Positions 1 to 41,609 of a stretch of DNA of 41,609 nucleotides are shown piece by piece. The position numbers and the translations under genes are program-made. Origin of the DNA: Candidatus Saccharicenans sp. (GTDB taxonomy: Bacteria > Acidobacteriota > Aminicenantia > Aminicenantales > Saccharicenantaceae). Position 1 is the first letter of the stretch. Each line of letters starts with the position of its first letter. Below the pieces are notes generated by a model that ran no database searches, was not told where the DNA came from, and was given only the letters and a program-made list of their open reading frames with translations. Location: positions 1 through 41,609 of the forward strand of contig JAOAIU010000056.1 of assembly GCA_026414545.1 (NCBI GenBank), in the 5' to 3' direction.

Positions 1-385
1 AAAAAGTCGCCATGGCCTGGTGGCTGAAACTGAATATCTTCTTTTCTATCATGGTTTTTCAGCGTTTATTACTTCTAATTATAATTGAACCTGAATTCTT
101 ATTCTCTAATTTATATTTTTATATCCTTATTTTTCTCGCTATTGTTTCCCCGGTTTTTCCCGCTTCCAACTCTTGGCTTATGAAATGAAGGCGAGGCTAC
201 TTTGCCCCCGCAGCCTCCAGAACACAAACCGGTGGAAGCTTGAAGATATTTACCGCTCAGACGACAGACCACCGGTATTTAATTAAACCCTTTAATAAAC
301 CCGGGGAAGCGCTCCTTGATTTGAAATAATTTATCCATGCGTAATATCATTTTAATTGATAATAATTACAGGAGCAGGGACACCC
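1..385. other. AT-rich left-edge region without a convincing gene
   Basis: No recognisable gene lies here. A frame open from the left edge (ATG at 12, stop at 186-188) would encode about 58 very hydrophobic residues. It could be the tail of a membrane protein entering from outside the window, but the stretch is AT-rich and its codon use looks non-coding. The right end holds the promoter of the flavin reductase gene. Confidence 0.4.
321..350 (+). promoter_or_regulatory. Sigma-70-type promoter for the flavin reductase gene
   Basis: A -35 box TTGAAA (321-326) and a -10 box TATCAT (345-350) are separated by 18 bases, each one mismatch from consensus. The predicted transcript starts near 357 and gives a leader of about 30 bases carrying GGAG at 371-374. 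Confidence 0.5.
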
Positions 386-928
386 ATGAGAAAATTCCCG
401 TTAAATAAAGCCTTTACCCTGATTGAACCCGGCCCGGTTGTTCTGGTTACCACCCATGATGGAGAAAAAAGCAATATAATGACCATCTCCTGGATAATGG
501 TAGTGGATTTTACACCGAGATTGGCCATGACCACCGGTCCATGGAACTATTCCTATGCTGCCCTGCGCAAAACAAAGGAATGTGTCATCGCCATTCCCAC
601 TTCCGACCTGCTGGACACGGTGGTGAGAATAGGGACATGCACCGGCGCCGATATTAATAAATTTGAAAAATTCAGGCTGACACCGGTCAAGGCCAGGTAT
701 GTTAAGGCACCTTTAATAAAAGAATGCCTGGCCAACATTGAGTGCCAGGTTATCGACATCATCAGGAAACATGATATCGTGGTCCTTGAAGGCCTGGCGG
801 CTTACTATGATGCCTGGCGAAAGGAAAAGCGGATGATTCACGCGGTTGGCGACGGAACCTTTATAGTCGATGGGAAAAAGCTCAACCGAAAGAAGATGAT
901 GCTCTCAAAACTCCCTCAAGGTCTCTGA
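386..928 (+). CDS. Flavin reductase family protein (FMN-binding split barrel)
   Basis: A protein of about 180 residues that fits the flavin reductase-like FMN-binding family. Members bind FMN in a split beta-barrel and either pass electrons from NAD(P)H to flavin or serve as flavoredoxin-like carriers. The N-terminal pattern (PGPVVLVTT, then a stretch about living with 'SNIMTISW') is the typical flavin-contacting strand, followed by a region reading 'CVIAIPT' and 'TGADINKF', both usual in the family. The open frame extends upstream to 356, but the ATG at 386 is preferred because GGAG (371-374) precedes it and the family start aligns there. It is a single-gene unit with its own promoter, facing the leftward cytochrome block. 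The physiological partner is not evident. Confidence in the family is high, in the exact reaction low. Confidence 0.85.
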   Translation: MRKFPLNKAFTLIEPGPVVLVTTHDGEKSNIMTISWIMVVDFTPRLAMTTGPWNYSYAALRKTKECVIAIPTSDLLDTVVRIGTCTGADINKFEKFRLTPVKARYVKAPLIKECLANIECQVIDIIRKHDIVVLEGLAAYYDAWRKEKRMIHAVGDGTFIVDGKKLNRKKMMLSKLPQGL

Positions 929-932
929 ATTT

Positions 933-948
933 AATAATCGCGATTATT
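933..948. repeat. Perfect 16-bp palindrome AATAATCGCGATTATT
   Basis: The two 8-base arms are exact complements with no loop, and the right arm is followed by TT. It lies just after the flavin reductase stop codon and between two converging genes. It could be a binding site or a weak bidirectional terminator; the lack of a loop favours a protein-binding site. Confidence 0.4.
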
Positions 949-1052
949 TTAATGGAAATAAGGATATTGTGTTCACAGACGCCAGCGACTTAAAATTTTG
1001 ATGCTGCCTGATATCTTCTTCGTTATATCTTCGTTTTATCGCTGAGTTCTTA

Positions 1053-1793
1053 TTACCTTGAGGGTTTTTCAGCCCTTTCACCCGCACTGGCCGCTTGAAC
1101 TTCGACAATAATCGAGTCCAAGGCCAGGATGGCCGCCAGCACCGAGGCCAGGGCGCTCCAGCGGTGAACATGGAAGAAGAAAATCTGGGCGGGGTAATTA
1201 AAATATGGAAGCATTGACCCCAGCGTGGAGAGAGCCAGCAGGAAGCCGGCTACCACAAACACCCAGAAGGCCAGGGCTTCCAGGTAGATTCTGGCGATAC
1301 TTTTTTTAAGAAGCGGGCACCAGAAGCCGCCTTTCTGTTGATTTTCCTGAGCCGCAGCCCGGGGCCCCAGCTTTTCCGGAAGATATACCCGGGCTTTGAT
1401 GAACAAAACTATGGTCAGGCTGATGGCAAAGAGAGCCCCGGCTGCCACGTGAAGAAGGAGCGGAAAACCATAAAGGCCCCTCTTCACAAACCAGGCAAAA
1501 AACATCCCGCTAAGGGCCAGGTAAACATAGCACAGGGCCAGGGGATAGAAAACCCAGACCGTCCAGCCCTGGTAATTCTTTCGGCCCCAGGCGATAAGAT
1601 AGTCAAGGCACCGGTCCCAGCGCTCCAGTTTCAGAAAAGAAAATTTCCAGCCAGCCACCCATTTTATATAATCTTTAAAATTTTTAACCGTAAACTTCCT
1701 GTTTTCTTCGGGCAGGCGACTCAGGTAACGACCAAAGGTTAGCCTCAAGCTCAAGCCGACTATCAGGACAAAGCTGGTTATTCCGAATATCAT
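1053..1793 (-). CDS. Cytochrome b-like integral membrane protein
   Basis: A membrane protein of about 246 residues with four to five hydrophobic segments. Histidines inside or next to them ('LLLHVAAG' and 'FFFHVHRW') could ligate b-type haems, as in di-haem cytochrome b/b561 subunits. The start at 1793 is chosen because AGGAG precedes it and overlaps the end of the upstream cytochrome c gene, whose stop codon at 1798-1800 is only four bases away; a GTG at 1829 would be a less likely start. The tight coupling says the two proteins work together, with this one exchanging electrons between the quinone pool and the multihaem protein. The family assignment rests on topology, histidines and context, not on a strong motif. 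Confidence 0.65.
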   Translation of the reverse strand: MIFGITSFVLIVGLSLRLTFGRYLSRLPEENRKFTVKNFKDYIKWVAGWKFSFLKLERWDRCLDYLIAWGRKNYQGWTVWVFYPLALCYVYLALSGMFFAWFVKRGLYGFPLLLHVAAGALFAISLTIVLFIKARVYLPEKLGPRAAAQENQQKGGFWCPLLKKSIARIYLEALAFWVFVVAGFLLALSTLGSMLPYFNYPAQIFFFHVHRWSALASVLAAILALDSIIVEVQAASAGERAEKPSR

Positions 1794-1797
1794 GCGC

Positions 1798-4242
1798 CTA
1801 ACTCCTGCTTTCAGGCCCAGAGGAGTCACCTGAAATACCCGAAGCCCTGCCGGTCATCCTGATGATCACTGCCAGCAACAACAAGCCCATCACCAAAACA
1901 CAGGCGGCCAGGACCAGCTTGAAGGCCGGCCTGACCAGGAAGGTAAAACCGAACAAGAACTGGAAAAGAGGACCGGTTTTCATCAGGTCAGCCCCGAGCC
2001 TGGAATCCCGGTGAGAAGTTTTGAGCGGGGAGCTGGCTTCAATTTTTCCGAAGAAGATCCTGGAGTTCAGACTGTGACAATCGGTGCAGCCATTTTTCCC
2101 GAGAGCCTGCTGGGCTGGCCTGACGTTATGGGCCAGCGGCCAGGTGATGGCCCGGGCCGCCCGGTGCTGGCCTGCTTTTAGCTTTCCATTTTTGTCCAGG
2201 CTAAAGACAAAGCCCGAAGCCACGTAAGCTAATTTACGGTCAGGTTTCGTTTCAGACAGCTTTTTCAAAGCAAGCGTTACCTGTTCCTCGGTGAGAATTT
2301 CTGGGCCGGAGCCGATGGCCGCCAGATTTCTGACCTGGAAACCAGAAAGGAATGGCTGAAATTCATCGCCTGCCAGCCAGCAGATTTCTGGGGTGGAAAC
2401 AGGCTCTCCGCCTTTCTCTGCTTTATCCAGATAGCCCTCAGTTATCCTGTAAATATACTTACCAATAAGAAAAACCGGTTGGCGGCCGTTAGCGAACGGC
2501 TTCAGGTTCTGCAAGGCGCTGAGAACCTTGTCTTCAACTCCTGCTGGCGGGTTGTCCGGGTCGAACTCGGGCAGCAGTGGCCTGACTTCTCCGTTCTTTA
2601 GCTGCGCCAGGAGAAACTTACCTTTGCCTGGCTTTGCGGCCAGAGGAGTTTTTTCCAGCAGCCTGGCCTTGAGGCTACCATCCACATTCGGTTCAAACAG
2701 ACAATCAGAAATAATCACCGCCGGATAAAAACCTTCACCAGCCAGCGGAATAAGAGAATTCAGGAGACTGGCCACATTCTCTTTAAGATTAAAGATTTCA
2801 GGGACGGCGGCCAGGATTTCCTGGCTGTCAACCGGCTTCAGCTCGCCATCTTTTATCTCGGCCCAGAAGGCTGGCCACATTATTCTCTCGGGATAGACTT
2901 TTTTATCCGCTTCCCTGACGAAAACCGGTTCTACCAGTTGCGGATACTCCGAGGTCCAGACCGCCTTGCCGAAAATTCCCAGACGGTTGGCCCGGGAAGT
3001 ATAGATAGGCTGCGGCTCTTTTTCGGGCAACAAGCCTGAATGACAGACAGTGCAGGCCAGGCGCTCAAAATGAACCTTCGGAATCCCTTTATGCGCCGGC
3101 CTGGGAGCTCCGAGTCTTCCAGCAAAACCTTTTCCGCCTTTTTCCGGTTTCTGGCCGAGATGGCAGCCGGCGCAGGTAAAGTCCTGGGCCTGGAGATTGG
3201 AACGGCTGAGCTTTTCACCTTCAAAACCCCTGACCATCTCATGGCTGAGGTCATGGCGATGACAATCAACGCACTTTAAGCCGGCCTGCAGATGGACATC
3301 CCGGTCAACCTCAGCCCGGGATTTTGCTGTCCTGGGACTAACCGAATGGCAGGCCAGGCAGCGGTCATCCTCAGGAGGGGGCAATTCCAGGACAGCATTA
3401 TTCTTGCTGTCGAACAGGTTCGGGTTATACCTGACCTGAGGCACCACCGCCCATTCGCGGTCATCGGGATTGGGGCCGTCGGCTATGTTCCAGGTCGCGG
3501 GCAGGCGCGAGGCCATGCCCACCACCTCCCCCAGGCCCGAAGCCGCCGTCGCTGCCCAGCGAAAATTCTCCCTCATGACCTGCTTGACCCATTCCGAGTG
3601 GTCCTGGAGCGGCGATTTATGGTGACAGCCCAGGCAATTGATTTCCAGCTTGCCGGAGACATTCCAGCGAGAGTCCGGGGTCTGGTTTTCGTCTGACGGT
3701 TCGCCCGGACCTCCACCGCTGAGATTTCTGGCGAAAAGCGTTACGAATCTCCAATCGCTCAGGCCGAGCTGCTCGGGCGACCAGAATCCCGGATATTTCT
3801 GGAAAGAAATCGGAAGCTGTACCCCGGTCCTATTATCAACCAGGAACCAGGGCTCGGTCCGACGGTCAACGGCTGGCCTGTTTTTATAATTGAAATGTGT
3901 TCCCTGGCTGATGGTGGAATAACTATGGCAGGGTTCGCAGGAATAGCGGGTGGAAAAAGGCAGGGCGTTCGGGGCGGCCGGGACTATTTTTTGATTGAAC
4001 TCGTCGTTAAGGGGGATGCGGTGGAGCGGGGAGAGCTGGCTGCCCGACCATTCTTTTTTCTCTTCTGCCTTTAGCTTTATTTCCTGCCCCGGGCTGACCT
4101 CGGAACGGGCTTCGAGCAGCCTGGAAACTGAAACGGCCATAAGAATGAAAACTGCCAGACTGACCAGGAGCAGGCCCGTGTGCCAGATGGACCTTAAGGT
4201 TATTCGTCGGCTTTCCTGCCTCCTATCGTTCTGCCTTCTCAT
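1798..4242 (-). CDS. Membrane-anchored multihaem cytochrome c (seven CXXCH)
   Basis: About 814 residues from the ATG at 4242, or 835 from an in-frame TTG at 4305; neither has a good ribosome binding site. Numbering from the TTG, a membrane anchor lies at about 43-61, haem motifs CEPCH, CLGCH, CLACH, CVDCH, CAGCH and CTVCH at about 123, 224, 316, 345, 378 and 418, then a long haem-free stretch, CTDCH at 740, and a second hydrophobic segment near 790-815. The haem-bearing part should sit in the periplasm with both ends in the inner membrane. It is followed within five bases by the cytochrome b-like gene, forming a two-gene electron-transfer module. Whether it is a carrier or a terminal reductase cannot be told; I did not recognise a characterised reductase. 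The Tat-exported oxidoreductase upstream may be a donor (inference). Confidence 0.85.
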   Translation of the reverse strand: MRRQNDRRQESRRITLRSIWHTGLLLVSLAVFILMAVSVSRLLEARSEVSPGQEIKLKAEEKKEWSGSQLSPLHRIPLNDEFNQKIVPAAPNALPFSTRYSCEPCHSYSTISQGTHFNYKNRPAVDRRTEPWFLVDNRTGVQLPISFQKYPGFWSPEQLGLSDWRFVTLFARNLSGGGPGEPSDENQTPDSRWNVSGKLEINCLGCHHKSPLQDHSEWVKQVMRENFRWAATAASGLGEVVGMASRLPATWNIADGPNPDDREWAVVPQVRYNPNLFDSKNNAVLELPPPEDDRCLACHSVSPRTAKSRAEVDRDVHLQAGLKCVDCHRHDLSHEMVRGFEGEKLSRSNLQAQDFTCAGCHLGQKPEKGGKGFAGRLGAPRPAHKGIPKVHFERLACTVCHSGLLPEKEPQPIYTSRANRLGIFGKAVWTSEYPQLVEPVFVREADKKVYPERIMWPAFWAEIKDGELKPVDSQEILAAVPEIFNLKENVASLLNSLIPLAGEGFYPAVIISDCLFEPNVDGSLKARLLEKTPLAAKPGKGKFLLAQLKNGEVRPLLPEFDPDNPPAGVEDKVLSALQNLKPFANGRQPVFLIGKYIYRITEGYLDKAEKGGEPVSTPEICWLAGDEFQPFLSGFQVRNLAAIGSGPEILTEEQVTLALKKLSETKPDRKLAYVASGFVFSLDKNGKLKAGQHRAARAITWPLAHNVRPAQQALGKNGCTDCHSLNSRIFFGKIEASSPLKTSHRDSRLGADLMKTGPLFQFLFGFTFLVRPAFKLVLAACVLVMGLLLLAVIIRMTGRASGISGDSSGPESRS

Positions 4243-4404
4243 TTCATATCTTTCATCAGGCTCTTTAATTTTTCTTTTATTAACTATCTTTAACCTGTTG
4301 ATCAACCCTGTTTGGCCTTATCCATCCAGTCTCTTTCACCCAGGTCCCGCCTGGAGCTCCTTTGTTCCAGCACTTAGATTACCGCTGTTCCCACTTTATT
4401 TTTC

Positions 4405-5841
4405 TCAGACCTTGAACTGCTCAGGGCTGAACCTGAGCAGGGTCTTACTTCTTACCGCTTCATTGACCTTAAGCACGGCTACCGCCGTTTCGTAGGCCAG
4501 CTCAGCCGGGCAATTCAAAGGAATTCCTTTGCGGATGGCCTCAAAAAAATTCTCCAGATGTGGCTGGTGGGCTGGCTTGGCCAGCTCGACCGGCAACGGC
4601 CAGCGACCGGCTTCGGCTGTGACCCGGACATCCACAAAGACATTCCTGGTTTCAACTTTCTGGATGGGCGGAGCTTCTGACTGAATCAGGCCTTCCCGGA
4701 CCAAAGGCTCCCAGTCCGGGGCATGGGCTTCACGGTAGGCCCAGTTACCCTTCTGCGGCACTTCGGACAGCACCAGCGAGCCGTTCTCGCCCATGAACGT
4801 TTCGTAAAAGCCCCCGTGAGAAGTGGTAGTTTGGACCTGATAGAAGGCCCGGGCGGTGCCTTCAGGAGCGTCGTATTCGTAGATGACCATGACGTTATCG
4901 TACCACTCCCGGTTGGGGTAATAATCCACCCCGCCGGAAGCCACGGCTGTCTTCGGGTTGCTCTTGAAAACCCAGCTGAACAGGTCAATCTGGTGGGAAC
5001 CGAGGTCGACAATGGGGCCGCCGCCGTATTTCTTGAACCAGCGCCAGTTGCGGAACTCTTCCATGGAACCGTACCCATATTTATGCAGGGTCTGGGGATC
5101 GATGGTAAATTTCTTCGGCCAGCCCAGCATGTCAGCCTTGGCCCGGTTCCACTGGGCATAGGCAATCATCACCCGGCCCAGCAGCCGGCGGTCATGAATG
5201 AGCTTTTCTATGGCATGAATGTAACGGGGGTTGGAGCGACGTTGATGGCCAATCTGCAGGAGCTTTTTTGTTCGGCGGGCAGTTTCCACCATGGAACGGG
5301 CTTTTTCCAGGCTGTTGGACATTTCTTTTTCACAGTAGACGTGCAGCCCATGGTTGAGGCAGGCGTTGGTATGTTCGGCGTGCACCCAGTCCGGGGTAGC
5401 CACGATGACCGCATCCAGGTCCTTTTCGCTGTCCAGCATCTGCCGGTAATCTTCATAAACGTTGGGAGACTGGCCGTACTTGCGAACATAGCCCGAGGCG
5501 TAGGTCCGGCTGTACTCCCAGATATCGCAGATGGCGGCGATTTTTATACCGGGAATCCTGAGGCAGCAATCGAGCAGAATTCGGCCCTGTTCCCCGGCCC
5601 CGATCAGAGCAACACGCAGCTCATCGGAAGGCATAACGGCCTGACCTTTGCCTTGGTCGCTGATGAGGAGCGGGGTACCGAACAATTTACCGGTAGCCAC
5701 AGTCAGTCCGGCTGCGGCCGTCGTCTTCAGAAAGTCCCGGCGGGTGAGCCCGGAACTGGCTCTCTGGTCGGACTGCGGGTTGGATTCATTGATAGCTTTA
5801 ATCAGTTTTTCACTCTTCCCTGTTTTTTGCGCCATGCTCAT
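4405..5841 (-). CDS. Tat-exported Gfo/Idh/MocA family oxidoreductase
   Basis: A 478-residue NAD(P)-type oxidoreductase. A twin-arginine signal (TRRDFLKTTAAAG) near residue 33 follows an unusually long polar N-terminus. The Rossmann domain opens with 'VALIGAGEQG', and the C-terminal alpha/beta domain carries 'GGGPIVDLGSHQIDLFSW', typical of the family. The usual EKP motif reads CEKEM at 170-174: the lysine that acts in catalysis is kept but proline is replaced by glutamate. Exported members usually hold their cofactor tightly and act on sugars or glycosides in the periplasm; GH109 glycosidases are relatives. ATG at 5841 is preceded by a purine-rich GAAGAGAG, and an alternative ATG lies six bases downstream. 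The multihaem cytochrome and cytochrome b genes follow on the same strand. The substrate is unknown. Confidence 0.88.
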   Translation of the reverse strand: MSMAQKTGKSEKLIKAINESNPQSDQRASSGLTRRDFLKTTAAAGLTVATGKLFGTPLLISDQGKGQAVMPSDELRVALIGAGEQGRILLDCCLRIPGIKIAAICDIWEYSRTYASGYVRKYGQSPNVYEDYRQMLDSEKDLDAVIVATPDWVHAEHTNACLNHGLHVYCEKEMSNSLEKARSMVETARRTKKLLQIGHQRRSNPRYIHAIEKLIHDRRLLGRVMIAYAQWNRAKADMLGWPKKFTIDPQTLHKYGYGSMEEFRNWRWFKKYGGGPIVDLGSHQIDLFSWVFKSNPKTAVASGGVDYYPNREWYDNVMVIYEYDAPEGTARAFYQVQTTTSHGGFYETFMGENGSLVLSEVPQKGNWAYREAHAPDWEPLVREGLIQSEAPPIQKVETRNVFVDVRVTAEAGRWPLPVELAKPAHQPHLENFFEAIRKGIPLNCPAELAYETAVAVLKVNEAVRSKTLLRFSPEQFKV

Positions 5842-6288
5842 CTCTCTTCACTCCCGGGGGGACCGGGCTTATCTATTTTCTTACAAAACGCCTGCGGAGA
5901 GAAACACTTTTTTAGCGTTCATAAATTTCTACAATAATTTGCCTGCCAACGCAACTTCAGGGCCCCGGGCCAGTTTTCCCAGTTCCAATACCGCCCGGGC
6001 AGAACTTGTGAGACCAATCAAGAAAACAGGGATAAACCAGATCGCCTGAATTCTCTCTCAGCCTGGTCTTTCAACCCGGCCTCCCCAGGTCAGCTCAGAA
6101 TAAGGGCTTCAAGCTGAGGCCCGCTGGCAGAAAAGCCGACCATCTCGGAGAAACATAACATATGAATGGCTATTCATATAATCTCATTCTCCGAACCTAA
6201 CCAGGGGTGGAATTTAACCCTGCTTAACTTAAAGGCAACTCCGGCTGGCGCCCCGGGCTTCCGGCAAAAGGAGGCAGCCGGGTGCTTC
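5842..6288. other. 447-base intergenic region with a shared operator element
   Basis: No credible protein gene. The region lies between two leftward genes but contains, on the + strand, a palindrome with an embedded -10 box (6157-6182) and a GC-rich hairpin followed by a T-rich run (6252-6297). Together they could delimit a short rightward transcript. The rest shows no structure I could identify. Confidence 0.5.
6157..6182 (+). promoter_or_regulatory. Palindromic operator overlapping a -10 box, copy 1
   Basis: The core at 6160-6179 is an inverted repeat of half-site ATATGAATGG, with nine of ten base pairs matching. It runs directly into TATAAT at 6177-6182. The same 26-base element, with two mismatches, precedes the HEAT-repeat gene at 13707-13732. 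No good -35 box stands 17-18 bases upstream. The half-site TGAATG resembles sites of TetR-type regulators such as Bacillus FadR, but no regulator gene is in this window. It may control a rightward transcript or, read on the other strand, the exported oxidoreductase gene at 4405-5841. Confidence 0.6.
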
Positions 6289-6298
6289 TTATTTTTTC
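6189..6298 (+). ncRNA. Candidate small RNA between operator and hairpin
   Basis: Predicted only from its borders: the -10 box at 6177-6182 would start RNA near 6189, and a hairpin with a T-rich tail ends near 6297. The product would be about 110 bases, and its 3' end would overlap antisense to the last codons of the sugar isomerase gene. No known RNA family is recognised. Confidence 0.22.
6252..6297 (+). terminator. Possible rightward terminator hairpin
   Basis: CCCGGGCT (6252-6259) pairs with AGCCGGG (6276-6282) with one bulged G, extended inside by a TCC/GGA pairing. A T-rich run with six consecutive T follows at 6292-6297. The nine-base gap before the T run weakens the case. Confidence 0.3.
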
Positions 6299-7278
6299 AT
6301 GTGGCGGTCGAAGGCCAGGCCGGATGGCGGAAAATCGTGGCTGCGGACAAAATCCAGAGCTTCTTTGGCCCCAAATTCCCGGTCCATGCCATTATCTTCC
6401 CACTCCACTGAGAGCGGTCCGCTGTAACCGATGGCGTTAAGCTCCCTGATGATGGACTCGAAGTCCACATCTCCATGGCCCAGGGAGCGGAAATTCCAGC
6501 CCCGGCGCAGGTCGCCGAAGGGCAGGTGAGAACCGATGAGCGAAGCCTTGCCATCCAGGGTCAACGCCACATCTTTCATGTGCACATGGAAAATCCGGTC
6601 GGGGAATTCGCGGATGAAGAGGTGCGGCACCATCCCCTGCCAGAGAAGATGGCTGGGGTCAAAGTTGAAGCCCAGGGTCGGCCGATAATCAAAGACTTCC
6701 AGCAGTTTCCTGGCCGTGTAGATATCAAAGGCAATCTCGGTCGGGTGGACTTCCAGAGCAAATTTCACGGCCCAATGGTCAAACTCGTCCAGTATGGGAG
6801 TCCAGAGCTCTTTGATTTTCTTAAAACCCTGCTCAACCATTTCCTCGCTGGTTGGCGGGAATGAATACCAGAATTTCCAGATGGGGGAACCCATGAAGCC
6901 ATTGACCACATAGCAGCCGAGATTCCTGGCGGCCCGGGCGGTAAGCTTCATCTCTTCGATGGCCCAGGCCCGAAGCTCTTCGGGCTTTCCTTTAACTGCC
7001 TCCGGGGCAAAAGTGTCAAGGCGCGGGTCATACAGGTCGCCAACACACTGCCCGGCCAGGTGGGCCCCCAGAGCCCAGCACTTGAGGTTGTGAGCAGCCA
7101 GGGTTTCCAGCTTTTTCTGAACATAAGCCTGGTCTTCGGCCGCTTTTTTTACTTCCATATGGTCGCCCCAGCAGGCTATCTCCAGGCCGTCATAACCCCA
7201 GACACTGGCTTTCTGGCACATGGTTTCAAAGGGCAGGTCAGCCCATTGCCCGGTAAATATCGTTATCGGTCTTTTCAT
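6289..7278 (-). CDS. Sugar phosphate isomerase/epimerase family protein (TIM barrel)
   Basis: A 329-residue protein of the xylose isomerase-like/AP endonuclease 2 TIM-barrel family. It contains the family's metal-site signatures: a glutamate in 'ALEVHPTE', 'FDPSHLLW' with Asp and His, 'HVHMKD', and a terminal 'VEWED'. No signal peptide is visible, so it acts in the cytoplasm. Members isomerise or epimerise sugars and keto-sugars, and they are often encoded beside Gfo/Idh oxidoreductases, as here on both sides. GAGGAGG just before the ATG at 7278 makes the start secure. The likely role is interconversion of an oxidised sugar made or used by the flanking oxidoreductases; the exact substrate cannot be read from sequence. 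Confidence 0.88.
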   Translation of the reverse strand: MKRPITIFTGQWADLPFETMCQKASVWGYDGLEIACWGDHMEVKKAAEDQAYVQKKLETLAAHNLKCWALGAHLAGQCVGDLYDPRLDTFAPEAVKGKPEELRAWAIEEMKLTARAARNLGCYVVNGFMGSPIWKFWYSFPPTSEEMVEQGFKKIKELWTPILDEFDHWAVKFALEVHPTEIAFDIYTARKLLEVFDYRPTLGFNFDPSHLLWQGMVPHLFIREFPDRIFHVHMKDVALTLDGKASLIGSHLPFGDLRRGWNFRSLGHGDVDFESIIRELNAIGYSGPLSVEWEDNGMDREFGAKEALDFVRSHDFPPSGLAFDRHMKK

Positions 7279-7540
7279 CTTTTCCTCCTCGTTTCTTTAA
7301 TCTATCTATATTTTATTACTTGTTTTATTTCTCTCTATAATGCTGCTTTTTTATTGTTTTATCATTTACCTTTTTAACCTTTTATCTGCCCGGGGAGGCG
7401 GACCCATAAGACAATCTTCTTTTCCAGACCCTCAAATTCCTCATCGCACCCGTATTCTTTAAGGCCGCCCCACAAAATTTTTGACCTCGCTTTATTAATC
7501 TCTAAAGCTTATTTAAAGAAACAACTTCTGTGCTGCCTTA

Positions 7541-8713
7541 CTAAAACTCGACCCAGACCGCGCCCCGGTTTGAGCTTTCCACGCACTTTTCTATGAACCG
7601 TACGCCGCGCACACCTTCCTCAGCATCGGGAAAATCCAGGTCTTCCTCGGTGAGCGGCTGGCCATGAAGCTTCTTATCAAGGGCGGTGATAAAGGTGGAA
7701 TAGATATTGGCAAAGGCTTCAAAATAGCCTTCGTTGTGGCCCGATGGGATCCGGGACAGAGCCTGGGCCCGTGGGCACATCGGGTCCCGGCCACGCGAAA
7801 TATAAGCCACAGGCCGGTCCAGGTAGGCAATCCGGGCGTGGTTGGGGTCTTCCTGGTACCACTCAACCGAAGCCCTGGTGCCGTATATCCTCACCCTGAA
7901 GCCGTTGTCGTGACCGACAGCAATCTGCGAGCACCAGTACAGCCCGCGCGCTCCGCCCTTGAAATTAACCATGATGGAAGCGTTGTCGTCGAGCGGCCGG
8001 CCCTCGCCAAAGTGGTCCAGTCGGGCTAAGAGCGACTCGATTTCCAGGCCAGTGAGGTAGGAAACCATATGCTCGATGTGGGAGCCAATGTCGCCGACGC
8101 AGTTGGAAATGCCGGCCCGGTCCGGGTCGGTGCGCCAGGCGGCTTGCTTCTGGCCAGTTTTTTCGAGCAGGGTGGCCAGCCATTCCTGCGGGTATTCGCC
8201 GGCTACGAAGCGAATTGTTCCCAGCTCGCCGCTGGCGATCAGGTGCCGGAGGTGCTTGATTATGGGAAAGCCGGAGTAGGTGTAGGTAACACAGAAAAGC
8301 AGGTCTTTCTGGCGAGCCAGGCCAGACAGTTCCTGGGCTAATTTACTGCTCGTGGCTAAGGGTTTATCGCAGACCACGGCAAAGCCCAGGTCAAGGGCTA
8401 AACGGGCTATCGGATAATGGGTGTTGTTGGGCGTGACGATGACGATAAAATCGGGGCGGTCCGGATGGTTCGCTTCAGCCCTGAGCATCTCTTCATAATC
8501 TCTGTAAAGACGGCTTTTATCCAGGCCGAGAAGTTCACCGGTCCTGAGCGTGTTTTCATAGCTCTGGGAAAAACAACCGGCCACCAGCCGGGCCTTCCCG
8601 TCCATGGCTATGGCCTTGCGGTGCACGTCGCCGATGAAGGCCCCGACCCCGCCGCCGACCATGGCGTATTTAAGCTGAGTTACCTTGCCGAGTGTTTCCT
8701 GTCCTTCAATCAT
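7541..8713 (-). CDS. Cytoplasmic Gfo/Idh/MocA family oxidoreductase
   Basis: A 390-residue NAD(P)-dependent oxidoreductase without signal peptide. The nucleotide-binding loop is 'MVGGGVGAFIG' near residue 18, and the EKP-type motif reads CDKPLA at 115-120 with the catalytic lysine intact. The C-terminal domain has 'CVGDIGSHIEHM', the usual active-site helix. AAGGAG before the ATG at 8713 fixes the start. It is separated by about 260 bases from the isomerase gene downstream on the same strand, and diverges from the sialidase-like gene. In contrast to the two exported relatives in this window, it should use free NAD(P) in the cytoplasm, probably on a sugar or inositol-like compound. Confidence 0.9.
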   Translation of the reverse strand: MIEGQETLGKVTQLKYAMVGGGVGAFIGDVHRKAIAMDGKARLVAGCFSQSYENTLRTGELLGLDKSRLYRDYEEMLRAEANHPDRPDFIVIVTPNNTHYPIARLALDLGFAVVCDKPLATSSKLAQELSGLARQKDLLFCVTYTYSGFPIIKHLRHLIASGELGTIRFVAGEYPQEWLATLLEKTGQKQAAWRTDPDRAGISNCVGDIGSHIEHMVSYLTGLEIESLLARLDHFGEGRPLDDNASIMVNFKGGARGLYWCSQIAVGHDNGFRVRIYGTRASVEWYQEDPNHARIAYLDRPVAYISRGRDPMCPRAQALSRIPSGHNEGYFEAFANIYSTFITALDKKLHGQPLTEEDLDFPDAEEGVRGVRFIEKCVESSNRGAVWVEF

Positions 8714-8903
8714 GGCGGTCTCCTTGGATCAGACTTATTCTTCTCTCTATGTTATTTAACTCCCAACCAATTTTCAAAAAAATTTTTTGATAGTCGAGTT
8801 TAAGAGAAGAGCCGCAAGGCAATGTCACCGTCTAAAATCAATTCGCCAGAAAATAAGGACCTGCTTCTGAGCTGGCCTGGCTGCTTCGTTATCAATAATC
8901 AGA

Positions 8904-8932
8904 TTGAGAGAAGCCGGGCAACCGATTATACT
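8904..8932 (+). promoter_or_regulatory. Promoter placing transcription start at the sialidase-like ATG
   Basis: A -35 box TTGAGA (8904-8909) and a -10 box TATACT (8927-8932) are 17 bases apart, each one mismatch from consensus. The expected transcription start falls at about 8939, the first base of an in-frame ATG that has no ribosome binding site, so the mRNA may be leaderless. Confidence 0.55.
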
Positions 8933-8938
8933 TGGCTT

Positions 8939-10240
8939 ATGTTGAAAAAAGTTTGTCCAACCTTATTCCTCAGATTAATAATAATAGCCATCCTTATAAA
9001 GGGACACCTTCTTTGTCTTTCTGGAGTCGACAGAAATCTATCTAAGCCTGATCTTCTGGAATACTCTCGAGTGAGCTGGCTGGCTCTGGATAAATTGGAA
9101 GAAACCCAAAGAAAGCCACAAAAAATCCCGTATTCCATTCCGGTAATTGACCTGGCAGGAAGGCCTGAGCTCCAGGTCGTGGTTGAACGCGATCCGGAAC
9201 ATTATCTCGGACATCCGACGACCTGCCTACTGGAGGACGGCAAGACGATCCTCTGCGTCTATCCTCAGGGTCACGGGCAAGGACCGATAATATATAAGAA
9301 GAGCGTTGACGGCGGACTGACCTGGAGCGAGAGACTGCCAACGCCGGCTTCCTGGCAGACGAGCAAGGAAACCCCCACCATACACAGGGTGGTAAATGCC
9401 GCTGGTTGGCGCCGGCTGATTCTCTGGTCGGGGCTGTACCCGGCCCGGCTAGCCATATCAGAGGATGATGGAAAGACCTGGGGCGAGCTAAAGCCAGCCG
9501 GAGACTGGGGCGGAATCGTGGTGATGAGCAGCCTCATCCCATTGCGGACGGGCCCGGGCCATTACCTGGCCATGTTTCACGACGACGGCCGGTATTTTTC
9601 TAATTCCTCAAAACAGACCAACCCCCCCACTTTTACCCTGTATAAGACATTTTCAAGAGACGGCGGCCTGACCTGGTCGTTTCCCGAGCCCATCTGGGAA
9701 GGCCAGGAGATACACCTTTGCGAACCTGGCCTGGTCAGGTCCCCGGACGGGAAGAAGCTGGCTGCCCTGCTCCGTGAAAATCGGCGAGTGGCCAATTCTC
9801 AGGTTATCTTCTCGATTGATGAGGGGAAAACCTGGAGTGCTCCCAGCTCTCTTCCGGCGGCTCTGACCGGCGACCGGCACGTGGCCAAGTACTTGCCCGA
9901 CGGCCGCCTTCTGGTGGTCTTCAGGGACATGACTGAAGGGTCGCCGACCTGGGGCGATTGGGTTGGCTGGATCGGGAGGTTTGAAGACCTGGAAAAAGGC
10001 ACTGAGGGCCGCTTCCGGGTGAGGTTCATGGATAATCACCAAGACGGGGACTGCGGTTATGCCGGCCTGGAAATCCTGCCCGACGGAACAATCGTCACCG
10101 TGAGTTATGGCCACTGGGTTGAAGGGCACCCGCCCTTTATAGTTTGCGTAAGAATAAGTGCCAAAGAACTTGGTAGGCTACCAAAAGTTGAGGCCGGCCG
10201 CATTAAAGATATCGACCATTCCTACCTTCTTGAGCGATGA
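8939..10240 (+). CDS. Secreted sialidase-like BNR/Asp-box protein
   Basis: About 433 residues from the ATG at 8939. The frame is open back to an ATG at 8822, but those 39 extra residues look non-coding, whereas 8939 begins a normal signal peptide (lysines, then a long hydrophobic run) and sits where a good promoter would start transcription. Four Asp boxes are visible, of the form SxDxGxTW: VDGGLTW, EDDGKTW, RDGGLTW and DEGKTW. These are spaced along a six-bladed beta-propeller typical of sialidases. The N-terminal FRIP motif of classical sialidases is not evident, so the substrate may be another acidic or neutral glycan. It should be periplasmic or secreted. It diverges from the cytoplasmic Gfo/Idh gene. 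Confidence 0.8.
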   Translation: MLKKVCPTLFLRLIIIAILIKGHLLCLSGVDRNLSKPDLLEYSRVSWLALDKLEETQRKPQKIPYSIPVIDLAGRPELQVVVERDPEHYLGHPTTCLLEDGKTILCVYPQGHGQGPIIYKKSVDGGLTWSERLPTPASWQTSKETPTIHRVVNAAGWRRLILWSGLYPARLAISEDDGKTWGELKPAGDWGGIVVMSSLIPLRTGPGHYLAMFHDDGRYFSNSSKQTNPPTFTLYKTFSRDGGLTWSFPEPIWEGQEIHLCEPGLVRSPDGKKLAALLRENRRVANSQVIFSIDEGKTWSAPSSLPAALTGDRHVAKYLPDGRLLVVFRDMTEGSPTWGDWVGWIGRFEDLEKGTEGRFRVRFMDNHQDGDCGYAGLEILPDGTIVTVSYGHWVEGHPPFIVCVRISAKELGRLPKVEAGRIKDIDHSYLLER

Positions 10241-10587
10241 TTCTCACTCATCCGTCGATTCTTAGAAACCGGGCTTTTGAGCCTGAATGGTGACGATGTT
10301 CGGGCCACAGAGAACTATAAACAAGCAAAAGATATCATGACCGGGTAAAATCATCTTAAAGATGCACGGCTATCACTTCACCGTTTTGAAGCACCATTTT
10401 AATTTTTCCTAATTCTTGTCTGGTTTTATGGTAAAAAAGTTATATAATAATCAAAATTTATAAAAGAGTCTGGATGTATAAAGATACGGTGAGACAAGCC
10501 AGAAGCTGAAGGGCTGGATTTTCTTGCCTTACCCGGAAAATCCAGAGGGGGCTGAGCCTATTCCAACCCAGAAAGGGAGGTATTTCT
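10241..10587. other. 347-base intergenic region upstream of the methyltransferase gene
   Basis: No gene is seen. The region includes a small inverted repeat CATCTT-A-AAGATG (10352-10364), an AT-rich stretch with TATAAT at 10443-10448 but no -35 box at normal spacing, and a strong hairpin at 10514-10545 in the presumed leader of the next gene. Confidence 0.45.
10514..10545 (+). other. Perfect 10-bp hairpin in the methyltransferase leader
   Basis: CTGGATTTTC (10514-10523) pairs exactly with GAAAATCCAG (10536-10545) around a 12-base loop. It ends about 42 bases before the start codon and is not followed by a T run, so it is not a terminator. It may influence stability or translation of the leader. 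No known riboswitch was recognised. Confidence 0.45.
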
Positions 10588-11355
10588 ATGAGCAAGAAAC
10601 AATGGTATGAAAAATTGTTTGATAATTATGCCACCAAATACGACCAGGAACCCTACACCCGGGGCACGGCTGGCGAGTGTGATTCTATCGAAAAGGAAAT
10701 CAACTTTGATAAGAGTCTGAAGATCCTGGATGTGGGCTGTGGTACAGGAAGACATGCCATAGAACTGGCCAGGCGAGGCTATTCGGTTACCGGAATTGAC
10801 CTGTCGGAGTCGATGCTCCGGAGAGCCCGGGAAAAAGCCAGAAAAGATAATGTACAGGTAAATTTCATCCAGGGGGATGCCCGGGCGCTGCCCTTCGAGG
10901 GTGAATTTGACCTGGCCATCATGCTGTGCGAGGGCGGTTTTTCGCTGATGGAAACCGACGAGATGAACTTTGAAATCCTGAGGAGTGTGACCAGGGCGCT
11001 AAAACCCCGAAGAAAGTTCATCTTCACCGCTCTTAACGGGCTTTTTCCGTTATTCCACTCGGTGAAAGAATTCCTGGAAACCCGGCGGGGAGAAAACAGG
11101 GCAGTTTTCGGGGGACACACCTTCGACCTGATGACCTTCAGAGACCATAGCCATCTGACTCTGGAAGACGATGACGGTCAACCGATAGAACTGGAGGTCA
11201 ACGAGAGGTATTACGTCCCCAGTGAAATCACCTGGCTGCTGAAATCGCTCGGCTATTCAAAGGTGGAAATTTTTGGCGCTCGCCTCGGAGCCTACTCCCG
11301 GGAAGACAGTCTTACCACCGAAGATTTTGAAATGCTGGTCATCGCTGAAAAGTAA
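10588..11355 (+). CDS. Class I SAM-dependent methyltransferase
   Basis: A 255-residue cytoplasmic protein with the Rossmann-fold methyltransferase signature. Motif I is 'ILDVGCGTG' near residue 45, the acidic end of strand 2 is 'VTGIDLS' near 66, and motif II/III is 'GDARALPFEGEFDLAIML', as in the methyltransferase 11/25 families. The N-terminus ('YEKLFDNYATKYD') is common in small-molecule methyltransferases. GGGAGGT immediately upstream secures the start. The gene stands alone, with a structured leader, between the sialidase-like gene and a convergent HEAT-repeat gene, so context does not identify the substrate. Confidence 0.88.
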   Translation: MSKKQWYEKLFDNYATKYDQEPYTRGTAGECDSIEKEINFDKSLKILDVGCGTGRHAIELARRGYSVTGIDLSESMLRRAREKARKDNVQVNFIQGDARALPFEGEFDLAIMLCEGGFSLMETDEMNFEILRSVTRALKPRRKFIFTALNGLFPLFHSVKEFLETRRGENRAVFGGHTFDLMTFRDHSHLTLEDDDGQPIELEVNERYYVPSEITWLLKSLGYSKVEIFGARLGAYSREDSLTTEDFEMLVIAEK

Positions 11356-11373
11356 CTTAAACTATTTTAAGTT
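11354..11373 (+). terminator. AT-rich hairpin at the methyltransferase stop codon
   Basis: AACTTAAA (11354-11361) and TTTAAGTT (11366-11373) form a perfect 8-bp stem with a 4-base loop starting inside the TAA stop codon. The stem is all weak pairs except one and no T run follows, so termination activity is doubtful. Confidence 0.25.
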
Positions 11374-11582
11374 GGGCAATAGTATCAGGGTGACCATGGC
11401 CAACGGGAACAATGTATCCCTGGCCTGATGCCAGTAGTTAACAGCAGAATTTCTTACAGACAGGAGCAAACGGAAGGCTCCCTCTTCAGGCTAATCTGAT
11501 TTAACAGAAGGCAAGCGAAAAAATTGTATCTTCATGCAAAATAGATAAATTTGATTTAGCTGCTTTATCCCGGCCTGGGGTG

Positions 11583-13670
11583 TTAATTCTGGCGGTTCAG
11601 GCGCTGGGAAATCTTTTCCAGGGCGGTGCGGGCTTCAAGTCCAACTTCAGGGTCACCGACCAGCACCCGGCAGAATTCCAGGGCAGGCTGGCAGGGAAAA
11701 TCCGGGAACACCGAGAGGACCAGTTTTTTCTCTTCAGCCCGCGAACACAGGGCATATATTTCTTTCAAAGATTCAACCACAGCTTCGGGTCGGCGGTACT
11801 TTTCAGAGGCAGTCAGCCTGACCAGACCCCTGATGGCCAGGACCTTTTCTCTGAGGTCCAAGGAAGTCCGGGCTATTTCCAACAGGTCATCCCTGGCTTC
11901 CACTTCCGGCCAATCGCAGAGTGCCCTTATGGCTGCTTCCCTTATGGTCAGGTTTTGAGATTTAGCCTGATTTCTCAGCACCGGCAGTGAATTTCTCTCC
12001 CCGATTTTTCCGATTATGGTTATCAGAATTGCCTGCCTTCCTGGATCTGTTTCCTTTCCGAGCAAGTTGCGGAAATATGCGGAACGGGCTTCCGGGCGGG
12101 CGCTCTGCCTAGCCCAGGCAGCCATTATTCCGGCCAGTTCATCGCGAAACGCTTCATCCTCGGTGAGGAAAGCCACCTTCAGCAAGTCTTCGGCCAGACC
12201 GATATCACCAAAAGCCCGCAGACCACGCGAAACGAGGGCTAAATCTGCCGAAGGATTGGCCGCTTCTTTCAGGAAATATTCCCGGCTTTCTCTGATGTTT
12301 CTTTCACAGGCAGCCAGCAGAAGTTCGTTGCGAATTGATGGTTCGGGGCTTGATGATAGCTGCTCCAGAATCTTATCATCGACCGATTTTCCCCTGAGGG
12401 CCAGCAGGCTTTCCCGCGCAGCATTCTTTTCTTGGCCCCGGCTGGACGCGGACTTCCGTACCAGAAACTCCACCAGTGAATCATCGCCGATTTTGCCCAG
12501 GCTGATCAGAGCCTCGGTTCTGGCCTCAAGCCAAAGCGATTTTTCCGCCAGATTTACCAGAAACTGTCTGGCCGCAGTAACTGGATAATAAGACAGGGCG
12601 GCAGCTACCTGTACCTCCAGGCTACCGGGGAGGCCGGAAAAAAGTCCGAGGTACTCGGCGATTTTATTCTGGGGAATTAGCCGCGGAATGAGCCCGATGG
12701 CCGCCTGCCCGGCTATCTCATCCCCGCTCTTTAAGGCGAGCCGAAGTTCTCGGTCGTAATTTTCTCCGGCAGCCATGATTTTCAGTTTCCAGGCGGCCAG
12801 TTTCTGCACCGGAGTTAACCTGGCCTTGAGCAGAAGGTCGGAGATAGCCGCAGCTGGCCCTTGGTTCTTGTTATTAATTTCACTATCAGCAATCCTCAGA
12901 AGGGCGTCAACCGCTCTGAACCTCAGGCTTTCATCGCCAGATTTAAGGTAGTCCGATAGAACCCGGATGGCTCCTTCTCCGCCGATGTTGCCAAGGGCTT
13001 CTATCGCATTGTAAACAACCTGAGGTGCAAGATTTCTTCTGAGCAGTTTTTCGAGAGGTGGAACCGCCGCTTTCGCTCTCCTGTGTCCGAGACTGCTGAC
13101 AATCCCGGGAATGACTGCCGCCGGTGCTTTATCCAGAGCCTCAATCAGGACATTATCCGCCTCCTCACCCGGAATTCTCTCAAGCACATAGCGAGCCGGG
13201 TCCGATTTTTCGGGTTCGAGCAACTGGGAAGCCAGAACTCTGGCTGCCTCATGGCCGGCGATCCAGCTCAGCGGCTTGCTCAGTGCGATTCTGGCGTCCC
13301 GGCTGACCTCTGAGGTAAAAAACTGAAGCAACCTTTTCTCGGCAGCTACCCTTTTCCCCGGATTATCCTTCAGAGAGAAGATGATTCTTTCCAGTTCCAG
13401 CGCCGGCCCCTCTCCCTGGCTGTGGTCGAATTTTTCCAGCGCCCTCAAAACTTGTTCCAGCCTGGCCAGGTCATCGTCGGCGAAAGCAGCCTGAAGGCTC
13501 AGAACATTAGAAAAAGACCGGGCTGGAAGAATCAGGATAAAAGAAACTAGAATAAAGATAAAACAGGCCAGGCCTTTCCCAATAAAACTTTGATTAAACC
13601 GGGGCCGATCACCGTTCGGGCTTTCTTTTTTTCTCCTCCCATCCGGACAGACTGGGTGAGAACCACCCAA
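11583..13670 (-). CDS. Exported HEAT-repeat protein
   Basis: The frame is open to an ATG at 13838, but translation probably starts at the TTG at 13670. AAGGAGG stands six bases before that TTG, and a -10 box with a palindromic operator lies at 13707-13732, inside what would otherwise be coding sequence. From there the protein has about 695 residues. A hydrophobic export signal ('FIFILVSFILILPARS') occurs near residues 32-50. The rest is a chain of HEAT/PBS-lyase-like helical repeats with recurring patterns such as 'ALGNIGGEGAIRVL', 'SLGKIGDDSLVEFL' and 'IIGKIGERNSLPVL'. Such repeats make a curved protein-binding surface; the partner is unknown. With the downstream start, the upstream Gfo/Idh gene is about 180 bases away, so the HEAT gene is probably its own transcription unit. 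Confidence 0.8.
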   Translation of the reverse strand: MGGSHPVCPDGRRKKESPNGDRPRFNQSFIGKGLACFIFILVSFILILPARSFSNVLSLQAAFADDDLARLEQVLRALEKFDHSQGEGPALELERIIFSLKDNPGKRVAAEKRLLQFFTSEVSRDARIALSKPLSWIAGHEAARVLASQLLEPEKSDPARYVLERIPGEEADNVLIEALDKAPAAVIPGIVSSLGHRRAKAAVPPLEKLLRRNLAPQVVYNAIEALGNIGGEGAIRVLSDYLKSGDESLRFRAVDALLRIADSEINNKNQGPAAAISDLLLKARLTPVQKLAAWKLKIMAAGENYDRELRLALKSGDEIAGQAAIGLIPRLIPQNKIAEYLGLFSGLPGSLEVQVAAALSYYPVTAARQFLVNLAEKSLWLEARTEALISLGKIGDDSLVEFLVRKSASSRGQEKNAARESLLALRGKSVDDKILEQLSSSPEPSIRNELLLAACERNIRESREYFLKEAANPSADLALVSRGLRAFGDIGLAEDLLKVAFLTEDEAFRDELAGIMAAWARQSARPEARSAYFRNLLGKETDPGRQAILITIIGKIGERNSLPVLRNQAKSQNLTIREAAIRALCDWPEVEARDDLLEIARTSLDLREKVLAIRGLVRLTASEKYRRPEAVVESLKEIYALCSRAEEKKLVLSVFPDFPCQPALEFCRVLVGDPEVGLEARTALEKISQRLNRQN

Positions 13671-13706
13671 GTTTGTCCTCCTTTCCGGCTTAAAATCAAG
13701 GCCAAT

Positions 13707-13732
13707 ATTATATGAATGGTCATTCATATGTT
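13707..13732 (-). promoter_or_regulatory. Palindromic operator overlapping a -10 box, copy 2
   Basis: On the minus strand this element matches the one at 6157-6182 at 24 of 26 positions. The palindrome core is 13710-13729 and TATAAT occupies 13712 to 13707. Transcription would begin near 13700 and give a leader of about 30 bases holding AAGGAGG before the TTG at 13670. The palindrome fills the space between -10 and -35, a position where a bound regulator would control the promoter. No good -35 box is seen. Confidence 0.65.
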
Positions 13733-13851
13733 GACGCCCATCCGTTTTCTGGTTTGGGGCCGGAGTTAAGATATCTTCCTCAAGCCCGTTTCTTCTCTCG
13801 CCCGGTATCAAGGTCTTCTTTTCAGTTATTCTTCTCATGTTGTTCTCCCCT

Positions 13852-15174
13852 TCACTCCGGCAGTACCCAGGGCTTACGGTAAGAACGGCGGAGCAACCTC
13901 TCGGCTTCCGGGTCGCCTATTATTTTCTCGTTGGCCGGATCCCATTTTATCTTCCGGCCCACGGTCATCGAAATCATGGCCAGGTGGCCGACGCTGGCTG
14001 AACGATGGGCCACTTCAGCCGGGGTAATCGTCTCCTTACGGCTCCGTACACAGTCGAGGAAATTCTGATAATGGTCGCGGCTCTTATAAAGCCTTATTTC
14101 TTCCGGTCCGATGACTTCGTTCTTGAGTGAGGTTGGCTCACTCTCAAACTGGCCACGGTTTACCCAGACCCAGCCTTTTTCACCAATCCATTTGGTACCA
14201 TCCCAGATTTGAGGATAGCCTCCAGCCACGATCATCGGGGTCCCGTCGGCGTACCTGGCTTCCACCCAGTAACGCACCGGGCTGTTGTAAACCCCACCCA
14301 CCGGGTACTCGCCGCGCGCTTCAATCTCTACGGGACCGGTCCGATCCCAGCCCATTCCCCAGTGGGCGATGTCCACATGATGTCCCACCCAGTCGAGGAG
14401 CTGGCCCCCGCCGAAATCCATGTTCCAGCGCCAGTTCATGTGCACCCGAGATTGGCAGTAAGGCCAGTAGGGTGCCGGGCCCAGCCACAGCTCATAATCG
14501 AGCTCCGGCGGCGGCGGTTCAATCTTATCCCGGCCAAAGGTGCCGGCAAAGTCATAATGCCCTTCTGGAAGCCCAACCTCGATACGGATTACTTTACCGA
14601 TGCGCCCGTTGCGCACCAGCTCAGCTGCCCGGTGAAAATTTTCCACCGAGCGCTGCCAGCTGCCGGTCTGCCACACCCGGCCGTAACGTTCTATGGCTCT
14701 GACCAGGGCCCTGCCCTCAGCCAGGTCATGGGTCAGTGGCTTTTCTCCATAAATATCGTAGCCGGCCCGGGCGGCAGAGATGGACAGGAGAGCATGCCAG
14801 TGGTCGGGCACAGCTATCGAGACCGCATCTATATCCTTCCTCAGGAAAAGTTCTCGAAAATCTGTATAGGTCTTGCAGTCTTTGTTCCCATACTTCTTAT
14901 CAACGATTTCCTTGGCCTTTGCCAGGTGTTTTTTATCCACATCACAGACCGCCACCCACTGAACTTCGTCCTTACTCAGAAAAGATTCCATGTTGGGAAG
15001 GCCCATCATGCCAAAGCCAATTCCGGCCATGACAATCCGGTTTGAGGGCGACGGTCTCTTTCCCTGACCGAAGACCGAAGCAGGTACTATCGCCGGAAAA
15101 CCCAGGCCCAAGGCAGCCAGTGAAGCTGTCTTCAAAAAATTGCGTCGAGACATCCTCCCTTTTTTCTTGACCAT
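13852..15174 (-). CDS. Tat-exported Gfo/Idh/MocA family oxidoreductase
   Basis: A 440-residue oxidoreductase with a twin-arginine signal (SRRNFLKTASLAALG) at about residues 9-24 and a likely cleavage after 'VPASVFG'. The nucleotide loop is 'MAGIGFGMMG' near 49, the EKP motif is intact (GEKPLT, 143-148), and 'GGGQLLDWVGHHVDIAHW' marks the C-terminal active-site helix. GAGGTG before the ATG at 15174 fixes the start. Exported members of this group are thought to oxidise sugars or glycosides with a tightly held cofactor. It differs clearly from the exported homologue at 4405-5841, where the proline of EKP is missing. It diverges from a cytochrome c/outer-membrane barrel pair, which could receive its electrons (inference). 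Confidence 0.9.
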   Translation of the reverse strand: MVKKKGRMSRRNFLKTASLAALGLGFPAIVPASVFGQGKRPSPSNRIVMAGIGFGMMGLPNMESFLSKDEVQWVAVCDVDKKHLAKAKEIVDKKYGNKDCKTYTDFRELFLRKDIDAVSIAVPDHWHALLSISAARAGYDIYGEKPLTHDLAEGRALVRAIERYGRVWQTGSWQRSVENFHRAAELVRNGRIGKVIRIEVGLPEGHYDFAGTFGRDKIEPPPPELDYELWLGPAPYWPYCQSRVHMNWRWNMDFGGGQLLDWVGHHVDIAHWGMGWDRTGPVEIEARGEYPVGGVYNSPVRYWVEARYADGTPMIVAGGYPQIWDGTKWIGEKGWVWVNRGQFESEPTSLKNEVIGPEEIRLYKSRDHYQNFLDCVRSRKETITPAEVAHRSASVGHLAMISMTVGRKIKWDPANEKIIGDPEAERLLRRSYRKPWVLPE

Positions 15175-15426
15175 TGATTCACCTCATGTTGCCTGCATCT
15201 CTTCGTCATAAAGATTTCTAATCCTCTTTTAACTCAACTGCGGTGGGAAATCAAAACAAATTTTGCATGAAAATCTGCCGGTTCATAGGGTGCAGACCAA
15301 ACCACCGTGGCCTGTCCAGCCAACAAATACAGACGATAGTTTAACGGGAACATCTGACCAGTCTCTGGGTCTCCCCCTGGCCTTTTAATAGCCTTATTTT
15401 TCGCTCAGGCAAAATTATCTATTGCT

Positions 15427-15456
15427 TTGTCACCTTCATTATGGTATTGATATAAT
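15427..15456 (+). promoter_or_regulatory. Strong promoter immediately upstream of the cytochrome c gene
   Basis: TTGTCA (15427-15432) and TATAAT (15451-15456) are 18 bases apart. The -10 box ends only 14 bases before the ATG, so the leader would be about eight bases and the GGAGGG at 15461-15466 would lie at or partly before the 5' end of the RNA. Confidence 0.65.
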
Positions 15457-15470
15457 AAAGGGAGGGAATT

Positions 15471-16841
15471 ATGAATCGTCTTAGCCGCTATTCAGCCGTC
15501 TTGTTTCCACTGGTTCTGGCCGCTTCTCTGGGTCTGATTACCTCCGGCAGCCTGCAAAAAGCGGGCGACGAGGCTCTGGGAACCAGGAAATACGGCGATT
15601 ACCAGACCCCTTCTTTTTGTGGAATCCAGTGCCATAACGATATCTACCAGCAATGGAAACAGGCCATGATGTCCCAGGCCTATACCCATCATTGGGATGA
15701 AATCGAGTACTTCAAGCTGGCCGTGCCCCAGGCGGAGAAAGACTCGATGGTGGCCGGAGTAAAAGCCGGGTGCAACGGTTGCCACACGCCGCTGGCCTTC
15801 CTGGCCGGGGATGTCCCCCCTCCGCTTCCATCCAAAAACAGCCGGGCCAATGAATCAGTTTCCTGCGAAGTCTGCCACACCATCACCGGGTTCGCCGGCG
15901 ATGTTCCTCACAATTTCAACTGGATCTCCGAGCCGGGGAAGAACAAGTACGGGCCGCGCGAAGGCAAGATTTCCCCGGAACACAACATGGTTAAATCTGA
16001 ATTTCTTGGCACCGCAGAATTCTGCGGCACCTGCCACAATGAAAAGAGTCCCTACGGCGTGTGGGTCAAATCGACCCATCTCGAATGGAAGGAAGGACCT
16101 TATGCTAAGCAGGGTGTCAAATGCCACGATTGCCACATGACCTATGCCCCGGGGAAAAGCGCTTCCATGGGAAATAAGTACCCGGATGTCAGGTTGCACC
16201 TGTTCCATGGCGCCCATGACCCCGGCAAGGTAAGGGGAACCATCGAACTGCGCGTCAACCCCGACCTGAACGAAGCCGCCCCGGGTGATACGGTTAGATT
16301 CACCATTGCCCTTTTCAACCAGAAGACCGGACACAAGTTCCCCACGGGCTCGGTTGAAGACCGCATTGTCTGGATGCATGTAGAAGCCATAGATTCCAAA
16401 GGCAACCGCTACCACCTTCCGGTTGACAAAAAAGGCTTTGAGGGAGAGGAATACACCATAGCCGCCGATACCCTGGCCTATCAAGATATGGGCATCGCTC
16501 TTAATGACCCCAATTTCAAGGGGGTTCAGAGAGACGGGGTGCCGGTCGGCGACCGTATCTTCCGCATGGCTTATTTTGACCCGCAGGGTCGGATGACCAT
16601 CCAGCAGTGGAACACCAAATCCCAGGGGGTTGATTACCGGCTCGGGCCGCGGGAAACGAAGTTAGAAACCTGCACTTTCAGAATTCCTGACACTGTCCCT
16701 CCGGGACCGTTGACTGTAACCGCCGTTCTGAACTACCAGAAACTGGTCAAGCCGGTGGCGGACTTCCTAGGTGTCCCCCCCGACGAGTCAGAAATAATTG
16801 AGGTTAACAGGCATTCCACGACTATCAAGATAGTCGATTGA
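15471..16841 (+). CDS. Periplasmic multihaem cytochrome c with an unusual CX3CH site
   Basis: A 456-residue exported protein. After a signal segment (about 9-27), the haem domain resembles the cytochrome c554-type multihaem family ('CHNDIYQQWKQAMM' corresponds to its first site). Canonical motifs are CNGCH (101-105), CEVCH (132-136), CGTCH (185-189) and CHDCH (218-222). The first site reads C50-G-I-Q-C54-H55, with three residues between the cysteines instead of two; the codons are clear and in frame. The C-terminal half (about 240-450) has no haem motif and looks like beta-sandwich. GGAGGG precedes the start. The next gene, 38 bases on, is a one-haem outer-membrane barrel, so the two may form an electron route across the envelope. 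Confidence 0.87.
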   Translation: MNRLSRYSAVLFPLVLAASLGLITSGSLQKAGDEALGTRKYGDYQTPSFCGIQCHNDIYQQWKQAMMSQAYTHHWDEIEYFKLAVPQAEKDSMVAGVKAGCNGCHTPLAFLAGDVPPPLPSKNSRANESVSCEVCHTITGFAGDVPHNFNWISEPGKNKYGPREGKISPEHNMVKSEFLGTAEFCGTCHNEKSPYGVWVKSTHLEWKEGPYAKQGVKCHDCHMTYAPGKSASMGNKYPDVRLHLFHGAHDPGKVRGTIELRVNPDLNEAAPGDTVRFTIALFNQKTGHKFPTGSVEDRIVWMHVEAIDSKGNRYHLPVDKKGFEGEEYTIAADTLAYQDMGIALNDPNFKGVQRDGVPVGDRIFRMAYFDPQGRMTIQQWNTKSQGVDYRLGPRETKLETCTFRIPDTVPPGPLTVTAVLNYQKLVKPVADFLGVPPDESEIIEVNRHSTTIKIVD

Positions 16842-16879
16842 TAGGTCCTAAAAACTAATCGGCCCGCAAGGAGGTGGCG

Positions 16880-18052
16880 ATGGAAAGAAAATATAAGATT
16901 ACCATTATATTTGTATTTCTCCTGGTGTTCCTGGTATCAGAAGCACTTTCCATCCCGGCTTTCGCCCGCAAGTACAGCCTGAGCTGCAAGGTCTGTCATA
17001 CTCCTTTTCCCAAGCTCAAACCCTACGGCGACGATTTCATGAACAACGGCTATGTTATCAAGGACAAAGAAACGCCACGCTACTATGTTGACACGGGGGA
17101 TGGTCTGCTTTCCCTCCTCCGGGAACTGCCCATAGCCATACGTTTCGAGGGCTTCCTGTCCCTGAACAATAGCAACAACAAGAAGCTGGATTTTGCCGCC
17201 CCCTTCCTGATAAAGCTTCTTTCAGGGGGAGAGATAACCCGACACCTCTCCTACTACTTCTACTTCTTCTTTACCGAAAAGGGCGAGGTGGCCGGCCTGG
17301 AAGATGCTTTTGTCATGGTAAACAATCTCTTCAACAAGGAACTGGATGTCTACGTCGGCCAGTTCCAGGTTTCCGACCCCCTGTTCAAGCGCGAGTTGCG
17401 CCTGATGTATGAAGATTACAAAATTTACAGCACCAAGGTGGGCCAGGCCCGGCCCGACCTGACCTACGACCGCGGACTCATGTTCACCTACAGCTTCAAG
17501 AAAGGTCCGGACCTCTGCCTGGAAATCATAAACGGGCTCGGTTTGCGCCCGGCCGATGACCTGGATACCTTTGACACCGACAAGTACAAGAATTTTCTGC
17601 TGCGGGTTTCCCAGGACATAACTGACTCGGTGCGGCTGGGAGCTTTCGGCTATTCCGGAAAAGAGAGGCAGGGAGACGCGGTCAACAGCCTCTGGATGCT
17701 GGGGGGCGACCTGACTCTATCCAGCCCCAAGCTGGAACTCAATGTGCAATATGTGGAACGTCGCGACAACAATCCCTACTTCTACATCCTGACCCCGGAA
17801 AAAGTATCGACCCGAGGTGGTTTTGCCGAATTGCTCTACTTTCCAAAAGGTGACGATTCCCGCTGGTACGCAGCTGGAATATTCAACTGGGTCGATTCAG
17901 AGCAGCCGGACATCAAGTACACTTCGGTCGGAGTTCACTATGGTTATTTGCTGAGGCGAAACATGCGAGCCACTGTCGAGGGCACCTATGTTTTCAAGAG
18001 CGAGCTGCCGAAGCACTTTCGACTGGGTGTGGGCTTGATCACTGCCTACTGA
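16880..18052 (+). CDS. One-haem outer-membrane beta-barrel protein
   Basis: About 390 residues from the ATG at 16880, preferred over a GTG at 16874 because AAGGAGG (16868-16874) would overlap the GTG and suits the ATG. A signal peptide ends near 'IPAFA' (residue 29), and a single haem motif CKVCH follows at 36-40 in 'FPKLKPYGDDFMNNGY'. The remainder alternates polar and aromatic residues in strand-like blocks and ends in a strand typical of outer-membrane barrels. Similar N-terminal-haem barrels are widespread beside multihaem cytochromes. With the gene 38 bases upstream it could form a porin-cytochrome conduit; whether the barrel encloses the cytochrome is not shown by sequence. Confidence 0.75.
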   Translation: MERKYKITIIFVFLLVFLVSEALSIPAFARKYSLSCKVCHTPFPKLKPYGDDFMNNGYVIKDKETPRYYVDTGDGLLSLLRELPIAIRFEGFLSLNNSNNKKLDFAAPFLIKLLSGGEITRHLSYYFYFFFTEKGEVAGLEDAFVMVNNLFNKELDVYVGQFQVSDPLFKRELRLMYEDYKIYSTKVGQARPDLTYDRGLMFTYSFKKGPDLCLEIINGLGLRPADDLDTFDTDKYKNFLLRVSQDITDSVRLGAFGYSGKERQGDAVNSLWMLGGDLTLSSPKLELNVQYVERRDNNPYFYILTPEKVSTRGGFAELLYFPKGDDSRWYAAGIFNWVDSEQPDIKYTSVGVHYGYLLRRNMRATVEGTYVFKSELPKHFRLGVGLITAY

Positions 18053-18257
18053 CCCGCTGACCGCCGGTTCAAGAATCAACTATTTTGCACTGCGATATTT
18101 AGCGACTGAAAGAAACAAGGTCAAAAGCTTCTGGTTGATTCTTAGTGGGCAAACTTCTGTCTTTAACTCCCGGTTTTGCGGACCAGAAAAAACCGGTCAG
18201 GCATCAGCCTCCAGACAGCCCAGCTGAGTTTTATGTCAATTCAGGCGGGGCAAGAAA

Positions 18258-20414
18258 TCAGCTCAAGGGATTGCTGGGCGTGCCACTCATGTTGGCTAGC
18301 TTTTCAATCTTATCGCTTATGCCCCGGTAGGTCGGGTTCCAGCTCTGAATTTCACGGTAGATGGACAGGGCCCGCTCCACGTCTCCGGCCAGCTCCACGA
18401 TCAGGCCCAGGTCATACATCAGGGCAAAGTACTGGTCAGACCCCGGAGCTACCAGCTTGATGGCCCGGTTCATCCAGCGTTCGGCCTCTTCCATGTTGCC
18501 CTTCAGCCGGTGGCAATTGCTGATCAGGTTCAGGCATTCCAGCAACTGGTTCTTATCCCTGGAAGCAAGGTTAAATTCTTCTATGGCTTCATCCAGCAGC
18601 CCCTGTTCCATGAAAGCCAGCCCCAGCTGCATGTGAATTTGAAAATCTTCCTCGGGTATCTTATCCCTGATTCCCTTCCGGAAATCGCTGACGATGCTGC
18701 TCAACTCTTTTTCGAACTGAATGGTCACGCCCTTTTTCTGTCGTAGATATATGGCCGATATTATAGCCAGCTCGGCTCTGATGTTTTCATAGAGGTCATA
18801 ATATTTTTTTTCCCGGCCGTCGGAGCTGATGATGGGCGCGATGCCCGTATCCCTGAAGATATCCAGAGGATTAACCTTTTCCTCCCCGAGAATCTGTTCC
18901 TCAAAGGGAAGCCCGGTTCTCATGGTTTCTTTTTCCTGGGCTTTGCCCTTAGCCGGCCGGATTACCTGGGTCTCGATGACCGTAGCTTTTTCCACCTTCT
19001 TGATCAGCTCTGATTCACTAAGCTGGGTTTTCAGGCTGTCTATGTAATTAAGCTTTTGCTTTATCAGAGGGTCGTTTGGGTATTTCAACAATAACCCCTC
19101 AACCACCCGCCGGGCCAGACGGGCCAGTCCTTCCTGAATATAGACATCAGCCTGGGCCAGGCCAGCCTGAATTTCTTCTTCCTGTTCCCGGGAAGGAACC
19201 CAGGTGTCGTAGGTGGCTTCTTCTTCATCCCCCAGCAACAGCTCTTTTTTCAGCTCTCGGTATTCTATGGCCAGCTTGTCGTCGGATGGCTTGAGTTTCA
19301 GCAGCTCGGCGTAATAGGAAATCATCCGGGATTTTTCACCGATCCTCTTGAGCTCGGACAGGATGGCCCGGTCCACCTGTTCCAGCCGCCGGGCATCCTT
19401 GCTTTCCCGGAAAATGGCCGCTAATTTTTCCATCGAGGGCAGGTGGTCCTTGCGCACAGTCAGGATTAAGCCGATCAGGCCAATGGCCTTATCTTCTTTC
19501 CTTTTCTTAAGATAACTGTCAATCAGTGGCTCAAAATACTCGAAAGCCCGGTCCACGTCGCCCTGTCCCAGGTTAATCCTGCCCAGCTTATACCTGGCGT
19601 TGACGTTCAGCGGGTAGAAGTTAAGTATCTCGGTAAAAACTTCCTTGGCCGCCTCAAACTTGCCTTCCTCAAAATAGACGTTGCCCAGGAAGGTCAGGGC
19701 CTCCAGGTCGTGCGGGTTTTTCTCCATGGCCGCCCTGGCCAGCTCCATGGCTTCTTCAGCCTGGCCTTTGAGCCTCAGCACCTGGGCCAGTTTCAGGCTG
19801 GCCCGGGGGTTGTCGGGATTGAGCTTCCTGGCTTCGACCAGAATCTTGTGGGCTTCATCCACCCGGCCGCCTTCCAGCTTCAAATCGGCCGCTTCCAGCA
19901 GCTCATTGACCGCTCGCTCGGGCCGTCCGTCAAGCTTATACAGGGCGGCTAGCTGCATCCTGGCATTGAGGTCATCCCGGTCCAGCCGGACTACCTTTTC
20001 ATAAAGCTCTATGGCTTCGTCGACCCGCTTGGCCCTCAGGTAAATCTCGGCCACTCTGAGGTATTCCCTCTTGGCTTCAGCCGTAAAGCCCTGGCGGGTA
20101 TAGAGGTCGGCCATTTCTATGAAATAAGCGGGATTCTCAGGGTTCAGCCGGCAAATTTTTTTCAGGATGGCCAGAGCCTGGGAGTACTGAGTCTTTTTTT
20201 CGTATTCAACCGCTACCTTCTCAAAGGCCTTGATGGCTCTTTCTGTTTGCCCCAGCCTGACATACAGGTCGCCAACGATATTATTTATGCTGACGTCCGC
20301 CGGGTCTTCATCTAGCAGTTTCTCGTATTCGATGATAGCTTCCCGCAGCTTGCCGGCCCGGACCAGCCTTTCGGCCTGCTCGATGATTTTTATCCGGTCG
20401 TACTTGCCGTTCAT
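18258..20414 (-). CDS. Large TPR-repeat protein, translationally coupled to rnhB
   Basis: A 718-residue soluble protein without signal peptide or membrane segment. The N-terminal 330 residues are a regular array of tetratricopeptide repeats ('AIIEYEKLLDEDPADVSINNIVGDLYVRLG' type units, each with the conserved small and aromatic positions). A charged linker follows (about 390-500), then more TPR units near the C-terminus. Such proteins are scaffolds for protein complexes. Its ATG overlaps the rnhB stop codon as ATGA at 20411-20414, so it is the last gene of the ribosomal protein operon. I do not recognise a characterised homologue; the fixed place after rnhB suggests a cytoplasmic role, but none can be named. 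Confidence 0.85.
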   Translation of the reverse strand: MNGKYDRIKIIEQAERLVRAGKLREAIIEYEKLLDEDPADVSINNIVGDLYVRLGQTERAIKAFEKVAVEYEKKTQYSQALAILKKICRLNPENPAYFIEMADLYTRQGFTAEAKREYLRVAEIYLRAKRVDEAIELYEKVVRLDRDDLNARMQLAALYKLDGRPERAVNELLEAADLKLEGGRVDEAHKILVEARKLNPDNPRASLKLAQVLRLKGQAEEAMELARAAMEKNPHDLEALTFLGNVYFEEGKFEAAKEVFTEILNFYPLNVNARYKLGRINLGQGDVDRAFEYFEPLIDSYLKKRKEDKAIGLIGLILTVRKDHLPSMEKLAAIFRESKDARRLEQVDRAILSELKRIGEKSRMISYYAELLKLKPSDDKLAIEYRELKKELLLGDEEEATYDTWVPSREQEEEIQAGLAQADVYIQEGLARLARRVVEGLLLKYPNDPLIKQKLNYIDSLKTQLSESELIKKVEKATVIETQVIRPAKGKAQEKETMRTGLPFEEQILGEEKVNPLDIFRDTGIAPIISSDGREKKYYDLYENIRAELAIISAIYLRQKKGVTIQFEKELSSIVSDFRKGIRDKIPEEDFQIHMQLGLAFMEQGLLDEAIEEFNLASRDKNQLLECLNLISNCHRLKGNMEEAERWMNRAIKLVAPGSDQYFALMYDLGLIVELAGDVERALSIYREIQSWNPTYRGISDKIEKLANMSGTPSNPLS

Positions 20415-21043
20415 TTTATGAGCACTCTTTCTCGGTACAGCCTGAAGCTCCTGCGGTGCAGGGCACAGGGACCGTTTTTCTCCAGGGCCTGAAAATGCTC
20501 TTCGGTGGCATAACCCCGGTTCCGGCCGAGCTGGTAGGCCGGAAATATCCCGTCCAGAACGTCCATCAGCTCGTCCCGGAAAACCTTGGCCACTATCGAG
20601 GCTGCAGCAATAGAGAAAATTTTCCTGTCTCCTTGCGGCACCGCCATCTGAAAATAATCTATACCTTTCAGGGGATGGCCGTCAACTAAAATTGCATCAG
20701 GCTTGAGACTCAGGTCTTCCAGAGCCCGGACCATAGCCAGCTGGCTGGCCCGGTAAATGTTCAGCCTGTCTATCTCTAGGTGGCTGGCATAGCCCACACC
20801 CAGGTCGGCCACCGCTTCCAGGATTTTTCTGGAAAGCTCCAGTCTTTTAGTCGGAGAAAGGAGCTTAGAATCCATAACCTGGCCGGCCCAGGCCGGTCTT
20901 TTTTTAAGGAAAAAATCGGGCCTGAACATTACGGCCACGGCCACCACCGGTCCGAACAGCGAACCCCGACCCACTTCATCCAGACCTGCCAGGTGCCTCC
21001 GGCCCTCCTGCATCAGGGTTTTTTCAGTCTTAAACCCGATCAT
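20411..21043 (-). CDS. rnhB: Ribonuclease HII
   Basis: A 210-residue enzyme that cuts the RNA strand of RNA-DNA hybrids and removes single ribonucleotides from DNA. The N-terminal active site reads GLDEVGRG near residues 20-27 (usually DEAGRG), with 'DSKLLSPTKR', 'ILVDG' and 'SIAAASIVAKVFRDELMD' supplying the other conserved acidic residues. Length is normal. No clear ribosome binding site precedes the ATG at 21043; TATAAA lies nine bases upstream, so a local, nearly leaderless transcript is possible. It follows rplS, its usual neighbour, and overlaps the TPR gene by four bases. Confidence 0.95.
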   Translation of the reverse strand: MIGFKTEKTLMQEGRRHLAGLDEVGRGSLFGPVVAVAVMFRPDFFLKKRPAWAGQVMDSKLLSPTKRLELSRKILEAVADLGVGYASHLEIDRLNIYRASQLAMVRALEDLSLKPDAILVDGHPLKGIDYFQMAVPQGDRKIFSIAAASIVAKVFRDELMDVLDGIFPAYQLGRNRGYATEEHFQALEKNGPCALHRRSFRLYRERVLIK

Positions 21044-21132
21044 CAGGGATATTTTATAAGATTTTGCCCTTCCGGTCGACAGCAGAGTGGTAGTTTCAAT
21101 TTTTAAGGGGATTAATGGCCGAGCAGCAAGGC

Positions 21133-21480
21133 TTACTGCTGCTCTTCCTTTAACTTGGCTGCTTTGCCCTTAAGCTGGCGCAGATAATAGAGTTTGGCCC
21201 GCCGGACCTTGCCGTGGCGGACAACTTCCACCTTTTTAACCATTTTGGAGTGCAGCGGGAAAATTCTCTCCACCCCGATCCCGTAGGAAACTTTCCTGAC
21301 GGTAAAGGTGGCGCCCAGGCCTGAACCTCTCCTGGCAATGACATCGCCCTTGAAGATCTGGATCCTTTCTTTGTCACCTTCCCTGATCAGAACGTGAACT
21401 TTTACTGTGTCGCCAACCCGGAAAGGTTCTATATCCTGGCGCATATGCTTTTCTTCAACCGTTCTTACTAAGTTGCTCAT
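21133..21480 (-). CDS. rplS: 50S ribosomal protein L19
   Basis: A 115-residue ribosomal protein at the 30S-50S interface. '[35 protein letters not shown]' and the C-terminal '[23 protein letters not shown]' match the family along its whole length. The ATG overlaps the trmD stop codon as ATGA (21477-21480), and GGAAAG lies upstream inside trmD. This is the standard position after trmD. Confidence 0.98.
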
Positions 21481-22214
21481 GAGTCTTTCCTTTCTTTCTT
21501 TATTTCTTCAAGGAGTTCCTCTTCTTCCGAGGACAGCTGCCTTGATTCCAGCAAATCTGGCCTGCGGGCCAGAGTTTTTTCCAGAGCTTTCTTCAACCGC
21601 CAGCGGGCAATTTTCTTGTGGTCTCCGGAAAACAGAACCGATGGCACCCGGTAACCGCGATATTCCCGCGGCCTGGTGTACTGGGGAAAATCCAGCAGGC
21701 CGGCCGTAAACGAATCGTGGCGGACCGACTCCTCCTTGCCGACCACTCCGGGCACGAACCGGGAAACGGCCTCAACCACCACGGCTGCGGCCAGTTCGCC
21801 CCCGGTCAGCACATAATCCCCGATCGAAATTTCCCTGTCCACCAGGTGTTCGACCACTCTTTCATCAACTCCTTCGTACCGGCCGCAGATCAGGATAACC
21901 TGCCGGTAGCCAGCCAGCTTTTCAGCCAGCCGCGAATCAAATCTCTCTCCCTGAGGAGTCAGCAGGCAGGTGACGGACTCCACCGGCTCCCTGATGGCTT
22001 CCACTGCTCTGAAAATGGGCTCCGGTTTAAGTACCATGCCTTCCAAACCTCCGTACGGCCGGTCATCTACCTGACGGTGTTTATCCGTCGTATAATCCCT
22101 GAGGTCGTGTACCCTGACCTGCAGTATTCCTTTTTCCACGGCCTTTTTTAACACTCCGGCCGTTAGCAGGCTTTCCAACAGGCCCGGGAAGATGGTTATG
22201 ATATCAAACCTCAT
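21477..22214 (-). CDS. trmD: tRNA (guanine-37-N1)-methyltransferase
   Basis: A 245-residue SPOUT-class enzyme that methylates G37 next to the anticodon and prevents frameshifting. The deep trefoil-knot region is plain: '[13 protein letters not shown]', '[16 protein letters not shown]', then '[26 protein letters not shown]'. Length is standard. It overlaps rimM upstream by 11 bases and rplS downstream by four, consistent with a single translationally coupled operon. Confidence 0.98.
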
Positions 22215-22725
22215 TTAATTCCAGTAAGCCCTCCGGCGGGTCGATCAAAATTTTACCCGAAGCCGGGTCGATCCGCCGACAGATGGCCTCGACCAACGGT
22301 ATTTCAATTTTTTTTCCGCTGGATTCTACCACCAGGAGGCTGGTCTGGCCCAAAGTGATCAGCTCCACCACCCGTCCCAGCTCCCGGCCATCCAGCGTTT
22401 CCACCTGGCATCCCAGCAACTGGAAATCATAATAGTGTCCGTTCTCCAGCGCTGGAAAATCCTCGGGCCTGGCCAGAATTTCACGCCCTCTCAGGGCTTC
22501 AGCTTCTCTCAGGCTATTTATGCCCTTTAACCTTAAAAAAGGGGAATTACGGGCAATCTTAAAACTCTCTACCTCATAGTCCCTTAATTCCCCTTCTGAT
22601 TCGATATAAATTGTCTTGAAGAATGGCTCTCCCCAGCTCTTCTGGTAGAGCCTGATTTTCAGGGTACCATCCTTCCCTTCACTCCGGATTATCCGACCGA
22701 TGGAGACCAGCTCAACCTTTTTCAA
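22204..22725 (-). CDS. rimM: Ribosome maturation factor RimM
   Basis: A 173-residue factor needed for 30S maturation; it binds ribosomal protein S19. The N-terminal barrel opens with '[20 protein letters not shown]' and the PRC-barrel C-terminal half has '[22 protein letters not shown]' and '[14 protein letters not shown]', all typical. The apparent start is TTG at 22725, inside the end of khpA (14-base overlap), with only a weak GGAAA upstream, so translation is probably coupled to khpA. Confidence 0.95.
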
Positions 22726-22948
22726 TGATTTCCAGGTTGAATCTCCGTTTCATTTTCATTCCGGCAGCACCCAGGATAACCCGGATGGCTCGGGCAGTCC
22801 GGCCCTGCTTTCCGATCACCTTTCCCAGATCTTCAGGAGCAACCTTGAGCTCCAGGATGGTGGTCTGTTCCCCTTCAAGCTGGGAAACCTGCACCTTGTC
22901 CGGATTGTCGACCAGTGACTTGGCAATCATTTCAACCAGTTCTTTCAC
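22712..22948 (-). CDS. khpA: KH-domain RNA-binding protein KhpA
   Basis: A 78-residue protein that is essentially one KH domain. The RNA-binding GxxG loop is 'GKQG' within '[19 protein letters not shown]'. KhpA forms a dimer with KhpB/Jag in many bacteria and binds many transcripts. Its place between rpsP and rimM is the conserved arrangement. A GGAGGTCAC sequence lies just before the ATG. Confidence 0.95.
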
Positions 22949-22959
22949 AGTGACCTCCT

Positions 22960-23226
22960 TTAAGACAAAGAATCTTGGGTTGATTTTCTACCCTTAACTG
23001 CTCTATTTATCAGCGAATTGACGGTTTCGGAAGGCTGAGCTCCCTTTTTTAGCCAGTAATCCACCTTATCAAGGTCGATCTTGAATTCCAGGGGTTCGGT
23101 CCGGGGATTGTAATAGCCCAGGGTGTCGAGTGTCCGACTCTGCCGGGCCCTTCTGGAATCAATGGCCACGATCCGGTAGGAGGGCTTTTTCCGTGCTCCA
23201 AATCTGATCAGTCGCAATTTAATCAT
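22960..23226 (-). CDS. rpsP: 30S ribosomal protein S16
   Basis: An 88-residue ribosomal protein. '[30 protein letters not shown]' at the N-terminus followed by '[34 protein letters not shown]' is diagnostic. It is the first gene of the operon, about 90 bases downstream of a good promoter, with GAAGGTGAG ahead of the ATG at 23226. Confidence 0.98.
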
Positions 23227-23320
23227 GGTCTGCTTCTCACCTTCAATAAAAATAGGCTAAAATATTAACCAAAAAAGCCAAAATAGTCAACTTTGACCCA
23301 CGTTTGCGGGGCCTGACCTC

Positions 23321-23350
23321 ATTATAGCCCGGCAGAATCCCCTTTTTCAA
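23321..23350 (-). promoter_or_regulatory. Promoter of the rpsP operon
   Basis: On the minus strand TTGAAA (23350-23345) and TATAAT (23326-23321) stand 18 bases apart. RNA would begin near 23314, giving a leader of about 87 bases before rpsP. Its -35 box lies only seven bases from that of the divergent operon. Confidence 0.75.
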
Positions 23351-23357
23351 TACATTC

Positions 23358-23386
23358 TTGACAGGGAACGGCAGTTGACGTTTAAT
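23358..23386 (+). promoter_or_regulatory. Promoter of the three-gene unknown operon
   Basis: A perfect -35 box TTGACA (23358-23363) and TTTAAT (23381-23386) are 17 bases apart. RNA would begin near 23393, with a 27-base leader carrying GAGG ahead of the TTG at 23420. It is back to back with the rpsP promoter. Confidence 0.75.
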
Positions 23387-23419
23387 TAGGGAGAGTTTTA
23401 TTTTTTTGAGGCAGGCAGG

Positions 23420-24472
23420 TTGGCCGAGGAACGGAAGATTCTTCTCAGGCTCCTTCAAATAATAAATAACAACTATACCGAGTCGGACCTGGAAAGCCTG
23501 ATCATGTCAATGGTCCGCCTACTCCTTCCCCTTATCAGGAAACAGAGCGGATTATACCTTAGGTTGGCCGGCTACCAACCCAGGGATATTGCCCTGTTAA
23601 CCATCTCCCCCCTGTTCATCAGGAACAGGCAGGGCAGGTTCCCGGTCCTGGAAAAGCTTTTCAACTGGAAAATTGTCGAGAAGTTCATGGTCGCCAGGGA
23701 AACTGACTTCAGACGCTACCTGAAGAATATACTGGCCCGTCGCCTGAAACAAACTTTCTACTACCTGAGCAGCGAAATCCAGCCGGAAAGAAACAAGATT
23801 AAGAGGGAAATTCTCTATGCCCTGAAAAAGCTTCCCGGCTGCCGCATAAACAGAGAAAACGGCCGGACGTTGATAACCATCGGGCCAGACCGCCCGGGAA
23901 AAACGGGGCTAAAACTGTTGACAGCTATTCAGTCCGAACGATTGCTCGAAATCTGCCTCAGCCAGGGACTCGGTGGTCTTCAGGTCCCCAAGTTTTTTAA
24001 GAAACTGGTTGAGGTTTTATCAGAACAGAAAGTAACCGCCGAAATCCCCTTGAACACCTTGCTGGAAGCGTACATTGAAACCCAGAAAAACTACCTCCTG
24101 GCTGAAGCCGGGAATGGTCTGGTTACCTGGACCAGGCCCGAGACCGGAACATTAATTACGGATTTAAATAGCTGGCTGGAAGAGTTAAGAGCCAGGAATA
24201 CTCAGCTTCTCAACCGTTACCTGGCCAGGAACAAGATCGACAAAAAAGAAATGGAAGCTTACACCAAGGCCCTGAACGACCTGCTTCAGGACTGGCAAGA
24301 AGGCGGCCAGGAAAAATCACTTTTTACCTACCTGAAGAAATATGCCCCGGAGATATCGTCGGAAGAATACCGGAGAGAAAAGAGAAAAATACTTGAATAC
24401 CTGGTCAAAACCTCCAGGGACTTCCTCAAGACTAAACTCCATGAACAACAGGCAACAGCGGGGGGAATATGA
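23420..24472 (+). CDS. Uncharacterised helical protein with weak sigma-70 region 2 resemblance
   Basis: A 350-residue, strongly charged, mostly helical cytoplasmic protein starting at TTG with GAGGCAGG upstream. I do not recognise the family with confidence. Residues about 50-120 recall sigma-70 region 2: 'GYQPRDIALLTISPLFIRN' in place of the core-binding helix and 'TDFRRYLKNILARRLKQTF' in place of the 'F..YL..I.RNRLID' helix. A short strand pair ('GRTLITIGPDRPG') and further helices follow; no region 4 helix-turn-helix is obvious. It is the first gene of a tight operon: its stop overlaps the next start as ATGA (24469-24472). It could be a divergent sigma factor, a sigma-derived adaptor, or unrelated. 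The sigma reading is a hypothesis only. Confidence 0.7.
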   Translation: MAEERKILLRLLQIINNNYTESDLESLIMSMVRLLLPLIRKQSGLYLRLAGYQPRDIALLTISPLFIRNRQGRFPVLEKLFNWKIVEKFMVARETDFRRYLKNILARRLKQTFYYLSSEIQPERNKIKREILYALKKLPGCRINRENGRTLITIGPDRPGKTGLKLLTAIQSERLLEICLSQGLGGLQVPKFFKKLVEVLSEQKVTAEIPLNTLLEAYIETQKNYLLAEAGNGLVTWTRPETGTLITDLNSWLEELRARNTQLLNRYLARNKIDKKEMEAYTKALNDLLQDWQEGGQEKSLFTYLKKYAPEISSEEYRREKRKILEYLVKTSRDFLKTKLHEQQATAGGI

Positions 24473-25155
24473 CGGACCGAAATTCAAAACGGGATGCAGA
24501 CCAGGAACTTAAGGACTTTTGTTCCGAGATAACCAGGCCGCCGGTTTTCCAGAACAGGATAAAGCTATTTCACCATCTCAGCCAGGTATCGCCATTCCCT
24601 CATCTGGTAGGCTTCAGCGGCCTACCCTCCTATGAGATTTATGCGGAAAAAAGAGCATTCATCTCATCCGACCACAGCTTCCTTCTTAGAATTCTTCACG
24701 ACCATCTGAGCGGACGTCTGGAAGCCCACCTTCTCCATCCCCTGGAACATAAGTACCGCTATGCCTTCATCCTGCTGGAAAGTTTGAACCGGGAATTCCT
24801 GACTGACCTTCACGGCTGGACTACCCTGGGCCAGATTGACGAAGAGCGTTCGCTGGCTTCTGTCTCCGTCTGCCCCCCCTCGGCAGTATTCGAGCTGAAG
24901 CGAGGCCAAGAGCCGGTTCAAATTTATGCCGAGGAGAGGCTGGCGGGCTGCCAGTTGAAAACCGAGTTCTTTTCGGTCGGGCCTCAATTGACCCTGAAAG
25001 TTCAGCTGGTTAACCTGGCGGAGGCTGGGGAAATAAAAAGGATGGTCCTGGTAATCGACGGCGGGGAAACCCTGATTGCCGTCCCCCAGAAAGACCTGGT
25101 TTTTTACGAGCTGCCAGAGGGAGCCCAAACTTTAAGAATTTATCTGTATGAATAG
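24469..25155 (+). CDS. Uncharacterised cytoplasmic protein, middle gene of the unknown operon
   Basis: A 228-residue protein with no signal peptide or membrane segment. The first half is mixed helix ('FQNRIKLFHHLSQVSPFPHLVGFSGLPSYE'), and the second half is rich in beta strands ('PQLTLKVQLVNLAEAGEIKRMVLVIDGGETLIAVPQ'), ending in 'LRIYLYE'. I recognise no family. It overlaps the upstream gene by four bases and the downstream membrane protein gene by eight, so all three are translated together and probably act as one unit. An adaptor between the first and third products is a reasonable guess, not shown by sequence. Confidence 0.75.
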   Translation: MTDRNSKRDADQELKDFCSEITRPPVFQNRIKLFHHLSQVSPFPHLVGFSGLPSYEIYAEKRAFISSDHSFLLRILHDHLSGRLEAHLLHPLEHKYRYAFILLESLNREFLTDLHGWTTLGQIDEERSLASVSVCPPSAVFELKRGQEPVQIYAEERLAGCQLKTEFFSVGPQLTLKVQLVNLAEAGEIKRMVLVIDGGETLIAVPQKDLVFYELPEGAQTLRIYLYE

Positions 25156-27526
25156 AAAGAACAATAGCCAAGCACGAAATCCGGTGGCTGACCTGGAGAA
25201 CTTTTACAACCAGACTCTATCCAGCCTGTCCATTGCCGCCGACGAACTGGAAAAGGTGCGCCTGATCACCGAATTTTTCCAGTCCACCCGTGATCTGCCC
25301 GAGGACCTGACCCGCTCCTTTCATCTGCAACTGGCAGGGCTGTTTTTCTTCCTGACGGCCTCCTTCCAGCCCGACGGCCTGCCCCCTGAGGAATTGCAGG
25401 GTTACCTGGAAGCTTCCTGGTACCTCTATCGAAGATTCCAGGATAAGATTCTCCCCGATCAACTAAAGGAAACCTTGAGCAATCTCCTGTTCTACCTGGC
25501 CCTTAGCCATTTTTACCTGGGCGAACTGGAAGATGGCCTGAAAATCCTGAGAAAGAAACAGAAGCTGGGCGCGGTCACTTCCCCTGACAACCTGGAAAGC
25601 AATCTGGAGAGTACCCAGGCAGAGCTTCCTGACAATATCCGGGAACTCAAGGACCAGGGAAGTTCCAACTGGCTGATTTTTTTGGAATTGGCCAAGAAGG
25701 TGGGCCGGGAGGACGGCCTGACCCTGGATATTGACCTGATCCAGGATAAATGGAAAAGATTTACAGGCTGGAGTAGCGACAGCCTTTTCTGCCCGCTGGT
25801 CGAAAAGCGTGGCTTACTCCAGGCTGGAGAGCGGGCCAGGTTGCTCCTGCTCGAAAGCCGCTGCCGGAGAACGGGAGCAGCCGAAGGCCACAACCTGGTC
25901 AGGTTTTCCAACCTGCCTGCCTATCACCAGGAAAAAACTTACCTGATGGCTGCCGATGCCCTGGAGGCCGCCGACTATCTGCTTAAGACCGAATATCAGT
26001 TTAACCTTCCTCCATGTACCCTTCTTTTTTCCTTCAGCGAAAAGAATTTCATGTATTCCGGAGAGAGTCTCAGCCTGCCCCTGGCCACCCTTTCCCTCAC
26101 CCAGAAATTGATATCCAGCCAGTGCCGCTTTTATTTTATCTATTCGCGGGAAGCGGCCTTCACCGGCAAAATCGATCTGAACGGAGAGACCCAGCGCATT
26201 TCCTCCGAAGCCCTGGAGCAAAAGGTCAGGGCCGCTTTTTACTCTGGCATCCGTTACCTGGTCATCCCGGCTGAAAACCTCAAGGAAGCCAGGAGCTTCG
26301 TCTTCAATCTTCTGGCCAAGCATCCCTGGAGGAGGCTGGAGCTAATAGGTATACACAATATAAGGGAAATAAACGCAGACAACCGGATTTGCCAGAGGAT
26401 AAAGCTGCCTTTAATCGCCCACTTGGTCAGGACCCGGGGCCCATTGATCAGGCGGGGGCTGTTGGGCCTCATCGGACTTTTCGCCATAATCACTGCCCTG
26501 GTCATCATCAATAAGAATCCCTCCTTTCACTTCTGGAAAATAAGGCACCCGGTAATAATTGAACCACGTGACAACCGTCTTTTCGCCAGAAACCCGGAAG
26601 AACAGCTTCTATGGACCTTCCCGCTGCGACGGCCCTTAAAACCGGAGAGCTTTCAGCAGAAATTTGTGGACCTCGACGGAGACGAAGAAGAGGAAATCCT
26701 GGTCTCGGGAGAGTACCTGGGTGAGGAAAAGGAAAGCGCAGAACTGTTCTGCCTGAAGAAGTCGGGAAAATTATTATGGAGTTACCGGCCGGGCCGGAAG
26801 ATAAAAACTCTGACCGACGAGTTCTCCAATCACTACTCGATCAAGAGGTTCGAAGTCGCAAACTTCAGCAACGCTTCACCCGAAAAATCTGTGCTGGTAA
26901 TCGGAAACCACGTAACCTGGTACCCGACCCAGATTGCAATGCTTAATGTCAGGGGTCAGGTTCTCGGCGAATACTGGCACGCTGGCCATCTCGGCCAGGC
27001 CGCCCTGTTAATAGAAGACCTGGATGAGGATGGTTGGCAGGAAATCATCATCGGCGGTACGAATAACGACTTTCAACAAGCTTGCCTTCTGGTGCTGGAC
27101 TCAAGAGCCATTGCCGGCTGTTCACCCGGAAGCGGAAAACCAGAATTTCAATTCGGGGAATTACCGGCCGGGTCCCAGGAATACTACCTTCTGCTTCCCA
27201 GAACCACGATTAACCAGGTAATGGGGCTGCGCAATTATGTTACATCGGTCCAGCTCTTCCGTGAGGAAAAGACTCTCGAAGTAATCACCAATGAATTTAA
27301 CAAAGAGGCTCCCTGCCAGATGATGTACAACTTTGATTTCAAGTTCAACCCCTTGCTTTCCCGCCCAACCGACCTCCTGACCGAAGCGGTCAAAGAGCTG
27401 GTGGTCTCCCGGGTTCTTCCTCCCCACTCCGAGACTGAGCTCAGGAGTCTTAAAGAGCGAATAAGATACTGGGACGGCGAGGCCTGGGTCAACTATCCGG
27501 CCAGAAATAAAAAACTCAATTTCTAA
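25148..27526 (+). CDS. Membrane protein with degenerate Lon-protease-like domain and FG-GAP-like repeats
   Basis: A 792-residue protein. The N-terminal 270 residues are helical, with a TPR-like stretch near 110-140. Residues about 295-385 follow the Lon protease (S16) pattern: 'SGESLSLPLATLSL' for 'DGPSAG..MATAL', 'AFTGKIDLNG' for 'AMTGEITLRG', and 'EALEQKVRAAFYSGIRYLVIPAEN' for 'GGLKEKLLAAHRAGIKTVILPxEN'. Ser307 fits the catalytic serine, but Glu357 stands where the catalytic lysine should be, so it is probably inactive. Arginines precede a single membrane span (about 434-456), which places the N-terminus inside. Outside, two calcium-loop-like FG-GAP units occur at about 505-520 (DLDGDEEEEILVSG) and 622-637 (DLDEDGWQEIIIGG). 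It ends the three-gene operon before a clear terminator. A signalling or assembly role is inferred from architecture. Confidence 0.75.
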   Translation: MNRKNNSQARNPVADLENFYNQTLSSLSIAADELEKVRLITEFFQSTRDLPEDLTRSFHLQLAGLFFFLTASFQPDGLPPEELQGYLEASWYLYRRFQDKILPDQLKETLSNLLFYLALSHFYLGELEDGLKILRKKQKLGAVTSPDNLESNLESTQAELPDNIRELKDQGSSNWLIFLELAKKVGREDGLTLDIDLIQDKWKRFTGWSSDSLFCPLVEKRGLLQAGERARLLLLESRCRRTGAAEGHNLVRFSNLPAYHQEKTYLMAADALEAADYLLKTEYQFNLPPCTLLFSFSEKNFMYSGESLSLPLATLSLTQKLISSQCRFYFIYSREAAFTGKIDLNGETQRISSEALEQKVRAAFYSGIRYLVIPAENLKEARSFVFNLLAKHPWRRLELIGIHNIREINADNRICQRIKLPLIAHLVRTRGPLIRRGLLGLIGLFAIITALVIINKNPSFHFWKIRHPVIIEPRDNRLFARNPEEQLLWTFPLRRPLKPESFQQKFVDLDGDEEEEILVSGEYLGEEKESAELFCLKKSGKLLWSYRPGRKIKTLTDEFSNHYSIKRFEVANFSNASPEKSVLVIGNHVTWYPTQIAMLNVRGQVLGEYWHAGHLGQAALLIEDLDEDGWQEIIIGGTNNDFQQACLLVLDSRAIAGCSPGSGKPEFQFGELPAGSQEYYLLLPRTTINQVMGLRNYVTSVQLFREEKTLEVITNEFNKEAPCQMMYNFDFKFNPLLSRPTDLLTEAVKELVVSRVLPPHSETELRSLKERIRYWDGEAWVNYPARNKKLNF

Positions 27527-27609
27527 ACAAAAAAAATGTCCCGTTTTTTCTGCAAAATTAAATTTGGTGAGCCTCTATATTATAGTTGTGGAGGCGAGGG
27601 CAAAAGGGT

Positions 27610-27638
27610 AAAAAGAAGGATGGGAACCTTCTTTTTTT
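27610..27638 (+). terminator. Intrinsic terminator of the three-gene operon
   Basis: AAAAAGAAGG (27610-27619) pairs with CCTTCTTTTT (27627-27636) around a 7-base loop and runs into T residues. The flanking A run lets it work in both directions. It lies about 85 bases after the last stop codon. Confidence 0.8.
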
Positions 27639-27802
27639 AAATTTAAATAAAAATCAGGCCATCTCCCCAATAAAAAGGGGGGAAACCACTTCAGGGCAAA
27701 GCCGTCGCTTGTTCCAAACAAACCTTAAAATCGATGCTACGGACAGGGCCGGTTACCTCTTACAATAAATGATGTAAAATATTATCTAAAGGCCAGGAAG
27801 AT

Positions 27803-28198
27803 ATGGACAGCCTCAGAGAAAAGATCAACGAATTCCTGAACCAGAAAGAAATTGCGGTGGTCGGGGCCTCCAGAAATCCAGCCAAGTACGGGAACATAGT
27901 TCTCAAGAAGCTTCAATCGGCCGGCTACCTGGTCTATCCGGTTAATCCCAACGCCAGCGAGGTCAATGGACACAGGGCTTATTCCGGCCTGTCTGGTCTG
28001 CCAACCTCGGTGAAAGCAGCCGTGGTGGTTGTTCCTCCCGAAATATCAGAAAAAATTGCCGGCCAGGCCATCGCTGCTGGTTTCCGCTATATCTGGTTTC
28101 AACCCGGCGCCGAATCGGAGGCGGCCATCTCCTCCCTTGAAGCGGCTGGAATCAGAGTAATCCACGGAACCTGCCTTCTGGTCAGAGTCAGCCCCTAA
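27803..28198 (+). CDS. CoA-binding protein (YccU-like)
   Basis: A 131-residue single-domain Rossmann-fold protein of the CoA-binding type related to the N-terminal domain of succinyl-CoA ligase alpha. 'IAVVGASRNPAKYGNIVLKKLQSAGYLVYPVNP' gives the phosphate-binding loop, followed by 'AAVVVVPPEI' and 'YIWFQPGAESE', and a C-terminal 'GTCLLV', all usual in this small family. The biological role of the family is poorly defined; binding of CoA or a nucleotide is assumed. AGGAAG precedes the ATG. It converges with era and forms a single-gene unit. Confidence 0.9.
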   Translation: MDSLREKINEFLNQKEIAVVGASRNPAKYGNIVLKKLQSAGYLVYPVNPNASEVNGHRAYSGLSGLPTSVKAAVVVVPPEISEKIAGQAIAAGFRYIWFQPGAESEAAISSLEAAGIRVIHGTCLLVRVSP

Positions 28199-28254
28199 AA
28201 ACCGCTAGGCGCTTGAGTCGACAACAAGACTGGCCAGAACTATTGACGGGAAAT

Positions 28255-29136
28255 TCAGGAACGATAGATTTTTCTGATAAACGAGTCTTTTTCTTTCCAC
28301 TTTTCCTTAACTTTAACCCGGAGCGAAAGAAAGACCTTCTTGCCCGTCAGGAATTCCAGTTCCTCCCTGGCCTGAGTGCCTATCTTTTTGATCATGGCTC
28401 CTCCCTGGCCGATAATAATTTTCTTCTGGGAATCTTTTTCCACGTAGATATCCGCCTCGATGGCCAGCAGATTCCCTGGCATTCTTTCTTCAACTTTGAG
28501 AACCTCGACCGCCACCGAATGAGGAACTTCCTGGTAGGTGTTGGTCAGTATTTTTTCTCTTATGATCTCAGCCGCCTGGATGGTCAGGGGATAATCGGTG
28601 ACCATATCCTCGGGATAAAGGAGCGGGCCTTCCGGCAGCAGGGAAATCATCCTTTTAACCAGGTCTTCCAAACCGTCTCCATTGACGGCGGAAACACTAA
28701 CCCGATCCACGAAATCCAGCAGTTGGTTGGCTGATTCCCGTACTGATTCCAGCTGTTCTTCGGAGCAAAGGTCCTTTTTGGTCAGGACCAGCAGTCCCGG
28801 CCGCCCAGCTTTTTTTACTTCGCCGGCCAGCTTAATATCTTCCTCACTAAGGGCTCTGGAAGCGTCGACCAGCAAAAGTACCAGGTCAACTTCCTTTAAG
28901 GTGCCAGTTACCTGGGAATTCAGGAAAGCACCCAGGGCATCTCTGGCCTGGTGAAAACCAGGAGTATCAACCAGAATAATCTGGGCTTCGGGCCTGGTGA
29001 TTATGCCCCTGACCTTAAAGCGAGTAGTCTGGGGTTTCTCCGAAACTATGCTTATTTTTTTCCCGGCCAGGGAATTAATCAGAGTAGATTTCCCGACGTT
29101 TGGTTTCCCGACAACGGCCACGAAACCAGATTTCAT
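28255..29136 (-). CDS. era: GTPase Era
   Basis: A 293-residue GTPase that helps 30S assembly by binding the 3' end of 16S rRNA. P-loop GKPNVGKS (10-17), the switch threonines in 'TTRFKVRG', DTPGFH and TKKD (in place of NKxD) are all present. The C-terminal KH domain is clear from 'GQGGAMIKKIGTQAREELEFLTGKKVFLSLRVKV'. Length is normal. GAGGTG lies ahead of the ATG at 29136. It stands apart from its common neighbours such as rnc. Confidence 0.97.
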   Translation of the reverse strand: MKSGFVAVVGKPNVGKSTLINSLAGKKISIVSEKPQTTRFKVRGIITRPEAQIILVDTPGFHQARDALGAFLNSQVTGTLKEVDLVLLLVDASRALSEEDIKLAGEVKKAGRPGLLVLTKKDLCSEEQLESVRESANQLLDFVDRVSVSAVNGDGLEDLVKRMISLLPEGPLLYPEDMVTDYPLTIQAAEIIREKILTNTYQEVPHSVAVEVLKVEERMPGNLLAIEADIYVEKDSQKKIIIGQGGAMIKKIGTQAREELEFLTGKKVFLSLRVKVKEKWKEKDSFIRKIYRS

Positions 29137-29247
29137 GGGACACCTCAGCCCCTAGCTGCAAAATGATCAAATTAAAGAATAACAGATATATTTTAGCCGA
29201 AATTTTCAGAAAGACAATCTTAAGCGATTTGCGACCCGGCCCTGGCT

Positions 29248-31281
29248 TTAATGCTTCTTGTCGCCAGAAGAAGAGGCTTTTTCTCCGCTGGAATGCTGGC
29301 TGCCCGCACCCCTGGAGGGTGAGGCGCTGCTGGTATTGGAACCTCTCGAAGAGCTAACGGACGACGGGTTTCCAGAATAGGCAGCTGAACCTGAGTCAAC
29401 GAAATAACCGCCCTCAGGCCCCAGCCGGATCAATCCTCTCGGGGTAATCCTTAAGCCCAGACCCCTGGCCTCCCTCGAAGTTAAGCCCAGCTCCGGGGAA
29501 ACCACAGAGTTTCGGGAACTGTCATAGATGATCCGCGCTCCGAGCTGACGGGCGGTCTGCAGGTCGGGATTCCAGTCCCGGAATCTCAGACCAGAACTTT
29601 CCGTCATTGCGGACGAAGCCCTGGCTTGAGCCTGTCTCATCGACTCCGGCCTGGCCTGAAGCTCTGCTGAGGTAGCCTGCTGCTTCCGAACTCCCCGCTC
29701 TATCATCTGGCCCTTTATGGCTTCAGAATCTGCCATAGAGGTTCTGGCAGTTTCCGTCTCGCTCCTGCTTTTTAAGAAACGGAAAATGGCCAGGTTCCAG
29801 GCTGGAACGGTTCCTCCTTCTGGCCTTGATTTTTCTCTTTCTGATTGAACCGGCGCTATTTTCTCCGCGACTTCGCTCCAGGAAACTTTCCGGCCAACCA
29901 GGTCCCGGGCTCCAAGGTCATCGGGCCTAACCAGCATAGGTTCCGGCGGCCTGGCTGAGATTCTTTTCAGGACTTCCTGGTCTCCACTGTCTATGGCCCT
30001 GGCCAGGCTGGCCACCATCTTCCTGTAGCTATCTGGAATCGGCACGGTCTGAGCCTGGGCTTGGGCCTTTTTCAACTGGTCCTTAGTAATCTTGCGAAGG
30101 GCAGGTTGTTCTGAAGATTTACCGGGCGGAAGTACCGTCCCGTTGGGGCCATAAAAATCCCAGTATCCATAACCGTACCCGTAATAACCCAGCCAATCAT
30201 ACAGAAACCATGGTCTCCAGCTGTAGTAACCGAAATAGAAATCCCAGACAGCCCAGGCCGGAGCAAAGGCCGATCCCGGAATCCAGACCCAGCCTTTCTT
30301 CTTATCCCATTGCCAGATTCCCAGGTGATAGGGCACCCAACCCCAGGGTTCTGCCGGCACCCAGAACAGCTGTCCGTTGAGGAAAGTCCAGTTACCGTAA
30401 TAATACGGACTCCAGTTGCCCCATGGGTAATAATCATTATAGAAAGGTCTCCAGACGTAACCGAAATAGTCATCCCAGACCCACTCTCCGTATTGATTGG
30501 AGTAATACTGGGCGAAATAGAAAACAGCCGGGGGGAGCTTCTGGATGGGCTTTGGCAACGGAGTAAGCCCTTTATGAAGTTCAAGGAAATGCTTGTTCAG
30601 GTCAGCATTCCAGGACTCAAACTCGCTGAGTTCCGGAAAGTTGGCCTTTATCTCCACCTGGTGGCCGTGGTTAACCAGTAGACTTGTCCCCTTTCTGGCG
30701 GTCAGGGACTTGAGCTCCCTGGGAGATGGGCCATAAAGCAAGGAGGCCTTACCCTCCTTTACTGTTAGCCAGGTTTCACCGCCATCGCTCACCCGGGCTA
30801 CAATGACCGTCTTATTCCTCATTTTCAGGGCGGCATTGGGAGTTAATAGCTGGAAAACTTCCCAGGAATTGTAGGCGGTGTACATAAGATAAATCTGCCC
30901 TTTCTCCAGGAACAGGTTTGAGAGCTGGTCATCAGAACTCAAGCTCTGGGCCATGATGGTTTCAATTTTCAACCTCGTCTCAGTTCCCAGGCGAACTATG
31001 GTTCCACTGTCAAACTGGATTTCACAGGGTTTGTCGTAAGTGACCACTGTGTCCCCGGGTCCCAGCGGAAAATTCAGGCTGGTCGATTCTGGTCTGGCCA
31101 GCCCGGGTCTTACGACTTCCGGCGCCCTGACACCGGGCTCCTCTGGAATATAACTGATAAAACCATAGTAAAAATTAGTTTCGCCATTCACCAGGGTATA
31201 GTGCTTGCTGCCAGCAGCCGCCGGCTGAAGAAACCCGCACCCCAGAACCCCTACGAGCAGCCAGAAATATATTTTTTTCAT
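29248..31281 (-). CDS. Secreted FecR-domain protein with W/Y-rich repeats
   Basis: About 677 residues from the ATG at 31281; a TTG four codons upstream is less likely because TGGGGTG fits the ATG. A signal peptide ends near 'PAAAG'. Residues about 75-200 form a FecR-like domain ('VVTYDKPCEIQFDSGTIVRLGTETRLKI'). Residues about 260-380 are packed with Trp, Tyr and Pro in units such as 'YGEWVWDDYFGYVWRP' and 'WGWVPYHLGIWQW', the pattern of the W-rich domain often annotated DUF6600. The C-terminus is low-complexity, rich in Ser, Gly and Arg. The protein should lie in the periplasm or on the surface. Function is unknown; carbohydrate or envelope binding is only suggested by the aromatics. Confidence 0.82.
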   Translation of the reverse strand: MKKIYFWLLVGVLGCGFLQPAAAGSKHYTLVNGETNFYYGFISYIPEEPGVRAPEVVRPGLARPESTSLNFPLGPGDTVVTYDKPCEIQFDSGTIVRLGTETRLKIETIMAQSLSSDDQLSNLFLEKGQIYLMYTAYNSWEVFQLLTPNAALKMRNKTVIVARVSDGGETWLTVKEGKASLLYGPSPRELKSLTARKGTSLLVNHGHQVEIKANFPELSEFESWNADLNKHFLELHKGLTPLPKPIQKLPPAVFYFAQYYSNQYGEWVWDDYFGYVWRPFYNDYYPWGNWSPYYYGNWTFLNGQLFWVPAEPWGWVPYHLGIWQWDKKKGWVWIPGSAFAPAWAVWDFYFGYYSWRPWFLYDWLGYYGYGYGYWDFYGPNGTVLPPGKSSEQPALRKITKDQLKKAQAQAQTVPIPDSYRKMVASLARAIDSGDQEVLKRISARPPEPMLVRPDDLGARDLVGRKVSWSEVAEKIAPVQSEREKSRPEGGTVPAWNLAIFRFLKSRSETETARTSMADSEAIKGQMIERGVRKQQATSAELQARPESMRQAQARASSAMTESSGLRFRDWNPDLQTARQLGARIIYDSSRNSVVSPELGLTSREARGLGLRITPRGLIRLGPEGGYFVDSGSAAYSGNPSSVSSSRGSNTSSASPSRGAGSQHSSGEKASSSGDKKH

Positions 31282-31756
31282 TTTGCACCCCAAGTCATGT
31301 TATACAGCATAAAACGTGCCAGCCCTGGCCCGGTACTTTCCCTATTATCCTCATCTCCGAAGACCAGAGGCTGTCATCGTTAGGCTACTCCTGACACCTC
31401 TATGATACACCCAAAAAGGCCTGAATAGCTAACCCGTCCAGCATACCGTCAGGCAGAATAATTTTCATGACCGGGCCGGTATGCAGCAATTAAGACGCTA
31501 ACCGACGTGAGTGTTCTGAACTACCCGGAGTTTTCCGGCCGTTATCCAACCCGAGCCATCTGTTCCTTTGCCCTGGCTGAACAGCCAAATTTGGTAAATC
31601 CGGTGATTTTTAAGATACAGAAACCGACCGCAGAAGTCGGCCTTAACTCAGCCGACCGAGCAGGCTGGATTCAATTGTTCTTACTTTCCTTGCGGCCAGG
31701 TTTTTTTACTGATCATGTTGCTTATCTTAATAGAAGACGGGTAAAATATAAGCAGG
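31282..31756. other. 475-base divergent intergenic region
   Basis: No credible gene. An open frame from a GTG at 31507 runs into the next gene but lacks a ribosome binding site and family features. The right end has a promoter (31718-31747) for the small membrane protein gene. Confidence 0.45.
31718..31747 (+). promoter_or_regulatory. Promoter nine bases from the next start codon
   Basis: TTGCTT (31718-31723) and TAAAAT (31742-31747) are 18 bases apart. Transcription would start at about 31754, almost at the ATG at 31757, giving a leaderless or three-base-leader RNA. Confidence 0.4.
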
Positions 31757-32116
31757 ATGGATAAGTCAGCCAGGCTCCAGGAACAAATATACAAGCACCT
31801 GCCCGGAGTTATTGCCCTGCTGGTGGCCATCTGGCTGCTTTTCCCATTCATTAAAATTGACCGCTCTGATTATGCCCAGGGCAAGGTCCTGGTTTACAGG
31901 CTGGCTTTTGGCCTGATGATCATGATCATCATGCTGGGGAAAATGGGCTTCGATGTTTTCTTCCCTCAGGGAATTGCCAGACCGGTGTCCAACCTAAAAT
32001 CTGTAATTTTCCTCATCCTGGGAATCCTGCTCCTGGCCTTCGTCGTCTATATCATCATCCAGGCCGGCTCTCTCTTCATGACCAGTTACCCGGATACTTC
32101 TGAGTTCAACCAGTAA
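31757..32116 (+). CDS. Small integral membrane protein, three predicted spans
   Basis: A 119-residue protein with hydrophobic segments at about 16-32, 48-66 and 80-106. The N-terminus is charged and short, without a signal peptidase site. I recognise no family. It lies alone between the FecR/W-rich gene (divergent) and the CPBP protease gene (convergent). An AGCAGG stands three bases before the ATG, too close to be an effective ribosome binding site, and a promoter lies nine bases upstream, so translation may be leaderless. Amino-acid use looks like real coding sequence. Confidence 0.65.
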   Translation: MDKSARLQEQIYKHLPGVIALLVAIWLLFPFIKIDRSDYAQGKVLVYRLAFGLMIMIIMLGKMGFDVFFPQGIARPVSNLKSVIFLILGILLLAFVVYIIIQAGSLFMTSYPDTSEFNQ

Positions 32117-32285
32117 GAGCTTCACCTGTCACCTGTTCCCTATTGCTTTCAGCCGGGGGTTCATTTTTAAGCCACAACCAGGAGATAGACCAGGTATGGA
32201 GAAGCCATGATTACCATCAGAGAAATAACAGCGCCATAATCGCCGGCGCAAGCCCTGACCCCCGCGGACAGCGACAGGAATTTTG

Positions 32286-33092
32286 TCACTTAAATATCTC
32301 TTTATTCTTGAGGGCAATAAAAATGGCCGCCAGCAGGTAAAGAGCCGCTAGCAGACCCTCGGTGACCGGAGCCAGCTCAAAAAGCTGCCCGGTGAAATTT
32401 ATCATGAAATGAAATAAGATGGCGGCCAGGGTGCTGCGCTGATTCTTAAAGAAAAGGTAGGTAAAGATGACCGACTTCGGAAACAGGTCCAGAAAAAAGA
32501 AGGCCGTGAGCAGCAGATTCTCCGTCTTGCCCTGGAGAGGATAGCCCTTAACCATAAAAAGCGGCACATGCCACAGGGCCCAAACTGCGGCTATCAGCAA
32601 GCTGGCCCTCAGCCCGGACAGGTGCCCCTGAAGCTTGTCCAGCCAGTACCCCCTCCAGCCCAGCTCCTCGGGAAAAGGGCCGATGAAAAAAGTATAGAAA
32701 ATGAAAACCAGGAATGAAGGTATATGGGCCCGAACCTGGGGAACCAGCCTGAGCTGACCCAGCGATTCTCCGAGGAGAAATGAAAGAAGGATGGCGGCCA
32801 CGGTGATAACGGGTGGCAGAAAGAATATGAGTCGGAAACTGCCGCGGCTGATCAGAGTCGGGTCAAATACCCGGCGCCAGTAGTCCCAGTGGTATTCAGC
32901 TTCCTCTCCCAGGAGAATGAAAACCAGGGCTACCACGGCCGGGGCCAGCAACCCGGCCAGAATCAGAACCTTGACCGCCAGGTTTTCCATGCCCCGGCCG
33001 GTTGATATGGCCAGGAACCAGGGTACCCAGGTCAGAACCAGGACGAAAGGTATGTATAAAAAAGGGTTAATTTGAAGTTTCTTTGAAAACAT
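32286..33092 (-). CDS. CPBP family intramembrane metalloprotease
   Basis: A 268-residue membrane protein with about eight spans and the CPBP (Abi/CAAX-protease-like) motifs. Motif 1 is EELGWRG, with Glu142, Glu143 and Arg147. Motif 2 is 'WALWHVPLF' with the metal-binding histidine. Motif 3 is 'FHFMINFTGQ' near the end. Bacterial members cut peptides within the membrane, for example in bacteriocin maturation or immunity, but most are uncharacterised. GGAGGAG before the ATG at 33092 fixes the start. No bacteriocin gene is seen nearby, so the substrate is unknown. Confidence 0.9.
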   Translation of the reverse strand: MFSKKLQINPFLYIPFVLVLTWVPWFLAISTGRGMENLAVKVLILAGLLAPAVVALVFILLGEEAEYHWDYWRRVFDPTLISRGSFRLIFFLPPVITVAAILLSFLLGESLGQLRLVPQVRAHIPSFLVFIFYTFFIGPFPEELGWRGYWLDKLQGHLSGLRASLLIAAVWALWHVPLFMVKGYPLQGKTENLLLTAFFFLDLFPKSVIFTYLFFKNQRSTLAAILFHFMINFTGQLFELAPVTEGLLAALYLLAAIFIALKNKEIFK

Positions 33093-33281
33093 AGTTCTCT
33101 CCTCCGCGGTAATCAGCCTTTCTTAAAATACAAAAAAAGTCCTGGCCGATAAAGAAAATTTTTTGCCTTCTGCCCGGTCAGCCAGGAATTGTAGTATCAT
33201 GTTATTCCTGTATATTTTCTGTTGACTCAATCTTCAACAGAACTTATTCATATAAAGGAAAGGTTCATACGGAGCGGGACG

Positions 33282-34316
33282 ATGAAAGCGGTGTTGTTAA
33301 CGGGTCTTAGACAGGCTCAACTGCAAGAAAGACCCGAACCAGAGCTGCCCAGCCAAGACTGGGTTCTGCTCAGAACCAGGGTGGCCGGCATCTGCGGCAG
33401 CGACCTCCATTACTTTATTTCCGATTCGGTCGGCGGGGAAAAAGTTCCCTACCCCTGCCTGGCCGGTCATGAATGCTCGGCCGAAGTTGTCCGGCTGGGC
33501 CCGGAAGCCAGAGACCTTCAACCCGGCGATCTGGTAGCAGTTGAGCCATCCATTTCCTGCGGTGTCTGCGACCAGTGCCTGGCCGGGCGGTTTAATACCT
33601 GCCGGAAGATAAAATTCCTGGGTCATCCGGGAGAACTTGACGGTTGTTTCGCTGAGTACTTCGCGATGCCGGCCAGGAACCTGATCAGGCTGGACTCCTC
33701 CCTGACCCTGGAAGAAGCCATGCTGGCCGAACCGCTGTCCATTGCCCTGCATGCGCTGAACCTGTCTGCTCCCGGTAGCGGGGAAAAGGTGGCCGTTCTG
33801 GGTACCGGTCCCATTGGCCTGTCGTTGATATTACTTCTCCGGCACCGGGGCTTGAGTTCCATTTTTGCCACCGACCGCTCGGAAGCCAGGGTCAAGGCCG
33901 CGCTCAGGGCCGGGGCCGCCTGGGCGGCCAGCGTCGAGCAGGAAGACATCGTTCAGGAAATTCTTTCCCGCCAGCCGCTCGGGCTGGACCTGGTGTTCGA
34001 AGTCAGCGGCGACCAGGAGGCCATAGACCAGTCAGTGGCCCTGGTCAAACCGGGGGGGCGGATAATCCAGGTGGGCATCCCGGTCCCGGAAAGAGTTTCT
34101 TATCAAATGGCCCGACTGCGCCGCAAGGAAGTCACCATAATCAACTCCAGGCGGCAGAACCGATGCCTGGAGCCGGCGCTGGAGATGATAAAAAAAGGGG
34201 AACTCAAGGTGGACTGGCTTCTGACCCATCGCTTCCGACCGGAAGAAGCCCAGCAGGCCTTTTCCACCGCAGCCGACCGGCTGGACGGGGTACTCAAAGC
34301 CGCTTTCATTTTTTGA
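33282..34316 (+). CDS. Zinc-dependent alcohol/polyol dehydrogenase
   Basis: A 344-residue medium-chain dehydrogenase from the ATG at 33282, which GGAG (33271-33274) precedes; the frame is open to a TTG at 33222 but those 20 residues do not align with the family. The catalytic zinc site is 'GICGSDLHYF' and 'GHECS', the structural zinc site is CGVCDQC...C, and the NAD-binding loop is 'VLGTGPIGLS'. The sorbitol/xylitol/threonine dehydrogenase-like branch fits best, so it probably oxidises a sugar alcohol or related secondary alcohol with NAD. It is a lone gene between a convergent membrane-barrel gene and the divergent CPBP gene. Confidence 0.9.
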   Translation: MKAVLLTGLRQAQLQERPEPELPSQDWVLLRTRVAGICGSDLHYFISDSVGGEKVPYPCLAGHECSAEVVRLGPEARDLQPGDLVAVEPSISCGVCDQCLAGRFNTCRKIKFLGHPGELDGCFAEYFAMPARNLIRLDSSLTLEEAMLAEPLSIALHALNLSAPGSGEKVAVLGTGPIGLSLILLLRHRGLSSIFATDRSEARVKAALRAGAAWAASVEQEDIVQEILSRQPLGLDLVFEVSGDQEAIDQSVALVKPGGRIIQVGIPVPERVSYQMARLRRKEVTIINSRRQNRCLEPALEMIKKGELKVDWLLTHRFRPEEAQQAFSTAADRLDGVLKAAFIF

Positions 34317-34405
34317 TAAAAGCTGCCCCTTCAAGAAGCCAAGGATTCAGGAAGGATTAAAAACCCACGAATAAATCCCAGCAGAGAGCCGGTATCTGGT
34401 GGTTC

Positions 34406-34981
34406 TTAAAAACTAAAGCCCAGCACCGCCGAGGCCCGGGCGCCACCGATTTTGAAGTCGACCCCTTCGTAGGTATCACTGGCCGCGCAATAACTTCCGC
34501 TCACCCCGATAAGAACAAACTTCTCCTTGAGATAAAGCCCGCCTTCAACCAGGAAACCGACCTTGTTTCCGCTAACCGTAATTTCCATAGCTTCCTCTTT
34601 ATAGGTGGCCGCAGCCACTCCGGCCCCGATAAAAAGTTTCAGGTGCCTGGTAAGATACGGGAAGTAGGCCAACCCCCCGCCCAAAAACTGCTGCTTGGAA
34701 TGGGCCGGTTCATTCAACTCCGGCGTGGTGCCATTCTGGCTCAGGGTGGAAAACATTCCGTAGATATAGACATCGCTGATGACCCTGAAACCCAGCTTTA
34801 ATTCCGGCACCATAGCCTTATTTCCGTAAACTTCCTTGTAGCCGGAATCAGCGGGGAACAGGTAACCATAACTGATTGACAACATGGCGGTGTCGGCTCT
34901 CAGAGCCGGCACCCGAAGTAAGACCAGTCCAATCAGCAATGACGAGACTACCAAAATATTCTTTCCTGTAATGTTGTTCAT
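34406..34981 (-). CDS. Small outer-membrane beta-barrel protein
   Basis: A 191-residue protein with a signal peptide ending near 'LRAD' and eight or so amphipathic strands, such as 'MLSISYGYLFPADSG', 'VPELKLGFRVISDVYIYGMFS' and 'HLKLFIGAGVAAATYK'. It ends in 'ASAVLGFSF', a terminal phenylalanine typical of outer-membrane barrels recognised by BamA. It resembles OmpW/OmpA-type eight-stranded barrels in size. AAGAAGGG at the end of the preceding gene serves as ribosome binding site; the stop of that gene is two bases away, so it is coupled to the M6 protease. Function unknown. Confidence 0.75.
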   Translation of the reverse strand: MNNITGKNILVVSSLLIGLVLLRVPALRADTAMLSISYGYLFPADSGYKEVYGNKAMVPELKLGFRVISDVYIYGMFSTLSQNGTTPELNEPAHSKQQFLGGGLAYFPYLTRHLKLFIGAGVAAATYKEEAMEITVSGNKVGFLVEGGLYLKEKFVLIGVSGSYCAASDTYEGVDFKIGGARASAVLGFSF

Positions 34982-34982
34982 T

Positions 34983-37106
34983 CTATCCCTTCTTTTTTAT
35001 GGTTCTGATAATTCTTTCTTTGGTTAACTCTGAGCCAGTCTTCTGCTGCGAGGAAGAAGTTATGACCCGGCCGTAGCAATCGAGGGCCTCAACGGTGTAG
35101 AGGTAGGTCCTGTCCGCTTCGAGGTACTTATCTATGTAGACCACTTGGCCGGACGAAAAATCCGATTCACTGAAAGTTTGCACAATATGGGGATTGGTCC
35201 CGCTCCCGGCTTCTTTCCGGGTTAACCGGTAACTATCGATATTAAAGGGAGCTGACTTGCCGACCTGGATGGTTATCCGGGCAAAAGCCCGGCGCAGTAT
35301 CCAGGCCCTTTCCACCCTGCGTTCTACCTGAATATTGATATTTATTTCAGGGATGTAACCGGTCCCGTTCAGGCTGAGAAGAGTCTGTGGTCTGGACGGG
35401 TCGTTGGAGTTAATGCCAAAGGTAGCGACCAGAGGTCCGGTGTTATATGCATCAAACCTGAAGACAACATCACGGCTACTTCCGGCATTGACCGTAAAAG
35501 GAAAAGCTGTCGCCCGGCAGGAAAAATCCGTAGCCCCGGACAACCGGTTGATACCGGTGATGATCAGCGGTCCGGCCCCGTCATTGTAAATGGTCAGGGT
35601 CAGGTCAGCATAGGTGCAGATATTGGCCTGCCCGAAGCTCAAGGAAGAGGCAGAAAGACGCAGCGCGGGGTTGGCTCCGGCATACATCCTGAAACTGATG
35701 GGCGTGCCCGAGCCGGTGATTTCGGTCAGCCCCATTCCGGTGGGGGTACCGTCATAGCGGTTGGTGGCCGGGTAAGTCGAGGGCCCCAGCTCAGAACCAG
35801 GCCGGTAAAAATCGGCCGAGTTAAATCCCCTTATGCCCAGCTCAATTTCGTCCAGGCCATCGGCCTGAACCAGCCTCAAAAGTTTGTGTTCGGTATAGGA
35901 ATTGTCATATAGGAAATTGGTGCCGTAGGAGTTAAGTCTGGCGTCAACATGCCAGACAGCCAGGCCCACATTTCCGCCGTTGACGTTCACCAGACGGGAA
36001 TCGTTCTGGACAGCGTACCTGTTCTGAACCAGAAAGTATTCATTAAAAATATCCCCGCTGATGGCCGCGGGAAAGAAAATCAGAGCGTCGGGATAGGCAC
36101 CCGTGGCCCTCAGGCTGTAAACCTGGTTTCCGGCACTGAAAACAGCCGGGGTCAGCCAGTCCAGGATGAACTTGGAAAAGGCATTGTGGTCGTAGCTGTT
36201 GGCATCCATCATGTCAAAACCGCCGACGCCACCCTTGGGACCGACCGAACCATCATAATCGTAATAATCAGGCAGGCCCAGGGCGTGGCCGGTTTCGTGG
36301 ATGGCCACCAGTGGGCTGAAAGGGGGAGAAGGATAATTAAATAGCTCCCACTGCCAGGAATATTTCCGGAGTCTCTTGCTGTCGAGCAGATAGCTGGCAT
36401 CGCTGAATGTTGTCTGGTAACCCCACCAGAAAGTTGCCCAGTCACCGTGCGGACCCGTCCAGAAAACCAGGAAATAGTCTATGTAGCCATCGTTGTCATT
36501 GTCGTACTGGGAAAAATCATGCCCCTGGGCATCGTAATAGTTCAAGACTTCTTTTATAAGAGCCTGGCGACCCTGAGTTGTCTCTGCCACCTGGGAGCGG
36601 TTATAAGCCGTGATATACCAGCCCAGCACATTGCCCTGGATATTCAGTTGACCGTAAGAGGCCCGGGAATAATAGGCCCTCATGCTTTCGTAAGGATAAT
36701 TCGGGTCATAAATATCCTCAGCCCCGAAGAGCTTCTGGGCGATGAAATCGGCGCCGGTGATGGGAGCATAATCCTGGAAGGCAATCAAGATGGCCAGAAC
36801 CTTGACCTGTCCCCTGGTTGGCATGCCCCGCCAGCTCGGAGGCGGGGCCAGCAGCCTGTCAATCTGCTGCGGGCTCAAGCCCCGGGCTTCCAAGGCCAGG
36901 CGCTTCACCCGGTAATTCAGGTGGGCCACAACCTCCGGGTCCATCCGGTCGTTGCCGATTTCCCTGGCCGCGGCCACCCGAGCAGCCAGGGTGCCATCCT
37001 GTTTATATTTTTGAATCTGTTCCCTGGTAGGCGGTTCCAGGGCCTGAAGCCCTGTGGATAACAACAGCACATAAATTAACAATAAAAAAAAGACCTTGTT
37101 GCGCAT
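34983..37106 (-). CDS. Secreted M6-family metalloprotease
   Basis: About 708 residues from the ATG at 37106, which begins a standard signal peptide (MRNKVFFLLLIYVLLLSTG); the frame is open further upstream to 37202 but that part is not signal-like. A propeptide region precedes the catalytic domain, with the zinc site H270-E-T-G-H274-A-L-G277-LPD and the 'GGFDMMDANSYD' Met-turn-like stretch, as in immune inhibitor A-type M6 proteases. A C-terminal ASH/choice-of-anchor D-like domain ('SSLSFGQANIC', 'GINSNDPSRPQTLLSLNGTG') and a fibronectin III-like end follow. The enzyme should degrade extracellular protein. It is followed two bases later by the barrel gene. Confidence 0.9.
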   Translation of the reverse strand: MRNKVFFLLLIYVLLLSTGLQALEPPTREQIQKYKQDGTLAARVAAAREIGNDRMDPEVVAHLNYRVKRLALEARGLSPQQIDRLLAPPPSWRGMPTRGQVKVLAILIAFQDYAPITGADFIAQKLFGAEDIYDPNYPYESMRAYYSRASYGQLNIQGNVLGWYITAYNRSQVAETTQGRQALIKEVLNYYDAQGHDFSQYDNDNDGYIDYFLVFWTGPHGDWATFWWGYQTTFSDASYLLDSKRLRKYSWQWELFNYPSPPFSPLVAIHETGHALGLPDYYDYDGSVGPKGGVGGFDMMDANSYDHNAFSKFILDWLTPAVFSAGNQVYSLRATGAYPDALIFFPAAISGDIFNEYFLVQNRYAVQNDSRLVNVNGGNVGLAVWHVDARLNSYGTNFLYDNSYTEHKLLRLVQADGLDEIELGIRGFNSADFYRPGSELGPSTYPATNRYDGTPTGMGLTEITGSGTPISFRMYAGANPALRLSASSLSFGQANICTYADLTLTIYNDGAGPLIITGINRLSGATDFSCRATAFPFTVNAGSSRDVVFRFDAYNTGPLVATFGINSNDPSRPQTLLSLNGTGYIPEININIQVERRVERAWILRRAFARITIQVGKSAPFNIDSYRLTRKEAGSGTNPHIVQTFSESDFSSGQVVYIDKYLEADRTYLYTVEALDCYGRVITSSSQQKTGSELTKERIIRTIKKKG

Positions 37107-37376
37107 CAACACAGGCTCCCTCCCCTTCTCACAACAACTAAACCTCACTCCTATTATGCTTATTGAGAAATGACTGTCAATAAATAATTCAATCCCGGTC
37201 AAGCAACTGAGCAGGCCCCGTTGATATCTTCAGCCTGTTGCCCGGACTATCCTTCGATTCGTTTATCAGGCCTGAAATAAAGAACTGCACCTGGCAATAA
37301 AATCTTTCAAGATGGCGGCCGGAACCGGCCGGATCGGGGAGCTTTCCGGAAAGTGAACCCGGGCGATAAATTTTTT

Positions 37377-37406
37377 TTGTTTATCATCATCCGATTTGCT
37401 TATAAT
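37377..37406 (+). promoter_or_regulatory. Promoter of the symporter-fucosidase operon
   Basis: TATAAT (37401-37406) with a poor -35 box TTGTTT (37377-37382) 18 bases upstream. RNA would begin near 37413, about 43 bases before the symporter ATG. The weak -35 box suggests activation by a regulator. Confidence 0.5.
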
Positions 37407-37455
37407 AACACTGATTAACCGGGCTGCATTAAATGCCGTAAACGAGGAGTTAGCA

Positions 37456-39000
37456 ATGCAACTTCATTGGCTGGACCTTTCGGTCTTCATCCTCTTTTTC
37501 ATCGTGGTGGTATCGGTCAGCATGTACAAGAGCCGGAAAGAACGGACCGGCACCGACTTTTTCCTGGCCGGACGGGGGCTGGTCTGGCCGCTGATCGGTT
37601 TTTCGCTGATAGCGGCCAACATTTCCACCGAGCATTTTGTCGGCATGTCCGGTCAGGCCGCGGGAATAGCCGGCATGGCCGTGGCCAGCTACGAGTGGAT
37701 GGCCGCCATCACCCTGGTATTTGTGGCCTTATTCTTCCTCCCGAAGTTCCTGCGCAGCGGGATATACACCATTCCTGAATTTCTGGAATACCGTTACAAC
37801 CCGGCCGCTCGTGGTATCATGGCCTTCTACATGATTCTGATGTACACCCTGGTCAGCATTGCGGCTGTGGTCTATACCGGAGCCCTGGCCCTCCATACCA
37901 TATTTGACTTCGACCTGGTCAAAGCCGTCTGGCTCATCGGTATCATTGCCGCCGTTTACACCACCTGGGGCGGCCTCAAGGCCGTAGCCTGGGCTGACCT
38001 CTTTCAGGGTTCGGCCCTGATCCTCGGCGGCCTGGTGACCATGGTCCTGGGCTTCAGGGCAGTGGGCGGGATCGGAGCCTTTGTGGCCGCTAACCAGGAC
38101 AAGCTCCACATGATAATGCCAGCCGACCACCCGGTCATTCCCTGGACCACTCTGGTCATCGGGCTGTGGATCCCGAATTTTTATTACTGGGGACTGAACC
38201 AGTTCATCACCCAGAGGACCCTGGCCGCCAAGAGCCTGAAACAGGGCCAGCTGGGAATCATGTTTGCCGCTTTCCTCAAGCTGCTCATACCTTTTATCAT
38301 CGTCATGCCCGGGATAATTTCCTATCAACTTTATAAAGAGCAGCTCCTGGCCCCCGGACATACAACCGACCAGGCCTACCCGCTTCTTATCCGCAACCTG
38401 GTGGGGCCTGGACTCAGGGGCTTCATCCTGGCAGCCATAGCTGGAGCCGTCATCAGCACTCTCGGTTCTCTCCTGAACTCGGTCTCCACCATCCTGACCA
38501 TGGACCTCTATAAACGTCACCTGAAGAAAGACGCCAGCCAGGAAACCCTGATCAAAATCGGGCGGATAGCCACGATTATTTTTGTGCTGGTGGTCTGCCT
38601 GCTGGCTCCCAGCCTGGGCGACCCACGGTTCAAGGGTATTTTTAACTACATCCAGGAATTCCAGGGTTTCGTTTCACCGGGTGTGCTGGCCGCTTTTGTC
38701 TTTGGCCTGTTCATCAAGCGCACCCCGCCGGCAGCCGGGGTGACCGCCCTGGTCCTTTCGGTTCCTGTATATGGCTTTCTGAAGTGGCAATTCGGAGATA
38801 TAGCCTTTCTGAACCGTATTGCCATTAACTTTATCGTCCTGGTCATCGCCATGGCCATTATTACAATGGTCAGACCGCTCAAACAGCCGAAAGAACTGCC
38901 CGTCCAGGAAAATTTCGATATGCGTTCCACACCAATTCTAAAGTACCTTTGCGCCGCCATCATCATCCTGACCATAGCTCTCTACATAATTTTCTGGTGA
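37456..39000 (+). CDS. Sodium/sugar symporter, SSS family
   Basis: A 514-residue transporter from the ATG at 37456, chosen because GAGGAG lies six bases upstream; a start at 37396 would add a non-conserved tail. About 13-14 membrane spans are visible. 'DFFLAGRGLVWPLIGFSLIAANISTEHFVGMSGQAA' at residues 35-70 is the classical SSS signature with the first sodium-site helix, and 'ATIAGAVISTLGSLLNSVSTILTMDLYK' forms the second. This pattern is close to SGLT-type sugar symporters. With the alpha-L-fucosidase gene 27 bases downstream, fucose or a fucosylated sugar is a likely substrate. Confidence 0.92.
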   Translation: MQLHWLDLSVFILFFIVVVSVSMYKSRKERTGTDFFLAGRGLVWPLIGFSLIAANISTEHFVGMSGQAAGIAGMAVASYEWMAAITLVFVALFFLPKFLRSGIYTIPEFLEYRYNPAARGIMAFYMILMYTLVSIAAVVYTGALALHTIFDFDLVKAVWLIGIIAAVYTTWGGLKAVAWADLFQGSALILGGLVTMVLGFRAVGGIGAFVAANQDKLHMIMPADHPVIPWTTLVIGLWIPNFYYWGLNQFITQRTLAAKSLKQGQLGIMFAAFLKLLIPFIIVMPGIISYQLYKEQLLAPGHTTDQAYPLLIRNLVGPGLRGFILAAIAGAVISTLGSLLNSVSTILTMDLYKRHLKKDASQETLIKIGRIATIIFVLVVCLLAPSLGDPRFKGIFNYIQEFQGFVSPGVLAAFVFGLFIKRTPPAAGVTALVLSVPVYGFLKWQFGDIAFLNRIAINFIVLVIAMAIITMVRPLKQPKELPVQENFDMRSTPILKYLCAAIIILTIALYIIFW

Positions 39001-39027
39001 TGACAAAAAGGAGAGGCACGATAAGAG

Positions 39028-40650
39028 ATGACGAACGGCCGGAGCTTTAGATTACCGCCGGCAAAACAGATTCTGCTTGGCTTGCTTCTGGTCACATCCA
39101 CAGCCATCTTCATACTGACGGTGACCAGAGGCCAGCTCGGGTCTGGCCAGCCAGCCGCACTGTCTTTCAAAAATGTTCAGATAATAGAACCTGACGACTC
39201 GCCGGATACTGTTATCCGGAAAGCAGCCCGCGTGGTGCCGACTCGGCGACAGATAAAATGGCAGGAAAAAGAAATGGCCGCCTTTGTCCATTTCGGACTC
39301 AATACCTTCACCGGACAAGAACAGGGCGACGGAACAGTGAGCCCATCACTTTTCCAGCCATCTGCCTTTAACCCGCGACAGTGGGCCCGGGTGTTCAAGG
39401 AGGCCGGTTTCCGGATGATAATCCTGACGGCCAAGCATCACGACGGCTTCTGCCTCTGGCCAACCCGGACCACCGATTACTCAGTTAAATCAAGCCCCTG
39501 GCGAAAGGGAAGGGGTGATGTGGTCAGAGAAGTGGCCATGGCCTGCCGGGAAGAGGGCCTGGATTTTGGTCTTTACCTTTCACCCTGGGACCGGCATGAA
39601 AAGAGTTACGGCAGCCCGCAGTACAATGAGTTCTTCCGCCGCCAGCTGAAGGAACTGCTTACCGATTACGGCCCGGTGGCCGAGGTCTGGTTCGACGGTT
39701 ATTGCGGAGAGGGGCCGAACGGCCGGAAGCAGAATTATGATTGGAACTCGTACTACCAGTTGATAAGAAAATTACAACCGGAAGCAGTCATCGCCATCAT
39801 GGGGCCCGACGTTCGCTGGGTTGGCAACGAAAGCGGCCTGGCCAGGGAGAGCGAGTGGAGCGTTCTGCCTCTTAACATTTCCGAAGCCTCCCTCAAGCTG
39901 TTGAAAGCAGGTCGGACGCCACTGGAAACAATATTTCAACCGGCCAACGTCATGGGAGAAGACCTCGGAAGCCGGGAAGTTATCAGCGGAGCCCGGGCTC
40001 TCTTCTGGTACCCGGCCGAGGTGGACGTATCCATCAGACCTGGCTGGTTTTACCAACAGGACCAGGACCGGCAGGTAAAATCGCCCTCCGAGCTTTTTGA
40101 AATCTATCTCAAATCGGTAGGCAGGAATTCCGTCTTGTTGCTCAATGTTCCTCCGGACCGGAGAGGTCTGATCAATGAAAACGACGTGCGGGCCCTCCGG
40201 GGCTGGCGACAGTTGCTGGACCAGACCTTCAAGCAAGGTTACCTCAGAAAAACTTCGGTCCAAGCCTCAGGCCAGGCCCCCGGAACAGAAGCCGGCAACC
40301 TGCTCAAGAAAAATCCAGACGGGGTCTGGAGTCCTCCCCCGGGGCAGCTTCCGGCCTGGCTGGAATTAAGGCTGCCCGTCATCAGCCGTCTTGATTGCCT
40401 CGAAATCAGGGAGGATATCGCCCGGGGTCAGAGAATCGAGGAGTTCTGCGTCGAAGCCTGGCTGAAAGGCCAGTGGACTGAAATTGCCAGGGGAACGACG
40501 GTGGGTTATAAGAGGCTGCTGACCTTTGCCCCGGTTTTGACGGACCGGGTGAGGGTGGTGATACGACAATCCAGGGATGTCCCCCGGGTGAAGGGTTTCA
40601 ACCTTTATAAGCTGGCCCGCCAGGCTGCGCGGCCGGCCAGCAATGGCTGA
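39028..40650 (+). CDS. GH29 alpha-L-fucosidase
   Basis: A 540-residue glycosidase that removes terminal alpha-L-fucose by a retaining mechanism. A short cytoplasmic start is followed by a membrane/signal segment (about 13-33). The catalytic TIM barrel has 'HFGLNTFTG', 'LTAKHHDGFCLWPT' and 'VWFDGYCGEG', where Asp223 fits the nucleophile. A C-terminal carbohydrate-binding-like beta domain follows from about 430. AAAGGAG stands 14 bases before the ATG at 39028, an unusually long spacing. It follows the sodium/sugar symporter gene by 27 bases, making a harvest-and-uptake pair. It should act in the periplasm, anchored or released. Confidence 0.92.
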   Translation: MTNGRSFRLPPAKQILLGLLLVTSTAIFILTVTRGQLGSGQPAALSFKNVQIIEPDDSPDTVIRKAARVVPTRRQIKWQEKEMAAFVHFGLNTFTGQEQGDGTVSPSLFQPSAFNPRQWARVFKEAGFRMIILTAKHHDGFCLWPTRTTDYSVKSSPWRKGRGDVVREVAMACREEGLDFGLYLSPWDRHEKSYGSPQYNEFFRRQLKELLTDYGPVAEVWFDGYCGEGPNGRKQNYDWNSYYQLIRKLQPEAVIAIMGPDVRWVGNESGLARESEWSVLPLNISEASLKLLKAGRTPLETIFQPANVMGEDLGSREVISGARALFWYPAEVDVSIRPGWFYQQDQDRQVKSPSELFEIYLKSVGRNSVLLLNVPPDRRGLINENDVRALRGWRQLLDQTFKQGYLRKTSVQASGQAPGTEAGNLLKKNPDGVWSPPPGQLPAWLELRLPVISRLDCLEIREDIARGQRIEEFCVEAWLKGQWTEIARGTTVGYKRLLTFAPVLTDRVRVVIRQSRDVPRVKGFNLYKLARQAARPASNG

Positions 40651-40790
40651 ATGGAATTCATTAGGTTCTGGCTCTTATGGCCCAATCAAATCGGTCAGAA
40701 GCTGGCCCGGACAAGCCAAACCAAGTACTGTTTGCGAAATGCCTTTTTTATCTTTCCCTTCCCCGATGGCAGTCAGAATTCTCCACCTGA

Positions 40791-40817
40791 TTGACAGCGC
40801 CCGTGAATTGATTTAAT
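40791..40817 (+). promoter_or_regulatory. Possible promoter of the terminal TPR gene
   Basis: A perfect -35 box TTGACA (40791-40796) and TTTAAT (40812-40817) are only 15 bases apart, shorter than usual. The start codon follows 25 bases later. Confidence 0.35.
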
Positions 40818-40842
40818 TATTTACTACAGGGAGGGAAAGGCG

Positions 40843-41565
40843 ATGAAAAAGGCAGCGGTCTTCCTGGTGCTGATCCTTTTTTACTGGAGCTGCCTGCCGC
40901 CTGGAAAAGCAGGTTCCGAAGCTTCCTTCGAACGGCATGTCAACGCCGGCCTGGCCCACATGCGTAACAAGGACTACGGGCTGGCCCGGCAGGAATTTTC
41001 CCTGGCCCTTAACCTCAACCCGAAATCGACGCGGGTTCATAACCTCATAGGCCTAACCTACTTTCGCGAGCAGAACTACGATATGGCCGAAATGTACTTC
41101 CAGCGGGCCATTAAACTTGACCCGCAGTTCAGCCTGGGCTATCTCAACCTGGGCGGGGTTTATGCCATGAAACAGCTCTATCCCAGGGCCCGTGAATACT
41201 ACGAAAGAACCATCAGCCTGGCCCCGGGCCTGGTGGCAGCCTACTACAGCCTGGGCGCGGTCTGTTTCCAGCTGGGTGACGATGCGGCTGCTATCCATTA
41301 TCTATCGAAGGGCCTGGAACTTGAGCCTGATTTCCTGGAAAAGCATCCGGACAGTCTGGCCGGCTTGCCGATGAAAGGAGCTTCCCTGGCCGAGCTCTAT
41401 TTCTCCTTCGCCCGCCTCTATGCCGGGCGACAGGACCTGGAGAGAACGCTTGACTACCTGAAAAAGGCCAGACAGGCCGGCTTCAGGGACTGGAAACGCA
41501 TAGAGCAGGAAACAGAATTTGAAAAAATCAGGGACAACCCGGCCATCAGGGAATTTTTGAAGTAA
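40843..41565 (+). CDS. Exported TPR-repeat protein
   Basis: A 240-residue protein with a signal peptide (MKKAAVFLVLILFYWS) and a cysteine at residue 17; the preceding residues do not make a good lipobox, so lipid attachment is uncertain. Four to five TPR units follow from residue 30: 'AGLAHMRNKDYGLARQEFSLALNLNPKS', then units ending 'RAIKLDPQF', 'RTISLAPGL' and 'KGLELEPDF'. A final helical part ('FEKIRDNPAIREFL') matches the C-terminal ends of many exported TPR proteins. GGGAGGG precedes the ATG. A further gene begins just outside the window, so it may be the first gene of an operon. Partner and role unknown. Confidence 0.88.
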   Translation: MKKAAVFLVLILFYWSCLPPGKAGSEASFERHVNAGLAHMRNKDYGLARQEFSLALNLNPKSTRVHNLIGLTYFREQNYDMAEMYFQRAIKLDPQFSLGYLNLGGVYAMKQLYPRAREYYERTISLAPGLVAAYYSLGAVCFQLGDDAAAIHYLSKGLELEPDFLEKHPDSLAGLPMKGASLAELYFSFARLYAGRQDLERTLDYLKKARQAGFRDWKRIEQETEFEKIRDNPAIREFLK

Positions 41566-41600
41566 GTCCTGCAACCTTTTATCCTGGCTCCGGTTTTTTA

Positions 41601-41609
41601 AGAAGGAGG
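41601..41609 (+). promoter_or_regulatory. Ribosome binding site of a gene beyond the right edge
   Basis: The last nine bases read AGAAGGAGG, a near-perfect ribosome binding site. A rightward gene should start within about ten bases outside the window, in the same direction as the TPR gene. Confidence 0.6.

Follow-up and report, generated by a model that had tools for sequence, protein, structure and literature searches.

To our knowledge, signal-triggered proteolysis by Lon-type enzymes is known from few systems, the clearest being CalpL/CalpT/CalpS, in which the signal is an internal nucleotide. In the published description of this type III CRISPR-associated Lon protease cascade, CalpL senses cA4 via its SAVED domain and cleaves the anti-sigma factor CalpT, which is bound to the sigma factor CalpS (PMC11417357). 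YlbL of Bacillus subtilis is described as a membrane-tethered Lon-domain protein with a Ser-Lys dyad and a PDZ domain, whose substrate YneA is mostly outside (PMC6051672). The LonC proteins, including MtaLonC, are described as Lon-type and without ATPase activity; MtaLonC is a hexamer in solution with a non-canonical AAA+ part, and LonC-specific insertions have been described as well (PMC3391209).

Here we describe a trio of genes whose third product, P3, would place the same kind of protease as that of CalpL under the control of an outside sensor. Like CalpL as described, P3 appears to combine a Lon-type protease and a sensor in one chain and to have two partners, P1 and P2. However, where CalpL senses cA4 through SAVED, P3 has a membrane span and an FG-GAP/propeller-like region, and whereas CalpS and CalpT are sigma and anti-sigma factors, P1 and P2 match neither by sequence. 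Indeed, Pfam scans of the window protein and of 14 members of its family revealed no SAVED or CARF domain in P3. P3 and YlbL both have a Lon domain that is tethered to the membrane and bears a Ser-Lys dyad, but YlbL as described has a PDZ domain and is without a propeller; we know of no partners of YlbL that correspond to P1 and P2. LonC and MtaLonC resemble P3 in being Lon-type without ATPase activity, but MtaLonC, as described, is not a receptor.

Our leading interpretation, which is tentative and which we rate slightly below an even chance, is that P3 is a receptor-protease whose cytoplasmic Lon-like domain cuts P2, or a complex of P1 and P2, and so frees the basic protein P1, a likely regulator. 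P3 would sense a ligand, a surface or the state of the envelope with its propeller-like half, on the outer side of the cytoplasmic membrane, and the signal would pass through a single span to control a cytoplasmic, ATPase-free peptidase domain of the Lon-like Ser-Lys type. Once activated, P3, with the partners docked on its N-terminal helical repeats, would cleave P2 or the P1/P2 complex in a limited way, and the freed P1, most likely a regulator of transcription, would act on nucleic acid. By analogy, the trio would work like the CRISPR-associated CalpL/T/S system, with an outside signal replacing cA4.

P1, P2 and P3 are encoded by co-directional open reading frames that lie, within the 41,609-nucleotide stretch of DNA that was analyzed (the window), just where the sequence-only reading had put them. 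Judged by its relatives, the host belongs to Candidatus Saccharicenans (Aminicenantes), within an uncultured lineage of the Acidobacteriota. P1 (23420 to 24472, plus strand) is a protein of 350 amino acids with a TTG start and a pI of 9.75, P2 (24469 to 25155, plus strand) has 228 amino acids and P3, the candidate receptor-protease (25148 to 27526, plus strand), has 792. The gene overlaps that had been reported, of 4 nucleotides between P1 and P2 and of 8 nucleotides between P2 and P3, are both present, and the 8-nucleotide overlap is the same in all 15 loci having both genes, one of which is from another class. The TTG start of P1 is unchanged in 11 of 11 aligned loci, and dN/dS for the genes of the trio, in the pairs computed, is 0.10-0.29. 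The three are real genes under purifying selection.

Upstream of P1 is a predicted promoter-like element (TTGACA, 17 nucleotides, TTTAAT; 23358 to 23386, plus strand), identified by its consensus and conservation. The perfect -35 sequence that had been claimed is found at 23358-23363 and is unchanged in all 11 of the upstream regions that were aligned from 15 P1 loci, with TT(T/A)AAT following it by 17-18 nucleotides. The TTGACA/TTTAAT pair is absent from the results of our promoter scan because the scan demands an A at the second position of the -10 element; it names another site instead, with a score of 9 of 12. The clear terminator that had been claimed held up only in part: a weak terminator-like hairpin with a T-run is present (27610 to 27636, plus strand), but the region around it holds fewer such sites (four) than do shuffled versions (8.4). 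A second locus (L053) has a similar hairpin, scored on the minus strand only, and a third (L047) has no hairpin with a T-run of this form.

Neither P1 nor P2 has a membrane segment, and P1 is without a Pfam family above cut-off. A resemblance of P1 to sigma-70 region 2, which the sequence-only reading had proposed, was not reproduced. None of 15 P1 members matched a sigma family (region 2 or 4) in Pfam at E <= 1, and comparison by hhalign of P1 with ECF sigma factors of its own genome gave probabilities of 0.2% and 0.7% (1.3%, and out of register, when a global alignment was forced), at the level of the unrelated controls (0.1% and 0.3%), for which P2 and the N-terminus of P3 served. Profile searches of the PDB yielded nothing significant that pointed to sigma, and Foldseek yielded no PDB match for P1 (model pTM 0.44) at E <= 0.001. 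The sole fold match pointing to sigma, a weak one, was to phage RpoD in a viral fold library (rank 2, probability 0.63, E 0.22). No other regulator family was matched by P1 in Pfam, hhalign, PDB profile or fold searches. Because none of these searches, Foldseek in two libraries included, gave a significant match, we have not adopted a sigma identity for P1 but have kept it as a rival, in which the trio is a strict analogue of CalpL/T/S, with P1 a very diverged sigma factor, P2 an anti-sigma factor and P3 the protease that cuts P2. The three-part make-up, the basic character of P1 (pI 9.6-9.8 in all three cases computed), the match to phage RpoD and an order of helices that, in our own reading of the model, recalls regions 2 and 4 of sigma factors are in keeping with such an analogue, but the outcome of the family, profile and fold searches weighs against it, and we consider it unlikely. 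As for P2, no anti-sigma feature was found in it and, as had been noted, it belongs to no recognized family, there being no Pfam match; its matches in the PDB were to designed repeat proteins only, over amino acids 14-52, with no stretch passing by itself. These, along with matches to Beta-APP, PriCT_1, DUF7149, DUF2510 and a macrodomain, were set aside as marginal or local. P1 and P2 represent two uncharacterized protein families tied to P3.

From its N-terminus to its C-terminus, P3 has helical repeats, a peptidase domain of the Lon-like (S16) type, a single membrane span and a region that is FG-GAP/propeller-like, the last three just as had been described. Helical repeats frequently serve to dock partners; those of P3 (TPR-like; amino acids 12-203; 25181 to 25756, plus strand) were recognized from AlphaFold2 helices, with block pLDDT values of 82-93 over amino acids 11-140 and lower values beyond, and from a single weak match to TPR_2 in one of 14 members. 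The Lon-like domain (amino acids 264-410; 25937 to 26377, plus strand) was recognized from a profile match and an invariant dyad, S307 and K359. Its closest solved domain by profile is the LonB-type peptidase domain of the PDB 1z0b series, which we take to be that of A. fulgidus (profile A9 versus chain 1z0b, E 2.1e-5). In the alignment S307 lies opposite the Ser of GDS and K359 opposite the Lys of QKIEAA, presumably the catalytic residues of LonB. Full-length LonB carries an AAA+ module, but none was found in P3, no AAA family being among the 12 families that were matched by any of 14 members at E <= 1. Lon_C scored 15.3 bits in the window protein, under the Pfam cut-off of 21.1; at E <= 1 it matched 8 of the 14 members, the best match having an E of 1.8e-4. 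The AlphaFold2 model of P3 has a mean pLDDT of 62 and is poor over a large part of both the Lon and the propeller region, and no Lon fold was among the 50 fold matches listed.

The sequence-only reading had cast the Lon-like domain as a pseudo-protease, and the detection of no AAA+ domain and the sub-threshold Lon_C score of the window protein would suit a related idea, that the domain is a non-catalytic relay through which the signal reaches P1 and P2 by conformational change. But S307 and K359, together with G305, G340, G346, P374 and N377, are unchanged in 17 of 17 P3 proteins, down to 25% identity, which speaks against a pseudo-protease, and a relay would not need both the serine and the lysine; we therefore hold the relay to be quite unlikely. 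A conserved Ser-Lys dyad is not by itself proof of peptidase activity in this predicted protease.

The span (amino acids 437-455; 26456 to 26512, plus strand) was identified by hydropathy and coincides with a helix at 431-456 in the model. It is the only segment with a mean hydropathy of at least 1.6 in each of 17 P3 proteins, and the charge next to it shows mild asymmetry only. Following it is the FG-GAP/propeller-like region (amino acids 470-792; 26555 to 27523, plus strand), recognized from Pfam, Foldseek and relatives, which would lie outside the membrane. FG-GAP_3 was matched by 13 of 14 members (best 7.6e-6) and Beta-prop_CGLA by all 14, both at E <= 1, and all 17 proteins have one or two DxDxDG-type loops. 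By itself the window protein had a best propeller match of 17.9 bits versus a cut-off of 26.8, and the top Foldseek matches of the region were propellers, with E about 1e-3 and none below 0.001. Of 94 genomes from the order, 53 had a match to this outer half (15 from within the genus and 38 from beyond it), with profile E values outside the genus down to 2e-64. Among the 52 non-genus matches we took the 22 best-placed distinct proteins, and all 22 have an HTH-like N-terminus and a hydrophobic segment ahead of the propeller (the HTH was below Pfam cut-offs; best 1.4e-4, in four of six members). The span and propeller half of these proteins are homologous to those of P3, but where they have an HTH-like N-terminus P3 carries a Lon-like domain preceded by helical repeats, and none of its 14 members matched an HTH family. 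That the outer half follows an HTH-like domain in these relatives speaks for a sensor on the outer side of the membrane, in agreement with the sensory role that had been suggested. DNA binding by the relatives would make their N-terminus cytoplasmic, and from this we infer the orientation of P3.

The outer half of P3 thus looks like a ready sensor module whose effector half has been exchanged, and the HTH-type relatives would offer a natural domain-swap comparison of one sensor with two output types. A more specific form of our proposal is possible but doubtful: the outside propeller would directly switch the inside, ATPase-free Lon-like protease and release P1, a transcription factor of a new class, from its holder P2, the system having arisen by the exchange of an HTH for a protease in a one-component membrane regulator, so that direct regulation gave way to a proteolytic relay. 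Alternatively, P3 could be a housekeeping membrane protease for quality control or envelope remodeling, with no role in transcription and with P1 and P2 as adaptors. YlbL is described as a membrane-tethered Lon-domain protein acting in checkpoint recovery (PMC6051672), and the helical repeats of P3 could dock such partners, but the outer half is common to HTH-type proteins and P1 and P2 co-occur specifically with P3, so that this alternative seems to us distinctly improbable.

The receptor-protease interpretation is also consistent with the distribution of the genes. In samples of 396 genomes from the phylum, relatives of P1 and confirmed relatives of P3, that is, those matching beyond the Lon stretch, were found in the same nine genomes from three genera. 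In nine more genomes of the phylum the Lon stretch alone was matched (46-80 profile positions, in frames of 767-1069 amino acids), and we have taken these for ordinary Lon proteases. The Lon stretch alone was likewise matched in five non-genus genomes, one of which (G033) has, by eye, a Lon-type ATP-dependent protease. A search for the trio in other genomes found it with the same gene order, as a three-gene unit had led one to expect, even in a genome of another class, where all three genes have 25-26% identity (P1, 26% identity, 6e-28; P2, hhalign probability 97.2%, 3.7e-11) and have no rpsP or era alongside. In genus loci that reach far enough, the trio is placed between rpsP and era, the neighboring open reading frames being, by eye, rpsP, KH, rimM, trmD, rnhB and era. 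Separation of the genes in relatives, which the sequence-only reading had named as refuting it, is seen in part, in two genomes: G018 has kept P1, with P2 truncated and P3 absent, and in G210, from a third lineage, P3 and pieces of P1 and P2 lie on different contigs, with P1 split over two frames. P1 of G018 is still constrained (dN/dS 0.12-0.13), which may mean either that P1 can function by itself or that the loss is a recent one. Patchy distribution, losses and a weak PADLOC match to CARF-Lon (E 0.0053; scans of the trio with PADLOC and PHROGs gave weak matches only) might hint at a defense or conflict system whose protease effector is set off by an event at the envelope, but the place of the trio is fixed in those genus loci, the CARF-Lon match spans the Lon stretch only and no mobile or defense gene was recognized beside the trio among the open reading frames read, making such a system highly improbable.

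We also considered the trio as a Lon-for-CHAT version of TPR-CHAT/ECF loci, such as one in the same genome (L180), where an ECF sigma factor gene has TPR-CHAT genes on both sides. The idea was rejected, as no homology connecting either P1 or P2 with such loci was found, and no paper on a CHAT parallel came up in a literature search.

The product of P3 (25148–27526, + strand) had been read as joining a Lon-like domain to an FG-GAP-like outer region through one membrane span, and all three assignments were borne out. A profile built from 12 members matched the LonB peptidase domain (1z0b) over residues 264–410 with an E value of 2.1e-5, and most of its other matches were Lon chains. The positions of the catalytic dyad are occupied by S307 and K359 (numbering of the protein in the window), both unchanged in 17/17 proteins, and each of these 17 has a single hydrophobic segment (residues 437–455). 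Beyond the span, FG-GAP_3 matched 13 of 14 members and Beta-prop_CGLA all 14 (E ≤ 1). The structural model, helical over residues 12–203, is weak over the propeller region (mean pLDDT 62); the top Foldseek matches of the whole model were designed and natural propellers (E about 1e-3). A family search of the members found no AAA+ family.

P3 is tightly linked to P1 (23420–24472) and P2 (24469–25155), which lie on the same strand of contig C38 in a genome of 2.52 Mb. The trio is flanked by rpsP–KH–rimM–trmD–rnhB on one side and by a CoA-binding gene and era on the other, both groups being largely on the opposite strand. The three open reading frames and their overlaps of 4 nt (P1/P2) and 8 nt (P2/P3) are all as the sequence-only reading described them. 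The P2/P3 junction, TATGAATRA, in which Tyr-Glu-stop closes P2 and Met-Asn opens P3, is the same in all 15 loci with both genes, and neither the TTGACA upstream of P1 nor its TTG start varies among 11 aligned upstream regions. The reading frames, overlaps, and TTGACA hold, the proposed terminator being the weakest part of the original observation. In the pairs computed, dN/dS was 0.12–0.20 for P1, 0.10–0.29 for P2, and 0.10–0.14 for P3.

Within the genus, P1 and P3 were each found in 15 of 19 genomes and together in 14. G018 (loci L060/L109) retains P1, has a truncated P2, and lacks P3; its P1 is intact and constrained (dN/dS 0.12–0.13) despite these losses. In G013, P3 stands at a contig edge and the search for P1 found none. 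The trio is gone from G006, since rpsP is directly followed there by the FecR-like gene; in G001 and G016 the contig stops beside rpsP, so that absence is uninformative. In the window, the FecR-like protein is encoded at 29248–31293 (− strand), and its middle is rich in W, Y, and G.

Across the order, P1 occurs in 15/94 genomes, every one within the genus. When 396 genomes from the phylum were searched, 18 matched the N-terminal profile of P3 (E ≤ 0.001): seven genus genomes, G210, G221, and nine that matched over the Lon stretch only. The P1 search gave nine, namely the same seven plus G210 and G221. G221, a member of another class, has the complete trio in the same order (P1, 26% identity, 6e-28; P2, hhalign 97.2%, 3.7e-11; P3, 25%, 1e-61) and was the only match among the 38 genomes searched from its class. 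In G210 (same class, another order), P3 (31%, 2e-115) adjoins glnA, away from P1 and P2. A separate 3.5-kb contig (C39, L195) bears a P2-like piece and, next to it, a relative of P1 whose coding sequence is divided between two frames, which may reflect decay or assembly error. At the genus level, 3 shared of 210 give a chance probability of ~7e-7 if independent; the corresponding nine-genome co-occurrence figure is inflated by kinship.

Neither P1 nor P2 showed a membrane segment or matched a family. P1 is basic (pI 9.6–9.8 in three members), and its fair model (pLDDT 80, pTM 0.44) gave one weak fold match to a phage RpoD. The proposed homology to sigma factors found no support in four kinds of test.

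We favor a mechanism, suggested by anatomy, in which the outer half of P3 would sense a signal and trigger the inner Lon-type domain, which would then cut P2 or P1/P2. This preference stems from the sensor-like outer half, so assigned from the proteins and domains with which it is found; from the dyad, kept under strong constraint; from the coupling of P1 and P2 to P3, with which they occur apart from the exceptions given above; and from precedent. The closest precedent is CalpL/T/S, in which a Lon-type protease cleaves an anti-sigma factor while it is bound to sigma (PMC11417357). The full-text literature searched, mostly without subscription papers and bioRxiv, held no description of the trio.

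The P3 C-terminal profile matched in 53/94 genomes of the order, including 38 of the 75 outside the genus. Of 52 non-genus matches, we examined 22 distinct proteins, the better-scoring ones; in all 22 an HTH-like stretch of the type SWKEIAxYLGCDxRTCxRWE (a strict pattern picked out 16, and inspection by eye the other 6) precedes the hydrophobic segment and propeller. Pfam HTH families matched four of six such N-termini below cut-off (best 1.4e-4), and the closest PDB chains were DNA-binding domains of RacA and of terminase small subunits (E 0.02–0.08). Because this profile revealed no second, HTH-type copy in any genus genome, the genus seems to have the sensor in protease form only. The HTH-TM-FG-GAP/propeller proteins, widespread in the order (L034, L035, L037, L046, L144–L149, L164–L173) and apparently undescribed in the literature searched, are candidate one-component membrane regulators.

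A further sigma-with-protease neighborhood is present in the genome that harbors the trio: at L180 (contig C32), an ECF sigma factor and a putative zinc-finger anti-sigma factor with one span sit between two TPR-CHAT protease-like genes. Elsewhere in the window, inspection of translations by eye showed multihaem-like proteins with many CxxCH motifs (1798–4305 and 15471–18052) and a large, secreted-looking protein (34983–37202, − strand) with the HExxH-type metalloprotease motif HETGH.
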